Shown: one piece after another, positions 1-59,141 of the stretch
Position numbering within the stretch: position 1 is the stretch's first letter
Layout of the letters: each line of letters begins with the position of its first letter
DNA from: Zwartia panacis
GTDB lineage: Bacteria; Pseudomonadota; Gammaproteobacteria; Burkholderiales; Burkholderiaceae_B
Reading direction: 5' to 3'
Assembly (NCBI RefSeq): GCF_030410395.1
Contig: NZ_JAUHHF010000015.1
Location: 1 to 59,141 of the forward strand
Length of the DNA: 59,141 bases
The notes under the pieces: model-generated
What the model saw: only the letters and a program-made list of their open reading frames with translations
What the model was told of the DNA's origin: nothing
Database searches by the model: none
Made by a program: the position numbers and the translations under genes

Positions 1-154
1 ATTACCGTTTGTGGTTGGTTTAAGAAACTCCACTTTGGCACTTAGATGCCGTTAGGTAAAGCGAGGGCTCTCTGCTTTTCTGTCCCCCTCACTCCCCAGC
101 AGGGAGGGAGGCGTCCATTACATCTCCTTTATTCGCATTCCCAATCAATCTTGC

Positions 155-184
155 TTGACACAGGACAAGTCAAGCGCAGACAAT
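155..184 (+). promoter_or_regulatory. Possible sigma-70 promoter
   Basis: A perfect -35 hexamer TTGACA (155-160) is followed after 18 bases by GACAAT (179-184), which matches four of six bases of the -10 consensus. It points at the gene starting at 302 and lies just upstream of the 21-bp tandem repeat. It is a motif-level prediction only. The long leader it implies (about 110 bases) would contain the tandem repeat. Confidence 0.3.
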
Positions 185-203
185 CGAGACCACTCGTGAC
201 GTT

Positions 204-245
204 CGTTACATGTTTTGCTTATACCGTTACATGTTTCGCTGATAC
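204..245 (+). repeat. Tandem 21-bp direct repeat upstream of the decarboxylase-like gene
   Basis: Bases 204-224 and 225-245 are two adjacent 21-base copies that match at 19 of 21 positions; both begin CGTTACATGTTT and end ATAC. A partial third echo (CGTTGCTTAT) starts at 245. A 21-base period equals two helical turns, the geometry expected when two regulator molecules bind side by side on one face of DNA. Its position 57 bases before the start codon at 302 suggests an operator, but no regulator gene is adjacent. Confidence 0.6.
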
Positions 246-301
246 GTTGCTTATTTGTTCTACTCAATTTACTTTTGATCATACTGATTTTGGAGCCTTA
301 A

Positions 302-847
302 ATGTCTGCTAAAAGCGAAACCGCTCAATTATTCAAAGACGGCCTGGCCGTTCGTCGTGCCGTACTCGGTGCTGATTACGTTGACGGCTCCATCGCCAAG
401 GCCAACGACTTCACCATGGCTTTCCAGCACATCACCACCGAGTGGTGCTGGGGCTACGCTTGGACCCGCGACGGACTGAGCCGCAAGACACGCAGCATGC
501 TCAACCTCGCGATGCTGACCGCGCTCAACCGTTCCGCTGAAATCAAACTGCACGTCAAAGGCGCGCTCGCGAACGGCGTGACCGTCGAAGAAATCAAAGA
601 AGTCCTGTTGCACGCAACGGTTTACTGCGGCATCCCCGCTGGTCTGGACGCCTTCAAAGCCGCCAACCAGGTGCTCGAAGAAGAAGGCGCTTACGAAAAA
701 GCAGCTGCCAAGGCCGCCAAGAAAAAAGTGACGGCCAAGAAAGCCGCCGCCAAGAAGCTTGCTGCCGCAAAGCCCGCAGAAGTTGAAGCAGCCGCAGCCA
801 AAGCACCCGCCAAAAAAGCTGCCGCAAAAAAGGCAGCTAAGAAATGA
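302..847 (+). CDS. Carboxymuconolactone decarboxylase family protein with histone-like Lys/Ala tail
   Basis: Residues 1-130 form an all-helical carboxymuconolactone decarboxylase (CMD, PcaC-like) domain. The segment around E47-x-C49, the HVKGALANG stretch (H84) and VYCGIPAGLDAF (C109) are typical of the family, whose members decarboxylate 4-carboxymuconolactone or act as AhpD-like thiol enzymes. Residues 131-181 are almost only Lys, Ala and Pro (AAKKK, AKKAAAKK repeats) and resemble the tail of bacterial histone H1-like proteins; PcaC proteins normally end near residue 130. The start is supported by GGAG at 292-295. The stop overlaps the next gene by four bases (ATGA), so the two are probably co-translated. 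The true substrate is not known; a pcaC call would be unsafe because no other protocatechuate genes are nearby. Confidence 0.85.
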   Translation: MSAKSETAQLFKDGLAVRRAVLGADYVDGSIAKANDFTMAFQHITTEWCWGYAWTRDGLSRKTRSMLNLAMLTALNRSAEIKLHVKGALANGVTVEEIKEVLLHATVYCGIPAGLDAFKAANQVLEEEGAYEKAAAKAAKKKVTAKKAAAKKLAAAKPAEVEAAAAKAPAKKAAAKKAAKK

Positions 848-1758
848 GCGCGCTGCCCACGATAGGTTTTGTGGGCTTGGGCAGCATGGGGTGGCCGATG
901 GCCTCCCTGCTGCACAAAGCTGGTTACCCACTTCAGGTGATTGACGCCTCCAAAGAGCGCGCCGAAGCCTTCGCCAAAGAAATCGGTGGCACCGTCGCCG
1001 CTTCCAACCGCGCACTCGCCGCTGCCTCCGAACTCATCATCACTATTTTGCCGACCAGCAATATCGTCGAAGCCGTGCTCAACGGCCCTGATGGTCTGTT
1101 GGCAGGTCTGCGTCCAGGTTCGGTCGTCATCGACATGACCTCTGGTGTGCCGACGATCACTCGCACGCTGGCCGAACAAGTCAAAGCGGCCAAAGGGCAT
1201 CTGGTCGATGCGCCTGTTTCAGGCGGTGTGCCTCGCGCCAAGACCGGCGAACTCGCAATCATGTTTGGCGGTAGCAACGAGATTCTCGAACGCGTGCGTC
1301 CGGTGTTGTCCTGTATGGGCACCTCCATCACGCCAACTGGTGATGTCGGCTCGGCTCACGCCATGAAAGCACTGAACAACCTGGTGTCCGCGGGCGGCTT
1401 TTTGATCGGCGTCGAAGCACTGCTGATCGGCAAGCGTTTTGGTCTGGATCCTTCAGCCATGGTTGACGTGCTGAATTCTTCGACGGGCATGAACAATTCC
1501 ACGCAGAAAAAATTCAAACAGTTCGTCTTGTCGGGCAAGTACAACGCCGGCTTTGGTCTGGATCTGATGGTGAAAGACCTGAGCATTGCGCTGGGTATCG
1601 GTCGTGACACCGACACACCCACACCTTTTTCATCGTTGTGCCGTGAAATGTGGGCCTCGTGCGCACAGATGCTCGGACCCGGCCAGGACCACACGGCAAT
1701 CGCCAAGTTGTCCGAAGCCTTGGCAGGTGACACCTTGTCAGAAAAGAAAGAAAAATAA
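844..1758 (+). CDS. NAD(P)-dependent beta-hydroxyacid dehydrogenase (3-hydroxyisobutyrate / tartronate semialdehyde reductase family)
   Basis: This 304-residue protein begins with a Rossmann fold (G11-L-G-S-M-G16), carries the family substrate-binding stretch DAPVSGGVPRA near residue 123, and has the catalytic lysine motif MKALNN (K175, N178-N179). Family members oxidise or reduce 3-hydroxy acids such as 3-hydroxyisobutyrate or tartronate semialdehyde with NAD(P). Length is normal. It overlaps the preceding CMD-family gene by four bases and is followed by a strong terminator, so the two form a self-contained operon. The pairing suggests a short catabolic step on a carboxylated substrate, but the sequence does not identify which one. 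Confidence 0.88.
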   Translation: MSALPTIGFVGLGSMGWPMASLLHKAGYPLQVIDASKERAEAFAKEIGGTVAASNRALAAASELIITILPTSNIVEAVLNGPDGLLAGLRPGSVVIDMTSGVPTITRTLAEQVKAAKGHLVDAPVSGGVPRAKTGELAIMFGGSNEILERVRPVLSCMGTSITPTGDVGSAHAMKALNNLVSAGGFLIGVEALLIGKRFGLDPSAMVDVLNSSTGMNNSTQKKFKQFVLSGKYNAGFGLDLMVKDLSIALGIGRDTDTPTPFSSLCREMWASCAQMLGPGQDHTAIAKLSEALAGDTLSEKKEK

Positions 1759-1782
1759 TGAGCAACCAGTAGTCAAAGAAAA

Positions 1783-1807
1783 GGGTACTCAGGAGTACCC
1801 TTTTTTT
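1783..1807 (+). terminator. Rho-independent terminator
   Basis: GGGTACT (1783-1789) pairs with AGTACCC (1794-1800) around a CAGG loop and is followed at once by seven T residues (1801-1807). It lies 24 bases after the stop of the dehydrogenase gene and 11 bases before the 3' end of the convergent DUF1289 gene, so it closes the first operon. Confidence 0.92.
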
Positions 1808-1818
1808 ATACAACCTGA

Positions 1819-2019
1819 TCAGGTGGTTTCTCCGGGCTTTTTGGGGTAACCCTCAGCCCGGATCCGTACCCATACCGCCTGTTTTTCCTCGTCAGTCATA
1901 AAGACCCAGTTCGAGACTTCCATCACCGTTCGGCCGCAGCCGCGACAGACATCATCGAACAAGGTAGAGCAAATCGCCACGCATGGCGAGTCTGCTCCAT
2001 TTGAGGCATCCGTGGTCAC
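1819..2019 (-). CDS. DUF1289 family small cysteine-rich protein
   Basis: This 66-residue protein has the DUF1289 cysteine pattern: SPCVAIC near the N terminus, then CRGCGRT, followed by the conserved W and EEK-x-x-VW-x-RI segment. The cysteines suggest a bound metal or Fe-S site, but no biochemical role is established. The reading frame opens with GTG at 2019, one base after the metK stop, so it is very probably translated from the metK transcript. No upstream ATG is available in frame because the metK stop precedes it. Confidence 0.85.
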   Translation of the reverse strand: MTTDASNGADSPCVAICSTLFDDVCRGCGRTVMEVSNWVFMTDEEKQAVWVRIRAEGYPKKPGETT

Positions 2020-2020
2020 C

Positions 2021-3190
2021 TTAAACCGACTTTTTCAGTGCGGCAGCCTTGTCAGTGGCTTCCCAGCTGAACTCGGGCTCGCTGCGACCAAAGTGGCCAT
2101 AGGCGGCGGTCTTGCTGTAGATCGGACGCAACAGGTTGAGCATGTTGACGATGCCTTTTGGACGCAAATCAAAATGCTCGCGTACAAGCAAAGACAATTG
2201 CTCGTCAGACACCACACCCGTACCATGCGTATCGACCGTGATGTTGATGGGTTCTGCCACGCCGATCGCGTAGCTCACCTGGACTTCACACTTGCTGGCG
2301 AGACCTGCTGCCACGATGTTTTTGGCCACATAACGTGCGGCATACGCTGCGGAGCGATCGACTTTTGAAGGATCCTTACCGGAGAACGCGCCACCACCGT
2401 GACGGCATGCGCCACCGTAGGTGTCGACAATGATCTTGCGACCTGTCAAACCGCAATCACCCTGGGGTCCGCCAATCACGAAACGACCGGTCGGGTTGAT
2501 CAGGAACTTGGTCTTGGGTGTGAGTAAACCTGCAGGGAAACTTGGACGGATGATGTCCTCGATCACGGCTTCGTGAATCGCTGTTTGCGAGATTTCAGGC
2601 GCATGTTGTGTCGACAACACAACAGTATCGACCTCAACCGGCTTGCCGTCGACGTAACGGAAAGTCACCTGCGACTTGGCATCGGGACGCAGCCAGGGCA
2701 GGCGACCGTCCTTGCGCAATTCGCTCTGACGCTGCACCAGACGATGTGCGTACCAGATTGGAGCAGGCATCAGATCGGGCGTTTCGTTACATGCATAACC
2801 AAACATCAGACCCTGGTCACCCGCGCCTTGATTGAGATAGTCCTCGGATGTGCGATCTACACCCTGCGCGATATCGGGAGACTGTTTGTCATAAGCCACC
2901 AGTACCGCGCAACCTTTGTAATCGATGCCGTAATCGGTGTTGTCATAGCCGATACGCTTGATGGTGTCGCGCGCGACCTGGATGTAGTCCACGTTGGCTG
3001 TTGTGGTGATTTCGCCGGCCAGTACGACCAATCCCGTGTTGCAAAGCGTTTCAGCTGCCACACGCGCGTTGGGATCCTGAGTAAAAATCGCATCCAGAAT
3101 GGCATCGGAGACCTGGTCGGCGACCTTGTCTGGATGTCCTTCGGAAACGGATTCGGAGGTAAAGAGATAGTCAGAAGACTTTGAAGCCAT
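2021..3190 (-). CDS. metK: S-adenosylmethionine synthase
   Basis: MetK makes S-adenosylmethionine from methionine and ATP in the cytoplasm. The 389-residue protein shows the family N terminus ([19 protein letters not shown]), the GAGDQG ATP motif, the [14 protein letters not shown] stretch and the [19 protein letters not shown] motif. The ATG at 3190 is chosen over an in-frame GTG at 3196 because AGGA lies seven bases before it. The C terminus ([16 protein letters not shown]) is typical of betaproteobacteria. It is divergent from dapF and shares its transcript with the small DUF1289 gene. Confidence 0.98.
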
Positions 3191-3205
3191 GATCACGTCC
3201 TATTT

Positions 3206-3249
3206 CTGGCAATCGCCAGAGGTGAAGTTAAGGAGGTGCGTTGCACCCC
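3206..3249 (-). promoter_or_regulatory. Two hairpins in the metK leader
   Basis: On the metK mRNA a GC-rich hairpin (GGTGC/GCACC around AAC, bases 3235-3247, extended by a bulged GG/CC pair) is followed by a second small hairpin (CTGGC/GCCAG around GATT, 3206-3219) that ends just before the AGGA ribosome site. Two stable stems so close to the start could influence translation or transcription read-through. I could not fit the segment to a known SAM or SAH riboswitch consensus. Confidence 0.35.
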
Positions 3250-3425
3250 GGACCGACACCTGAATAGACGCTGGATTGGGCGCGACGCTTTAGCGGATTT
3301 ATTTTTGTGTCGACTCGGCATTTCAGCTTTTGTCCAACACCGTCGCCCCGCAAGTTGTCGGTTAACTCAGCGACTTAATCAATAGTTTAAGTCAAAACTG
3401 CAAACAAATGGGCGATAATCCCTAC

Positions 3426-4334
3426 ATGATCTGGAACTTCACAAAAATGCATGGCGCCGGCAACGATTTCGTGGTCCTGGATGGGGTTCGCCAACCCATC
3501 GACATGACCCCCGAACGTGCCCGCGCGCTCGCCCATCGCCAGTTCGGCATTGGCTGCGATCAGATATTGCTGGTCGACACACCCTCCCACCCCGAGGCGG
3601 ATTTCCGCTACCGGATTTTCAATGCGGATGGCAGCGAGGTCGAACACTGCGGCAATGGCGCCCGCTGTTTCGTCAAATTCGTCCACGAGCAAAAGCTCTC
3701 CTCGCGCAATCCCTTGCGCGCCGAGATCTCAACCGGACTGATCACACTCGAAGCGATGCCCAACGGCGAGGTGGTGGTCGACATGGGGCAGACCCGTTTC
3801 GTCCCAGAGGCCCTGCCTTTTGATGTGACAGGACTCGCGACCCGCACGCAAGGACAAGACACGCTTTACGCCCTGCCCCTGCAAACGCACACCGACCTGG
3901 GCGACGTGACAGTCTGGCTGTCCGCCGTCGCGATCTCTAATCCCCATGCCGTGCAGGTTGTGGATGATATCGACACGGCACCTGTTTCCATTCTGGGACC
4001 GTTGATCGAGTCACACCCGCGCTTCGCTCGGCGCGTCAATGCCGGTTTTCTACAAATCGTGGATCGACACACTGCGCACCTGCGTGTCTACGAACGTGGC
4101 GCTGGCGAGACGCTGGCCTGCGGCTCAGGTGCCTGCGCCGCGGTGGCAGCCGGTATCCGGCGCGGCCTGCTGGACTCGCCCGTACGCGTGCGCACCCATG
4201 GCGGCTGGCTGACCATCGCCACCCATGGCGACCAAATGCGCATGACCGGACCCGCCACGACCGTTTTTTCCAGCACGATTGATATCGACCGGCTGGTCGC
4301 CTCCATTCCTACTTCCTTTAGTACCAAGCCATGA
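3426..4334 (+). CDS. dapF: Diaminopimelate epimerase
   Basis: DapF interconverts LL- and meso-diaminopimelate for lysine and peptidoglycan synthesis. Both catalytic cysteines are visible: C75 in EHCGNGARC and C232 in [10 protein letters not shown]. The start at 3426 ([15 protein letters not shown]) matches the family N terminus; an in-frame ATG at 3408 would add six untypical residues. The 302-residue length is slightly long because of an extra C-terminal tail. It overlaps the DUF484 gene by four bases (ATGA), and xerC follows, the common proteobacterial dapF-DUF484-xerC order. Confidence 0.97.
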
Positions 4335-5020
4335 CCGACTCACTGCATCCCCACACTGTCGCCAAATTTCTTCAGGAGCACCCTGAGTTCTTTGTCCAGT
4401 ATTCGGAGTTGTTCTCGACACTCGAGGTGCCGCACCCACACCAGGCGCGCACGATCTCCCTGGGGGAGCGTCAGATCATGACCTTGCGCGAGAGATTGCG
4501 CGATTTTGAATTCAGACTCGCGGATTTAGTACGCAATGCCGCGTTGAATGAAATCACCACAGACAAACTGAATCGCTGGTGTGTCCGGATGCTGGGCGAG
4601 CAATCGACCCTGCGCCTGCCAGGCGAAGTTGCCCTGGGTCTGGCTGAACAGTTCAACTTGCAGGAAGTTGCCCTGCGCGTCTGGGGTCTGGACCTGCCGG
4701 CCGAAGGGGTGGGTGCCCCAGTTGGTGAAGAAGTGCACACTTACGCGAATAACCTCGTCAATCCTTACTGCGGTAACGATACGACACTCACCCCTGCCAC
4801 CTGGCTCCATGCCAAACCCGCCTCCCTTGCGATTCTGCCCCTGCGTCCCGCCGTGGGTCAACCCGCCTTTGGACTGCTGGTTTTAGGTTCGGACGACCCC
4901 GAGCGTTTCGCACCCGACATGGGCGTCGCGTTTTTGCAAACCGTCAGCATCCTTGCGAGTTCCGCACTGTCTCGACTCAAGCCGGCCGGCACGAATTTGC
5001 GCGCCGCTGAAGACTCCTGA
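4331..5020 (+). CDS. DUF484 family protein
   Basis: This 229-residue protein has the typical DUF484 opening ([28 protein letters not shown]), a short coiled segment with [18 protein letters not shown] and a C-terminal GAF-like half with LPLRP and [14 protein letters not shown]. Its function is not known; the family is nearly always located between dapF and xerC, and both the four-base overlap with dapF and the 14-base gap to xerC indicate one operon. A link to chromosome dimer resolution is inferred from position only. Confidence 0.92.
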
Positions 5021-5034
5021 ATAGGGACTCACCG

Positions 5035-5979
5035 ATGTCCGATCCCGTCACGACCTGGCTCAAACACCTCGAAGTCAACCGTCGTTACTCCGGACATACT
5101 CTCTCGGCCTATCGACGCGACCTGCAACAACTTGTCACGCTCGCAGACGGCAAGCCGCTTGAACAATTGGTCAACGGCAACATCCGGCATTTTCTCGCGC
5201 GCCTGCACAGCCAGGGACACAGCGCGCGAAGCCTGGCTCGCATGCTGGCCGCCTGGCGGGGCTTTTACAAGTGGTGGGCGCCTCAAAGCCAAATGGCCGC
5301 CAACCCTGCGGCAGACGTCCGCGCCCCCAAGGCCTCACGTGGTTTGCCCAAGGCCTTGTCCGTCGACCAGACCCAGGCGCTGCTCGAAGCCCCTGCCCTG
5401 ACCACCCAAACCGATCCCGCCTCTCTAAGAGACCGGGCCATGTTCGAGCTGTTCTACTCGAGCGGCCTGCGTCTGAGCGAACTCGTCGGGCTCGACATCG
5501 ATTACACGCAGACCAAAGGGCACACCTCAGCCGGCTGGATCAACTTGAATGATCGCGAAGTCAACGTACTGGGCAAAGGCGGCAAACGCAGAAGCGTCCC
5601 GATCGGCACCCAGGCTCTGGAATGCCTGACACACTGGCTCGAGGCACGGCCTCAATTTGCCCGGCCCGACATGAGCGAGGCCGATCAAGCCGCCCTGTTT
5701 ATCGGCGTACGAGGCGGCAGAATCAGCCCTCGCGTGGTGCAGAGCCAGCTCACGAAACTGGTCAAACTGGCAGGTTTACCGACACACGTTCACCCTCACG
5801 TCCTGCGCCACAGTTTTGCCAGCCACGTCTTGCAATCTGCTCAGGATTTGAGAGCAGTTCAAGAAATGCTTGGCCATGCCAATATTTCCACCACCCAGCT
5901 CTATACCAAGCTGGATTTTCAGCATTTAGCCAAAGCCTACGATTCCGCACATCCCCGCGCCGGCAGAAAAAGCGAATAA
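5035..5979 (+). CDS. xerC: Tyrosine recombinase XerC
   Basis: XerC with XerD resolves chromosome dimers at dif during division. The 314-residue protein has the N-terminal SAM-like DNA-binding domain (residues about 1-95) and a complete catalytic set: R146, K181, H255, R258, H281 and the nucleophile Y290 in HANISTTQLYTKL. Position after dapF and DUF484 supports XerC rather than XerD or an integron integrase. A GGACTC segment precedes the ATG. A 13-bp perfect dyad (ATTGGT-T-ACCAAT, 5985-5997) lies just after the stop. Confidence 0.95.
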   Translation: MSDPVTTWLKHLEVNRRYSGHTLSAYRRDLQQLVTLADGKPLEQLVNGNIRHFLARLHSQGHSARSLARMLAAWRGFYKWWAPQSQMAANPAADVRAPKASRGLPKALSVDQTQALLEAPALTTQTDPASLRDRAMFELFYSSGLRLSELVGLDIDYTQTKGHTSAGWINLNDREVNVLGKGGKRRSVPIGTQALECLTHWLEARPQFARPDMSEADQAALFIGVRGGRISPRVVQSQLTKLVKLAGLPTHVHPHVLRHSFASHVLQSAQDLRAVQEMLGHANISTTQLYTKLDFQHLAKAYDSAHPRAGRKSE

Positions 5980-6138
5980 AAACAATTGGTTACCAATATT
6001 CAAGCCATTTGCTCAAAGCGAAGATCTTGAAATCTGGCAAAGCAACCTCATATAGAAAATATTATCTGGATTGCGTACAACTACGTGATGACATTTTCAT
6101 GTCAGACTGATTGCCTAAAATAAGTCTGTGAAGTTTGC

Positions 6139-6151
6139 CCGAAGGCTTCGG
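6139..6151 (+). other. Short GC-rich dyad in the xerC/COG0523 gap
   Basis: CCGAAG (6139-6144) and CTTCGG (6146-6151) form a perfect dyad in the 257-base gap before the COG0523 gene. It has no T-tract after it, so it is not called a terminator. No Zur-like palindrome was found in this gap by eye. The rest of the gap shows no gene. Confidence 0.3.
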
Positions 6152-6236
6152 CTGTGCTGTAATCCGGCGTTCGCCTCAGCTCTGAACATTGATCTGAAGC
6201 CCTGCACTTTTACCTGTTTTTGAAGTCAACTTGACC

Positions 6237-7400
6237 ATGAATTCCCCTCGCAGTCTGGACCAAATGGTCCCCGTCACCATCCTCACCGGCTTTCTCGGCG
6301 CAGGTAAAACGACGCTTTTGAAACGCATTCTGACGGAGTACCACGGTAAGCGTATCGCGGTCATCGAAAACGAATTCGGACCCGAGAGTATCGACAACGA
6401 CCTGCTCGTGCAAGACCAGGACGAAGAGATCATTGAGCTGTCCAACGGTTGTGTGTGCTGTACCGTACGTGGCGACCTGATGCGCACACTGCTCGATCTG
6501 CGTAAACGTCACGAAAGTGGTGAACTCAATTTCGAACGCGTCATCATCGAAACGACTGGCATGGCCAACCCGGGTCCTGTTTGCCAGACGTTTTTCATGG
6601 ACGATGACATCGCCGAGTACTACCGCCTAGATGCGGTCGTCACCATTGTCGATGCCAAGCACGGCATGGAAACACTCGACGAGCAGGAAGAAGCTCAAAA
6701 ACAAGTCGGCTTTGCCGACCGCATTTTGATTTCTAAGAAAGATCTTGTGACCGAGGCCGAGTATGCGGCTTTACGTCGCCGGATCGTGCACATGAATCCG
6801 CGCGCGTCGATTGAGGCAGTCAATTTTGGCGATACCGATCTGAAAAAGATTATCGACATCAGCGGCTTCAATCTCAACACCATTCTGGATATCGATCCGC
6901 AGTTTCTGGCCGACGACCATCCCGATGCCGCGCACGATCACGATCATGACCATAGTCATTGCGATCACGACCATGGTCACTGCGACCACGATCACGGCCA
7001 TGACCATGCACATGGGCACGCGCATGATCACGATCATGATCCCGCGACCTGCACCAATCCAGACCACAACCATGGTCACTCGCACAAGCCTGCGCACAAT
7101 GACAATATCGGTGCGTTTGTTTTCAAATCCGACAAACCCTTTGATCCAGAACGTCTCGAAGAATTCCTCGGTGGCGTCGTTCAGGTCTACGGACCCGACC
7201 TTCTGCGTTACAAGGGTATCCTTTACATGAAAGGCATCAATAAACGGATGCTTTTTCAGGGTGTCCACATGTTGATGGGCGCCGAACCCGGTAAACCCTG
7301 GCTGGCCAACGAAAAAAAGACCACAAAAATGGTCTTTATCGGACGCAAACTGCCACAAGAGATCTTTACCAAAGGTCTGGAGCAGTGCTTGGCCAAGTAG
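6237..7400 (+). CDS. COG0523 (CobW/YjiA family) G3E GTPase with long His-rich metal-binding stretch
   Basis: These GTPases are metal chaperones or insertases, most often linked to zinc or cobalt. Visible motifs are the Walker A GFLGAGKTT near residue 19, the family metal site C72-V-C-C75, and the C-terminal CobW_C domain. Residues about 232-291 carry a dense His/Asp run of HDHDHD and HGHDHAHG type, with extra cysteines, expected to bind several metal ions. ATG 6237 is preferred over TTG 6231, though neither has a clear ribosome site. The dksA gene follows after 45 bases. The metal is most probably zinc given the family and the neighbour, but a cobalt or nickel role cannot be excluded. Confidence 0.93.
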   Translation: MNSPRSLDQMVPVTILTGFLGAGKTTLLKRILTEYHGKRIAVIENEFGPESIDNDLLVQDQDEEIIELSNGCVCCTVRGDLMRTLLDLRKRHESGELNFERVIIETTGMANPGPVCQTFFMDDDIAEYYRLDAVVTIVDAKHGMETLDEQEEAQKQVGFADRILISKKDLVTEAEYAALRRRIVHMNPRASIEAVNFGDTDLKKIIDISGFNLNTILDIDPQFLADDHPDAAHDHDHDHSHCDHDHGHCDHDHGHDHAHGHAHDHDHDPATCTNPDHNHGHSHKPAHNDNIGAFVFKSDKPFDPERLEEFLGGVVQVYGPDLLRYKGILYMKGINKRMLFQGVHMLMGAEPGKPWLANEKKTTKMVFIGRKLPQEIFTKGLEQCLAK

Positions 7401-7445
7401 TCCCTCTGCGCCCGTGCGCAGAGCTTAATTAATGGAGTGTTTTTC

Positions 7446-8027
7446 ATGGTATCCAAGGCAGCAACCCCCGTAGCAAGCAAGGCTACTGCAGCAAAAGCCC
7501 CCGTATCCACACAGGTCGCGGCCGCTAAAAAAGCAGCTCCCGCACCGGCAAAAACACCAGCCGTCGCCTCCAAAGCGGCGCCAAAGAAGCCTGTTAACTC
7601 TGGCGACCTGTCCGAGAACAACCTGCCGACCGAGGCCGAGTTGTTGAAGATGCCTGAGTCGGAATACATGAACGAGCGTCAGCTCGGCTTTTTCCGCGAT
7701 CGTCTCAGACAACTCGAGCAGGAAATCCTCAGCAACGCCGGCGCCACGACCGAGCATTTGCGCGAAACGCAATTTGTGCCAGACCCGGCAGATCGCGCCA
7801 CGATCGAAGAAGAGCACGCGCTCGAATTACGCACGCGTGATCGCGAGCGCAAACTATTGAAAAAAGTCCAGCAGTCCATCGCCCGCATCGACAGCGGTGA
7901 GTATGGCTGGTGCGAAGAAACCGGTGAGCCCATCGGCTTGCGTCGTCTGCTTGCACGTCCTACCGCGACCCTCTCCCTGGAGGCGCAGGAACGTCGGGAA
8001 ATGCGACAGAAAATGTTTGGTGATTAA
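7446..8027 (+). CDS. dksA: DksA-type RNA polymerase-binding factor lacking most zinc-finger cysteines
   Basis: DksA enters the RNA polymerase secondary channel and works with ppGpp. The globular part (residues about 65-193) has the coiled coil with the DPADRATIEEEHALE tip region and the C-terminal finger fold CEETGEPIGLRRLLARPTA. Of the four zinc ligands of Escherichia coli DksA only C156 remains; the others are T159, S177 and A180. This is a cysteine-poor, zinc-independent type, frequent in alpha- and betaproteobacteria. Residues 1-60 are an Ala/Lys/Pro-rich extension. The ATG at 7446 has GGAG eight bases upstream. It follows the COG0523 gene closely, which fits a zinc-responsive unit. Confidence 0.92.
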   Translation: MVSKAATPVASKATAAKAPVSTQVAAAKKAAPAPAKTPAVASKAAPKKPVNSGDLSENNLPTEAELLKMPESEYMNERQLGFFRDRLRQLEQEILSNAGATTEHLRETQFVPDPADRATIEEEHALELRTRDRERKLLKKVQQSIARIDSGEYGWCEETGEPIGLRRLLARPTATLSLEAQERREMRQKMFGD

Positions 8028-8085
8028 TCTGGACTGAGCGTTTGACTCTGCATAAGAGCCTACGCAAGCATGATTGACACATCCC

Positions 8086-8117
8086 AGGGCACACTTGCTT
8101 CATCACGAGTGTGCCCT
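8086..8117 (+). terminator. Stable hairpin between dksA and hslV
   Basis: AGGGCACACT (8086-8095) pairs perfectly over ten bases with AGTGTGCCCT (8108-8117) around a 12-base loop. The following bases are TGTTGACT, a poor T-tract, so it may be a weak or factor-assisted terminator for the dksA transcript or a structured leader for hslVU. Confidence 0.55.
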
Positions 8118-8155
8118 TGTTGACTCTAAGCTCGACTCTCACTCAAAGTACGCAT

Positions 8156-8692
8156 ATGGAACAATTTCACGGCACCACTATCGTTTGCGTCCGTCGCGGC
8201 AATCGCGTCGCACTTGGAGGCGATGGCCAGGTCACGCTTGGCAACATCATCATCAAAGGCACCGCGCGCAAAATTCGTCGTCTCTACCACGACAAAATTC
8301 TCGCAGGCTTTGCCGGTGCGACGGCTGATGCTTTTACGCTCCAGGAGCGTTTCGAAGGCAAACTGGAGAAACATCAAGGCAATCTCATGCGCGCCGCCGT
8401 CGAGCTCACGCGCGACTGGCGAACCGACCGTGTATTGCGCCGCCTTGAAGCAATGCTGATCGTCGCGGACCGCGAACACACACTCGTGCTCACCGGCAAC
8501 GGCGATGTGCTCGAACCCGAAAACGGCCTTGCCGCGATCGGATCAGGAGGCGCCTATGCACAATCCGCCGCGATGGCCTTGCTCAGGCATACCGAGCTCG
8601 CACCCGAAGTGATCGTCAAACAGTCTCTCGAAATCGCCGGCGATCTTTGCATCTACACCAATCAACAGCATCTGATAGAAACACTGGACTAA
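8156..8692 (+). CDS. hslV: ATP-dependent protease peptidase subunit HslV
   Basis: HslV (ClpQ) is the threonine-protease core of the HslUV complex. The sequence reads [16 protein letters not shown], so T7 would become the catalytic N-terminal threonine after removal of six residues. [10 protein letters not shown] and the [14 protein letters not shown] stretch are conserved. The ATG at 8156 gives the usual 178 residues; earlier starts would add an untypical leader. hslU follows after two bases. Confidence 0.97.
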
Positions 8693-8694
8693 GC

Positions 8695-10026
8695 ATGTCA
8701 GCATCCACAATGACTCCAAGTGAGATCGTGTCCGAGCTGGACAAATATATCGTTGGTCAAAATCGCGCCAAGCGCTCCGTCGCCGTCGCCTTGCGTAACC
8801 GCTGGCGTCGCCAGCAAGTCGCCGAGCCGTTGCGTCACGAGATCCACCCCAAAAATATTTTGATGATCGGACCGACGGGCGTCGGTAAAACAGAAATCGC
8901 CCGTCGACTCGCCAAGCTAGTTGATGCGCCTTTCATCAAAATCGAAGCCACCAAATTCACCGAAGTCGGTTATGTCGGTCGTGATGTCGACACGATTATC
9001 CGAGACCTCGCAGAGATCGCCATCAAGCAAACGCGTGAACAAGAAATGAAACGCGTGCGCACACTGGCCGAAGACTCCGCAGAAGACCGCATCCTTGATG
9101 TGCTGTTGACGCCACCACGTGCGGCAGACGGCTCGCCGATCCGTGAAGAAAACGCCACGCGACAGACCTTTCGCAAGCGCTTGCGTGAGGGTCATCTTGA
9201 CGCCACCGAGATTGACATCGAAGTCGCCCAGCCCACGCCGCAGATGGATATCATGACGCCACCCGGCATGGAAGACATGGCCGAACAGCTCAAGGGCATG
9301 TTCGCGGGACTTGCGCGCGATAAAAAGAAAACCCGCAAAATGACCGTGAAAGAGGCCTTCAAACTTCTCGTTGAAGAAGAAGCCGCAAAACGCGTCAACG
9401 AGGAAGACTTGCGCACCGTCGCGATCCAGAAAGTCGAACAGCACGGCATCGTGTTCCTCGATGAGATCGACAAAATCGCCGCGCGCCAGGAATCAGGCGG
9501 CGCGGACGTCTCGCGCCAGGGTGTACAGCGCGATCTGCTCCCACTGGTCGAGGGCACCACTGTCACCACCAAATACGGCATGATCCGCACCGATCACATT
9601 CTTTTTATCGCCTCGGGTGCGTTCCACCTTTCGCGACCCTCGGACCTGATCCCCGAACTGCAAGGACGCTTTCCGATTCGCGTCGAGCTCGACTCGCTAA
9701 CGGCCAAAGATTTCGTGCAGATTCTGTGCGACACCGATGCCTCTCTGACCAAGCAATACACCGCCCTGCTCGCGACCGAAGACGTGCACCTGAACTTTAC
9801 AGATGAGGGGATTGCGCGTCTGGCTGAACTCGCTTTCGAGGTCAATGAGCGCACAGAAAACATCGGCGCACGCAGACTCTACACCGTGATGGAAAAGCTC
9901 CTGGAGGACTTGTCCTTTGATGCCACCAGCAGCAGCGGTCAGACGATCGTGATCGATGCCAGCTACGTCAACAACAAGCTCGCAGAAGCCGCTGGCAGTC
10001 AGGATCTCGCGCGGTACGTTTTATGA
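8695..10026 (+). CDS. hslU: HslU ATPase subunit
   Basis: HslU (ClpY) is the AAA+ unfoldase that feeds substrates to HslV. The 443-residue protein shows the opening [15 protein letters not shown], Walker [10 protein letters not shown] near residue 60, the pore motif GYVGRDVD, Walker [15 protein letters not shown], and the second region GRFPIRVEL followed by [17 protein letters not shown]. The extreme C terminus LARYVL matches the HslU tail that docks onto HslV. The ATG at 8695 is two bases after the hslV stop. Its stop overlaps the cobalamin adenosyltransferase gene by four bases. Confidence 0.98.
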
Positions 10027-10565
10027 GCACTCGACTTTCGATTATCGCGACCCGCACCGGAGACGATGGCTCAACAGGCCTGGGAGACGGCACACGCGTG
10101 CCAAAGGACAGCGCACGCGTCCAGGCCATGGGAGATGTCGACGAGCTCAACAGCTGCCTGGGTTTGCTGCTAGCAGACAACTTACCCGCAGACATTGCCT
10201 CGGCGATCGCCCCTGCACAGCACGTGTTGTTCGATCTAGGCAGCGAGCTCGCAGTGCCAGGCTACTTTCTGATGAAAGCCGAACAAGTCGCGTATCTGGA
10301 TCAACAAATCGCGACGTTTAATGGACGGCTCGAACCGCTTAAGGAATTTATCCTGCCCGGCGGCACGCGAGCCGCCTCACTCGCGCATGTTGCCCGAAGC
10401 GTCTGCCGACGCGCAGAGCGCTCAGTAGTGTCTTTGCATCACGAAACGCCATTGGGGCCGCTACCACAGCAATATCTCAACCGACTTTCGGACTTGCTGT
10501 TTATTTTGGCGAGATGCCTCAACAAAGCAGCAAATCATCCTGATTCGTTATGGCGGCGTGACTGA
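10023..10565 (+). CDS. PduO-type cob(I)alamin adenosyltransferase
   Basis: The enzyme transfers the adenosyl group of ATP to cob(I)alamin to make adenosylcobalamin. The 180-residue protein has the ATP-binding N-terminal motif [20 protein letters not shown], the GDVDELNS stretch and the C-terminal [19 protein letters not shown] helix, all diagnostic of the PduO class. Its ATG overlaps the hslU stop (ATGA), so it belongs to the hslVU operon. No other cobalamin gene is nearby, so it may serve an enzyme such as methylmalonyl-CoA mutase coded elsewhere. Confidence 0.93.
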
Positions 10566-11057
10566 TCACTCTTCATGCAATGTGTATCGCTTCAAGTGCT
10601 GAGCCTCTTTGAGCAACTGATCCCAGCTGTCTGGTGGATGACCACTCTCTAACATTTTGCGAAACACCAGATAAGCGTCGTCATTGCTTTCATACGCGCG
10701 CTTAGTGTCATCATCGTTCACCCACACATACACAATCATCTTAGCTTGTGCGTGATAACGAAAAAACAAACGATATTGTTGAAAGAATTTAGCGCGAAAC
10801 CAATGTTTGCGATCTGATCCGAGAGTGCCACCCTGACGATACTCAACTCGCATCGGATCTTGCGGGACGACTTCAAATGCCAACTTCAGGATTGCAGCTA
10901 AACGCTTGCTAGCATTCTTCTTTGCATATCCGGTTGGATCCTTTATTTTTAATAATTCAACCTGACTGACGAGTTGTTCAAGTTGATTTAAAAAAAGTGG
11001 GTGTGCAAATACTGTCCAACCATTAATCACGAGTCCTTCATTTGACGCACGGTTCAC
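10566..11057 (-). CDS. yhaV: Type II toxin, YhaV family ribonuclease
   Basis: YhaV is a RelE-like ribonuclease toxin. This 163-residue protein matches the family through VINGWTVFAHPLFLNQL at the N terminus, the basic RVEYRQGGTLGSDRKHWFRAK centre, and FRYHAQAKMIVYVWVNDDDTKRAYE, where the family catalytic basic and acidic residues lie. It starts at 11057 and overlaps the stop of the antitoxin gene by four bases, giving translational coupling with antitoxin first. Its stop is immediately beside the end of the convergent adenosyltransferase gene. Confidence 0.92.
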   Translation of the reverse strand: MNRASNEGLVINGWTVFAHPLFLNQLEQLVSQVELLKIKDPTGYAKKNASKRLAAILKLAFEVVPQDPMRVEYRQGGTLGSDRKHWFRAKFFQQYRLFFRYHAQAKMIVYVWVNDDDTKRAYESNDDAYLVFRKMLESGHPPDSWDQLLKEAQHLKRYTLHEE

Positions 11058-11386
11058 TCATTTTCTTCCGATAAAGGTGAATCTAAATCAACGTCGATAC
11101 CTTCGACTAATGATTGCGCCCGTTGAACAAAAGCGGGATCAACTGCATGCAAGCGCTCAGGGTGCGTTGCGATATCGCGGGTCAGGAAACCCAGAAACAC
11201 ATCAAGTGCTGGGTCATTCGTTTCGCTGGCTTCTGCTCGCGTCATCATCACCCCTCCCTCAGGGAGGATGGTGTAATGAATTTTGTCCCGCTTTCCCAAG
11301 CGCAAAGCACGACGGACCGTTTCCGGTACGGTCGTTTGATAACGATCAGTCAGTTTGGACTCAACTTCAAGCTTGATGGGCATCAT
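11054..11386 (-). CDS. prlF: Type II antitoxin, PrlF family
   Basis: The antitoxin partner of YhaV. Residues about 5-50 form an AbrB-like swapped-hairpin DNA-binding domain (KLTDRYQTTVPETVRRALRL then DKIHYTI and GGVMMTR); the acidic C-terminal half (DVDLDSPLSEENE at the end) would bind and neutralise the toxin. Length (110) is normal. The start at 11386 is followed by a second ATG at 11383; neither has a strong ribosome site. The promoter-embedded palindrome at 11421-11440 is the likely autoregulation operator. Confidence 0.9.
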   Translation of the reverse strand: MMPIKLEVESKLTDRYQTTVPETVRRALRLGKRDKIHYTILPEGGVMMTRAEASETNDPALDVFLGFLTRDIATHPERLHAVDPAFVQRAQSLVEGIDVDLDSPLSEENE

Positions 11387-11418
11387 GCATAAGGAATTAG
11401 CATTTGATAGAAGCTCGA

Positions 11419-11448
11419 ATAGTAATGCATATGCATTACTTGCGTCAA
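11419..11448 (-). promoter_or_regulatory. prlF-yhaV promoter with a perfect 20-bp palindromic operator
   Basis: On the minus strand TTGACG (11443-11448) is a good -35 and TACTAT (11419-11424) a fair -10, separated by 18 bases. The perfect palindrome AGTAATGCATATGCATTACT (11421-11440) fills the spacer and overlaps the -10. A dimeric repressor bound here would block RNA polymerase. It lies about 35 bases before the prlF start, the position expected for antitoxin autorepression. Confidence 0.75.
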
Positions 11449-11466
11449 ATGGATGAATCTCTCATG

Positions 11467-11538
11467 AAAATTGATATCCATTAGTTATCAATTAATCATT
11501 AAGTTTCATTTTACGTGCATCAGTTCTGCTTCTAGTAT
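11467..11538 (+). promoter_or_regulatory. LysR-type box A and promoter of the Bug/dehydratase/aldolase operon
   Basis: ATTGATA-N9-TATCAAT (11470-11492) is a perfect 7+7 inverted repeat of LysR-box form (T-N11-A inside). It is followed by TTTACG (11510-11515), a 17-base spacer and TAGTAT (11533-11538), a reasonable -35/-10 pair. The box centre lies near -64 relative to the expected start of transcription, the classical LysR activation position. Bases 11467-11514 match 15656-15703 at 43 of 48 positions. Confidence 0.78.
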
Positions 11539-11574
11539 GTGGGGGTTCGTCCAACAATGGATCGGGAGACCCTC

Positions 11575-12537
11575 ATGAAAATAAAACTTATCCACACATT
11601 GATGTTTGGCTTGGCGGTGGCGATCAGCGCTCCGTCATGGGCTCAAGAGTGGCCCACAAAACCCGTTAAATTACTCGTCGGCTCCTCACCCGGCGGTGGC
11701 ACGGATGCGATGGCCCGCGCAGTCGCCGACAAGCTCACACCCATGTGGGGGCAAACTGTCGTGGTCGAAAACAAACCCGGCGCATCGAATACCCTCGCCG
11801 CGGACATCACAGCCAAAGCAACAGATGGCCAAACGATGCTCATGGGTGTCTCGACCGCACAGGCGATTGCGCCACACCTGCTCAAGCTCAACTACAACAA
11901 TGAAACAGACCTCGTGCCTGTGGCCTTTACCGGTTCCGTTCCGAACGTCCTCGTTGTCGCAGCCAACAGCCCTGTCAACAGCGTGCAAGATCTGGTGAAA
12001 CTACTCAAAAGCAAACCCGGTCAACTGAACTTCGCCTCAAGTGGCGCGGGCAGCACCCAGCACATCGCCGCCGAACTCTTTAAAGATTTGGCGGGCGTCA
12101 ATGCCGTTCACGTGCCCTACAAGGGCAGCGGCCCAGCCATGATCGATTTGATCGCGGGTCAAGTTCAGTACGCATTTGAAACAATGTCCTCAGCTTTGCC
12201 ACAAATTCGTGCAGGCAAACTCAAGGCGCTTGGCGTCGCAAGCGAGGCGCGCAATCCTCAGTTGCCCGACACCCCCACGATGAAAGAGGCTGGCGTGCCT
12301 TTGGTGATGAGCGCCTGGTATGGCGTCTACATGCCCGCCAAAACACCACAGTCTGTCATCAACAAAGTCAATGCCGATGTGAACAAGACGCTGGCGATGC
12401 CTGACACGGTCAAGCGCCTGGAGACAATCGGCGCGACGATTCAGCCCATGTCACAAGCGCAATTCAAGGCGTTTCACGACGCCGAAAATAAGCGCTACTC
12501 CGATGTGATTAGAAAGAACAACATTCAAGTGAATTAA
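11575..12537 (+). CDS. Bug family (TctC-like) periplasmic solute-binding protein
   Basis: Bug proteins are periplasmic binding proteins, often for carboxylates, that serve tripartite tricarboxylate transporters or act as orphan sensors; they are greatly expanded in Alcaligenaceae. The start [17 protein letters not shown] leads into a signal peptide cut after SWAQ (about residue 24), followed by [28 protein letters not shown], the Bug hallmark, and later [18 protein letters not shown]. The ATG at 11575 has GGGAG upstream; an earlier in-frame ATG would spoil the signal peptide. No TctA or TctB membrane genes are in the window. It is the first gene of the sugar-acid-like operon. Confidence 0.93.
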
Positions 12538-12578
12538 TTAAAAGTTGCCCGTTTAAAAGCTGCTCAGGAAGTCTATTT

Positions 12579-13751
12579 ATGAAGATCAAAGCCGTCCGCG
12601 CCCGTGTGTTTGAATGGAAGGGAAAAACCGTTCCACCCCAGGGTAATTTTTGTTCAAACGCCATGGATCTGGTGTACTCAAAAAATGAAACCATGAGTAC
12701 CTTCCGTTTCCATTCGTGGACGGTCGTTGAAATCGAAACCGATCACGGCATTGTCGGTCTCGGTAACGTTGCGCTCGCACCCAAGATCGCCAAAGCCATC
12801 ATCGATGAATACCTCGCTGCCATGGTCATCGGCGAAGATCCCTGGGACTACGAATACCTGTGGCAAAAAATGTATCGCGGCACACACGCATGGGGACGCA
12901 AAGGCGTCACCATGGCCGCGATTTCTGCCATCGACCTGGCGATCTGGGACATTCTTGGAAAAAGCGTCAACAAACCCGTATTCAAATTACTGGGTGGCCG
13001 TACCAAAGAAAAAATTCCCTGTTACTACTCCAAGCTGTATCGCACCGACTTGAATGAAATGCAAAAGGAGGCACAGACGTTTCTCGACCAGGGATTCAAA
13101 GCCTTCAAAATGCGATTTGGGTATGGCCCCGCACATTTGCAACATGGCGTAGTAGAAAATCTCAAATCCGTCGCGGCGGTCCGCGAGGTAATCGGTGATG
13201 ATACAGATCTCATGCTCGAGTGCTATATGGGCTGGAACCTCGAGTACGCGAAGCGCATACTGCCCAAACTGGAAAAGTATGCGCCACGCTGGCTCGAAGA
13301 ACCTGTCATCGCCGATGATATCGATGGTTATGCCGAGCTCAATCAGCTGACCAGCATTCCGATTTCCGGTGGAGAGCACGAATTTTCTTTATACGGTTTC
13401 AAGCAGTTGCTTGATCGAAAAGCCGTTTCTGTGGTTCAGTACGATACGAATCGAGTTGGTGGCATCACTGCCGCCCACAAGATCAACGCACTATGCGAAG
13501 CCTATAGCGTCCCAGTCATTCCTCATGCGGGGCAAATGCACAACTATCATTTGACGATGAGTACACTGGCCTCGCCTATGAGCGAATACTTCCCGATGTT
13601 CGATGTCGAAGTCGGCAATGAATTGTTCTATTACATTTTCGATGGTGAACCTGTTGCCAAGGATGGTTTTATCCAGCTTGATGACAACACCCCCGGGCTT
13701 GGACTCACGCTTAAGACCGAGTTTCTCAAAGACTTCAATATCATCGAGTAA
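12579..13751 (+). CDS. Enolase-superfamily acid-sugar dehydratase (mandelate racemase / rhamnonate dehydratase-like)
   Basis: This 390-residue protein has the capping N-terminal domain and the MLE/MR barrel. Metal ligands are visible in [20 protein letters not shown] and [13 protein letters not shown]; the second-strand base motif reads FKMRFGYGP, and the seventh-strand histidine lies in [13 protein letters not shown]. The KMRFGYGP and GQMHNYH signatures remind me of rhamnonate- and related sugar-acid dehydratases, which remove water from an aldonic acid to give a 2-keto-3-deoxy acid. The gene lies 41 bases after the Bug gene and three bases before an aldolase-family gene, which fits dehydration followed by retro-aldol cleavage. 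The exact acid is not determined. Confidence 0.85.
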
Positions 13752-13754
13752 TCA

Positions 13755-14678
13755 ATGGCCGCACACCCCAGATATCAAGGCGTATTTCCCGTTGTCCCGA
13801 CTATTTTTAAAGAGTCCGGAGAACTCGATCTGCCAAGTCAAAAACGTTGCATCGATTTCATGATCGATGCGGGATCGCACGGCTTGTGCATCCTGGCAAA
13901 CTTCTCCGAGCAGTTTTCGATTTCTGATGACGAAAGGGAACGGCTTACACGCGAGATTCTGGAGTATGTCGCCGGACGCGTTCCCGTCATCGTCACGACA
14001 ACGCATTACGGATCGCTGATTTGCGCACAACGCAGTCGACGCGCACAAGACTTGGGCGCGTCGATGGTGATGATCATGCCACCGTATCATGGCGCGACCA
14101 TTCGCGTGCCTGAGCCTAACATTTACGAGTTTTTTTCAATCGTCTCGGACGCGATCGACATCCCCATCATGATTCAGGATGCGCCGGTCAGCGGCACCAC
14201 TTTATCCGCTGCATTTCTGGCAAAGATGGCGACCGAAATCGCCAATGTCTCCTATTTCAAAATTGAGACCCCCGGCGCAGCAAGCAAACTGCGTGAACTC
14301 ATCAAGCTCGGTGGCGATGCGATCGAAGGCCCCTGGGATGGTGAAGAAGCCATCACCTTACTGCCCGATCTCGAAGCAGGCTGTACCGGTGCCATGACGG
14401 GTGGCGGTTATCCAGATGGTATTCGTCAAATCATGGATCCATGGTTCGCAGGCAATCGTGACCAGGCGATTGACGCCTACACACGCTGGCTGCCTCTGAT
14501 TAATTATGAAAACCGCCAGGGCGGGATTTTGTCTGCGAAGGCCCTCATGAAAGAAGGGGGCATCATCGCGTCCGATGTTTCAAGACACCCATTCCCAGCC
14601 ATGAACCCAGCCGTGCGTAGCGGACTGATCGAGACCGCCAAGCGACTTGATCCATTGGTGTTTCGCTGGGGGAAATAA
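13755..14678 (+). CDS. DapA/NanA (DHDPS) family aldolase or dehydratase
   Basis: This 307-residue (beta/alpha)8 protein has the Schiff-base lysine in YFKIETPG (about residue 171) and the family tyrosine in MMPPYHG. The usual GTTGE loop reads ANFSEQF, as in sugar-acid members rather than true dihydrodipicolinate synthases. Members cleave 2-keto-3-deoxy sugar acids or decarboxylate keto-deoxy glucarate. Its position three bases after the dehydratase supports action on that enzyme's product. A dapA call is not supported because context is catabolic. Confidence 0.85.
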   Translation: MAAHPRYQGVFPVVPTIFKESGELDLPSQKRCIDFMIDAGSHGLCILANFSEQFSISDDERERLTREILEYVAGRVPVIVTTTHYGSLICAQRSRRAQDLGASMVMIMPPYHGATIRVPEPNIYEFFSIVSDAIDIPIMIQDAPVSGTTLSAAFLAKMATEIANVSYFKIETPGAASKLRELIKLGGDAIEGPWDGEEAITLLPDLEAGCTGAMTGGGYPDGIRQIMDPWFAGNRDQAIDAYTRWLPLINYENRQGGILSAKALMKEGGIIASDVSRHPFPAMNPAVRSGLIETAKRLDPLVFRWGK

Positions 14679-14682
14679 GGCA

Positions 14683-14717
14683 GGCTAGACCTTCTGACGT
14701 CGTCAGGGGTCCTAGCC
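14683..14717. other. Interrupted hairpin between convergent genes
   Basis: GGCTAG (14683-14688) pairs with CTAGCC (14712-14717), and CTGACG (14694-14699) with CGTCAG (14701-14706) inside it. The structure lies between the convergent aldolase and lysR genes and could stop transcription from either side, but neither strand shows a T-tract, so it is not called an intrinsic terminator. Confidence 0.4.
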
Positions 14718-14720
14718 AGT

Positions 14721-15641
14721 CTATTGATCTGGGTGCAGCATCGTTAAGAAAGCCCGGGTTGCCGGGGAACAAGGTCGGTCACGCTTGATCAGGCTGCCAT
14801 ACGGCTCCAGCTTGTTCTTGATCCGGTAACGCAGCACTTTGATGCGCCCGCTATCCGAAAAAATACTCGCGACCGACTCCGGTATGACTGCGATCATATC
14901 GGTGCGAGCGACGATATCCGCAGTGGTCAAAATCGACGATGTCTCGATCAGATTGGCAGGTAACACGAGATGCTGATCCCGGAACTCCCGCTCAATGACT
15001 GTGCGCATCGGACTGCCGGGTCCCTGAAGGATCCAGGGATACTGATGCAACGCCTCCAAAGTGACCTTGGATTTTCCCGCGAGGGGATGGTTGGCGGCCC
15101 CCACAATAGATAAGGCCTCGTTGGCGATCGGTCTAAACAGATAGTCATCGTGTTTGACGCTCACGATGCGTCCAATCACCAAGTCCAAGTCCCCTTGATT
15201 CAAAGCCTCGATCAACACATCGCTGGTCCCCGTCGAAATATTGATCGATAGCATCGGATACGAACGCCGCATCGCGATCAGCGCATCCGTCAGAATCGCG
15301 GGCGAAGCCGCCATGATGCTGCCCAGCGATAGCGAACCATGGATGCCGGTATGCATCGCATCAAGTTCACGCGCCAGTGACTCCAGACTCCCTCTCATGC
15401 CCTGAAAAAAACCGAGCACTGTCTTGCCCGCCGCGTTGAGCGTCAGCGTCCGGCCGGTTCGGTCAAAAATCTTTGTACCCAACGCATCCTCGAGCTCGTG
15501 CAGCATTTTGGTCGCAGCTGGCTGGGTCATTCCCATCGCCAGGGCGGCGGCACGCAAGGTGCGGTGCTCCTGAATACTGAGCAAAAGCGACACCTGCCGC
15601 ATCCGCAATCGGTTTAATAAGGTATGAGAATAGTTCGTCAT
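14721..15641 (-). CDS. LysR family transcriptional regulator (GbpR-like)
   Basis: Residues about 10-70 form the LysR winged helix (QVSLLLSIQEHRTLRAAALAMGMTQ and then PAATKMLHELEDALGTKIF), followed by the periplasmic-binding-like effector domain. The opening with the long N-terminal stretch before the helix and the QPAATKMLHELE motif resembles GbpR-type regulators of sugar uptake and catabolism. It is convergent with the dehydratase/aldolase operon and divergent from the PdxA-like gene. The 23-bp inverted repeat at 15659-15681 starts 18 bases upstream of its start codon and recurs before the Bug gene, so it is the best candidate to bind both. Confidence 0.92.
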   Translation of the reverse strand: MTNYSHTLLNRLRMRQVSLLLSIQEHRTLRAAALAMGMTQPAATKMLHELEDALGTKIFDRTGRTLTLNAAGKTVLGFFQGMRGSLESLARELDAMHTGIHGSLSLGSIMAASPAILTDALIAMRRSYPMLSINISTGTSDVLIEALNQGDLDLVIGRIVSVKHDDYLFRPIANEALSIVGAANHPLAGKSKVTLEALHQYPWILQGPGSPMRTVIEREFRDQHLVLPANLIETSSILTTADIVARTDMIAVIPESVASIFSDSGRIKVLRYRIKNKLEPYGSLIKRDRPCSPATRAFLTMLHPDQ

Positions 15642-15655
15642 TGAATGATCTATTT

Positions 15656-15727
15656 AAAATTGATAACCTTGAGATATCAATTAATCATGAAGTTTCATTT
15701 TACTGGAATTGATTAGCTCCTTAGAAT
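15656..15727 (+). promoter_or_regulatory. LysR-type box B and promoter of the PdxA-like gene
   Basis: ATTGATA-N9-TATCAAT (15659-15681) is followed by TTTACT (15699-15704), exactly 17 bases, and TAGAAT (15722-15727), five of six bases of the -10 consensus. The layout is the same as before the Bug gene at 11467-11538, and the first 48 bases match that element at 43 positions. The element also lies directly upstream of lysR on the other strand, so autoregulation is likely. Confidence 0.8.
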
Positions 15728-15739
15728 GTCGGGAAAGAT

Positions 15740-15784
15740 GCTTTAAAACCCCTGCTTTAAAACCCCTAGTCGCGAATCTTCGCG
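15740..15784 (+). repeat. 14-bp tandem repeat and hairpin in the PdxA-like gene leader
   Basis: GCTTTAAAACCCCT occurs twice without a gap (15740-15753 and 15754-15767). Four bases later CGCGAA (15771-15776) and TTCGCG (15779-15784) form a perfect hairpin. Both lie inside the predicted leader, downstream of the promoter at 15699-15727 and before the start codon at 15816. A role in mRNA structure or protein binding is possible; nothing similar precedes the Bug gene. Confidence 0.65.
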
Positions 15785-15815
15785 CTGTGATGCCCTGGCC
15801 ACAAAAGAAACCCTC

Positions 15816-16841
15816 ATGCAAAAAGCTCTTCCTGTTGTCGTCCTGACCCTCGGCGATCCCGCCGGCATCGGCCCCGAACTCATCGCGCGCCTGCTCGCTC
15901 AACACCCTGTCAGCACCCTCGCCAATGTCGTCATCGCCGGTGACCGCTGGCTATGGGAGCAGGGCCAACGCATCGCACAGGTCAGCGTACCCACAGCAGA
16001 TATCGACTCGTTTGAGGCGGTCCGTCAGCGTCCCAATCAACAGCTTCCCGCTTTTTTATCCATCCAGTCGATCGAACCCAGCAATGTCACCATCGGTCAG
16101 GTCAGTGCACTCAACGGTCAGTCCGTTTTAAAGATCCTGGATGCCTGCATGGATGCGACACTGGCGGGTCATGTCGATGCGATCTGCTTTGCCCCACTCA
16201 ATAAACAAGCCATGAAAATGGGTGGCATGAAGCACGAGGACGAGCTGCACCACTTTGCCGAATACTTGGGCGTGACCGGTTATTTCTGCGAGTTCAATAC
16301 ACTCGGCAACCTCTGGACCTCGCGCATCTCCTCACACGTCCCGCTCAAAGACGTCGCCCAGTACCTCAGCAAAGAGCGCATCGAACAAGCCTCGGAGCTC
16401 ATTTACAAGGCATTGCTCGCGAGCGGCTTTGAACAACCCAAAATCGCCATCGCTGCATTTAACCCGCATGGTGGGGACGGAGGATCCTGCGGTCGCGAAG
16501 AGATCGACATTATCGCTCCCGCCGTCGCCGCACTTCAGGCTAAAAACTGGCCCACCGAGGCTCCTTTTCACGGTCCATTTCCGGCCGATACGATTTTCTT
16601 GAAAGCCCAAGCCGGCGAGTATCAGGCGATTGTCACCATGTATCACGACCAGGGACAAATCGCGATCAAGCTGCTCGGTTTTTCAAGAGGCGTCACCGTC
16701 CAAGGCGGTTTGCCTATTCCCATCACCACACCCGCACACGGCACGGCCTACGATATCGCCGGGAAAGGTCGGGCAAGCGTAGAAGCCACTTGGCAGGCCT
16801 TTCAAATCGCCGCGCGTATGGGCCAGTCCTGGCGGCCATGA
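15816..16841 (+). CDS. PdxA-like 4-hydroxythreonine-4-phosphate dehydrogenase family protein (PdxA2 type)
   Basis: Family members oxidise and decarboxylate phosphorylated 4-carbon acids with NAD and a divalent metal. Seen here are LTLGDPAGIGPELIAR at the start, the metal-site histidines in HEDELHHFAEYLG, MYHDQGQIAIK and TTPAHGTAYDIAGKG, and NPHGGDGGSCGREE. Catabolic PdxA2 proteins act on D-threonate- or D-erythronate-4-phosphate after a DUF1537 kinase; no such kinase is visible here, so the substrate may differ. The promoter-proximal LysR box ties it to the dehydratase/aldolase operon. Its stop overlaps the LysE-type gene (ATGA). True PdxA for vitamin B6 is less likely in this context. Confidence 0.85.
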   Translation: MQKALPVVVLTLGDPAGIGPELIARLLAQHPVSTLANVVIAGDRWLWEQGQRIAQVSVPTADIDSFEAVRQRPNQQLPAFLSIQSIEPSNVTIGQVSALNGQSVLKILDACMDATLAGHVDAICFAPLNKQAMKMGGMKHEDELHHFAEYLGVTGYFCEFNTLGNLWTSRISSHVPLKDVAQYLSKERIEQASELIYKALLASGFEQPKIAIAAFNPHGGDGGSCGREEIDIIAPAVAALQAKNWPTEAPFHGPFPADTIFLKAQAGEYQAIVTMYHDQGQIAIKLLGFSRGVTVQGGLPIPITTPAHGTAYDIAGKGRASVEATWQAFQIAARMGQSWRP

Positions 16842-17440
16842 TTGATTGGCAAATTGTGATTGCGATGGCGATGTTTGCCTTCGCCTCGTCAATCACGCCA
16901 GGTCCGAACAACATGATGTTGCTCAGTTCGGGCGTGAACTTCGGCTTTCAGCGCACCATTCCCCACATGCTTGGGATTTCATCAGGTCATCTGGTGATGC
17001 TGCTCGCCATTGGCGCCGGTCTTGACCAGCTTTTCCAAGCCTTTCCGCTTGGCTATCAGATCATGAAGGTCGTTGGCTTTTGCTATCTGGTATATCTGGC
17101 CTGGCGCATTGCATTTAACCAGACGCCTTTACAGCGCGGTGAAACAAAAGGCGAACCCTTAGGCTTTATGGGAGCGGCACTATTTCAATGGGTCAATCCA
17201 AAAGCGCTTCTGATGGCAGTGACTTATTTCAGTAACTACATGCCAATCGATGCGTCAAACACGTTCATCTTTTCAACGTGTTTAATGTTTACCGCAATCA
17301 ACCTGCCTTGTCTGGCCCTGTGGGTACTGCTAGGTACCCAACTCGAACGCGTCTTATCCAAACCACGGCAGCGTCAAATATTTAACGTCGTAATGGCGCT
17401 TTTACTGATTTTGTCGATGGTGCCCGTGCTGTTTCTTTGA
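16838..17440 (+). CDS. LysE family exporter
   Basis: The 200-residue membrane protein has about six hydrophobic segments and the family signature SSITPGPNNMMLLSSG near the N terminus, with QWVNPKALLMAV in the middle. LysE/RhtB proteins export amino acids and similar small metabolites. The ATG at 16838 overlaps the PdxA-like stop by four bases, so they are co-transcribed, suggesting relief of a metabolite formed by that pathway. The substrate cannot be read from the sequence. Confidence 0.88.
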   Translation: MIDWQIVIAMAMFAFASSITPGPNNMMLLSSGVNFGFQRTIPHMLGISSGHLVMLLAIGAGLDQLFQAFPLGYQIMKVVGFCYLVYLAWRIAFNQTPLQRGETKGEPLGFMGAALFQWVNPKALLMAVTYFSNYMPIDASNTFIFSTCLMFTAINLPCLALWVLLGTQLERVLSKPRQRQIFNVVMALLLILSMVPVLFL

Positions 17441-17441
17441 C

Positions 17442-18062
17442 TCAGTGCGTCGCAACGCGTTCACGCAGCGCCACAAACAACTTAATCAAAATCAAGGTCT
17501 CCGGTACTCCGGAGATATACGCGTCGTAATAATCAAAACTCGTCTCCGCATACATTGGATCAAAGCCTGACAATCCGTCCAGATAGGAATAGACGTGCCA
17601 GGCGATGAGCGGCAACAGCCACAGCGTGCGATTTTTATCGACGGCCTGTTTTTTAATCAACCAGTATGCGAACCCTAAGTACACCACTACAAACAGCGCA
17701 AAAATACCCACTGGTATGGTGAAAAAGCCTCCGCTTTGTTCCAAAAAATCAGTCGCGGAGTTGGTCAAGAAATATGCGCCAATATTAAAAATCGAAACGT
17801 AAAAATACATTTTCCAGAGTTCATCTGGATTATCGAACGCTTTGAGCTTGACTGGAGCCACAGCGACTGAGGGAGTGGACGCTTGAGCGGATACGACAGG
17901 TGGCGCAGGTGATACGGGAGGTACAGCTGGCACAGGAGGGATGGGAGGTACAGGTGCGACAGGCTCCGCCGCTGACGCAGGCGTCAACGCGTGACCACAG
18001 GCGCTACAGAAACGGGCATCGGCCGGATTTTTAGTGCCGCATGCTGTGCAAAAAGACATCAC
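17442..18062 (-). CDS. Zinc-ribbon membrane protein of unknown function
   Basis: The N terminus is a double CxxC zinc ribbon (FCTACGTKNPADARFCSACG), followed by a Pro/Val/Ala-rich linker (residues about 33-70, VPPIPPVPAVPP type) and then about three hydrophobic segments in the C-terminal part (FNIGAYFLTN; PVGIFALFVVVYLGFAYWL; LWLLPLIAWHVYSYL). The 206-residue protein is of no family I can name. It is convergent with the LysE gene, one base from its stop, and has its own upstream gap. Confidence 0.75.
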   Translation of the reverse strand: MMSFCTACGTKNPADARFCSACGHALTPASAAEPVAPVPPIPPVPAVPPVSPAPPVVSAQASTPSVAVAPVKLKAFDNPDELWKMYFYVSIFNIGAYFLTNSATDFLEQSGGFFTIPVGIFALFVVVYLGFAYWLIKKQAVDKNRTLWLLPLIAWHVYSYLDGLSGFDPMYAETSFDYYDAYISGVPETLILIKLFVALRERVATH

Positions 18063-18125
18063 TCACCTCTACCCTGATTAAAAGTCCGTCTCATGCAACA
18101 TGTCACGGACTTTCCTAATTGATGA

Positions 18126-19070
18126 TCAGCCTACAGCGCGTCTGACAGAGTCCAAGGACATCAGCTTGAGACGCGGACCCGCTTTCATCATCTGTCCTGG
18201 CAATTGTCGACCCATCATACGCTCGACCTGCTTGGCGACTTCGATCAATTTTTCCAGATCAATGCCCGTTTCATAGCCGCACTCTTGGAGCAAATAGACC
18301 AAATCTTCGGTACAAATATTGCCTGTCGCACCCGGAGCGAAGGGACAACCACCCAGACCCGCGATTGACGACTCAAATTCACGCACGCCGAGCTGCAAGC
18401 CATTCATGACGTTGGCCAACCCCACCCCGCGTGTATTGTGGAAATGCAAAGCAATTTCCATTTCGGGGTATTTGTTGCGTACAGCATCCACCACGCGCGT
18501 CACCACAGGAGGTGTGGCCATGCCCGTCGTATCGCCAAAAGTAATGTTGCGAATCCCGTGTGCATCGTAGGAACCGACAATCTTCAAAATATTGTCGATT
18601 GAAACTTCGCCTTCGAACGGACAGCCGAACGCAGTCGCCACCGCACCACGCAGCTTGATATCCCACTGGCGGGCGATCGGCACCACCTCGGCAAAATCCG
18701 CAATCGCCTGATCAATCGATTTGTTCAAATTCGTTTTGCAATGGCTTTCGCTAGCGGAAATGAAACCCACCATCATGTCGGCCTTGGCAGCCGCGGCACG
18801 CTCAGCGCCACGCGCATTCGGTACGAGAACGGCCAGACGGACGTTTGGATTACGATGCACCTGTGCCAGCACCTCGGCCGCGTCGGCCAGTTGAGGCAGT
18901 GCGCGAGGCGACACAAAAGATGTCGCTTCGATGCTGCGGACACCCGCATCAATCAGCGCATTGATTGTTGCAACCTTGTCGGCCGTGGCGATGAACTCTG
19001 GCTCAGCTTGAAAACCATCTCGGGTCCCGACTTCGGTAACCGTCACGAAATTTTTGGATTGCTCTGACAT
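18126..19070 (-). CDS. Hydroxymethylglutaryl-CoA lyase family protein
   Basis: HMG-CoA lyase splits HMG-CoA into acetyl-CoA and acetoacetate in leucine breakdown; relatives cleave other 3-hydroxy-acyl-CoAs such as citramalyl-CoA. The 314-residue barrel shows EVGTRDGFQ (catalytic Arg-Asp), the metal site LHFHNTRGVG, and the catalytic cysteine loop GLGGCPFAPGATGN. ATG 19070 is chosen because upstream residues of the open frame are unlike the family. The class III CoA-transferase gene lies 113 bases upstream on the same strand, so the pair may activate and split one organic acid. Confidence 0.88.
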   Translation of the reverse strand: MSEQSKNFVTVTEVGTRDGFQAEPEFIATADKVATINALIDAGVRSIEATSFVSPRALPQLADAAEVLAQVHRNPNVRLAVLVPNARGAERAAAAKADMMVGFISASESHCKTNLNKSIDQAIADFAEVVPIARQWDIKLRGAVATAFGCPFEGEVSIDNILKIVGSYDAHGIRNITFGDTTGMATPPVVTRVVDAVRNKYPEMEIALHFHNTRGVGLANVMNGLQLGVREFESSIAGLGGCPFAPGATGNICTEDLVYLLQECGYETGIDLEKLIEVAKQVERMMGRQLPGQMMKAGPRLKLMSLDSVRRAVG

Positions 19071-19183
19071 GGTGATTCTCGTAAAAATAGAGTCGAATAA
19101 TGAACCAATATTACACAATGGCAGACTCGACTGATACCTGAAAGCCGACCCAATCGGATCAGGCCTACTCTGAGTCACAAAAA

Positions 19184-20362
19184 CTAAATAATTCCACGGT
19201 TTTTAAGAGAGGCAATCGCCTCAGCAGTCAAACCCAACTGCCCCAGCACTGCTTCGTTATCGACGCCTAACGTCGGTGGCGGACGATGGATTTGACAGGG
19301 TTCGTCGGAAAACTTGATCGGAAAGCCCAGCACATCGAGACGCCCGTGCTCGGGATGCTCGATCGTCAAGCGCATCTGCTGATGTTGCGTCTGCGGGTCG
19401 TCAAAGACCTCACCGATATTGAGTACCCGACCACAGGGCACCCCAGCCTCGTTGAGTTTTTCAATCCAGTGCGCGATGGGTTTTTGCCGAACCTTTTCGT
19501 TGAGCGCGGCATTGATCGCCTCGCGATTGGCAAAGCGCAGAGCATTGTTGGCAAACTCGGGGCGCTCCCGCAAGTGTTCGAGCTCGAGCGCTACCAACAG
19601 CTTGTCATAGAACGTATCGTTACTCGGCGCGATCGCGACCTGCCCATCCGAAGCCTCGAACAACCCATAAGGCGAAGCCAGCGCATGATCATTTCCCGTT
19701 CGCAAAGGCAGCTTGCCCGTCGCGAAATAGTTCGTCGCCAAAAAAGCCAGCATGCTCGTTAAACCGTCGGTCAGCGAAGTCGTGACTTCCTCACCCTGTC
19801 CCGTACGTGCGCGTCTCACTAAAGCCGCCAGAATCCCCATCGCCGCATACGAACCCGCGATCAGATCCGAGATCGGTGGCGCAGCCCGCATCGGTGGCTC
19901 ATTGGCCGCACCATTCACACTCATGAAACCGCTCATCGCCTGGGCAATGAAATCAAAAGAAGGCCGATCCGCATACGGACCATCGAGACCAAAGCCCGTG
20001 ACATTACAACTCACCAAGTCAGGCTTGATACGCGAGAGCGCCTCGCGTCCAAAACCCATCTTGTCCATGATGCCTGGACGATAGTTGTTGACCACGACAT
20101 CCGCGGTTTTGAGCAATTCGCGCAAAATGTCTTTGCCTTCAGGTGCCCGCAAATCAAGCGTGATCGAGCGCTTATTGCGGTTAAAAGAGGCGAAATAATA
20201 TGAGTACCCATTAGGCGCTTCACCCTGATGGCGGACCGGATCACCACCCTTGGGATCCTCAATCTTGATGACCTCGGCCCCCATGTCGGCCAGAAACATC
20301 GTACAAAACGGACCAGACAAAATCCGCGTAAGGTCTATGACCCGGATACCCTGAAGCTGCAT
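19184..20362 (-). CDS. Class III (CaiB/BaiF) CoA-transferase
   Basis: These enzymes move CoA between a CoA-thioester and a free acid through an aspartyl-CoA anhydride. The 392-residue protein has the opening GIRVIDLTRILSGPFCTMFLADMGAEVIKIE, NRNKRSITLDL, FDFIAQAMSGFMSVNG, and the catalytic Asp in PPISDLIAGSYAAMG. It stands between lipA and the HMG-CoA-lyase-like gene on one strand. Its partner acid is probably the substrate precursor of that lyase, for example a C5 or C6 branched dicarboxylate, but this is inference. Confidence 0.9.
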   Translation of the reverse strand: MQLQGIRVIDLTRILSGPFCTMFLADMGAEVIKIEDPKGGDPVRHQGEAPNGYSYYFASFNRNKRSITLDLRAPEGKDILRELLKTADVVVNNYRPGIMDKMGFGREALSRIKPDLVSCNVTGFGLDGPYADRPSFDFIAQAMSGFMSVNGAANEPPMRAAPPISDLIAGSYAAMGILAALVRRARTGQGEEVTTSLTDGLTSMLAFLATNYFATGKLPLRTGNDHALASPYGLFEASDGQVAIAPSNDTFYDKLLVALELEHLRERPEFANNALRFANREAINAALNEKVRQKPIAHWIEKLNEAGVPCGRVLNIGEVFDDPQTQHQQMRLTIEHPEHGRLDVLGFPIKFSDEPCQIHRPPPTLGVDNEAVLGQLGLTAEAIASLKNRGII

Positions 20363-20385
20363 ATGTTAGGTGATGACTTTGATCG

Positions 20386-21411
20386 TTATCCCGCTGCACT
20401 CAAACTCGCGGCATGCGCTTGCTCATCTGCGTGATACGAAGACCTGACCATCGCGCCAACTGCAGCGTGATGAAAGCCCATCGCATAAGCTTCACGCTCG
20501 AACATTTTGAATGTATCGGGATGCACGTAACGCAATACGGGCAAATGATGTTCAGAGGGCTGCAGATACTGGCCGATGGTCAGCATCTCGACATCATGCG
20601 CGCGCATGTCTCGCATGACCTGGAGGATTTCTTCGTCGGTTTCTCCCAGACCCAGCATCAACCCTGATTTGGTCGGTGTGTTGGGGTGACGCTTTTTGAA
20701 TTCCTGGAGGAGCTTGAGCGAGTGCATGTAGTCCGAGCCGGGACGGGCTTGCTTATACAAACGGGGCACGGTCTCGAGATTGTGGTTCATCACATCAGGC
20801 GGACCGCCGTCCAGAATCTCCAGCGCACGATCAAGACGTCCACGGAAATCCGGCACCAAGACCTCGATACGCGTCTCGGGGGACAGCTCGCGCACCTTTT
20901 GAATGCACTCCACAAAATGGGCTGCACCTCCATCACGCAGATCGTCACGATCCACAGAGGTAATCACCACATAAGTCAGCTTAAGTGCGGCGATCGTGCG
21001 CGCCAGATTGACTGGTTCGTTCACATCCAACGGATCGGGGCGACCATGTCCGACATCGCAAAACGGACAACGACGCGTACACTTGTCACCCATGATCATG
21101 AAAGTTGCCGTACCCTTGCCAAAGCACTCGCCGATGTTCGGGCAAGAGGCTTCTTCGCAGACGGTGTGCAGATTGTGCTCGCGCAAAATCCGCTTGATGT
21201 CGTAAAACCTTGAACCTGCAGGTGCGGCCTTCACTCGGATCCAGTCCGGCTTTTTCAGGCGCTCGGCAGCAACGACCTTGATCGGAATCCGCGAGGTCTT
21301 GGCCTGCGATTTCTGCTTTTGAGTCGCATCGTAGGGAGCGGCTGCAGGAGTCACGGATGAGCTCGCCGATGTGGCTGCGGCTGCAGAGGTTTGTTCAGGT
21401 TGTGTAGACAT
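20386..21411 (-). CDS. lipA: Lipoyl synthase
   Basis: LipA is a radical-SAM enzyme that inserts two sulfurs into octanoyl groups bound to lipoyl domains. Both clusters are visible: the auxiliary set [12 protein letters not shown] and the radical-SAM set [35 protein letters not shown] and GLGETDEEI are conserved. The 341 residues include a Ser/Ala/Thr-rich N-terminal extension of about 25 residues. lipB lies just upstream with a 55-base gap, in the usual order DUF493-lipB-lipA. Confidence 0.97.
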
Positions 21412-21466
21412 AGGGTCCGTGGACGTTTTTGCACGCCCAGCCGTTCATTAACAGTGAACAATCATT

Positions 21467-22111
21467 TTACTCGTTGGAGAGTGACAAACCGCAGTACCTT
21501 GTAATTTGTTGGGACAATGTTTGCGCAACATCAACCCAGCCTGCCTTGACGCCTAGCTGCGCCATGGACACGGTCTGCAAACCTGCGTAGCCGCAGGGGT
21601 TAATCCCGTTAAACGGGGTCAAATCCATGTCCACATTGAGCGCCATACCGTGATAGGTGCAGCCATTGCGGACCTTAATGCCCAGGGCGGCGATTTTAGC
21701 GAGCTCTGCTGAAGCTTCAACGCCCGTAGGCACATATACGCCCGGCGCCCCCTCTTTACGACAGGCATTCTCGATACCGTAGAGTCTGAGGGTCTCTATG
21801 GTTGCTTCCTCGATCTGGTGCACCATCGCCTTGATAAACCGCCCGGAGCGTCTGAGATCGGCGAGGATATAAGCCATCACCTGACCGGGACCGTGATAGG
21901 TCACCTGGCCACCTCGATCAGTTTGCACAACAGGGATATTGCCCGGATTCAATACATGTTCGGGCTTGCTGGCCTGACCCAGCGTATAAACAGGCTCGTG
22001 CTCGACCAGCCAGATTTCATCCAGGGTGTCCGGAGTACGCGCCTCGGTAAAGGCTTGCATGGCACGCCAGACCGGTTCATAAGGAGTCGGACGCGGCCAG
22101 GTGCGGCTCAA
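21467..22111 (-). CDS. lipB: Octanoyl-[ACP]:protein octanoyltransferase
   Basis: LipB moves octanoate from acyl carrier protein to lipoyl domains. Seen are [40 protein letters not shown], the catalytic lysine region [19 protein letters not shown] and the catalytic cysteine in [13 protein letters not shown]. The start is uncertain: no ATG lies in a plausible place, and the TTG at 22111, one base after the DUF493 stop, gives a family-like N terminus ([17 protein letters not shown]). A longer form from 22189 would overlap DUF493 and add untypical residues. Translational coupling with DUF493 is likely. Confidence 0.92.
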
Positions 22112-22112
22112 G

Positions 22113-22385
22113 TTACAACACCACCGATACCAGCGGATGCCCGTGCAAAGCGCGGTACAGCGCGTCGAGCTGTACGCGCGAAGTGGCATTTACGGTGAAG
22201 GTCAGCCCAATATAGTTGCCGCCTTTACTCGGCCGCATTTCAACCGTCGCGGCATCAAACGCTGGGTCATGTTCAAGGACAAGCGCAGTCAACACCTGAG
22301 CGAGCTCAGGATTTTGCTTTCCCATCACTTTGATGGGAAAGGCGCACGGGTACTTGATCAGCGATTCGTTTTCTGGAATAGACAC
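22113..22385 (-). CDS. DUF493 (YbeD-like) protein
   Basis: This 90-residue protein has the DUF493 pattern [12 protein letters not shown] near the start, [18 protein letters not shown] in the centre and [14 protein letters not shown] at the end. YbeD-type proteins have an ACT-like ferredoxin fold; the role is not known, though the constant position before lipB suggests a link with lipoylation. It lies 17 bases after the aminotransferase gene and one base before the lipB start proposed here. Confidence 0.92.
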
Positions 22386-22402
22386 TTCAGTGACACCGTT
22401 CT

Positions 22403-23287
22403 TTATGCCAACGCCGCGATGCGAGCATCGTAGGCTGCGCGCAATTTTTGATAGACCGGTCCGGGCTTGCCGGAACCCACGGGTTTGCCATCAAGCTCAA
22501 CCACGGGCAAGACCTCGCGCGTAGCCGAAGACATCATCATCTCGTCCGCATTACGGGTTTCCTGCTCAGTCACGACACGCAACTCGAAAGGAATGCCGGT
22601 TTCTTTACAAAGCTCCTCAAACAAACCGTAACGAATGCCTTCGAGCACCAGGTTGTTTTTCAGAGGTGCGATGACCTTGCCGTTTTTCACGACCCACATA
22701 TTACTCAAAGCGCCTTCGGTCAAATTGCCGTTGCGAAACTGGACCACCTCGTCCACACCCGCGTTGACCGCGGCTTGTTTGGCCAGGACGTTGCCGAGCA
22801 GCGAGACCGATTTGATATCGCAATGCAGCCAGCGCTCATCGGGGATACTCACTAGACGCACGCCTTTTGCACGCAGTTCTGCGCTTGGGGGCGTCATGGG
22901 TGAGGCCATCGCAAAAACTGTTGGTTTGACTGTCGGCACAGGGTAGGCATGATCACGCTTAGCCACACCACGCGTGATCTGAATGTAGACCATGCAGGTT
23001 GGATCGGGCGTCTTGGAGACGAGGTCCTTGACCAGCTCCATCCATTGCGCCCTGGTCATGGGCGGCTCGATATGGATCTTGGCCAGGCTGCGCTCCAAAC
23101 GGGTGAGGTGTTGTTCCATCCGGAAGGGCTTGCCATGATAAATCGGCACGACCTCATAGATGCCGTCACCAAAAATAAAGCCTCGATCCAGCACTGAGAC
23201 TTTGGCTTCAGACAATGGTCCGAAAACGCCATTCAAATACACAATCGGATCACCCGACACACCTTGAATCAACATATTCTGAACCAT
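22403..23287 (-). CDS. Class IV aminotransferase (D-amino acid aminotransferase-like)
   Basis: PLP enzyme of fold type IV. The 294-residue protein shows FIFGDGIYEVVPIYHGKPFRM typical of D-alanine aminotransferases, the Schiff-base lysine in CDIKSVSLLGNVLAKQ and the phosphate-binding region at the C terminus (SSATREVLPVV). D-amino acid transamination would supply D-glutamate or D-alanine for peptidoglycan, which fits the PBP5-type gene 30 bases upstream. Branched-chain aminotransferase function is a less likely alternative. Confidence 0.9.
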   Translation of the reverse strand: MVQNMLIQGVSGDPIVYLNGVFGPLSEAKVSVLDRGFIFGDGIYEVVPIYHGKPFRMEQHLTRLERSLAKIHIEPPMTRAQWMELVKDLVSKTPDPTCMVYIQITRGVAKRDHAYPVPTVKPTVFAMASPMTPPSAELRAKGVRLVSIPDERWLHCDIKSVSLLGNVLAKQAAVNAGVDEVVQFRNGNLTEGALSNMWVVKNGKVIAPLKNNLVLEGIRYGLFEELCKETGIPFELRVVTEQETRNADEMMMSSATREVLPVVELDGKPVGSGKPGPVYQKLRAAYDARIAALA

Positions 23288-23317
23288 TTTTATCTATGCT
23301 CTCTTTGAGAAAAGGAA

Positions 23318-24631
23318 TCACTCAGGCTTTTTGCGGAACCACAATCTGACGGAGTCCACCGTACGGCCCACGAATCCGGCACGCTCGACGGGATCCAGCA
23401 CCAGCAGAGGGCGCGTCAACAACATTTTGTCATCCAACATGAGCGTCAGCGTGCCCACGCGCTCGTCCTTGGCCAGTGGCGCCAGCAAAGGATCCGGACG
23501 CTTGGCGATCGGCTTGACCTCACCGGCTTTGCCGCGCGGCACCGTGACCCACAAAGGCTCGGCTACGCCAAGCTTGGTGGAGTCGACTTTGCCCTGCCAG
23601 ACTTGCGCCTCGACTGCGGCGTGCGTCTGATCGAACAACTTCACTGTTTCAAAGTTCTGGAACGTCCAGTTCAACAACTTCAGACTTTCCTCTGCGCGCG
23701 TGGCCATGCTGTCAGAACCGACAATCACTGTGATCACACGGCGATCGCCACGTTTGGCGGTTGCCACCAGGCAGTAACCGGCCGCATCCGTATGTCCGGT
23801 CTTCATGCCATCCACCGAAGGATCGGCCCACAACAAGCGATTGCGGTTGGATTGCTTGATCTTGTTGTACGTAAACTCACGCATCGCGTAGTACGGAAAA
23901 TAATCGGGATGATCCGTAATCATCCGGCGCGCGATCGTCGCCAGATCACGCACAGTTGTGACGTGCTGTGGATCTGGCAAACCTGTTGTGTTGACATAGA
24001 CCGTATTGGTCATGCCCATGCGACGCGCTTCTTCGTTCATCACCGAGACAAACGCGGACTCGCTGCCCGAGACGGCTTCGGCAAGCGCCACCGACGCATC
24101 GTTCCCCGACTGGATAATCACGCCCTTGATCAGCTCATCAACCGTCACCGGTTTGCGGGGCTCGATGAACATGCGCGAACCGCGTGTTTTCCAGGCGACC
24201 TGCGAGACGTTGGCTTGCTGATCGAGCGTGATGCGCTTTTCTTTCAGCGCGTTAAACGCCACATACGCTGTCATGATTTTGGTCAGCGAGGCAGGCTCGA
24301 TTTTCATGTCAGGATTGGACGAGGCGACCACCTGGCCGCTCGTGACGTCCACGGTAATCCAGGCCTTGGCTGCGATCGCAGGCACTGGTACGGCCGAAAG
24401 ATCGCCCACCTGAACGGGCACCAAAGGCGAAGGCATGGTGGCTGTCGTCGCAGCCTCTGAAGGCGCGGCCTTGGGGGCAGACGCCTGTGATTTCTCTGTG
24501 GGTGATTTCTGCGCCCAGACCGGTGTCAGACCTGTCGTCGTCACTGCGGTGAGCGTCACCACAACTGCTATCGCGACCGAGGAGATGCTGCGTCGGCCGG
24601 CGCAAAAAAGGTGGTTAAGCATAAGAGGCAC
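23318..24631 (-). CDS. dacA: D-alanyl-D-alanine carboxypeptidase (PBP5/6 family)
   Basis: The enzyme trims the terminal D-alanine from peptidoglycan stem peptides in the periplasm. Active-site motifs are S115-L-T-K118, SGNDA, and KTGHTDAAGYCLVA. The N-terminal 40 residues are a signal peptide ending near WAQ, followed by a Ser/Ala/Pro-rich linker to about residue 80. The C-terminal PBP5 beta domain ends with VDSVRLWFRKKPE, an amphipathic membrane anchor type. At 437 residues it is longer than E. coli PBP5, due to the linker. Confidence 0.93.
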   Translation of the reverse strand: MPLMLNHLFCAGRRSISSVAIAVVVTLTAVTTTGLTPVWAQKSPTEKSQASAPKAAPSEAATTATMPSPLVPVQVGDLSAVPVPAIAAKAWITVDVTSGQVVASSNPDMKIEPASLTKIMTAYVAFNALKEKRITLDQQANVSQVAWKTRGSRMFIEPRKPVTVDELIKGVIIQSGNDASVALAEAVSGSESAFVSVMNEEARRMGMTNTVYVNTTGLPDPQHVTTVRDLATIARRMITDHPDYFPYYAMREFTYNKIKQSNRNRLLWADPSVDGMKTGHTDAAGYCLVATAKRGDRRVITVIVGSDSMATRAEESLKLLNWTFQNFETVKLFDQTHAAVEAQVWQGKVDSTKLGVAEPLWVTVPRGKAGEVKPIAKRPDPLLAPLAKDERVGTLTLMLDDKMLLTRPLLVLDPVERAGFVGRTVDSVRLWFRKKPE

Positions 24632-24670
24632 TCACAATCGTAAACAACCTATTATAGGCATGTCAGGCGT

Positions 24671-25318
24671 TCAACCAAGCGCTTTCAAACGCGTTTGCAC
24701 TAGTTGACGGAGCACCAGCAGCTTGCCGTGAAAGAAATGTCCCGCTTCGGGGATCACGACGACCGGCATCCCGATTGGACGCGCCCATTCCATCACCTCG
24801 GACAGCGGCACTACCTCATCGAGCTCGCCATGAATCACCAAGGCATCCTCAGGCGCCTTGGCATCGCTATGACGAAAACGCAAAGCCGCCGATCCGGCCA
24901 ATATGACAATATTTGGCAGATTTTTACCGGCTTTTTCCCACTGCGCGTAAAGCTGCACACCGATTGAGGTGCCAAAAGAAAACCCACCCAGCACCCAGGG
25001 CTTGGCCGCGATCTCAGGGTAGCGGACCCGAAACTGCTCTACCAACGCCGCCATATCCTGCAGCTCGCCCTTGCCATGATCAAAACTCCCACCCGAAGCG
25101 CCGATGCCCCGGAAATTAGGACGCAACGCGACCAAACCTTGCTGCACGCAGGCACGCGAGAGTGTCGTCACAACCTTGTTGTCACGCGTCCCACCCTGGG
25201 ATGGATTAGGATGGAGAATCAGTGCCCAACCGGTCGGCGCCCCCTCGGGCCAGTCCATCGCGCAATCAATGATGCCAGCCAGGCCATCAAAACTCGTATT
25301 TTCAGTATGTGTAGGCAT
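24671..25318 (-). CDS. Alpha/beta hydrolase (COG2945 type)
   Basis: A small 215-residue hydrolase. LILHPNPSQGGTRDNKVVTTL and LRPNFRGIGASGGSFDHGKGE are family hallmarks; the nucleophile serine lies in VLGGFSFGTSIG, the acid in LVIHGELDEVVPLSEV and the histidine in PEAGHFFHGKL. Its substrate is unknown. It is upstream of dacA on the same strand with a 39-base gap and may belong to the same transcript. Confidence 0.9.
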   Translation of the reverse strand: MPTHTENTSFDGLAGIIDCAMDWPEGAPTGWALILHPNPSQGGTRDNKVVTTLSRACVQQGLVALRPNFRGIGASGGSFDHGKGELQDMAALVEQFRVRYPEIAAKPWVLGGFSFGTSIGVQLYAQWEKAGKNLPNIVILAGSAALRFRHSDAKAPEDALVIHGELDEVVPLSEVMEWARPIGMPVVVIPEAGHFFHGKLLVLRQLVQTRLKALG

Positions 25319-25338
25319 AAATAGTTTTTTAAATTAGA

Positions 25339-26010
25339 TCATCGCTTGGTCGTCGCACGCATGCTGGTCAACCATTGTGCCACTTGTTCCGCAGCCTGAT
25401 CGGTCGCCGCACGCAACGCCAAAGCACCGCCCGGGGCATCCTGTGTCGTGGCAGGGACGCGCACGTTAATCAAACGCTGGCCCAGCACCTCGGACCCACG
25501 CATCAGCACCGCCTGCAACGTCAACTGCGCCTGACTCGAATTGCCATCCGGTGAAAACGTTTGCTCGAACCTCTGGAGATTGAGACGCAGCTGTGGGACA
25601 TCGCCACCCATAGTTTGCTGCAGGACTGCGCCTTGCAAGGAAAGTCGATCCACAATGCGCTGCGTCACCAGACGCGCAGGAGGCGCGACCCAGCGATAAG
25701 TCGTATAGGCCTGAGGCTGCCCCTGATCTCCCACTCGCCAGACCACCATGGTCTCGGTCAGCAGTGAAGCGGAATTTGCAGGAGGCACCGCAATCGGAGG
25801 CATCTGCGGCAATGCGCCCGCATCGCCCGTGACGGTCATCGCTCCAGCGCCCAGATCGAGTTGCTTCGGTGCAATCGCGCCATCACCCGATGCGCAGGCC
25901 GCCAGCAGACTCACGACACCCAACGCGACACAAACTTTCAAGACGCATGCTTTCAGGACGCATGCTTTCAGGACGCACACCTTCAACTTAGTCATTTGTA
26001 AATTCGTCAT
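25339..26010 (-). CDS. ABC-type transport auxiliary lipoprotein (PqiC/MlaD-associated)
   Basis: An outer-membrane lipoprotein of the ABC_trans_aux family that accompanies MCE lipid-transport systems. The signal peptide ends in a lipobox LLAAC; the mature part has YTTYRWVAPPARLVTQRIVDRLS and a C-terminal VAQWLTSM helix. The ATG at 26010 is chosen because GAGG lies eight bases upstream and it clears the end of the MCE gene; an earlier start would overlap. The signal peptide contains a tandem duplication of five-residue units (LKACV type), described separately. Last gene of the lipid-transport operon. Confidence 0.85.
   Translation of the reverse strand: MTNLQMTKLKVCVLKACVLKACVLKVCVALGVVSLLAACASGDGAIAPKQLDLGAGAMTVTGDAGALPQMPPIAVPPANSASLLTETMVVWRVGDQGQPQAYTTYRWVAPPARLVTQRIVDRLSLQGAVLQQTMGGDVPQLRLNLQRFEQTFSPDGNSSQAQLTLQAVLMRGSEVLGQRLINVRVPATTQDAPGGALALRAATDQAAEQVAQWLTSMRATTKR
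25936..25980 (-). repeat. 15-bp tandem repeats inside the lipoprotein signal peptide
   Basis: Three adjacent 15-base units (25936-25950, 25951-25965, 25966-25980) differ at three positions or fewer and encode LKACV or LKVCV units, giving four cysteines in the n/h-region before the real lipobox. A fourth, degenerate unit follows at 25981. The pattern is typical of slipped-strand duplication, and copy number could change without breaking the frame. Confidence 0.8.
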
Positions 26011-26020
26011 CTCGATATCC

Positions 26021-26977
26021 TCAACGCCCAACGGCGCCAAAACCTGCAAAACCGGGTTCACCGGGTCCGGGCACCATGCGAGGGGGTCCGAAAATCAGCG
26101 ACTGGGGGGCTTGTCCCAATTGACGCGCCGTTTGCGTGAGTGCGCGCGAAGCATCGGTCGCGCTCAACGTCAACATCGACACATCCGGCAGCGTCGATAC
26201 GCGCAGCTGGGCCACGGCCTCACGGATATCCTTGAGACTCTGCGTCACCTGCACCATCGTGCCACCTGGCGCATTGAAACCATCGAGAGTCTTTTGCGCG
26301 GAAAGCGTGAGCTTGCGGATATCGATCATGGCATCGTCGACACGCTTACCGGTGACCACCAGCCCGTCGATCAGCGCCGGCACCTTTGCAATGCCAGGCT
26401 CGAGCATCACGACCGAGCGTCTGAGTTGATCAGATAATGAAGCGACGTTGCGCAAAGTCGAGTTCAAGGCCTCGATGTTTTCATCGCTGGCGAGTTTTTG
26501 GATGTGCAGCAATAAACCCTCGACTGCAGGCGCCATCCCCGAGGCCTGCGCGATCAGGCGATCCAGAAAATTGGGACGGATCGGAATCTGTGCGATTTTG
26601 CCCGGACTCGAATCCAGACGCGTCGTCGACGTACCATCGTCTCGCAACTCGACGTTTGAAATCCCCGTCACACCCGCGATCACAATCTCCGCCCACGTCG
26701 CGCGTGTGATGGGTGTTCGAGGATCGATTCCAATCAAAATCAAGACCTTGCCAGGCTTTTCAGGCACGAAGCGCAAAGACTCCACATTGCCGACCGGCAC
26801 ACCCTGATAGCGGACCTCGGACTGAACCGACAAACCCGTCACAGGCGAAGTCGCAATCAACTCGTAGGGCACGCGGGGCAGATTTTGCTTGCTCACCCAA
26901 ATCGCGACGACGCCCGCCGCGATCACGAGCAGCAGTGTAAATAGTCCCGCCAGCAGGGCATGACTACGATTTTCCAT
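26021..26977 (-). CDS. MCE-domain (MlaD/PqiB-like) protein
   Basis: MCE proteins form rings that bind phospholipids between inner and outer membrane. The 318-residue protein starts MENRSHALLAGLFTLLLVIAAG with one transmembrane helix, then the MCE domain (TGLSVQSEVRYQGVPVGNVESLRF, VIAGVTGISNVELRDDG) and a long helical C-terminal part. ATG 26977 is chosen because upstream sequence belongs to the ATPase gene, with which it overlaps by 14 bases. The neighbours supply ATPase, permease and lipoprotein. Confidence 0.9.
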   Translation of the reverse strand: MENRSHALLAGLFTLLLVIAAGVVAIWVSKQNLPRVPYELIATSPVTGLSVQSEVRYQGVPVGNVESLRFVPEKPGKVLILIGIDPRTPITRATWAEIVIAGVTGISNVELRDDGTSTTRLDSSPGKIAQIPIRPNFLDRLIAQASGMAPAVEGLLLHIQKLASDENIEALNSTLRNVASLSDQLRRSVVMLEPGIAKVPALIDGLVVTGKRVDDAMIDIRKLTLSAQKTLDGFNAPGGTMVQVTQSLKDIREAVAQLRVSTLPDVSMLTLSATDASRALTQTARQLGQAPQSLIFGPPRMVPGPGEPGFAGFGAVGR

Positions 26978-27764
26978 TTTTCGCTTCCTTAGGATTTGCC
27001 ACGCCAAACGCGCGCACTGCGCGTTCACCATGAAAGAAGGCATCGAGGAAAGGATGTTTGACTTTCATCACTTCCTCAAGCGTACCTTCGACCAACACTT
27101 TCTTTTCAGCCAATACTGCCACGCGTGTCGACAATGCCGCAATCGTATCGAGATCATGCGTCACCATCACGACCGTAAAACCCAACTCACGATGCAGGGC
27201 ACGAATCAATTCGCAAAACTCGTCCGAACGCTGTGGATCCAGACCCGCCGTCGGCTCATCCAAAAATAACAACTCTGGATCCAGCGCCAAGGCGCGCGCC
27301 AATGCGACACGCTTGATCATGCCCCCAGACAGATCCGAGGGCATCAAGGCCGCATCACGCGCAGTCATGCCCATCCAGCTCAGTCGCATCAACACCACTT
27401 CGCGGATCAAGTCCTCGGGCAGGTGATGCATCTCGCGCAAGGGCAGCGCAATATTGTCAAACACGGGCAAGGCGGAAAACAACGCCCCCGCCTGAAACAA
27501 CATGCCCCAGCGCCGCGTGAGCGCAATCCGTTCGGCGCCCACGTAATCATGCACCGGCCGCCCAAACACACTCACCACGCCCGCACGCGGCCGATCCAGG
27601 CCCAAAATCTGCCGCAATAACGTTGTCTTGCCCGAACCCGAACCACCGACCAGGGAAAGGATTTCCTTGGGGAAGATTTTTAAATTCAAATCCTTGTGAA
27701 CCACATGCGTACCAAACGCAGTCGTCAGATTATCCACATCGATGATGGGTTGATCCTGTTGCAT
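26964..27764 (-). CDS. Lipid transport ABC ATPase (MlaF-like)
   Basis: ATPase of an Mla-type system. Walker A GGSGSGKTTLLRQ (about residue 36-48), signature LSGGMIKRVALARALAL, Walker B ELLFLDEPTAGLDPQ and the H-loop VTHDLDTI are present. The 266-residue protein is normal in length. Its start touches the permease stop (shared base 27764) and its end overlaps the MCE gene, so the three are translated as a unit. Confidence 0.93.
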   Translation of the reverse strand: MQQDQPIIDVDNLTTAFGTHVVHKDLNLKIFPKEILSLVGGSGSGKTTLLRQILGLDRPRAGVVSVFGRPVHDYVGAERIALTRRWGMLFQAGALFSALPVFDNIALPLREMHHLPEDLIREVVLMRLSWMGMTARDAALMPSDLSGGMIKRVALARALALDPELLFLDEPTAGLDPQRSDEFCELIRALHRELGFTVVMVTHDLDTIAALSTRVAVLAEKKVLVEGTLEEVMKVKHPFLDAFFHGERAVRAFGVANPKEAKNGKS

Positions 27765-28993
27765 CAGATCCCCATCTCGTTAAAGATGATCGCGTACAAG
27801 GCGTCGATCAAAATCACACCCGTAATCGCCGTCACCACAGACGCCGTTGTCCCGCGACCCAGGCTCTCGGTATTGGGTTCGATACGCAATCCAAAGTGGC
27901 AGGCGATCAACGCGATCCAAAGACCGAAGGTCACGCCTTTGATCAAACTGATTTTGTAGTTTGTCAAACCGACCGCATCCGGCAATTCCGTAAAGAACCA
28001 TTGCAAAGACAGACCGAGCTCAAGTTTGGCAGCGATCATGCCACCAAACAAGGCAATCGCATCGGTCCATAAGACCAGCAAAGGCATTGCAACGGCCAGT
28101 GCGATCATGCGAGGCAAAATCAGGCGTTGCCCATGTGAAATGCCCATCACCTGCATGGCATCGAGCTCTTGCGTCACACGCATCACACCGATCTGCGCCG
28201 TAATCGAAGACCCTGAGCGTCCGGCCACCAATATCGCGGCCAGCACCGGACCGAGCTCGCGCACAGTCGCGATCCCGAGCAGCTTGACAATAAACTGACC
28301 CGCACCAAAGACCGCGAGCTGTTGGGCAGACAAATACGACAGCACCACACCGATCAAAAATCCAACCAGCGCCGTGATCCCCAGGGCCTGTGTGCCGACG
28401 CGATAAATCTGCGCGGAAATTTCACGCCAAGGACCCCGCACAGGGTGTCGCAAAAACTTGGCGAAATCCAGCACAAAGCCACCCAGCAGCAGCAATAACT
28501 TTTGACCATGCTCAAGGGTGACAAACACACCCACGCCAATCCCGCGCACCCACGCCAGCCAGTCCGTTGGCGGCTTGGGGGGGACGCCATCGATCGGATG
28601 GTCCGCCAAAATCTCAAATAAAGCTTGCTGACCCGGCGTGAGCTGCGTACCCGCCGGGATCTTTTGATCCCAATACTGCCACAGCAGCTGCGCCCCCACC
28701 GCGTCCAACATGCCAATGCCGGAAAGATCCCAAGCAATTGAGGGAGCAAAGGACTTCGCGGCCGCAAGCGCCTGTCCGCGTCTACCAACCTCGCCCTTGA
28801 TCGCGAGCGCTTGCACATTCCAGTTCCCCGTCAAGACACAGCGTCCACCTACGACCGTCACGGGCGAAGCATTGTTCGTCGCACCGCCTGCAGTCGTGGA
28901 AACTGTGTGGGGTGCTTGAGGTGCTTGGGGTGCTGCGGTTGGAGTTGGTAACGCCATATAGGACTGGAATCCGTCAAAAATTGCTGCTTTCAT
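27764..28993 (-). CDS. Lipid transport permease (MlaE-like) with N-terminal STAS domain
   Basis: Residues about 40-140 form a STAS-like domain (LTGNWNVQALAI, IAWDLSGIGMLDAVGAQLLWQYW), followed by a MlaE permease (residues 150-409) with TVRELGPVLAAILVAGRSGSSITAQIG, the signature region, and five to six membrane segments. In E. coli the STAS protein MlaB is separate; here it is fused to the permease. The N-terminal 40 residues are Ala/Pro/Thr-rich. The start at 28993 has GGAGG upstream. First gene of the operon, divergent from birA. Confidence 0.92.
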   Translation of the reverse strand: MKAAIFDGFQSYMALPTPTAAPQAPQAPHTVSTTAGGATNNASPVTVVGGRCVLTGNWNVQALAIKGEVGRRGQALAAAKSFAPSIAWDLSGIGMLDAVGAQLLWQYWDQKIPAGTQLTPGQQALFEILADHPIDGVPPKPPTDWLAWVRGIGVGVFVTLEHGQKLLLLLGGFVLDFAKFLRHPVRGPWREISAQIYRVGTQALGITALVGFLIGVVLSYLSAQQLAVFGAGQFIVKLLGIATVRELGPVLAAILVAGRSGSSITAQIGVMRVTQELDAMQVMGISHGQRLILPRMIALAVAMPLLVLWTDAIALFGGMIAAKLELGLSLQWFFTELPDAVGLTNYKISLIKGVTFGLWIALIACHFGLRIEPNTESLGRGTTASVVTAITGVILIDALYAIIFNEMGI

Positions 28994-29038
28994 TCAGACT
29001 GATTCCCTCCATCATAATTCACCCCGTAAAATCAGGTG

Positions 29039-29914
29039 ATGCGCATTTCCGCCCACGCCGATTCCTGCTCCCCTTTTCCAAGTCCCGAGGACTTGAGCGA
29101 GGCATTCATCACGGCTTTGCCGGACTTTGGTTCGGTTCAATGGGTCGCTAGCACCGGCTCCACCAACGCGGATCTCATTCAGCGTCTTAGGCGTTCTGAA
29201 CCCATCCCCGCCCGCCCGTGGCTGTTGGGGGCGCATCTGCAAACTGCCGGCAAAGGACGCGCCGGCCGACCCTGGGCCAACACTGCCGGATCAACGCTCA
29301 TGTTTTCCTGCGCCTTTGAGCCCAAGATCCCGCTGTCAAAGCTGCCAGGTATCGCGCCCGCGCTTGGCGTGGCGACCTGCCTGGCTCTGCGCGCGTTACT
29401 TGGTGCGCAGCATGATCACAGCGCGCTCGAGTCCCTCACCCTTAAATGGCCCAACGACCTTCAGTGGCATGGCGCCAAGCTCGCGGGCTTGCTGATTGAA
29501 ACCGGACCTTCCGCTCAAGTGGTGGTCGGAATGGGACTCAATCTGCGGGATGCTTCCGCACTGAGTGAGGTACTCGGACGTGAAATCGCCGATCTGGGGA
29601 TGATTCAAGCGGAGCCATTGCCCTCACCCGCGCAAATCGTTGCCCATATTGCAAAAACCTGGCAACAGGCGCTAAAGGTTTATGGCGAGCACGGCTATGC
29701 GGCGTTCAAACAAGACTTCGAGACCGTCGATGTGCTCGCCGGGCAGCCCGTGCAAGTGATCGACCAGGGCAACATCCTCCATGAAGGCATTGCGCAGGGC
29801 ACTGATCATCTGGGCAGGCTTTGCGTCGTGACCGAAACAGGCGCGATACCCATACTGGTCGGCGATGTCTCGATTCGTCCAGCACACACTCACAACGCAA
29901 AGGGGACTCCATGA
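29039..29914 (+). CDS. birA: Biotin--[acetyl-CoA-carboxylase] ligase
   Basis: BirA activates biotin to biotinyl-AMP and attaches it to the biotin carboxyl carrier protein. The 291-residue protein has STNADLIQRL, the GKGRAGRPW biotinoyl-AMP motif, LKWPNDLQWHGAKLAGLLIE and the C-terminal domain ending in GDVSIRP. The DNA-binding helix-turn-helix of bifunctional BirA is missing, so it should not act as repressor. ATG 29039 is preferred to GTG 29036. Its stop overlaps coaX by four bases. Confidence 0.95.
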   Translation: MRISAHADSCSPFPSPEDLSEAFITALPDFGSVQWVASTGSTNADLIQRLRRSEPIPARPWLLGAHLQTAGKGRAGRPWANTAGSTLMFSCAFEPKIPLSKLPGIAPALGVATCLALRALLGAQHDHSALESLTLKWPNDLQWHGAKLAGLLIETGPSAQVVVGMGLNLRDASALSEVLGREIADLGMIQAEPLPSPAQIVAHIAKTWQQALKVYGEHGYAAFKQDFETVDVLAGQPVQVIDQGNILHEGIAQGTDHLGRLCVVTETGAIPILVGDVSIRPAHTHNAKGTP

Positions 29915-30681
29915 TCGTCTTGCTCGACGTTGGTAACAGCCGACTCAAACTGGGCTGGTATCACCCCAGCCTGGGCCGTGAGGCGGCTGTGCATGCGGTG
30001 GCACTCAATCCGTTGGCCCAGCTGCCAGAGCGACTGCGCAAGTGGCTGTCCAGCCTGCCAGTCCAGCCCCGCGCGGCGATGGGTGTCAATGTCGCAGGGA
30101 GCGTAGTCGCAGACATGCTGACGGAGGTTTTTCGGGAGGCGAGTTGTCCGCTGAGCTGGAATGCCCCTGCCGCCACCCAGCTTGACGTCCAAAACGGCTA
30201 CGACAGACCCGAACAGCTCGGGGCCGATCGGTGGGCCGCGCTGCTGGGGCTGGCCGGTCATTTTCCCAAAGCACATCCTCCCCTGGTGCTTGCCACCTTT
30301 GGGACCGCGACCACCATCGACACCCTCAGCCCGGAAAAACGTTTCGAAGGCGGACTCATCCTGCCCGGTCCGGCCCTGATGCGACAGTCTCTTGCCCAAG
30401 GCACGGCCAACCTGCCTCTGGCAAGTGGCGCAGGCTCAGACTATCCCACCCACACCCTGCAAGCCATCTCCACAGGCGTGGTCGCCGCGCAAACTGGGGC
30501 CGTCTGGCGCCAGTGCGAAATCACGCGTCAACGCTTCGGCGTGGCACCGACACTCTGCGTGAGCGGTGGCGGCTGGCCCGAGGTCGAAACAGAAGTCCGA
30601 CGCATGTTGGCCTCGCTCGACATCAAATTTATCGCCCACCCGGTACTCGATGGACTGGCGCGCGTGCTGCAGAGCGAATAA
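29911..30681 (+). CDS. coaX: Type III pantothenate kinase
   Basis: CoaX starts CoA synthesis by phosphorylating pantothenate. Visible are the ASKHA phosphate-1 motif LLDVGNSRLKLGW near the start, GADRWAALLGLAG, the second phosphate loop ATFGTATTIDTL and GLILPGPALMRQSLA. Length 256. In Bordetella the equivalent gene is called baf (Bvg accessory factor). It is translationally coupled to birA through ATGA. Confidence 0.95.
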   Translation: MIVLLDVGNSRLKLGWYHPSLGREAAVHAVALNPLAQLPERLRKWLSSLPVQPRAAMGVNVAGSVVADMLTEVFREASCPLSWNAPAATQLDVQNGYDRPEQLGADRWAALLGLAGHFPKAHPPLVLATFGTATTIDTLSPEKRFEGGLILPGPALMRQSLAQGTANLPLASGAGSDYPTHTLQAISTGVVAAQTGAVWRQCEITRQRFGVAPTLCVSGGGWPEVETEVRRMLASLDIKFIAHPVLDGLARVLQSE

Positions 30682-30716
30682 GCTATGGGACATCAGGGAT
30701 TAATGCGAGTCACTGC

Positions 30717-30890
30717 ATGAGAGCTGTTTTTATTATTTTGATGTTGATTAATCTTGGCGTCTTTGGCGTGGGCCAGGGATGGTTTGGCACGCCTCGGGCG
30801 GAGGCTGGTCGCACAGCGCCAAACAAACTACCTGTGCCGCTTAATGCCGACGCTGCAAAGCTTGGTCCCGTGCAACTTCAAAGTCGTTGA
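30717..30890 (+). CDS. 57-residue membrane-anchored protein, possible truncated SPOR-type protein
   Basis: The frame opens MRAVFIILMLINLGVFGVG, one transmembrane helix, followed by a polar 38-residue tail ending LGPVQLQSR. In related genomes I recall a longer SPOR-domain protein behind coaX with the same kind of N terminus; here the frame stops before any such domain, and its last 50 bases overlap the 3' end of waaA on the other strand. It is either a small functional protein or a remnant. The gap to coaX is 35 bases. Confidence 0.45.
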   Translation: MRAVFIILMLINLGVFGVGQGWFGTPRAEAGRTAPNKLPVPLNADAAKLGPVQLQSR

Positions 30891-32355
30891 TCTGCTGCAA
30901 AATCCGGGCAGTCGCGCCCGTATGCAGAGCTACCCAATCACGCCCGGAATGACCACGCGCAGCCAGCGCCTCGGGTTCCTTGAGCCAATTCAAGGCCGTC
31001 GCCACGGCACGTAACGCAGGATCCACAATTTCCGAACGCTGAATCTGCACTGCAGCGCCCGCTGCAACCGCACCCTGTACCGCATCGGCAAAATTACGCG
31101 CGAACGGCCCGACGATCACGGGCGTTCCCATCGCGCACGCCTCGATTAGATTTTGACCACCATGCGGCGCAAAACTTCCCGCCACAATCGCAACATCACT
31201 CGCTGCATAAAAGAACGGCATCTCACCAAGCGTGTCACCCAAGACCACCTGCACATCCGACAACTCACGATCAGCGTGCGTGTTGTGACGAATATCAGAC
31301 CACCGCACAAAACGCAGCCCGGATTGCTCCAGCAAAGCCGCCGCCTCGTCAAAACGCTGAGGATGACGCGGAATCAGGAAAAACAAGGGAGGGGGAGAAG
31401 CTGGGGAGGGGTAGGAAGGGGAAGCAGATGTGGGGTTGTCTGAAGCACCGATTGACGCGTTCAATTTCAATGATGGCTCTGTCGGCACATCATTGGACAC
31501 AATAGGCGTCAAAATCGGATCAAAATGCACAGCGTGCGCCGAGAAATCCTCCAGCTTGACCCCGGGATGTTTGAGCTGATGCTGGATCGCCGAGACAAAC
31601 ATCGCATCCTCGCCTTCGCGCGTGCTCGCAATCGAAATCACCGGGCGGGTCAGACGTTGACGCCAAGCGCGGCCCGCATCGACCGCGACAATCGGCAACA
31701 CCACATCAAACTTTAGATTGCCGACGATCTGCACGTTCGAGGCACCCACCTCAAACAACCTGCGCGCATCGTCTTCGGTCTGCGCCAGCACCAGATCAAT
31801 GCTGGCATACGCGTCGCGCATCAGACTCAGGAACACCTGATCGATGCGACGGACATGTCCCTGCGCACGCTCAGAAAACCGCGCGCTCGCCAAAATCATC
31901 GGCACATCGGCTTTCTGGGCCTGATCCAGCAGATTGGGCCAGACCTCACGTTCAATCAAAATCCCCAGTCTGGGACGATAGTGTTTGAAAAACCGGCGCG
32001 TCGCACCGGGAAAGTCATAGGGCAACCATTGCTGACGCAATTGACCCGTCGCGATCTCGGCGGCAAACAACTTTGCACCCTCGGCGCGGCCTGTGGGTGT
32101 GGTGTGCGTCAACAACACACGATCGCCGCGCGACAACAAGGACACAATCAAAGACTGCGCCGCACGTGTCTCGCCCAGGCTCACCGCATGTACCCAGACC
32201 GGTGGTTCGCCATCCCACGGCAGGGCATAGGAACCGAAGCGATCCGACGAGAAAATCTTCCAATCCCCACCCGCGCGACGAGCACGCCAATACATCCACC
32301 CCCAGATCAGGGGGGACAGCAATCTCAAAAGGAGGGTGTACGCCTGTTGTGCCAT
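30841..32355 (-). CDS. waaA: 3-deoxy-D-manno-octulosonic acid transferase
   Basis: WaaA adds Kdo to lipid A at the inner membrane. The 504-residue protein has an N-terminal membrane anchor, WVHAVSLGETRAAQSLI with the catalytic glutamate, LIEREVWPNLL, GNLKFDV, and the C-terminal GT-B half GGQNLIEACAMGTPVIVGP. It is longer than the usual length of about 420-430 because a low-complexity insert (residues about 276-324, Ser/Pro/Ala-rich, DNA 31384-31530) interrupts the start of the second domain. waaC lies nine bases upstream. Confidence 0.94.
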   Translation of the reverse strand: MAQQAYTLLLRLLSPLIWGWMYWRARRAGGDWKIFSSDRFGSYALPWDGEPPVWVHAVSLGETRAAQSLIVSLLSRGDRVLLTHTTPTGRAEGAKLFAAEIATGQLRQQWLPYDFPGATRRFFKHYRPRLGILIEREVWPNLLDQAQKADVPMILASARFSERAQGHVRRIDQVFLSLMRDAYASIDLVLAQTEDDARRLFEVGASNVQIVGNLKFDVVLPIVAVDAGRAWRQRLTRPVISIASTREGEDAMFVSAIQHQLKHPGVKLEDFSAHAVHFDPILTPIVSNDVPTEPSLKLNASIGASDNPTSASPSYPSPASPPPLFFLIPRHPQRFDEAAALLEQSGLRFVRWSDIRHNTHADRELSDVQVVLGDTLGEMPFFYAASDVAIVAGSFAPHGGQNLIEACAMGTPVIVGPFARNFADAVQGAVAAGAAVQIQRSEIVDPALRAVATALNWLKEPEALAARGHSGRDWVALHTGATARILQQINDFEVARDQALQRRH

Positions 32356-32364
32356 GGCGAGATA

Positions 32365-33339
32365 CTAGCGCAGAGCGTCGTTCAATGCACTTAAAACTGT
32401 CTCCCGGGTGGGAGATTTGCCCCGATCCCCCAGACTAGCCGTGAAAGCCGCACCAACAAGAGGCGTTCTGACAGGCGTGGAAGCTTTGTAAATACCGATG
32501 GTTGGACGACCAAGAGCCGCCGACAGATGTGTCAACCCGCTATCGAGCCCGACCATCAGTCTTGCGCCCGCCAGACAACGAGCCGCCTCCGTCAAATCCA
32601 TACGAGGCAGCACCAGCGCATTGCGACGGCCAGCGACAAGAGCCTGAGCCCGTTGCATTTCCGCATCGTTCCCCGCCAACAACTTGAGTTGCAAACCCTC
32701 GTCAGTCAGACGATCAAATACCGCCTGCCAGTCCTGCTCGGGCCAGAGTTTGTCGTCACGACTCGCCGAGGGCATGATCACTGCATAGGCATCCTCGTGC
32801 GTACGCAATATCCGAGCTTCGTCTTCGAAAGCCTGCAAACCAAAATCAGGCGCTCCCTCATAGGTGTAACCAAAGGTTGCCGCCGCCAGCTCTCGCTGAC
32901 GCGTCACCGCAGGCTGCCAGAATTTCACACGATGACGCACGTCATAAAACAATGAGGCTATTGGTTCACGAGCGGAGGTAAAACCAAGACCATGCTTGAC
33001 ACCAGAGGCCATGCGTGTGAGCCAAACCGATTTCAACAACGCCTGCATATCCAGCACGATATCGTAGCGACGCGCTCGTAGATTAAGCTCGAGAGTCCGA
33101 CGTGCGGCTCTCACCTCCGCTGACCACCAGGCCTTGCGCCAGCGACGATGCGCCACGCGAATCACCTCATGCACCGCAGGATGCCAGGCCGGAATCTGCG
33201 CAAAACTCTCCTCGACCAGCCAGTCAATCTGCGCCCCCGGCACATGCCGCGCAATGTCGGAAATCGCAGGCAACATGTGCACCAAGTCACCCAGCGAGGA
33301 TGTACGAACGATCAGGATTCTGGTGGTCACTTCGATCAC
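32365..33339 (-). CDS. waaC: Lipopolysaccharide heptosyltransferase I
   Basis: WaaC adds the first heptose to Kdo. The 324-residue GT9 protein has RILIVRTSSLGDLVHMLPAISDI at the start, IDWLVEESFAQIPAWHP, SRDDKLWPEQDWQAVF and the GT9 motif GLDSGLTHLSAALGRPTIGIY. It starts at 33339 and overlaps the rfbD stop by four bases, so rfbD, waaC and waaA form a minus-strand LPS operon. Confidence 0.94.
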   Translation of the reverse strand: MIEVTTRILIVRTSSLGDLVHMLPAISDIARHVPGAQIDWLVEESFAQIPAWHPAVHEVIRVAHRRWRKAWWSAEVRAARRTLELNLRARRYDIVLDMQALLKSVWLTRMASGVKHGLGFTSAREPIASLFYDVRHRVKFWQPAVTRQRELAAATFGYTYEGAPDFGLQAFEDEARILRTHEDAYAVIMPSASRDDKLWPEQDWQAVFDRLTDEGLQLKLLAGNDAEMQRAQALVAGRRNALVLPRMDLTEAARCLAGARLMVGLDSGLTHLSAALGRPTIGIYKASTPVRTPLVGAAFTASLGDRGKSPTRETVLSALNDALR

Positions 33340-34265
33340 CTCCCCTGTTTGAGCGATATCAACACCTCATCCACCCCCACCCGCCAATCAGGCAAACTCA
33401 CGCCAAACGCCTGACGTATCTTGCTTGTATCCAGGCATGAATTCATCGGCCGCGTCGCAGCAACGGGAAAGTCCTTGGTGCGAATCGCCGAAATCGCGTG
33501 ATCCGCGACCTTGATCGGCCAGCCGGCGTCGCGCGCCCGAGCGATCACATAGCTTGCATACGCATGCCAATTCGTCTCACCACCCGCCGTCAGATGGTAG
33601 ACACCCCAGCGCGGATCGTCTGCCGGCTGTCCAGTCATCTGACCCAAAATCTGCGTCGTTGTCTCAGCAATCAACGCAGCCGTGGTCGGTGCCCCCACCT
33701 GATCAGACACCACTCTCAACTCATCTCGCTCCTGTGCGAGCTTGAGCATGGTCTTTAAAAAATTTCCACCGTGCGCCCCGAACACCCAGCTTGTCCGAAA
33801 GATCAAATGTCTTGGGCAGGCCTCAGCGACCGCGCGTTCGCCCTCAAGCTTGGTGCGACCATAGACTGACAAAGGCTGAGTCTCGTCCGTCTCGACATGA
33901 GGCGTCTTTTTAATCCCGGCATACACATAGTCCGTCGAGTAATGAACCATGCATGCCCCAACGGTATGCGCAGCCCTGGCAAGCAGACCCGGCGCGACTA
34001 CGTTAATGGAATTCGCAAGCTCAGTCTCTGTTTCGGCCCGATCCACTGCGGTGTAGGCTGCAGCATTCACGACAATGTTCGGTTTCACACTCGAAACGAG
34101 TGCTGAAATCGGGCAGTGTGCGAGATGATCTGCCCCCCTACCTACTACACCCAGATCTAACTCAGCGCGCGTACAAACCACCAACTCCCCCAATTCCTGG
34201 AGAGAGGATTTCAGCGCATGACCAACCTGACCGTTGCCACCAATTAAGAGGATTTTGGTTTTCAT
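33336..34265 (-). CDS. rfbD: dTDP-4-dehydrorhamnose reductase
   Basis: RfbD makes dTDP-L-rhamnose in the last step of the pathway. The 309-residue SDR protein has GGNGQVGHAL (NADPH site), VVNAAAYTAVDRAE, HYSTDYVYAG, and SVYGRTKLEGE with the catalytic Tyr-x3-Lys. ATG 34265 (MKTKILLIGG) is preferred over the far upstream in-frame start. rfbB is 6.7 kb away on the other strand, and rfbA and rfbC are not in the window. Confidence 0.95.
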   Translation of the reverse strand: MKTKILLIGGNGQVGHALKSSLQELGELVVCTRAELDLGVVGRGADHLAHCPISALVSSVKPNIVVNAAAYTAVDRAETETELANSINVVAPGLLARAAHTVGACMVHYSTDYVYAGIKKTPHVETDETQPLSVYGRTKLEGERAVAEACPRHLIFRTSWVFGAHGGNFLKTMLKLAQERDELRVVSDQVGAPTTAALIAETTTQILGQMTGQPADDPRWGVYHLTAGGETNWHAYASYVIARARDAGWPIKVADHAISAIRTKDFPVAATRPMNSCLDTSKIRQAFGVSLPDWRVGVDEVLISLKQGR

Positions 34266-34376
34266 CTGCGAATTATGCATCATCAAAGACCTCTGAAAAG
34301 GGCCATTCGATATTGTTATGCTTATGCAAACACAACAAATCAACAAACCAACAAATCTAATGGGGACGATCAAACC

Positions 34377-35168
34377 ATGACCAATACCTTCCTGCCACAA
34401 ATGACTCAACTGAGCTGCAGCCTTGTCGATCATATTGCTGTGCTGAGCCTCAATCACGCTCCCGTCAATGCCCTCTCAAAAACCCTCAGCGATGAGCTCA
34501 CCGCGGCGCTCGACATCATCTCCGAGACACCCGAGGTACGCTCCGTTGTCCTGACCGGTGAGGGCAAAATATTTTGCGCTGGCGCCGACCTAAAAGGCCG
34601 GTCTTCAGTTATCAAAGGACCCGGTGATCTGCCCGCTCACTCACGCCGCACGAGAGAGTGTTTTCATGCAATTCGGGAATGCACCAAGCCTGTCATCGTC
34701 GCCCTCAACGGTCCTGCCCTTGGAGCGGGCCTCGCGATCGCTGCCTCGGCCGACCTGATCATCTCCTCCGAAAAAGGCTGCCTGGCACTGCCCGAAATCG
34801 ACGTCGGCCTCCTCGGTGGCGGCAGTCACGCAGCGCGCTTGTTTCCTCACACCATGCTGCGCAAAATGATGTTCACCGGCTACCGCGTACCTGCCGATGA
34901 GCTATACCGTCTGGGAGTCGTACTGCAAGTAACCACTCCCGAGGGACTGATGCCTGCTGCACTCGAGCTTGCACAAACGATCGCCAGCAAGAGCCCGCTC
35001 TCGATTGGGCTGGCCAAACAAACGCTCAACGCCATCGAAGACATGAGCCTGCGGGATGGCTACCGCTACGAACAGGACATGACCGCAGCGATCGCAAAAA
35101 CCGAGGACGCAAAAGAGGCGCAGAAAGCGTTTCTGGAGAAACGGCCTGCGGTTTTTGTCGGGCGATAA
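34377..35168 (+). CDS. Enoyl-CoA hydratase/isomerase family protein
   Basis: A 263-residue crotonase-fold protein. The oxyanion-hole stretches GEGKIFCAGADLK and GPALGAGLAIAASADLI are present; the first catalytic glutamate position is occupied by Ala (AGLAIA), but LPEIDVGLLGG retains the second. With one glutamate the enzyme may act as isomerase or on a special acyl-CoA. ATG 34377 is preceded by GGGGAC. It stands alone between LPS genes, divergent from rfbD, and resembles fatty or phenylacetic acid beta-oxidation members. Confidence 0.85.
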   Translation: MTNTFLPQMTQLSCSLVDHIAVLSLNHAPVNALSKTLSDELTAALDIISETPEVRSVVLTGEGKIFCAGADLKGRSSVIKGPGDLPAHSRRTRECFHAIRECTKPVIVALNGPALGAGLAIAASADLIISSEKGCLALPEIDVGLLGGGSHAARLFPHTMLRKMMFTGYRVPADELYRLGVVLQVTTPEGLMPAALELAQTIASKSPLSIGLAKQTLNAIEDMSLRDGYRYEQDMTAAIAKTEDAKEAQKAFLEKRPAVFVGR

Positions 35169-35309
35169 GTCGCCCACCGATCAATTTAAAAAATATACAA
35201 AACATGTACTTGTATTAATAATTTAATTTTTAGCTTTAAGGAGATCTGTTGGAGCCTAAGTTAAACTAGCCCAAATACCTTTTCTTTAGCGTATAAAAAC
35301 TAATAATCC

Positions 35310-36587
35310 ATGTCCAAACAATCCGCACATCAGCTAGGCTGGTATTTGTGGTTAGCCTTAGTAGCCTTTTCACCTGCGTCTACCAAAGCCGCAGGCGCAG
35401 CATGGGTAATGGCGATTGTTTGGAGTTTTTGGCTTGCTGGTACAACACCCGTTATCGAGGCGAGCACTGCCGGACGCCGCGAGCTATATCGCGCTACGAC
35501 GGTCATCTTTTGGTGCTTTGCCGCAGCGTTTGTTTTACGAACAATCGGTCAGCTTTACTGGGAAGACAGCTGGGCATACAGGCATTTCGATGTGCGCATG
35601 CTGTTGACCGCGATCGCTCTACACATACTGGTCAGACGAATCAACATCCAAACAAAATTTCGCAGAGAATTGGTGACCGCTCTCGCATTGTCCTGCATAC
35701 CTGCTCTGATTGTTTCGTATCGGTGGATTCAAGAGCTCAGCATCCCGACCAATATCATTCCCTGGGCTTTTGGCATGTCATTGTTTGCATTGGTCCTGGC
35801 AAGCTACAAACTATCACCCGAGCCACACCTTGAAAAAAAATCGCTTGCCTTGAACAGCATTGCTACAGCAGGCTCTTTATTATTGTTAACTTCAATTGTT
35901 CTGGCAGGAGTTCGCGGTGCCTATTTGGCAGTTATCTGGGTGTTTTGTTTACTGCTGTTTAGCTTTAGACAAGACATCTCCTTAAAGCGCCTCAATAGCA
36001 GACGCCTCTGGCTGAGTTACGCGGGTATTGCTGTTTTTCTTGGCATATTATCCATCAGCATTCCTGAGCTACACGAAATCCCCAAAAACCGCGTCACAAC
36101 AGCTCTGAACGAAATAAACAGTTTTAAAGAAGATCAAAGGGGCACCTCTGTAGGACTGCGCCTGCACTTTCTGGAAAGAGGAGTGGAATCTTTTGCTCAA
36201 CATCCTTTGCTAGGTGTGGGGATCGAAAAACGAAACCAGCTCGTCGACCAATGGAGCAGGGAGGCCAAGTTCCCTTTTGATGAAATGGAACATACTCATA
36301 ACGAGTACCTCAACTCAGTCATTGATTATGGCATTTTAGGAGGGGGCGCCACACTTTCCTATTTACTTGGCATTTTGTTAGCCGCCCTGATCGTGCGGCG
36401 AGTCAATGTTGTGCTTTCACTTACCCTCGCAGGTATCTGTTTTACAACATTCACCACTTTTTTTACAAATACCAATACGTTGCATAATTTCACAAGCGTA
36501 ACACTCGGACTTGCATTGATTTATTCCATCATTCTTTGCACGAACCACACGCTTCACTCTGACACTGACCAGGCATGCAGGACGTAA
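35310..36587 (+). CDS. O-antigen ligase family (WaaL/Wzy-like) membrane protein
   Basis: A 425-residue protein with about ten hydrophobic segments and the Wzy_C-type periplasmic loop region (FLERGVESFAQHPLLGVGIEK, then EMEHTHNEYLNSVIDYGILGG), where the conserved His of O-antigen ligases lies in THNEYL. Ligases attach O-antigen to lipid A core in the periplasm; polymerases of the same fold are possible too. The AT-rich 141-base upstream region has no clear ribosome site before the ATG at 35310. A bidirectional terminator follows. Confidence 0.85.
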   Translation: MSKQSAHQLGWYLWLALVAFSPASTKAAGAAWVMAIVWSFWLAGTTPVIEASTAGRRELYRATTVIFWCFAAAFVLRTIGQLYWEDSWAYRHFDVRMLLTAIALHILVRRINIQTKFRRELVTALALSCIPALIVSYRWIQELSIPTNIIPWAFGMSLFALVLASYKLSPEPHLEKKSLALNSIATAGSLLLLTSIVLAGVRGAYLAVIWVFCLLLFSFRQDISLKRLNSRRLWLSYAGIAVFLGILSISIPELHEIPKNRVTTALNEINSFKEDQRGTSVGLRLHFLERGVESFAQHPLLGVGIEKRNQLVDQWSREAKFPFDEMEHTHNEYLNSVIDYGILGGGATLSYLLGILLAALIVRRVNVVLSLTLAGICFTTFTTFFTNTNTLHNFTSVTLGLALIYSIILCTNHTLHSDTDQACRT

Positions 36588-36589
36588 AA

Positions 36590-36615
36590 AAGCGCCTCTT
36601 TAATTAGAGGCGCTT
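36590..36615. terminator. Bidirectional intrinsic terminator
   Basis: AAGCGCCTCT (36590-36599) pairs perfectly with AGAGGCGCTT (36606-36615) around TTAATT. On the minus strand it runs directly into a T-tract (A residues 36586-36591 on the plus strand), and on the plus strand into TTAT. It ends both the O-antigen-ligase gene and the convergent acyl-CoA cluster. Confidence 0.88.
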
Positions 36616-36684
36616 ATCAAAAACGCTTTCAAATGCGGCGCATACTTGAAGAGTTAACCTTGAAGGTTAACTCTTGATCAGTAT

Positions 36685-37500
36685 TTACTTTCCACGAAAC
36701 ACAGGTGCACGCTTTTCAGCGAAGGCACGCTTGCCTTCCTGATAGTCGTCGCTGGCGAAACATGCCAAGACCATCTGTTTGATGCCTTCGACGTCCACGT
36801 GTGGAGGTACTTTCTGAAACTCGCGGATCGCTTTTTTACCTGCGCGCAGCGTGATGGGTGCGTTCGCAACGACTTTGGCGAGATACTCATCCACAGCCTT
36901 GTCGAGCTCGGCTGCTGGCACCAGATGTTGAATCAGACCTTTTTCCTTGGCTTGCTGCGCCGTGAAACGCTGGGCGGACAACATAATGTCGAGCGCCTGT
37001 GGCGCGCCGACTGTGCTGACCAGGTTACGAATCGCGGTCAAGCGATAGCCCAGACCTAAACGGCCGGCGGGAATTGCAAACGTACTGACATCGGATGCGA
37101 TACGGATGTCGCAGCACAAGGACAGGTTCAATCCGCCACCGATGCAATAGCCGTCGATACGACCGATCACTGGCTTGGAGCAGTTGTAAATCGAGCCCTG
37201 GGCTTCTTCGCCCACACGTTCGTACTCGGCGACCGCATCCGCTGCAGTGCGCAGTTTTTCAAACTGGGAGATGTTGGCGCCGCTGACAAAGGACTTGCCA
37301 CCCGCGCCGGTCAAGACCACCGCACGGATCTCGTCATCGTTTTCAAACATCTTAATGACGCCGGGCAAAGCCGCCCACATGTCGTATGACATCGCATTGT
37401 GTTTGGCTGGGTCGTTAAAGGTAATCCAGCCCACAGCACCCCTTTTCTCGATGATCAAGTTGTCTGTGATTTCGCCCTGCAACAATCTGGTGGTCGTCAT
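36685..37500 (-). CDS. Enoyl-CoA hydratase/isomerase-like protein lacking both usual catalytic glutamates
   Basis: The 271-residue crotonase fold shows GAGGKSFVSGANISQFE and GYCIGGGLNLSLCCDIRIA. In hydratases these positions carry two glutamates; here the first is Asn (GGGLNLS) and the second is Ala (IPAGRLGLG). The protein therefore cannot use the standard hydration mechanism and may act as isomerase, hydrolase or lyase. It is followed downstream by a terminator and preceded by the GntR regulator and a CoA-transferase on the same strand. Confidence 0.85.
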   Translation of the reverse strand: MTTTRLLQGEITDNLIIEKRGAVGWITFNDPAKHNAMSYDMWAALPGVIKMFENDDEIRAVVLTGAGGKSFVSGANISQFEKLRTAADAVAEYERVGEEAQGSIYNCSKPVIGRIDGYCIGGGLNLSLCCDIRIASDVSTFAIPAGRLGLGYRLTAIRNLVSTVGAPQALDIMLSAQRFTAQQAKEKGLIQHLVPAAELDKAVDEYLAKVVANAPITLRAGKKAIREFQKVPPHVDVEGIKQMVLACFASDDYQEGKRAFAEKRAPVFRGK

Positions 37501-37502
37501 TT

Positions 37503-38336
37503 TTAAAGGTCTCCAAGTAATGTTCGATAATGTGCCATAGCGGTTTCTAAATGTGTCCTCATGGCGAGACGAGCACCTGCCGAGTCACGCCGGGCGATTG
37601 CCTCGACGATGATCTCGTGCTCGTTCTCTATTTCTTCCACGCGAGTCGTGCCAATCGTTCTGAATCTGAACGTGCGTACAGCATGATGGATCACATGACT
37701 CAAATGTCCCATGATGCGAACAAAGTAAGGATTGTTGGCGCAATGCGCGACCGCCAGATGAAAATCTACCGACGTGTGCGAGGCCGCCTCCCAATCCGAA
37801 GCGTGTTGCTCCAGACGCCTAAGCGACTGACGAAGCGACTCAAGCTGAGCTGCAGTGCGGTGCGTCGCTGCCAAGGCAGCAGCACCCGATTCGATCTCAA
37901 TCCGCAATTGATGCACATGAATGAGCTGAGACAAGTCCAGCAAATCGTCATGCGATACCTCGAATGGACGCAGCGCGATATCTGCACAGACAAAGGTACC
38001 CACGCCATGACGCGTCTCAACCAAACCCGTGAGCTTGAGCCGCGCGATCGCTTCGCGCACCACATTGCGGCTGACACCAAATTGCGCGCCAAGCTCCTGC
38101 TCGGTCGGTAAACGCTGTCCGGGGGCGAGACTTTCATTGAGGATACGTGTGCGCAGCTGCTGCGCGATCTCATCCGGGAGATTTTCCGGACGGCCGAGAC
38201 TGTCAAAAGCCGACGCGGTCGACGAGGACACGGCCGAAGCAAGCTTGGCACTCGCGCCTCGACGACCTGTCGCCTGTTGTCTGCGAGCCGTGTAGACGGT
38301 TGTGGTGATGCCTGGCTTATCCAACTTAGATCGCAC
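37503..38336 (-). CDS. GntR/FadR-type (FCD) transcriptional regulator
   Basis: An N-terminal winged helix (DEIAQQLRTRILNESLAPGQRLPTEQELGAQ, then GVSRNVVREAIARL) is followed by an FCD domain with the metal-site Asp/His set (VDFHLAVAH, HLSHVIHHAV, MRTHLETAMAHY). GTG 38336 gives 277 residues and only a short overlap with the CoA-transferase; an in-frame start at 38429 would overlap it more deeply. Residues before about 45 are Ser/Ala/Arg-rich and untypical, so the start is uncertain. It probably controls the flanking CoA-transferase and crotonase genes. Confidence 0.88.
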   Translation of the reverse strand: MRSKLDKPGITTTVYTARRQQATGRRGASAKLASAVSSSTASAFDSLGRPENLPDEIAQQLRTRILNESLAPGQRLPTEQELGAQFGVSRNVVREAIARLKLTGLVETRHGVGTFVCADIALRPFEVSHDDLLDLSQLIHVHQLRIEIESGAAALAATHRTAAQLESLRQSLRRLEQHASDWEAASHTSVDFHLAVAHCANNPYFVRIMGHLSHVIHHAVRTFRFRTIGTTRVEEIENEHEIIVEAIARRDSAGARLAMRTHLETAMAHYRTLLGDL

Positions 38337-39504
38337 CTTCACGAGCGAGCTCTTCGATGCGAGCCGCACTGATACCGAACTCTGCGAATACTTCTTTATT
38401 ATGCTCGCCACGATCTGGGGCGGCCACAAAGACCTCGCGCTTGGAGCGACTCATGATGACGGGCTGACCCACCACACTAATTTCTCCAAGCTTGGGATGC
38501 TGGAGCTTTTTAGCCATGCCCAGATGGACGACCTGAGGATCTTCCATGGTTTGCTGCACGTTCTTGATCGGACCACAAGGCACACCTTCCTTGTTGAGCA
38601 AATCAATCCAAAATTCCGTGTTTTCCTGTTTCGTCCGTGCGTTGATGGCGGCATTGAGCTCAGGACGATTCTTGGCGCGTAGCTGGAGGGTCTTAAACCG
38701 AGGGTCGTCGATCAGCTCTGGCAAGCCCAACACATTCGCCAGACGTACATACATTTCCGTACCCATGGCGGCAATATTGATATAACCATCCGAAGTCGTA
38801 TACACACCTGTCGGCGAGCTGGTGGGATGGTCGTTGCCACTCTGCCCCGGGATTTCCTTGTTCATCAGCCAACGCATGATCTGAAAATCCATCATCCAGA
38901 CCTGAGCCTGCAAGAGCGAGGACTGTACCCACTGACCCTCGCCCGACTCCTCGCGCTCGAGCAGTGCAACTAAGGTACCGATGGCACAAAATAATCCCGA
39001 AGTCAGATCCGCCACCGGTATGCCGGCACGCATGGGCCCGCGACCAGGCTCACCCGTCACGGACATAATGCCGCCAATACCCTGGGCAATCTGATCCAGA
39101 CCAGGACGATCCTTGTACGGACCATCTTGGCCAAAGCCAGAGACGCTGGCGAGAATGATGCGTGGATTGACCTTGCGCAGTGACTCGTAGTCGATGCCAA
39201 GCTTGAATTTGACGTTGGGGCGATAGTTTTCAATCACCACATCCGCCTGCTTCACCATCTCCATAAACAAAGCCTTGCCCTTGGGGTGCTTTAAGTTGAT
39301 GGTGATGCTGCGTTTGTTACGGTGGGTATTTTGGTAGTCTGCAAACTGCGCTGAGCCGCCCGGTTTGTCGTCCGGCATATCACCCGGCTCTTCGATCTTG
39401 ATGACATTTGCACCCCAGTCTCCCAGCTGGCGGACCGCGGCAGGGCCAGAGCGCACGCGCGTCAGATCCAGCACAGTAAAACGGCTGAGGGGTAGCTTGG
39501 GCAT
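38326..39504 (-). CDS. Class III (CaiB/BaiF) CoA-transferase
   Basis: A 392-residue enzyme with VLDLTRVRSGPAAVRQLGDWGANVIKIEE, NKRSITINLKHPKGK, IAQGIGGIMSVTGEPGRGP and the catalytic Asp in IPVADLTSGLFCAIG. ATG 39504 has GGAG seven bases upstream and begins MPKLPLSRFTVLDL. It is the first gene of a minus-strand cluster with the GntR regulator and the crotonase-like gene, forming an acid-activation and acyl-CoA step of unknown substrate. Its sequence differs clearly from the CoA-transferase at 19184. Confidence 0.9.
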   Translation of the reverse strand: MPKLPLSRFTVLDLTRVRSGPAAVRQLGDWGANVIKIEEPGDMPDDKPGGSAQFADYQNTHRNKRSITINLKHPKGKALFMEMVKQADVVIENYRPNVKFKLGIDYESLRKVNPRIILASVSGFGQDGPYKDRPGLDQIAQGIGGIMSVTGEPGRGPMRAGIPVADLTSGLFCAIGTLVALLEREESGEGQWVQSSLLQAQVWMMDFQIMRWLMNKEIPGQSGNDHPTSSPTGVYTTSDGYINIAAMGTEMYVRLANVLGLPELIDDPRFKTLQLRAKNRPELNAAINARTKQENTEFWIDLLNKEGVPCGPIKNVQQTMEDPQVVHLGMAKKLQHPKLGEISVVGQPVIMSRSKREVFVAAPDRGEHNKEVFAEFGISAARIEELAREGAI

Positions 39505-39576
39505 TGAGGTCTCCGGTGCAGTCGGGTGCAATTATGATTGCAATTTTTAGATGTTGGACATCTTACAAGAAAATAA

Positions 39577-40923
39577 TTAAGCTGTCCGGATTCTTGCCAC
39601 GACCTCTGTAAAAACAGGTCGTTGGGTTGGGTCTATGTGCAAGCAAGCATCACGCAACGCAGTTAAATGGGTCAGCGTCGCAAAGGTCGCCCCCGCCGTT
39701 GCCTCACCTTCGTAGCGCTCAAGCAATTCCTCGAGCAAATAACCGAAGGCACGCACTTCGATCTTTTCAAGCGCGTGACTGTGCGCAGCAGCGGTAGGCT
39801 TAAAACACGCCGCTCCAAAATCACCTAGCAAGGCATCTCCATTTTGGCCCAACAGAATATTGTGCGCGTACAAATCACCGTGCATGATTCCATTAGCATG
39901 CACTTGCTGCGCGACACCAGCGATACCAGAAACGATGCTCAGCATTTCAGAAAAACTCAAGCGTAAGTCATCGTCATAGACATCGCGCGTACACGAGGCA
40001 AAGCTTGGCGGGCCAGCCAGGTTGCGATAACTTGCATCGACGAGAGACATCACCAGACCATTCACGCCCTCCGGATGATCCCCTATTTTGCCAAGTACTT
40101 TGATCAAGTTTGGATGAATCCCCGCCCGCATGCATGCAGCCATTTCACTGATCGGCAAACCATCGCTTGTCAGCTCACCTTTGAATAACTTGACGGCAAC
40201 CGGGATCGGGGTGACAGATTGCCAGACAGCTTGGTAAATCACACCCGAGGCACCCTCGCCAAGTTTTTGCTGCAAAGACAAAGAAGACCAGGGAATCTGC
40301 TTGACTGGAGTATCTGCCAGGGCGGTTTGCTCGTTGTGTGAACAAAACGGATTGCCCGAATAGCTTAACCAGGACAGGCGCGGCAATTTGAACAAGACCT
40401 CAGGTAAGACATCAAATCTGTTCGCCGCGATTCGGAGGAGCTCCAGATTTTTACACAGGCTGAGTTCTTGTGGCAGAGCCTGCAGGCGATTACCCGCCAC
40501 CATCAGTTTTTGCAGATAAGGACGATGACCGAGCTCAGACGGCAATGCGGACAGCTGGTTCCCCGTCAAAATCAACCAGCGCAACAAGGGAGGCAAAGCT
40601 TCGGGCGCAATGTGAGTGATTCGGTTGTTCCTAAATCCGATCATGCTCAAATTTTTACATTGACCCAGTACGCGCGGCAGCTCGGTAAAGTGGTTATCAG
40701 AACAGAACAGGATTTTTAACTTACGTAGTTCGGGCAGGCGATCGGGCAGTCTGGATAGGGCGTTACCTGACAGGTCAAGGATCTCCAGAGAGTCCGCCAG
40801 GCTGAAGATTTCAGCGGGGAAATCTGTTAGGTTGCAGGGTAATTGCAGGCGAACCCGCCCTGCCAAGCGACCCGCCCGGGACTCTTCTCTAAACTGCTCC
40901 AGTGTTGGAATCGATACATTCAT
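39577..40923 (-). CDS. Leucine-rich-repeat protein with C-terminal Ser/Thr-type protein kinase
   Basis: Residues about 20-215 hold at least six leucine-rich repeats of the form LEILDLSGNALSRLP and LRWLILTGNQLSALP. Residues about 235-448 form a kinase: GEGASGVIYQAVW glycine loop, VAVKLFKGE with the ATP-site lysine, HGDLYAHNIL as catalytic loop and GDFGAA as metal loop. No signal peptide or membrane segment is seen, so it should be cytosolic. ATG 40923 (MNVSIPTLEQF) is preferred over 40956. Unlike plant receptor kinases the sensor and kinase are both inside the cell. It stands alone between a CoA-transferase and rfbB. Confidence 0.9.
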   Translation of the reverse strand: MNVSIPTLEQFREESRAGRLAGRVRLQLPCNLTDFPAEIFSLADSLEILDLSGNALSRLPDRLPELRKLKILFCSDNHFTELPRVLGQCKNLSMIGFRNNRITHIAPEALPPLLRWLILTGNQLSALPSELGHRPYLQKLMVAGNRLQALPQELSLCKNLELLRIAANRFDVLPEVLFKLPRLSWLSYSGNPFCSHNEQTALADTPVKQIPWSSLSLQQKLGEGASGVIYQAVWQSVTPIPVAVKLFKGELTSDGLPISEMAACMRAGIHPNLIKVLGKIGDHPEGVNGLVMSLVDASYRNLAGPPSFASCTRDVYDDDLRLSFSEMLSIVSGIAGVAQQVHANGIMHGDLYAHNILLGQNGDALLGDFGAACFKPTAAAHSHALEKIEVRAFGYLLEELLERYEGEATAGATFATLTHLTALRDACLHIDPTQRPVFTEVVARIRTA

Positions 40924-41009
40924 AGCCTGAAAGAGTAACAAATCCTCGACCAACACCCCTCGTTCATACCCTACAATTTGGCAACAAATCGACCTTTTGA
41001 GTACATGAG

Positions 41010-42083
41010 ATGATTCTTGTCACCGGTTGCGCAGGCTTTATAGGTAGTAATTTTGTTCATACGTGGCTTTCAAACCATGACGAACCCATTGTGAATCTGG
41101 ACAAACTGACCTATGCAGGCAATCTCGCGAATCTGGCCTCGCTGGCAGATGACAAGCGTCATATTTTTGTGCAGGGCGATATATGCGACCAAAAACTCGT
41201 CTCTGAACTGCTCTCTTCATACAAGCCCCGCGCCGTTCTCAATTTTGCCGCTGAGTCTCACGTTGACCGATCAATTCTGGGTCCGGGCGAGTTTATCCAG
41301 ACCAATGTGATCGGCACGTTCAACTTGCTTGAGTGCGTTCGCGCCTATTGGTCGACCCTGCCCGCCGAGGACAGCGGCGAGGACGTGAACCAGGCAAGCT
41401 TTCGCTTTCTGCATGTTTCGACCGATGAAGTCTATGGCACCCTGGGACCTCAGGACCCTCCTTTTGCCGAGACGAACCCTTACGAGCCGAATAGCCCCTA
41501 TGCGGCCAGCAAGGCCTCGTCCGACCATCTGGTTCGCGCCTGGCATCACACCTATGGCTTGCCTGTTCTGACGACCAACTGCAGCAACAACTATGGTCCC
41601 TATCACTTCCCAGAAAAACTGATTCCACTCGTCATCCTGAATGCCTTAAATGACAAGCCCCTGCCGATATACGGCGATGGTCAGCAAATTCGTGACTGGC
41701 TATTTGTACAAGATCACTGCCGCGCGATCATACGAGTCCTCGAAGCCGGGCGCATTGGAGAGACCTACAATATTGGCGGCTGGAACGAGATGGCCAATAT
41801 CGATGTTGTTAAAACGATCTGCAGCCACCTCGATACGTTGCGCCCCCGGACGGATGGTAAAAAATACGCGGAACAGATCACCTATATCAAAGATCGCCCC
41901 GGCCATGATCGCCGCTACGCGATCGATGCACGAAAAATCGAAAGCGAACTGGGGTGGAAGCCACAAGAAACGTTTATAACCGGGATTAAAAAAACGGTGG
42001 AGTGGTATCTGGACAATCCCGAATGGGTGGAAGGCGTTACCAGCGGGGAATATCGTCAATGGCTGGGTAAGCAGTACGGTTAG
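41010..42083 (+). CDS. rfbB: dTDP-glucose 4,6-dehydratase
   Basis: RfbB converts dTDP-glucose to the 4-keto-6-deoxy sugar. The 357-residue SDR protein has [36 protein letters not shown] with the catalytic Asp-Glu, [15 protein letters not shown] with Tyr-x3-Lys, and [18 protein letters not shown]. The next gene begins 12 bases after its stop. It is divergent from the LRR-kinase gene and opens the polysaccharide cluster. Confidence 0.97.
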
Positions 42084-42094
42084 GCGTCATTACC

Positions 42095-43279
42095 TTGCCA
42101 TCACCTCGCCCTCCACATCTTTTAGTTGCCCTGTCATCTCATGGCTTTGGTCATCTATCACAGGCAGCACCCGTCATCAATCAATTGCGCGAACTGATCC
42201 CGAATTTACGTCTTACTATTAGCGCAACCTTTCCTGCCGATCAAATTCAAAAGCGAATACTCAACCCCGACGTTTTACAACCCGTCGCCGATGACTTTGG
42301 CATGGTGATGCGAGATGCACTGACGGTCGATCTTAGCGCCAGCTTGCTTGCTTATCAAAAGTTTCATGCCTCCATGCCCGAAAGGATTGAGCACCTATCC
42401 GAGGAACTGCTTGAACAAAAGGTCGATCTTGTCTTGGCAGACATTCCATATTTGACGCTCGCAGCTGCAAAAAAAGCAGGCATTCCTTCTGTTGCGCTGT
42501 GCTCGTTGAACTGGGCCGATGTTCTTGAGCATGCGCTTTTGCTGGCGACTCCTAATGCTCTTGAAAATACTGCTGCATCACGTTCTATTTCGCCAGAGCT
42601 TGCGCGCGTGGGAGCAGAGATTGTGCGTGAGATACGCGGGATTTATCAGCAGGCTGACTGCTTCTTGTTGCCTACACCTAGTATGCCGATGCTAACGCTC
42701 ACCAATACGCGTGCAATCGGCCCCGTCTGCAAACCGGGCATCATGCGCAGAGACGCACTAACTTTAAACACACAGGTAACTGAGGATGTCTGGCTTGTGT
42801 TGGTCGGGATGGGAGGGATGCCCTTCGACCTCGAGCTTGATGAATGGTCAACTCATATGCTTGGCAAGCCGATTCACTACATAGTGGCCGGTAAAATTGC
42901 ACAAATATCTAAGCATCCACACGTCATTTCAGAAACCCAAACCGGCCTGAGCTACTCTGATTTAGTTGCCTCCGTCGACTTAATCCTAACCAAGCCTGGT
43001 TATGGCATGTTTGTCGAAGCGGCTGCCGCTGGTGTCCCTGTTTTGTATGTTGAACGTCGCGATTGGCCCGAAGCAAAAGCACTAACAGACTGGCTTGAGG
43101 TCGTTGCTCATTGCACTGAGATATCAACCGAAGCTTTGCATCGCGGTGACTTTGAAGATGAGATGCGCAAACTGCTTGAGCTAGGGCGCTATGACCCTGT
43201 CGCTGCGACAGGTAATATGCAAGGTGCTACTTTTCTTGCCCAATATCTTTGTTCTACAGGGGAGGCTTGTCGCGGGTGA
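42095..43279 (+). CDS. GT-B glycosyltransferase-like protein
   Basis: The 394-residue protein opens LLVALSSHGFGHLSQAAPVI, a nucleotide-sugar GT-B N-terminal pattern, and carries LTKPGYGMFVEAAAAGVPVLYVER near the C terminus, like the MurG/GT1-28 donor site. The start at TTG 42095 is the only early option in frame; no ribosome site is clear, but coupling with rfbB 11 bases upstream is possible. It may add or modify a sugar. The region still has mixed base composition, unlike the AT-rich genes after it. Confidence 0.75.
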   Translation: MPSPRPPHLLVALSSHGFGHLSQAAPVINQLRELIPNLRLTISATFPADQIQKRILNPDVLQPVADDFGMVMRDALTVDLSASLLAYQKFHASMPERIEHLSEELLEQKVDLVLADIPYLTLAAAKKAGIPSVALCSLNWADVLEHALLLATPNALENTAASRSISPELARVGAEIVREIRGIYQQADCFLLPTPSMPMLTLTNTRAIGPVCKPGIMRRDALTLNTQVTEDVWLVLVGMGGMPFDLELDEWSTHMLGKPIHYIVAGKIAQISKHPHVISETQTGLSYSDLVASVDLILTKPGYGMFVEAAAAGVPVLYVERRDWPEAKALTDWLEVVAHCTEISTEALHRGDFEDEMRKLLELGRYDPVAATGNMQGATFLAQYLCSTGEACRG

Positions 43280-43395
43280 CGTTATGCAAGACATTCATGT
43301 CACACAACGCACTGCATTAGACTCCAAAAACTCACCTAACCAAAACAACTACATAATCAAAGTTGCACTTCGGACCTGAAACCAACGGATTCACT

Positions 43396-45246
43396 ATGTC
43401 AACTTTTCTTCTCTTTTTATCTAGTTTCGGACTGATAAGCTTTATTAGCCAACAAGCAGAAATTGGTCGCTATAAAGCACCTTTTATATTTTGCTGTTCT
43501 GTAAGCTTGGTCCTCTTCTTTTTTGCACTATTTGATTTGCTTTCCCTTGGTTTGATATTTGCTACTGCTTTGGGATGCTTTTTAGCGATTTTACAAATTA
43601 TTAGAATTGTAAGGAATCCTAAATCTTTAAACATTCCCTATTCTGATGTGTTGATTGTTGTTCCATTTATTGTTTTTTATATTGCTGTTGCTAAGGATTT
43701 TAAATTCTTAATATGGGATGAGTTTTCTTTTTGGGCAAGCAGTACAAAAATAATATATGAAACAAATGCATTGTTCAAAAGCGACTCCCCGATTTTTTTA
43801 AAATCTTATCCTCCCATTCAACAGCTATTTCAGTACTACTTTGTCAAACAAACATTTTGGTCTGAAAAAAATGTGTTGTATGCACAAACGTTTTGGGTTT
43901 TGTCTTCGATTCTGTGCGTGGTGGGCTCCATAGTTAAGAGGCCACTAAATGTCTCGCTCACTTTCATTATTGCCACATCATTTTTGTATTTTTTTAATTA
44001 TAGTTACTCAACAATTTATTCTGATCAATTGCTGGGTGTATGCTTTGCAGCCTGTTTAGCTTTGGCCTATAGTCAGCTTAAAAAAATTACCACTGTCATC
44101 GTGTTTTTTATTGCTATTGCTGCCTTAGCATTAATCAAAGAAATAGCTATTTTGTTAGCCATTGTTGCATTTGGTGTTTTCTATGTTTCTTATTTTCTTG
44201 AAAACCAATCCTCAAATAACTCATTAAAAGCTAGATTGCTTTACCCGACGATCGTTGCGTTGCTTGGGTTTGCAGCGACTTTAGGTGTTTTAAAGTCGTG
44301 GTCTTGGTATGTCGCAAAAATCCAAGCAACTCGAGATGTGGTAATTCCGAATTTCAGCATTTTTACTGAGCCTGCTTTAAGTAAGCGCTTATCCCTCACA
44401 ACGAGCGAATTTTTCACTAGGGTTTTAAAGCCTGGGTTTTTGAGCATAACTGATCGTTGGTCGATTGCTAGCCCTTCCTTAATGTTTTTGTTAATTATTT
44501 TTATTCTTTTAAGTGTGGCTGTCGTTTTAATTAAACCTAGGATATTGCGAACAAAACTTGTCTGGACACTAGCGATAATTTTTGTTGGGGCACTGGGTTA
44601 TCTCGCCGCACTTTTTTTAAGTTATCTTGTTTTTTTTACAGAATACGAAGGCATTAGACTCGCATCCTTTGAAAGGTATTTTTCTAGTTATATCCTTGCT
44701 TGGATGCTATTGCTTTTTGCTTTTCTCTGCAGCGCGATTGATGAACTGAAAACAAAGTCCTTAGTGACTGTACACGCTGCAGTTGGATTGTTTATATGTT
44801 TACTTGTTCCAAGCGTATTTTTCAAAGAAGTTAAATTGATTGAGGCTGGCGGCGAAGCTTATCAGCTTCGTCAGAGAACGGAGTCATTTGCTGACAAAGT
44901 CAAAAAGTATATTCAACCCAATGAAAAAGTGTATTTTATTGCGCAAAATTCTAATGGGCTAGAAAGAATTATGTTTTATTACGCCATGCTTCCCTACACA
45001 AGCTCAATGTCTTGGTGTTGGAGTATTGGAAAAAAATACTATGAGGGTGATGTTTGGTCTTGTGATGTCAATTTACCAAGCCTCTTGGATGGATATGAGT
45101 ACCTAGCGGTTTACCGAGGTGATGAAAAACTTTGGCAATCTGGCGGCACGTTATTTGATAAAGATAGTACTAAAAACGGATCACCCAGTCTTTTTAGGAT
45201 AATCCGAACTGATGGCAAAATTGAATCATTTAGCCGCCTTGAGTAA
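43396..45246 (+). CDS. Large multispanning membrane protein, possible GT-C glycosyltransferase
   Basis: A 616-residue protein with about twelve hydrophobic segments and a C-terminal soluble part of about 120 residues. The first loop reads LIWDEFSFWASSTKIIYE, followed by KSYPPIQQLFQYYF; acidic residues in the first periplasmic loop are typical of GT-C enzymes such as GT39 and ArnT-like proteins. No named family could be assigned with confidence. The gene is clearly AT-rich, marking the start of the divergent-composition island. It ends seven bases from the convergent methyltransferase gene. Confidence 0.75.
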   Translation: MSTFLLFLSSFGLISFISQQAEIGRYKAPFIFCCSVSLVLFFFALFDLLSLGLIFATALGCFLAILQIIRIVRNPKSLNIPYSDVLIVVPFIVFYIAVAKDFKFLIWDEFSFWASSTKIIYETNALFKSDSPIFLKSYPPIQQLFQYYFVKQTFWSEKNVLYAQTFWVLSSILCVVGSIVKRPLNVSLTFIIATSFLYFFNYSYSTIYSDQLLGVCFAACLALAYSQLKKITTVIVFFIAIAALALIKEIAILLAIVAFGVFYVSYFLENQSSNNSLKARLLYPTIVALLGFAATLGVLKSWSWYVAKIQATRDVVIPNFSIFTEPALSKRLSLTTSEFFTRVLKPGFLSITDRWSIASPSLMFLLIIFILLSVAVVLIKPRILRTKLVWTLAIIFVGALGYLAALFLSYLVFFTEYEGIRLASFERYFSSYILAWMLLLFAFLCSAIDELKTKSLVTVHAAVGLFICLLVPSVFFKEVKLIEAGGEAYQLRQRTESFADKVKKYIQPNEKVYFIAQNSNGLERIMFYYAMLPYTSSMSWCWSIGKKYYEGDVWSCDVNLPSLLDGYEYLAVYRGDEKLWQSGGTLFDKDSTKNGSPSLFRIIRTDGKIESFSRLE

Positions 45247-45253
45247 ATTGAGT

Positions 45254-46117
45254 TTATTTCTTTTTTTGTGTAATGACATACGCGATGTCACTTGGCAGAA
45301 TTTTCAGCAGTGGCATGGCAATGAAGATTAGGCAATAGATTAAGCTTGTGACGATTGGTCTTGTTTTTTTATTCGCATAGGTCAGTCTCGTATATAAACC
45401 ATCGAGGCTGAGTGTTTCTAGGCGACCTTTGTCTTTGACTTCGAAGCCTTGGCTCGCAAGAAGAATCCCTAGATTTTTTTGATTAAAGTAATGGATATGT
45501 GGTGAGGGCATCCCCACTTGCCACATTCTTTCGAAAAATCCTTTCATGCCGATGAAATTGAATATTTTTGAAAGGCGATAGAACACTCCATTGCTATCAG
45601 GTAGATTTAATACAAGCAACCCATCATCCTTTAGATGGTCATTGCAAGCAGACAATACTGACTGAATATCTGGGATATGTTCAATCACATCATTAAAAAC
45701 AATGACGTCAAATTTTTCGTCTGTACTTAAAATCTGTGGAAAATAACCCATCCTAATAGGTAAGCCGAGCTTTAAAGTTTGTTTAAATATTGTTTGATCA
45801 GGTTCAATGCCAAGCACATCGAAATGATTCTTGGCCAACTCAAGAAACCAGCCGTGTGCGCAGCCCACATCAAGTAATTTGTGATGGTTAGAAGTAAACG
45901 TGCAGATTCTATTCAACAGTGTCTTGAAATTGATATTTCTTACTGTGCGTAGACCAGACTCCCGCGAGAACTCATCCAGCGGACGGTGCAGGTCTGTTTT
46001 ATTGATGGTCGGCAGGAGTGTTGCCATTTCATAATGACAACGCTTGCATACAAAATGCCAAGGCTCATTGCCAGCTGTCATGACTGATTTGCAAACCGGG
46101 CATGCTTTGTCTAACAT
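45254..46117 (-). CDS. SAM-dependent methyltransferase with N-terminal zinc ribbon
   Basis: Residues 1-30 form a CxxC-x17-CxxC ribbon (ACPVC then CKRCHYE), followed by a class I methyltransferase fold: LLDVGCAHGWFLELAK (SAM motif), VLGIEPDQ, FDVIVFNDVIEHIPDI and DGLLVLNLPDSNGVFYRL. The 287-residue protein ends in a basic, hydrophobic tail that may touch the membrane. It resembles polysaccharide-cluster methyltransferases that modify sugars or lipid-linked glycans. It is on the opposite strand to its neighbours. Confidence 0.85.
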   Translation of the reverse strand: MLDKACPVCKSVMTAGNEPWHFVCKRCHYEMATLLPTINKTDLHRPLDEFSRESGLRTVRNINFKTLLNRICTFTSNHHKLLDVGCAHGWFLELAKNHFDVLGIEPDQTIFKQTLKLGLPIRMGYFPQILSTDEKFDVIVFNDVIEHIPDIQSVLSACNDHLKDDGLLVLNLPDSNGVFYRLSKIFNFIGMKGFFERMWQVGMPSPHIHYFNQKNLGILLASQGFEVKDKGRLETLSLDGLYTRLTYANKKTRPIVTSLIYCLIFIAMPLLKILPSDIAYVITQKKK

Positions 46118-46140
46118 GAAGAAGCTCTTAAATGTACAGA

Positions 46141-46157
46141 TCTATTAATGTAATAGA
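46141..46157. repeat. Perfect 7+7 inverted repeat in a divergent intergenic region
   Basis: TCTATTA (46141-46147) and TAATAGA (46151-46157) are separated by ATG, between the divergent methyltransferase (start 46117) and GT2 (start near 46250) genes. It could be an operator shared by the two genes. AT-rich sequence makes chance occurrence more likely. Confidence 0.35.
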
Positions 46158-46249
46158 TAATGGGCCTTTAAGTTTTTTCTGATTTATTAAGTTACTTAAA
46201 TTGAACTGGCGTTTACAGGCAATAGCGCCACGACTTGGAGTCAGGTTTA

Positions 46250-47230
46250 GTGTTCGAGAATAAAGACGAATGGCGAGTGGCTGTCGTGATACCTGCCTAT
46301 CGGGTTACTCAGCATATCAGCGAAGTCATTCATGGCATACCTGAATCAGTATGGGGTATCTACGTAGTGGATGATGCCTGCCCGGATGAAACAGGTAAGT
46401 ATGTAGAGACATTCATTACCGACCCTCGAGTTCGCGTTTTATATCAGCCAGTCAATCAAGGTGTGGGTGGCGCAGTGATGGCCGGATACCAGGCTGCACT
46501 TGCAGATAAAGCAGACATCATTGTCAAGGTTGACGGTGACGGGCAGATGGATCCTGCACTTATTCCGGATTTTATTGCGCCAATCATCTCTGGTGAAGCT
46601 GATTACACAAAGGGAAATCGCTTTTATGATTTGGAGAAGATCCGATCAATGCCTAGAGTAAGAATTTTCGGCAATGCCGTTTTGTCCTTACTTACAAAGT
46701 TATCCTCTGGCTACTGGAATTTATTCGATCCCACCAATGGGTATACCGCGATACATGCAGACGCCTGTAAGCATCTTCCATTTCATAAAATTAGCAAACG
46801 TTATTTCTTTGAAACTGATATGTTATTTCGGCTAAATACGCTTCGGGCCATGGTCGTTGACGTTCCAATGGATGCAAAGTATGGCGAGGAAACTAGCCAT
46901 CTTAAAATATCCAAGATAATGGGCGAATTTCTATACAAACACACTAAAAACTTTTGTAAAAGAATTTTTTATAACTATTTTCTGAGAGACCTGTCGCTCG
47001 CCTCTATTCAACTTGTTTTAGGATTTTTATTGACCTTTTTTGGTGTTGTATTCGGTGGCTATCAATGGTTAATATCAGCCGATGTTGGCATACCAGCATC
47101 GGCTGGTACGGTCATGGTGGCAGCGATGCCACTCTTAATTGGTTTGCAACTTATTTTGTCTTTTATTGGCTACGATATTGCCTCTGTCCCGCGCAGACCC
47201 ATTCATCGATTAAAGCGAAGACGAACGTAG
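46250..47230 (+). CDS. GT2 glycosyltransferase (DPM1-like) with C-terminal membrane segments
   Basis: AVVIPAYRVTQHISEVI, VVDDACPDETG, KVDGDGQMDPALIPDF (DxD) and NRFYDLEKIRSMP are the GT2 motifs; residues about 255-310 carry two membrane segments (LVLGFLLTFFGVVFGGY; MVAAMPLLIGLQLILSF). The pattern fits enzymes that move a sugar to polyprenyl phosphate. GTG 46250 has AGG upstream; TTG 46235 is an alternative. The 326-residue protein is followed by an acyltransferase gene on the same strand. Confidence 0.87.
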   Translation: MFENKDEWRVAVVIPAYRVTQHISEVIHGIPESVWGIYVVDDACPDETGKYVETFITDPRVRVLYQPVNQGVGGAVMAGYQAALADKADIIVKVDGDGQMDPALIPDFIAPIISGEADYTKGNRFYDLEKIRSMPRVRIFGNAVLSLLTKLSSGYWNLFDPTNGYTAIHADACKHLPFHKISKRYFFETDMLFRLNTLRAMVVDVPMDAKYGEETSHLKISKIMGEFLYKHTKNFCKRIFYNYFLRDLSLASIQLVLGFLLTFFGVVFGGYQWLISADVGIPASAGTVMVAAMPLLIGLQLILSFIGYDIASVPRRPIHRLKRRRT

Positions 47231-47264
47231 TAACGCACTTGATTTGATTACATGCCATTCTTTA

Positions 47265-48455
47265 ATGAACACTCCATCCTCAATTACTCAAAGATCAGAC
47301 ACTGGTCATAATAAGAAAAATGAACTTGAGATGCCCTCGCATTTATCGGCACTGGATGGATTTCGTGGCTTACTTGCAATGTGGGTTTACCTAGGGCATT
47401 TGGCTAATTCGGTAGGTTTTAAAAACTATGTTTTAGGCATGCATGCCCTAGCTGTCGACTTATTTATGATTTTGTCAGGTTTTCTAATGGTTTATACATG
47501 GAAAACAGCTATCAGTTTTAGGCACACTTTTAGTTTTAGTTTTACCAAAATAGCGATCCCCTTTTATGCGAATCGTTTTTTTCGCATCGCACCACTCTAT
47601 TATTTCTTACTCATCATTTGCTTTTGTTTTTTGCCAGTATTGGCAGAAATGCATGATGCAACGCATAAGTTGATTCCCCCCCCATGGGCGGAGGGTTTAA
47701 GTAGCTATAACCCACATACCGTTTGGGACTTTTCCAATTTTAAATGGCTGTTCTTGCACACCACTTTTGCATTCGGGGCGGTTCCTGGAATGGAGTCATC
47801 AACGCCACTCCCTGGCTGGAGTTTGTCGCTGGAAATGCAGTTTTATTTAATCATGCCAGCACTGCTGTTGATGTTTGGTCGAATTCATATCATTTTGCTA
47901 GCCGCACTAACAGCAGTTCTTGCTTTTTATGCGCCCTCACTTTTCGGAAATTACTTAACACCAGGTTCGATTGCACATTTTGGCCAGCCTAGTTTTATAG
48001 TTTATCGGCTGAATGCTTTTATGGCGGGGCTGGTGATCGCAGTCTGGCTGCGCAATAGACAGCTGGAAAAACCTAGCTTAATGGTTAATGTATATACAGT
48101 TTTAGCGAGCGTGATTTGCATTCTTCCATTAAGTAAACCTGTTATCTTGGGTTATGCACTTTTTATAATTCTAGTTTTAAATCGGTCGTTTATTCTTGAC
48201 CAATTGTTTAGTCTTAAGCCACTCAGATTTTTAGGTAATATCTCATATTCAGTTTATTTATCCCATATATTGATTGTTATACCAATCGTATATTGGCTAG
48301 TTAATCAACATGCCTTTCTGGCTTTAGACGATTCAATTCGATTTGTCGTGGCTGTGGGATTAACTGCGCCGTTTGTCATTTTAATCGGATATGTATTATT
48401 TCGAACGGTCGAGATCCCTGCCACTCGATTAGGTCATTATTTTTTGAATCGATGA
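47265..48455 (+). CDS. Acyltransferase 3 family membrane protein (OafA-like)
   Basis: An integral membrane O-acyltransferase of about ten segments. The opening SALDGFRGLLAMWVYLGHLAN carries the catalytic His position, and FFRIAPLYYFLL and PGWSLSLEMQFYLIMP are conserved. Such proteins acetylate or acylate O-antigen and other glycans. The ATG at 47265 lacks an obvious ribosome site; an upstream TTG at 47244 is less likely. The 396-residue protein has no SGNH domain, unlike the one at 55454. Confidence 0.9.
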   Translation: MNTPSSITQRSDTGHNKKNELEMPSHLSALDGFRGLLAMWVYLGHLANSVGFKNYVLGMHALAVDLFMILSGFLMVYTWKTAISFRHTFSFSFTKIAIPFYANRFFRIAPLYYFLLIICFCFLPVLAEMHDATHKLIPPPWAEGLSSYNPHTVWDFSNFKWLFLHTTFAFGAVPGMESSTPLPGWSLSLEMQFYLIMPALLLMFGRIHIILLAALTAVLAFYAPSLFGNYLTPGSIAHFGQPSFIVYRLNAFMAGLVIAVWLRNRQLEKPSLMVNVYTVLASVICILPLSKPVILGYALFIILVLNRSFILDQLFSLKPLRFLGNISYSVYLSHILIVIPIVYWLVNQHAFLALDDSIRFVVAVGLTAPFVILIGYVLFRTVEIPATRLGHYFLNR

Positions 48456-48461
48456 ATCTAT

Positions 48462-49328
48462 TTATAAATATGGATTAGACAATACAATATTAGACCGGCT
48501 TGGGGTAAGTTGATTGCGAACTGCATGATCTAAAACGTGACATTGATACATGTGGTCAATCCATCGCGCATTTTTGAATATTCTGTAACTTCTAAGAAAA
48601 GGATGCTTTTCTATTGGTCGCATTGGATGCTCCTCAGTAAACTCATGAACGGCAGCTTGTTCTCCGCACCATGAGTTGTGACTAGGGTATTCCAAGTCAT
48701 CCAAATAAATCATGACCTGAGGGAGCATGTTGTTTGCAGAATGCGTTAGTAGCTTTAGGGCATCAACGGTAGAACTGTAATAATCCACATCAATTGAAAC
48801 AAATCCTATTGGTGCCTTAGAAAAATCTTTTTCGAGAAATGCCTTCATTGACTCTGCAATAGGTCCGAGAACTAATTTTGTGTTGTCATCTAGCAGGCGC
48901 GATAGTTTCTCAAAAACCATCGGAAAGTCGCCAGCTTGATATATCTCTGGATGGTCTTTATAGGATTGTGGCGGCGGCATGCCAGCACCCGTATCAAAAC
49001 CGTAAATATCAAAATGAATGCCTGTTGATTTTGTTATTTTTTTTGCGATTTCTTGCAAATTAATCAATCCTGAACCTGCGGCAACGCCAAATTCGAAAAT
49101 TGATACTCGATCGTACCCAAGCGCTTTTGCTTGATCAGCGACACTTAACAGAGAGTATGCATGCTGTGGCCTGATTACCAGATCGAAGTCAATTTTTGTC
49201 CTATATGAACCAAAAAGGCTAACAAATAGCGCAATGATATTCAAATGAATTGGCTCAGAGAGGCGCTCGTAGAAGATACGCTTCCAAATGTATGTTTGAC
49301 TAAGTTTTTTTAAGTATGCAAGTGACAT
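48462..49328 (-). CDS. TylF/MycF-like sugar O-methyltransferase
   Basis: The 288-residue protein contains VSIFEFGVAAGSGLINLQEIAKK (SAM loop), FDIYGFDTGAGMPPP, PIGFVSIDVDYYSSTVDALKLL with a metal-binding DxD-like site and VMIYLDDLEYPS. This pattern resembles the metal-dependent macrocin O-methyltransferase family that methylates deoxysugars. It is convergent with the acyltransferase (six-base gap) and divergent from the SDR gene. Confidence 0.8.
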   Translation of the reverse strand: MSLAYLKKLSQTYIWKRIFYERLSEPIHLNIIALFVSLFGSYRTKIDFDLVIRPQHAYSLLSVADQAKALGYDRVSIFEFGVAAGSGLINLQEIAKKITKSTGIHFDIYGFDTGAGMPPPQSYKDHPEIYQAGDFPMVFEKLSRLLDDNTKLVLGPIAESMKAFLEKDFSKAPIGFVSIDVDYYSSTVDALKLLTHSANNMLPQVMIYLDDLEYPSHNSWCGEQAAVHEFTEEHPMRPIEKHPFLRSYRIFKNARWIDHMYQCHVLDHAVRNQLTPSRSNIVLSNPYL

Positions 49329-49495
49329 TTGTTTAAACTAGCAGATGGTTAGGGTCGAAGAATTCCGTTACTGCAGCAGATGGTATGAGCGTAATTAAGT
49401 ACGAGACTGTAAGTGCCCAAATTGTAGCGTTAAGTGGTCGGCGCAGTGCTCGCGTCAAAGGGGTTAGGATTAGTAGTTTCCGATGTAAACATCGC

Positions 49496-49501
49496 TACAA
49501 T
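49496..49501 (+). promoter_or_regulatory. Possible -10 hexamer before the SDR epimerase gene
   Basis: TACAAT (49496-49501) matches five of six bases of the -10 consensus, 24 bases before the start at 49526. No good -35 element is seen 16-18 bases upstream. A small hairpin (CGATG/CATCG, 49481-49494) lies just before it. The rest of the 197-base divergent gap shows no gene. Confidence 0.3.
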
Positions 49502-49525
49502 CTAGCTATGTGAATGTAAATTAGG

Positions 49526-50593
49526 ATGTTTAGAGTGATCGTTAACGAATCTTATAAAGATAAAACCATCTTAATCACGGGTGGTGCCGGTGCAATCGGT
49601 AGCAACTTGACCCGAGCACTCGCTCAAGCGGGTGCCGCAAAGGTAATCATTCTTGATGATTTATCCGCGTCATACAATTGGAGCATTCCTAACCTGCCCA
49701 ATGTCTTGTTTGTAAAAGGCAGCATTACTAATGACATTGATTTAAAAAGGGTTTTTCATGAAAAGCCTGATTACATCTTTCATTTGGCCGCTTTTTTCGC
49801 CAATCAAAATTCCGTAGATTATCCAGAAAAAGATTTATTGGTGAGCCAGCTTGGTACGGTCAAGATGCTGGAATACGCTGTACTCCAAGGCGGTCTCAAA
49901 AGATTTGTATACGCAGGCTCTGGCTGTGCGATATACGGTGCACAGGCGCCACTTCCGCTAAAAGAAGACTTTGTTTCCATGCACCTCACGACCCCCTACC
50001 AAATCTCCAAGATGGCAGGGGAGTTGTACTGTAATTTTTATTGGCATCATTATGGCCTGCCCGTTGTAAAAACCCGCTTTTTTAATTCATATGGACCAGG
50101 CGAAGTCCCTGGGCAGTATCGCAACGTCATTCCCAACTTTATTTATTGGGCAATGAAAGGTCAGCCATTACCAATTACTGGCGATGGAAAAATGACGCGC
50201 GACTTTACGTATGTCATGGATATCGTCGATGCACTTTTACGTGCAGGTATTGTTGAAGAGGCAATTGGTGCTGAGATGAATATTGCCTCCGCCACAGAGA
50301 CGGAAATCGTTCAAATGGCAGAGATGATTAATGAATTAACGGGTAATAAGGCAGGGCTGCTTTACACCGATCGACGCAAATGGGATACAAAGTCCAGACT
50401 ACTTGCAAGCGTTGACCGCGCACGAGAGTTACTTGGATACGATCCTAAGACAACGTTTGAAGATGGGCTAAAAACAACCATTCAGTGGTTTAAGGATAAT
50501 TGGGAAGACATTTCTCGTGATGCAGAGTTCCCTCCAGGTATGTCCTCTGCTGTTAAAAATTATGTTTTACGTCAAGACGCTGAACGCGAATGA
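49526..50593 (+). CDS. NAD-dependent epimerase/dehydratase (extended SDR)
   Basis: ILITGGAGAIGSNLTRAL binds NAD; the catalytic set lies in YAGSGCAIYG and TTPYQISKMAGELY (Tyr-x3-Lys), and FNSYGPGEVPGQYRNVIPNF resembles UDP-sugar 4-epimerases. The 355-residue protein likely changes a nucleotide sugar, which the fused oxidoreductase encoded by the next gene might process further. It starts at ATG 49526; GTG 49535 is another option. Its stop overlaps the next gene by four bases. Confidence 0.9.
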   Translation: MFRVIVNESYKDKTILITGGAGAIGSNLTRALAQAGAAKVIILDDLSASYNWSIPNLPNVLFVKGSITNDIDLKRVFHEKPDYIFHLAAFFANQNSVDYPEKDLLVSQLGTVKMLEYAVLQGGLKRFVYAGSGCAIYGAQAPLPLKEDFVSMHLTTPYQISKMAGELYCNFYWHHYGLPVVKTRFFNSYGPGEVPGQYRNVIPNFIYWAMKGQPLPITGDGKMTRDFTYVMDIVDALLRAGIVEEAIGAEMNIASATETEIVQMAEMINELTGNKAGLLYTDRRKWDTKSRLLASVDRARELLGYDPKTTFEDGLKTTIQWFKDNWEDISRDAEFPPGMSSAVKNYVLRQDAERE

Positions 50594-52761
50594 AACAGGT
50601 TGTCCAAAGTTACAAGACTGGAGAGGTCACACTACGAGAAGTCCCAGTACCACAGTGTGGCAGCAAACGTATTCTGGTCCGTAACAGCCACTCGCTCATC
50701 AGTTTAGGTACCGAACGCTCAACCATTGAACTAGGCCGGAAATCCTTGCTAGGTAAGGCCGCCTCACGACCAGATCTAGTCCGACGCGCCTGGGATAAAG
50801 CCAAAAAAGAAGGCTTACTTAAAACATGGCAAGAGGCCATGGGACGCCTAGATACGCCTACGCCTCTGGGGTACAGCAGTGCTGGCGTCGTTGAGCAGTG
50901 CGGAACCGCTGCAACCGAATTTTCTCCAGGCGACAGAGTGGCGTGTGTAGGACAGGGGTTTGCTTCACATGCTGAATTTGTCTCAATCCCTGTCAATCTG
51001 GCCGCACAGATTCCCAAGGGTGTGACGGATGATGAGGCGGCATTTGGAATGCTGGGCATCATCGCATTGCATGGTGTGCGTAGTGCCAATCTGACATTCG
51101 GTTCACATGTCGTTGTGATGGGTCTAGGATTGTTGGGTTTATTGACGATCCAAATTCTTCGCGCTTACGGCTGTGAAGTGCTTGCTATAGATCCTGCGCT
51201 GGACAAGGTAGAACTTGCCAAGCAATTAGGATTTGCGAACGTTACGACGAATGCAGAAGATTTATTGCAAATTTCTAATCACAAAACCTTAGGATATGGA
51301 GCTGATGCAGTCATCATTACTGCAGCGAGCAAAGATCGGAGCTTGGTTGATCAGTCGATTAAGTTATGTCGCACCAAAGGGCGAATCGTCATCGTTGGCA
51401 CTGCAGATATTCATCCTGATAGAAATGAGCTGTGGCTCAAAGAGATCGAACTCGTCGTTTCACGAGCAGCAGGCCCTGGATCCTTAGACCCCATCTATGA
51501 AATAGAAGGTGTTGATCTTCCGATTGGCGATGTTCGTTGGACACAAAAACGTAATTTGCAAGAATTTCTACGTTTAATTGCAGACAAAAAAGTGGATGTG
51601 TTGTCCCTAATTACACATCGGTTCGCCATCGAAGAGGCCGAGAGTGTATATGGACAATTCGTTGCAGGCAGCCTCATTCAGCCTATAGGCGTATTGCTGA
51701 ATTATCCAGAGACAGCACACATTGCACGAACAATGACATTAGCCCCAGTGCAAGTCATGCCTCGCAACGTAGACAAGATACAAATTGGTGTGATTGGCGC
51801 TGGGTTATTTGGAAAAGCTTTACTTCTACCTGCCCTGAAGTCGCAGACTGGCGTTGTCCTTCATACCTTAGTAACAGGTTCTGGAGCGAGTGTTGAGCAC
51901 AGTGCACGTAAATTCGGATTTTTAAATCAATCTACCGATACAGATAGTGTCTGGGGAAATTCTCAATTAGATGCCGTTATTGGGCTCACACCTCACAGCC
52001 AACATGCACAACTTGTTTTTTCTGCAATAAAAATGAGTAAAGCGCTATTTCTGGAAAAGCCAATTTGCGTGAGCGTTGACGAGCTCGCGAATTTGCGTGA
52101 ATCTGCCTCCGAAGCTAGCTCATTACCTCTAGTATTTGTTGGGCACAACAGAAGATTTTCACCGCACGCAGTGCAAATGCAAAAGTGGTTGGCTGACCGT
52201 CAAGGACCGCTGGTTTTACAAATGCGCATTAACACAGGATTTATTCCTGTCTCGCACTGGGTTCACTCAGAAGATGAAGGTCGAAGCCGCGTAGTCGGTG
52301 AAATGTCTCACTTTATTGATCTTATTCAATGCTTGGCAAAAGCATCTATTGTGCGAGTATCGGCAGAAAGGATTTCTGGCGATAACCGAAGTGCGGTTAA
52401 TAATGACAATATCGCCATCAGTTTTAAACTGAGCGATGGTTCTGTCGGCTCTATGATTTACTCTGCGTCCGGTGATAAAGCGTACTCCCGAGAAATGATT
52501 GAAATATTTTTTGATGAGAAAACGATTGTTTCAAAAGATTTTCGGGTAAGCGAGTTTCATAAAGGCGGTAAGTCAGAAAGCTTTAAGACCAGCGGACAAG
52601 AAATGGGATATTCACAAGAGCTGATGCACTTTGTGAACTGCGTGAAGGGAACTGAATCACCCGTTGTTTCATTAAATGAATCCTTCGAAACAATGGACGT
52701 CATTTTTGCCATTGAGCGCGCTTTAGCAACCGCAACTATCATTACCATTGGTTCAAAGTGA
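50590..52761 (+). CDS. Fused oxidoreductase: zinc-type alcohol dehydrogenase + Gfo/Idh/MocA dehydrogenase
   Basis: Residues 1-370 are a medium-chain dehydrogenase: PTPLGYSSAGVVEQCG, FSPGDRVACVGQGFASHAEF, VVMGLGLLGLLTIQILRAYG (cofactor site). Residues about 395-723 are a Gfo/Idh/MocA protein: QIGVIGAGLFGKALLLP, GLTPHSQHAQL, LEKPICVSVDEL and HNRRFSPHAVQ. Both halves bind NAD(P). The 723-residue fusion recurs in O-antigen clusters. It overlaps the SDR gene (ATGA) and the following GT4 gene (GTGA), so the three are tightly coupled and probably act on one nucleotide-sugar route. Confidence 0.92.
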   Translation: MKQVVQSYKTGEVTLREVPVPQCGSKRILVRNSHSLISLGTERSTIELGRKSLLGKAASRPDLVRRAWDKAKKEGLLKTWQEAMGRLDTPTPLGYSSAGVVEQCGTAATEFSPGDRVACVGQGFASHAEFVSIPVNLAAQIPKGVTDDEAAFGMLGIIALHGVRSANLTFGSHVVVMGLGLLGLLTIQILRAYGCEVLAIDPALDKVELAKQLGFANVTTNAEDLLQISNHKTLGYGADAVIITAASKDRSLVDQSIKLCRTKGRIVIVGTADIHPDRNELWLKEIELVVSRAAGPGSLDPIYEIEGVDLPIGDVRWTQKRNLQEFLRLIADKKVDVLSLITHRFAIEEAESVYGQFVAGSLIQPIGVLLNYPETAHIARTMTLAPVQVMPRNVDKIQIGVIGAGLFGKALLLPALKSQTGVVLHTLVTGSGASVEHSARKFGFLNQSTDTDSVWGNSQLDAVIGLTPHSQHAQLVFSAIKMSKALFLEKPICVSVDELANLRESASEASSLPLVFVGHNRRFSPHAVQMQKWLADRQGPLVLQMRINTGFIPVSHWVHSEDEGRSRVVGEMSHFIDLIQCLAKASIVRVSAERISGDNRSAVNNDNIAISFKLSDGSVGSMIYSASGDKAYSREMIEIFFDEKTIVSKDFRVSEFHKGGKSESFKTSGQEMGYSQELMHFVNCVKGTESPVVSLNESFETMDVIFAIERALATATIITIGSK

Positions 52762-53966
52762 AAATCCTACTTGTTACCGATTCGTATCCACCGGAGATTC
52801 GCTCCGCCTCTCATCTGATGCTTGAGCTTGCACAAGAGCTTGAACATCGAGGCCATGACGTCACCGTGATTACTACGTGGCCCGAATACAATTTAGATCA
52901 GGCAATCGAACACAAAAAATTTAGTGAGTTTGAAATTGAAGACGCGATTAACGTGATTCGAGTCAAAACCTTGCCTCACCATAACGTCAATTACATTGTG
53001 CGTGGATTATCTCAATTATTAATGCCACTGCAGTTTTTACTCAAACTTAGACGGTACAAGATTAAGACAGACGCAGTTGTTGTTTACAGCCCTCCTTTGC
53101 CTTTGGCACTCGTCGGAAGCTGGCTTAGAAAATATGGGGTGAGAAACATCTTGAATATCCAAGACCTATTCCCCCAGAACGCCATTGATCTTGGAATTTT
53201 GCGCAGCAATGCTCAAATTAAGTTTTTTAAAGCGTTAGAGAAGTATGCCTATAAAACTGCTGACATCGTCACCGTTCATTCCGAAGGTAATCGAAAGATG
53301 CTTTTGGAGCAGCAAGACAAGATCGAATCAAAACTCAAGCTTTTACATAATTGGGTGGATGTTGAACACCATAGTTCTGAGCATTCGACAGTAAACTTTA
53401 AGCAAAAGTGGGCAATTCACCAAAAGCACGTTGCTGTCTTTGCAGGTGTAATGGGCCCCTCACAGTATCTTGATCTGATTTTGATGATTGCAGAGCAGAT
53501 GCAAGAGAACACGGATCTTTTATTTTTACTAGTTGGAGATGGTAAAGAAAAAGAAAGACTTCAGACGCTTGCCAAGACTAAAGGACTCTCAAATGTCCGC
53601 TTTGAGGGTTTTATCTCACGAGATATTTATCCAGATTTACTCAGCGCCTGCAGTATCGGGCTCGTATGTTTAAGCCCACAGAATCAAACCCCAGTCGTGC
53701 CGGGGAAAATATTAGGACACATGGCTGCTGGATTGCCAGTTGCTGCTTTTCTTCATACAACAAGTGATGCGCATCAGATGATATCGGATGCAAATTGTGG
53801 TGTTTCAGCAAATTCTGCTGATGTGCAAGAGTGTGTCAGAGCGATGAAAGATTTGCTTTCGCGAGAATCGGAGTTTGGTCGCATAGGATTGTCAGGGAAA
53901 CAATATGCGAAGCAGCATTTTTCTAAAGAAGTCTGCGTGTCCCAGCTTGAAGCAATGCTCAATTAA
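52758..53966 (+). CDS. GT4 glycosyltransferase (WbuB-like)
   Basis: A 402-residue GT-B enzyme with LLVTDSYPPEIRSASHLMLELA at the N terminus, NIQDLFPQNAIDLG, FAGVMGPSQYLDLIL, and the donor site PVVPGKILGHMAAGLPVAAFL. GT4 members of this WbuB type often add an N-acetylated aminosugar to lipid-linked intermediates. The start is GTG 52758, overlapping the preceding stop. Confidence 0.9.
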   Translation: MKILLVTDSYPPEIRSASHLMLELAQELEHRGHDVTVITTWPEYNLDQAIEHKKFSEFEIEDAINVIRVKTLPHHNVNYIVRGLSQLLMPLQFLLKLRRYKIKTDAVVVYSPPLPLALVGSWLRKYGVRNILNIQDLFPQNAIDLGILRSNAQIKFFKALEKYAYKTADIVTVHSEGNRKMLLEQQDKIESKLKLLHNWVDVEHHSSEHSTVNFKQKWAIHQKHVAVFAGVMGPSQYLDLILMIAEQMQENTDLLFLLVGDGKEKERLQTLAKTKGLSNVRFEGFISRDIYPDLLSACSIGLVCLSPQNQTPVVPGKILGHMAAGLPVAAFLHTTSDAHQMISDANCGVSANSADVQECVRAMKDLLSRESEFGRIGLSGKQYAKQHFSKEVCVSQLEAMLN

Positions 53967-54012
53967 GTTCCTATTTTTTTAGATATGCTTTAGAAATGAA
54001 TGAGTGCATTTC

Positions 54013-55407
54013 ATGACTGACAAAAATGCAGCGATCACTACAACAAAAACTAATAGCCGTAAAAATATAATATTTGTAGCTTTGTTATTTGTAGTGTGTA
54101 ATTTTTTATCTACATTCATTCCTCCTTTTCAATCACCAGATGAATTTGAGCATGTCACCAGAGCCTATTTATTTGGCAAAGGCGTGATTGTTCTTGAGGT
54201 GCCTAAAGATGAAGTATCAGGTGGCTTCATTGAATCTGGGCTCGCTCGCTATATGGATGCCTTTAGACCGTTGCCTTTTAATCCTGATCGCAAGATTTCA
54301 GACTATGAACTTGCTGCTGCCAAGAAAATAGAATGGACTGGGACAACAGAATTTAATCGCGCTCCAGGGATGGCTTTTTATTTCCCAGCCATTTACAGCA
54401 TACATGCTCTAGGGCTCTTAATGGGTGAGCATCTTAATCTGTCGGTTGATGCGACTTACAAGCTCACCAGGGCATTGTTATTACTTGTGATCTGCGGGAT
54501 TCTTTACTTTTCATTTCAGCTTTATCAACCACCTTATCTCGTCATGGCATTACTAGTGATCCCTATGAGTTTATTTCAGCTTGCTTCAGCAAGTTTAGAT
54601 GGGATCGCAACGGCAATTTCAATTTTTCTTATTTCTGCATTTTTAAAAATTACTGAAAACAAAGAGCAATCAGCAAAGTGGCTTTTTTATACTTTAATGA
54701 TTGCATGGTTGCTATTGGCTTCAAGTCGTGTTCAGCAGTTTTCTTTGATTCTTTTGGTGGCAAGTTGTGGTTACTTTATGCGCAAGCCGCGCTACTTTTT
54801 TCTGACTTTTCTTGCCGCACTCCTCGTCATTGTTTGGCAGATAATTGCGGTGACAACGAGTGTGGATGGTCGTGTCAAGCTTGGGGCGCCTACATCCACA
54901 ATCGTAAGTTGGTATTTAAATCACCCGTGGGATTTTGTCGTTGTCATGCAGACAACTTTGAGTAGCTCAGAAGCTTGGCGCTCATACTTAAGTAGTTTCT
55001 TTGGTATGTTAGGTTGGCTCGATACACCATTTAAAGGTAAAGAGTATCTCTACTTGTTAGGTTTGACCTCGCTGATTGCATTACTTTCGATGACCGTCCG
55101 TAATTTGCATATTCACCTTGAGGCTAGGCTATTTCTTGTGATTTGTTCAGTCGGGTCGATATTATTGATTTATTTTGCCCTGCTGGTGACATGGACACCA
55201 CATCCAGCCATTGTTGTGCATGGCGTCGTTGGAAGATATTTTCTAATCCCTGTGCTCATGCTTGCTTATGCATTTGCAGATGTGACAGTTACAGCGAATT
55301 CTAAAAAACAGCTTTGTGCACTAATTTTACTAATTTGTTTGGGCGTATTTAGCGTTGTGAATACCAGTCAGCTCCTCGACAGCAGATACTTCGAGCAGAC
55401 CAAGTAA
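54013..55407 (+). CDS. DUF2142 membrane protein (possible GT-C glycosyltransferase)
   Basis: A 464-residue protein with about eleven hydrophobic segments. The first loop FIPPFQSPDEFEHVTRAYLFGKG is the DUF2142 signature, with acidic residues next to the first membrane helix as in GT-C enzymes, and RAPGMAFYFPAIYSIHALG follows. DUF2142 proteins are found in polysaccharide clusters and lack a firm assignment. ATG 54013 is preferred to GTG 54004. AT-rich like its neighbours. Confidence 0.85.
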   Translation: MTDKNAAITTTKTNSRKNIIFVALLFVVCNFLSTFIPPFQSPDEFEHVTRAYLFGKGVIVLEVPKDEVSGGFIESGLARYMDAFRPLPFNPDRKISDYELAAAKKIEWTGTTEFNRAPGMAFYFPAIYSIHALGLLMGEHLNLSVDATYKLTRALLLLVICGILYFSFQLYQPPYLVMALLVIPMSLFQLASASLDGIATAISIFLISAFLKITENKEQSAKWLFYTLMIAWLLLASSRVQQFSLILLVASCGYFMRKPRYFFLTFLAALLVIVWQIIAVTTSVDGRVKLGAPTSTIVSWYLNHPWDFVVVMQTTLSSSEAWRSYLSSFFGMLGWLDTPFKGKEYLYLLGLTSLIALLSMTVRNLHIHLEARLFLVICSVGSILLIYFALLVTWTPHPAIVVHGVVGRYFLIPVLMLAYAFADVTVTANSKKQLCALILLICLGVFSVVNTSQLLDSRYFEQTK

Positions 55408-55453
55408 CCGCGCAGACAACCTGAATATACAGCCACAGTCACAGGACATCATT

Positions 55454-57478
55454 GTGGGCACGACATTTAAAGAAATATCTCCATTTTCAGTCCAACCTGA
55501 TTTCAAATCTTATCGGCCAGACATTGATGGTTTGCGTGCCTTGGCTGTATTAGTAGTGGTTATTTATCATGCGTTTCCAGGACGATTACCTGGTGGTTTT
55601 ATTGGCGTAGATATTTTTTTCGTAATCTCAGGGTATTTAATTTCTGGAATTATTTTTTCAGAACTTTCAACAAATACTTTTAGTATCCGTCGCTTTTATG
55701 AACGTCGTATTCGACGCATCTTCCCTGCTCTTTTGATTGTTTTAGCCTCCTGCTTGACTGTTGGGTGGGTCGTCCTGCTAATAGATGAGTACGCTCAGCT
55801 AGGTAAGCATGTATTGGCGAGCGCAGGTTTTTTGTTAAACCTTGTCTTATGGAGCGAGAGTGGGTATTTTGATAATGCTGTCGATACAAAACCTTTGCTT
55901 CATTTGTGGTCTTTGGGTGTAGAAGAGCAGTTTTATATTTTTTGGCCTTTAATTTTAGGATTTGCGTGGAAACAGAAAGTAAATATTAAATGGCTAATTA
56001 TTGTTATCTGTTGCCTCTCATTTGCATTTAATTTACACCAAACTTCTGTTGATCTCACTGCTGCATTTTACTCGCCGCTCACAAGATTTTGGGAGTTATT
56101 GATTGGCGCGTTAATTGCATATTGGGTCCAAAGCAATTCTTTTGGAAACAATGGACTTTTTTCACAGGCCTCTAAAAATGGGCTATCTATCGTTGGTTTT
56201 CTTTTAATTTTATGTGCTCTGTTTTTCATTGATAAGGAACGTGCTTTCCCAGGCGCTTGGGCACTTTTCCCCGTTTTAGGTGCCGCACTCATTGTTCTCG
56301 CTGGTCCATCAGCATTGATCAATCGCACGGTTCTATCCCATAGAGTCATGGTTGGAATCGGCCTCATCAGCTACCCACTCTACTTATGGCATTGGCCTCT
56401 ACTGTCTTTTGCGCGAATTTTAGAGAATCAAACTCCAACAGGTTTTGTTCGCTTATTTATTGTTACCCTTTCATTTTTTTTAGCGTGGGCGACTTATGTT
56501 TTTATTGAAAAACCAATACGACATCAAAATAAAAATAGGCACTTTGCTTTAAATACAATTTTTGTAACAATGTTCGTTTTTGGTGGTGTTGGCTATTGGA
56601 TTTTCTTGAATCAAGGGATAGAAAATCGTTTGGTGGTCAAAGCTAGCTTGCAAAATGCACCATTTGTAAAAATTGATTTTCCGCCCGAAACTTTATGTAC
56701 GGAAGGCTTGAATAGTCGCATAATCAACTCTCCAGCCCTGCAGTTTTGTAAGCGTTACGCATCAAAAGAGCCACAAAAGACAATTTTGTTATGGGGTGAT
56801 TCGTCAGTTGTGTCCTTACTTCCTGTTTTCGCAACGATTGCAAAAGAGAAAAATTACGCAATCGTTAATATTTTTCATCTTTCTTGTCCGCCCATTATTC
56901 AGGCTCGCAAAAGCTCTTTTACTTTTGAAGATAGTAAAAAATATTGTGCTGACGGTGTTATACAAGGTGAAGTTGTTGATTTTATCCGTCAACTCAAACC
57001 TGACCTAGTCGTCATCGCTGCAGCTTGGACCGTTTACGGAAATAAAGAATTTCTCACAAATGTGACGGATGATATAGCAAATCCTGCATCCACTAGAAAG
57101 GTGTTAACAGAAAATTTACCCGATACGCTAGATCAGTTGACGTCAATCTCCAACGTAATTGTGATTAAGGGTTGGCCTGTCCTTCCTAGAAATCCACACA
57201 CACGCGTTGTTGATTTGATAGGCCTGTCTAAAGGGGAAGTCACAGTCCCACAAAAAGAGTTTGAACTGAATACTCAACTTATCAATCAAGTGTTCGATAA
57301 CCTTACAAATAAGCGTATCAGTCTTTACACGCCAACTCATAAATTATGCGACGGAACGCTTTGTCACAGCATCGTTGACGGAGTGATGTTCTACGAAGAT
57401 ACCTATCACTTAACTTCTCAAGGCGTCATGCATTTCAAAGAAGATCTAGAAAGAATGATTGATCAAAGCCTTCATTAA
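55454..57478 (+). CDS. Acyltransferase 3 with C-terminal SGNH domain (OafA-like)
   Basis: Residues 1-370 form the acyltransferase membrane domain (YRPDIDGLRALAVLVVVIYHAFPG, GVDIFFVISGYLISGII, RRFYERRIRRIFPALLI, LHLWSLGVEEQFYIFWP). Residues about 420-674 are an SGNH hydrolase-like domain (TILLWGDSSVVSLLPVF and EDTYHLTSQGVMHF with Asp and His). Such fusions acetylate O-antigen sugars, with the SGNH part passing the acyl group in the periplasm. Start codon is GTG 55454. It overlaps the 3' end of the convergent gene by four bases. Confidence 0.93.
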   Translation: MGTTFKEISPFSVQPDFKSYRPDIDGLRALAVLVVVIYHAFPGRLPGGFIGVDIFFVISGYLISGIIFSELSTNTFSIRRFYERRIRRIFPALLIVLASCLTVGWVVLLIDEYAQLGKHVLASAGFLLNLVLWSESGYFDNAVDTKPLLHLWSLGVEEQFYIFWPLILGFAWKQKVNIKWLIIVICCLSFAFNLHQTSVDLTAAFYSPLTRFWELLIGALIAYWVQSNSFGNNGLFSQASKNGLSIVGFLLILCALFFIDKERAFPGAWALFPVLGAALIVLAGPSALINRTVLSHRVMVGIGLISYPLYLWHWPLLSFARILENQTPTGFVRLFIVTLSFFLAWATYVFIEKPIRHQNKNRHFALNTIFVTMFVFGGVGYWIFLNQGIENRLVVKASLQNAPFVKIDFPPETLCTEGLNSRIINSPALQFCKRYASKEPQKTILLWGDSSVVSLLPVFATIAKEKNYAIVNIFHLSCPPIIQARKSSFTFEDSKKYCADGVIQGEVVDFIRQLKPDLVVIAAAWTVYGNKEFLTNVTDDIANPASTRKVLTENLPDTLDQLTSISNVIVIKGWPVLPRNPHTRVVDLIGLSKGEVTVPQKEFELNTQLINQVFDNLTNKRISLYTPTHKLCDGTLCHSIVDGVMFYEDTYHLTSQGVMHFKEDLERMIDQSLH

Positions 57479-58905
57479 ATAAATTTAATGCGTCTTGCCG
57501 CGAATGCCACCATTCTTAATAATAACCAACCGTGTTTCCAGCGCGATATATTTGTTTCTCCATAGCGTCTCGCTCGATAGCGGATAGGCACTTCAAGAAT
57601 TTTAAGGTTCAGCCGAGCTGCACCAAAAAGCAAATCAAAATCTCCAAAAGGATCGAAGTCACCAAAATAAGATCTATTGTCTGCAATCCGCTTGTAGTCT
57701 TCACGCCAAAGTACTTTTGTTCCGCATAGAGTGTCTCTAATTGATTGCCCCAATAGCCAGCTAAACGCCCAGGAAAAAAACTTATTTCCAATCAGATTTG
57801 CAAAACGCATTGCATCGCCTTCCATTGGATAGACTAAGCGAACGCCGTTGACAAATTCTGCATCTCCATTCGCGATTAGCGCATAGAATCGTGGCAGATC
57901 TTCTGGTGGTACCGTGATGTCAGCGTCCAAAATCATCAGCACATCGCCTGTCGCAAGATCAAAACCTGCTCTGACTGCGTCACCCTTCCCTTTGCCTTGT
58001 TGCTTGATCAACTTACATTTTTTGTTTGGATGGGCTGCAATTTCTCTTTCAATCACTTCATATGTGTCGTCAGAGGAATGTCCTTCGACAAAGATGATTT
58101 CTGTTCCTGCTCCCATCTCTGGAATGCGTGAGATGAGCTCTTTGATATGACCGGACTCATTGCGTGCAGCAACAATCACCGAGACACTAGGCGTGACCAC
58201 TTTGGGCTCTAGAAGCGGTCGTGCAACCATGAAATTGGCCATGGATAAAAAGCGGAAGGGGAATAATTTTGCTAAATACCGGTTTGAAAAATCTGAAATA
58301 AAAGGGATGCGTATGGGGATCAGTACTTCAGTCCAATGTCTGAGTGGCTGAAAACCAGAGATCTCAAGCAGATTTCTCATGTCTTGAGGGGCCAACCAAT
58401 TTTGAGCTAATTTTGGAGAGGCCACGCCTATCTTGCTAGTAATGGCGAGAGGGATATTCCAGAGATGGCTGTAAAAATTAAAGATTACGCGAGTGCTAGG
58501 GGAACAGTATTTTATTAACGATTCAAGAAGAGTTTGCACATCCCAAACATCGTTTACTAATTCCGAAACGATAATATAATCAAAGCATCGTTCACTTAGG
58601 TCTACATTCTGAGCATCTGCAAGAATAAATTCTATATATGGGTGAAGCGAAATCGCTCGGTCAATAGCTGACTTTGAAAAATCAACACCTACTCCATGAC
58701 TTGGATTTAAGGCAAAAAGAAGATCCCCTTGACCACAACCTAATTCTAGAACACTTAAATTTTCTGGTACTAATTGACGATAGGTTGATATTATTTTTTT
58801 TCGATAATAAGCTGACTGAGCTCGGGGAGCAAATGCATTAATATCGTTCCAATACTTAAGCCGCTCTGAGCGATACTCAATTGCTTCGGATTCAAATGTA
58901 CTCAT
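57475..58905 (-). CDS. Fused methyltransferase + GT2 glycosyltransferase
   Basis: Residues about 1-220 are a class I methyltransferase (LSVLELGCGQGDLLFALNP, GVDFSKSAIDRA, FDYIIVSELVNDVWDVQTLL). Residues about 235-476 are a GT2 glycosyltransferase (VSVIVAARNESGHIKELISRIP, IIFVEGHSSDDTYEVI, GDVLMILDADITVPPEDL, DTLCGTKVLWREDYKRI and RYGETNISRWKHGW, like polyprenyl-phosphate sugar transferases). The 476-residue fusion suggests that one chain both transfers and methylates a sugar. It is transcribed toward the acyltransferase. Confidence 0.9.
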   Translation of the reverse strand: MSTFESEAIEYRSERLKYWNDINAFAPRAQSAYYRKKIISTYRQLVPENLSVLELGCGQGDLLFALNPSHGVGVDFSKSAIDRAISLHPYIEFILADAQNVDLSERCFDYIIVSELVNDVWDVQTLLESLIKYCSPSTRVIFNFYSHLWNIPLAITSKIGVASPKLAQNWLAPQDMRNLLEISGFQPLRHWTEVLIPIRIPFISDFSNRYLAKLFPFRFLSMANFMVARPLLEPKVVTPSVSVIVAARNESGHIKELISRIPEMGAGTEIIFVEGHSSDDTYEVIEREIAAHPNKKCKLIKQQGKGKGDAVRAGFDLATGDVLMILDADITVPPEDLPRFYALIANGDAEFVNGVRLVYPMEGDAMRFANLIGNKFFSWAFSWLLGQSIRDTLCGTKVLWREDYKRIADNRSYFGDFDPFGDFDLLFGAARLNLKILEVPIRYRARRYGETNISRWKHGWLLLRMVAFAARRIKFI

Positions 58906-58969
58906 ATCAATTTTTCGCTTAAAAGCGCAGCACCTTCAGAAAATATTGTTAGCTAAATAATAACAGCAG

Positions 58970-59141
58970 TAGTGTCCGGTTAAACCGGGTCATTAATCAG
59001 TAAAAGCCAATACAGGCGTGGCCTAGCGGCCGATTTTATTTGGTGCCGATTTGAATTCAAATTCATCATTTTTGGGTATTTTCCTAGGGGTTAGCCTCTG
59101 GGGGATGTCTCATGAACGTCGGCAAGACGCTTTTTGCGCAG
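58970..59141 (+). mobile_element. Left end of an IS4-family-like insertion sequence (partial)
   Basis: From about 58970 the sequence AGTAGTGTCCGGTTAAACCG looks like the outer end of an insertion sequence, with near-palindromic CCGG repeats, followed by a non-coding lead and an ATG at 59112 opening MNVGKTLFAQ, the N terminus I associate with IS4-family transposases. The right end and any target duplication lie outside the window, so the family and borders are not fixed. It flanks the polysaccharide island. Confidence 0.55.
59112..59141 (+). CDS. N terminus of a transposase, cut by the window end
   Basis: Only ten codons (MNVGKTLFAQ) are visible. The opening matches by memory the start of IS4-family DDE transposases. 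Nothing after it can be judged. Confidence 0.5.
   Translation, partial: MNVGKTLFAQ

Follow-up and report, generated by a model that had tools for sequence, protein, structure and literature searches.

Twin LysR-type control elements predicted to place two parts of a putative acid-sugar gene cluster of Zwartia panacis under one regulator

Results

Genes of the cluster

The window, i.e. the whole stretch of 59,141 nt of contig NZ_JAUHHF010000015.1 that was analysed, contains a cluster of transport, enzyme and regulator genes together with two very similar putative control elements (Table 1). The enolase-superfamily gene probably codes for an acid-sugar dehydratase, as judged from its family matches, and the DHDPS-family protein aligns with L-2-keto-3-deoxyarabonate dehydratase over 304 residues (E 3.5e-147). 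The product of the lysR gene combines an N-terminal LysR helix-turn-helix with a LysR substrate-binding domain. Its best NCBIfam match is PcaQ, the LysR-type regulator of protocatechuate genes, for which the available part of PMC5002191 gives a related box, ATA-N10-TAT. An assignment as PcaQ was rejected, as the score with TIGR02424 (142.3 bits) is far below the cut-off of 303.8; moreover, there are no pca genes among the neighbours tested. The PdxA-like protein reaches 260 bits with TIGR00557 (pyridoxal biosynthesis PdxA), i.e. it stays below the cut-off of 290.35, and another PdxA-family match (36% identity) is found on contig C5 of the same genome. The open frame of the LysE-type transporter overlaps the pdxA-like gene, and its true start is uncertain. 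The hairpin between the converging DHDPS-family and lysR genes is not followed by a T run and is absent from the terminator scan listing; it is a possible terminator. Positions 11000-17500 gave no Rfam match at gathering thresholds.

Table 1. Features of the cluster, in window coordinates
Feature	Position	Strand	Basis or remark
Bug-side dyad ATTGATA-N9-TATCAAT, predicted as primary site of LysR	11470..11492	+	exact match; centre about -64 (inferred start)
Conserved block TAAGTTTCATTTTACG over the -35, predicted to combine this hexamer with an activation subsite	11500..11515	+	comparison
Predicted promoter of the Bug operon	11510..11538	+	TTTACG 11510-11515, 17 nt, TAGTAT 11533-11538; 8/12 consensus matches
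Bug/TctC-type solute-binding protein	11575..12537	+	Pfam TctC 4.9e-68
Enolase-superfamily (mandelate racemase type) protein	12579..13751	+	family matches
DHDPS-family protein	13755..14678	+	family match; closest solved relative L-2-keto-3-deoxyarabonate dehydratase
Strong hairpin	14678..14722		fold -26.5 kcal/mol, z -2.46
LysR-type regulator, predicted to bind both elements	14721..15641	-	Pfam HTH_1 5.1e-15, LysR_substrate 3.5e-37; co-occurs with the element
lysR/pdxA-side dyad ATTGATA-N9-TATCAAT, predicted as primary site of LysR	15659..15681	+	exact match
Conserved block GAAGTTTCATTTTACT overlapping the -35	15689..15704	+	comparison
Predicted promoter of the pdxA-like unit	15699..15727	+	TTTACT 15699-15704, 17 nt, TAGAAT 15722-15727; 9/12 consensus matches
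PdxA-like dehydrogenase	15816..16841	+	Pfam PdxA 1.7e-85
LysE-type transporter	16790..17440	+	Pfam LysE 1.4e-15

Twin elements with one geometry

Direct comparison of positions 11467-11514 and 15656-15703 gives 43 identical bases out of 48, and a repeat search stretches the pair to 11460-11514 and 15649-15703 (85% identity). The two exact dyads are the only ones in the 3.34-Mb genome. The number of such pairs expected by chance is 1e-11 in the window if window composition is assumed and 2e-6 with the AT-rich composition of the element itself; when the 4.9-kb region was simulated 20 times with a Markov-1 model, the best pair had 30/48 identical positions. A sequence-only reading had claimed this identity and the shared dyad, a -35 TTTAC(G/T) followed after 17 bases by TAG(T/A)AT, a box centre near -64, and the location of one copy before lysR and the pdxA-like gene and of the other before the Bug gene. 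Recount, exact search and gene layout agree with these claims, and the dyad centres at 11481 and 15670 come to lie at about -64, a position that rests on an assumed start 7 nt after each predicted -10 and would compare with the -65 around which primary sites of LysR-type regulators are centred.

Dyad, 17 bp, -35, 17 bp and -10 thus form a fixed 69-bp control module. The lysR/pdxA-side dyad, which is of the T-N11-A / ATA-N9-TAT type and located between the divergent lysR and pdxA-like genes, is separated from the lysR start codon by 17 bp. As the Bug-side promoter has only 8/12 consensus matches it is absent from the promoter scan listing, and the weak consensus match of both promoters would suit an activated promoter, but also a chance one. 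A minus-strand lysR promoter read by eye (TTGATA-17-TTAAAT) was rejected, its -10 not being kept in the four relatives compared, so that autoregulation of lysR is a mere guess from position.

A third copy was found neither with a 14-mer search of the 3.34-Mb genome allowing up to one mismatch nor with a profile search, which returned the two elements (E 7e-21 and 1e-20) and the same two dyads on the opposite strand (E 0.002 and 0.03). The dyad with two mismatches occurs at 13 further places in the genome.

Conservation within and beyond the Zwartia clade

Both elements are present in all five Zwartia-clade genomes in which both sides are assembled (Z. panacis counted). The Bug-side dyad is kept in 5/5 genomes with that side assembled, being exact in three and altered in its left arm in the other two, and the lysR/pdxA-side dyad in 6/6, its left arm reading AATGATA or TATGATA in the five genomes other than Z. 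panacis.

In the same family, the exact 14-mer AAGTTTCATTTTAC occurs in 42 of 268 genomes, 39 of which are among the 44 that have a lysR orthologue, and by coordinates these 39 sites adjoin the cluster (Fisher p 9e-38 for the co-occurrence, a value that overstates the association because the 268 genomes are related). All but three of the 46 exact 14-mer matches are located at this cluster. Of these three, one separates a TauD-Bug unit from a divergent IclR-family gene, one falls by position within a coding frame, and one has none of the six query genes around it.

A model of the element trained solely on sites from the window's own family was applied to 299 genomes belonging to another family. 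It matches in 19 of them (four of which had already surfaced in an earlier profile search), all 19 belonging to the 22 genomes with a lysR orthologue and all matches directly adjoining lysR. When the best ungapped matrix match was sought within each retrieved locus (21 of about 3.9 kb and one of 2.5 kb), it was found directly upstream of lysR and directed away from it in 22/22 loci, with TANNAT at 17 bp in 18 of these. The search of related genomes that had been proposed as a check finds the element kept in the clade and next to this lysR in another family. On the negative side, the element is absent from four genomes in which a LysR of 42-44% identity is encoded near the same enzymes, and from nine loci with a LysR of 25-28%. 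Most relatives read have a single divergent promoter, with lysR on one side and Bug-pdxA-dehydratase-DHDPS on the other.

Strongest conservation in the block over the -35

The same layout (dyad, 17 bp, -35, 17 bp, -10) is found in 14 representative promoters from 12 genera and four families, with TANNAT 17 bp past the -35 in 14/14. Mean majority identity is 0.85 and 0.79 for the dyad arms, 0.90 for the -35 block and 0.81 for the -10, as compared to 0.41 upstream and 0.45 downstream, these figures being partly built in because six of the 14 promoters came from the profile itself. Over distance it is not the dyad but the block TTTCATTTTACGGAA over the -35 that is best conserved. The sequence-only reading had described conservation past the inverted repeat up to the -35; the region is indeed conserved, but as the most conserved part in its own right and not as an extension of the repeat.

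In three genera (g2, g10 and g27) the LysR helix has changed jointly with the right dyad arm. The helix reads NMTQSAAS instead of GMTQPAAT or a near form, and the right arm is of the GAACGGT instead of the TATCAAT type, g2 and g10 being altered in the right arm only, whereas in g27 both arms are altered to a GTTCACC-N-GGTGAAC-like dyad. The -35 block is unchanged in these genera and may therefore not be read by LysR.

Discussion

We interpret the two elements as copies of one old LysR-type control module, predicted to be bound by the LysR protein encoded in the cluster, with a probability of roughly 0.85. That this one LysR controls both flanking units, as claimed from the sequence alone, fits the retention of both copies in 5/5 clade genomes and the co-occurrence with the lysR orthologue, so that comparison strongly supports the prediction of one regulon. 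The likely function would be LysR activation of the uptake and breakdown of an acid sugar. LysR would be anchored at the dyad centred near -64. Once bound to its inducer, for which an acid sugar or one of its breakdown intermediates is probable, it would contact the region around -40 to -31 and so assist RNA polymerase at the weak TTTAC(G/T)-17-TAGNAT promoter. Of the two copies, one would drive the Bug-dehydratase-DHDPS genes and the other the pdxA-like gene, and LysR bound on the lysR/pdxA side would probably also limit its own gene.

As relatives mostly have a single promoter, the twins have the appearance of a promoter that was duplicated and now serves an operon in two parts. The arrangement is best read as one ancestral divergent promoter for all four genes, duplicated when the operon was split in the Zwartia clade, where each part would have kept or received a copy. 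If true, copying of the module would have left both operon parts responding to a common signal. The freshwater Zwartia lineage has the gene set in two halves, each with its own copy of the switch, and relatives with the switch usually have one. The repeat pair would thus define a testable regulon that is conserved in several families of a single order and has a candidate acid-sugar pathway attached to the control module. It also provides a clear case of a divided operon whose promoter is found in two copies.

The joint change of regulator helix and box hints at how the module may be read. One may tentatively suppose that LysR specificity resides in the distal dyad alone, the proximal block being read by RNA polymerase or another protein, although we regard such a split reading of the promoter as the less probable case; if true, it would be a natural example of a helix and a dyad shifting together over a constant -35 block. 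A more specific variant, in which LysR occupies the dyad and a second regulator, e.g. of the IclR type, uses TTTCATTTTACGGAAA over the -35 as operator, is rather unlikely. The block indeed reads as a dyad GTTTC-N8-GAAAC in the g2, g10 and g27 rows, it is constant where LysR helix and right arm change, and one of the three off-cluster 14-mer matches adjoins an IclR-family gene. Yet the block lacks this symmetry in the window, nearly all its exact matches in 268 genomes are confined to this cluster, and the gene families tested there included no second regulator gene; the block can be explained by a conserved -35 together with a LysR activation subsite.

The remaining alternatives, both highly improbable, concern the dyad and the twin identity themselves. 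The promoter scan lists TTGATA-17-AATCAT at both copies (9/12 matches), which would make the dyad the core promoter and leave TTTAC-17-TAGNAT unused, but this candidate was rejected because AATCAT is not kept in the other genera, whereas TANNAT at 17 bp is present in 14/14 representatives and in 18/22 loci of the other family. Recent copying by gene conversion instead of selection for shared control would agree with an identity that is unusually high here (43/48 versus 40, 35, 35 and 34/48 in four relatives), but could at most add to it, as the two copies are separately conserved from species to species, each at its own location, and families without a twin still keep one site with this geometry.

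The one-module reading can be compared with known LysR systems. The available part of PMC5002191 gives CTATA-n9-TATAG as consensus of LysR-type regulators and places the OccR sites at -64 and -33. The OccR, CatR and PcaQ promoters with IR1, IR2 and IR3 described there share with our locus the divergent regulator and target and an ATA-N9-TAT dyad, and the inferred centre near -64 and the conserved block at the predicted -35 may correspond to their primary and activation sites. Unlike in these systems, a second full promoter copy is located 4.2 kb away before a second operon, and the downstream genes look like acid-sugar genes.

The non-phosphorylative pentose acid pathway converts L-arabonate to alpha-ketoglutarate semialdehyde. 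Our gene set shares with it a very close DHDPS-family protein preceded by an enolase-family gene, but differs by including a PdxA-like gene and a Bug protein. No published account of this gene set was among the matches listed for open-licence PMC titles and beginnings of abstracts, and the available main text of PMC6336799 contains neither LysR nor 4-hydroxythreonine.

In genome G544 a second, weak site (E 0.005; 2e-4 in another search), the only one examined of 14 weak profile matches (E 0.0015 to 0.009), was left out of the counts because it lacks a clear -10. It precedes a gene for an MFS transporter, whose best NCBIfam match, below its cut-off, is the D-galactonate transporter subfamily.

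Results

Twin elements and their genes

The 48-bp elements on the Bug and lysR/pdxA sides (see table) are identical at 43 of 48 positions; the best chance pair in 20 simulated sequences of the same region reached 30/48. Each contains the dyad ATTGATA-N9-TATCAAT, followed by TTTAC(G/T), 17 bases and TAG(T/A)AT, exactly as the sequence-only reading had described. A genome-wide search (3,341,787 bases, 54 contigs) places the exact dyad nowhere else, the 14-mer AAGTTTCATTTTAC with up to one mismatch yields just the same two sites, and the element profile returns both of them plus opposite-strand readings of the same dyads (E 0.002 and 0.03).

Coordinates of features in the window and in fetched loci (L)
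Feature	Sequence	Position	Strand	Remark
PrlF-YhaV type toxin-antitoxin pair	window	10566-11386	-	divergent to the Bug operon
Promoter-like TTGACG-18-TACTAT	window	11419-11448	-	for the toxin-antitoxin pair
Perfect 20-bp palindrome	window	11421-11440		upstream of the toxin-antitoxin pair
Element, Bug side	window	11467-11514
Bug gene	window	11575-12537	+	TctC family
Enolase-family gene	window	12579-13751	+
DHDPS-family gene	window	13755-14678	+
lysR	window	14721-15641	-
Element, lysR/pdxA side	window	15656-15703
Perfect tandem 14-bp repeat TGCTTTAAAACCCC	window	15739-15766		pdxA leader
PdxA-like gene	window	15816-16841	+
14-mer, then GGGAA	L097	4970-4983		between an IclR-family gene and a TauD-Bug unit
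Promoter of genome G089	L081	6595-6676
Weak second site	L140	10241-10283		before an MFS transporter related to D-galactonate transporters
TRAP transporter (DctP, DctQ, DctM) and amidohydrolase-family gene	L008	3159-6881		between lysR promoter and pdxA

The Bug, enolase-family and DHDPS-family genes are followed by lysR on the opposite strand, the PdxA-like gene and a LysE-type gene, with a strong hairpin where the DHDPS-family gene and lysR converge. The nearest solved relatives of the enolase-family protein (3stp, 3ssz and 3sqs, E below 1e-180) carry the names putative galactonate dehydratase or mandelate racemase family protein, and that of the DHDPS-family protein is L-2-keto-3-deoxyarabonate dehydratase (7c0c, E 3.5e-147). 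The PdxA-like protein scores under the PdxA equivalog cut-off, and another PdxA-family match lies elsewhere in the genome. Thus, the gene set suggests that an acid sugar is taken up and broken down.

The element in other genomes

The profile R2, describing the element by sequence only, was built from 23 sites, all from the window's own family. A search of 399 genomes from the order gave R2 matches in 22 at E up to 0.01 and in 9 at E below 1e-4. Six of the nine come from outside the family; the loci fetched from them have lysR, pdxA and the enolase-family gene around the site in 6/6 and a DHDPS-family gene inside the fetched stretch in 5/6. The test set, unused for the R2 model, consisted of 299 genomes from a single further family, to which G397 belongs; there R2 found 19 genomes at E up to 1e-4 and a LysR protein search 22 at E up to 1e-75. 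All 19 belong to the 22, and by coordinates all 19 sites adjoin lysR; 4/19 (G315, G397, G434, G466) were already among the R2 matches of the 399-genome search. When each fetched lysR locus of the 22 was scanned on both strands with an ungapped matrix, the best match lay directly upstream of lysR, oriented away from it, in 22/22, with TANNAT exactly 17 bases on in 18; matrix scores were lowest, at 23.7 to 29.3, in the three genomes lacking an R2 match (G735, G827, G934). The element-bearing loci cover four families (handles f1, f49, f31 and f5). The genome of L140, which carries the weak second site, is from another family and has no Bug match in its fetched cluster.

Within the window's family, the protein search found a lysR orthologue (47% identity or more, the partial gene of G253 counted in) in 44/268 genomes, and the exact 14-mer occurs in 42 of the same 268, with 46 matches in total; 39 genomes contain both. 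Three have the 14-mer without the orthologue (G079, G152, G264) and five the orthologue without the exact 14-mer, namely G008, G083, G087 and G184, where a variant block occupies the equivalent position, and G089. Because the pdxA, dehydratase and DHDPS genes were not found in the 16 kb fetched from G089, and its promoter keeps dyad and TTTACG and has lost the -10, this promoter looks like a relict; the sole Bug match there is distant (35.5%). Four genomes whose LysR, encoded near the same enzymes, is 42-44% identical (G110, G111, G125, G225) lack the element, as do nine loci with a 25-28% LysR.

Conservation within the element

Fourteen promoters from 12 genera were aligned side by side without gaps, eight being own-family lysR-cluster promoters anchored on the block over the -35 and six found with the profile; as the profile covers all parts, the agreement among the rows is partly built in. 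Dyad, 17 bp, -35, 17 bp and -10 keep a constant order, with TANNAT in 14/14. By mean majority identity the dyad arms score 0.85 and 0.79, the block TTTCATTTTACGGAA 0.90 and the -10 0.81; the dyad centre scores 0.64, the linker 0.60 and the rest of the spacer 0.53, and the flanks 0.41 (upstream) and 0.45 (downstream). The conservation noticed earlier thus does extend past the inverted repeat up to the -35, and, judged by these rows, the stretch around the -35 varies least within the element over distance. Three 14-mer matches off the cluster, one adjoining an IclR gene, leave room for a second regulator, e.g. of the IclR type, that would read this block.

Rows from genera g2, g10 and g27 share a GTGAAC-type right arm; g2 and g10 retain ATTGAT as left arm, and in g27 the two arms match GTTCACC/GGTGAAC. 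The LysR helix-turn-helix reads NMTQSAAS in these three genera as against GMTQPAAT or a near form, a stretch that we take to hold the recognition helix. The change of arm and helix is probably a single event in one lineage and is therefore a hint rather than a statistical test.

Discussion

Control of both flanking units by LysR, as the sequence-only reading proposed, is well supported by sequence comparison, although weak consensus in the predicted promoters counts against it, as does the lack of the element beside the 42-44% and 25-28% LysR genes. The twin pair would constitute a LysR activation module of known type. PMC5002191, which summarises OccR and others, gives the LysR-type consensus CTATA-n9-TATAG, which compares with TGATA-n9-TATCA here. 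By analogy with these systems, the dyad near -64 would be bound by one LysR dimer, and a second dimer closer to the -35 would bring about activation in the presence of inducer (PMC5002191). Autorepression of lysR is plausible by position, given that 17 bp separate the dyad from the window's lysR start codon; a conserved lysR promoter was not seen in the relatives compared.

One site was seen where lysR diverges from Bug-pdxA-dehydratase-DHDPS, at loci of g2, g10, g27, g29, G087 and four genera of family f49. Among these loci, the G466 stretch contains no DHDPS gene. The promoter-proximal gene is pdxA in G083, G364 and G544; a distant Bug (33-34%) ends the gene set in the former two, and no Bug match was found in the G544 locus. 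Among element-bearing loci, only those of the window's group, here called the Zwartia clade, have Bug-dehydratase-DHDPS separated from pdxA, with one copy for each part, and the four element-less loci (G110, G111, G125, G225) are likewise rearranged. By this survey the twin arrangement is uncommon and confined to one clade. The simplest account is that an ancestral divergent promoter was duplicated along with the operon split; no remnant gene was seen that would prove the duplication.

The clade comprises six genomes with a close lysR (89% or more), i.e. the window, G251 (L005), G249 (L006), G267 (L007), G260 (L008) and G253, where the gene is partial at a contig end; the LysR of Zwartia vadi (L007), the closest genome bearing a species name, is 91% identical to that of the window. 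In the window's genus, 25/32 genomes gave no LysR match at E up to 1e-40, and G265 has a 36% LysR with no profile match at that gene. The pdxA-side element is present in 6/6 clade genomes and the Bug-side element in 5/5, the L008 contig stopping inside Bug; the five Bug sides all have TAGTAT as -10, and the six pdxA sides all have TAGAAT. Twin identity is 43/48 in the window versus 40, 35, 35 and 34 of 48 in the relatives, and the window's pdxA copy is nearer to the Bug copies than other pdxA copies are. This likeness is compatible with gene conversion, with chance convergence and with the retention of ancestral bases alike.

On the Bug side, the palindrome AGTAATGCATATGCATTACT upstream of the toxin-antitoxin pair is a likely operator. 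Of six relatives' loci searched, L005 and L091 contain both toxin-antitoxin genes, and L007 contains a part of prlF. The Bug-side dyad would fall at about -69 of the promoter-like site of this pair as well, and LysR bound there could therefore touch both directions.
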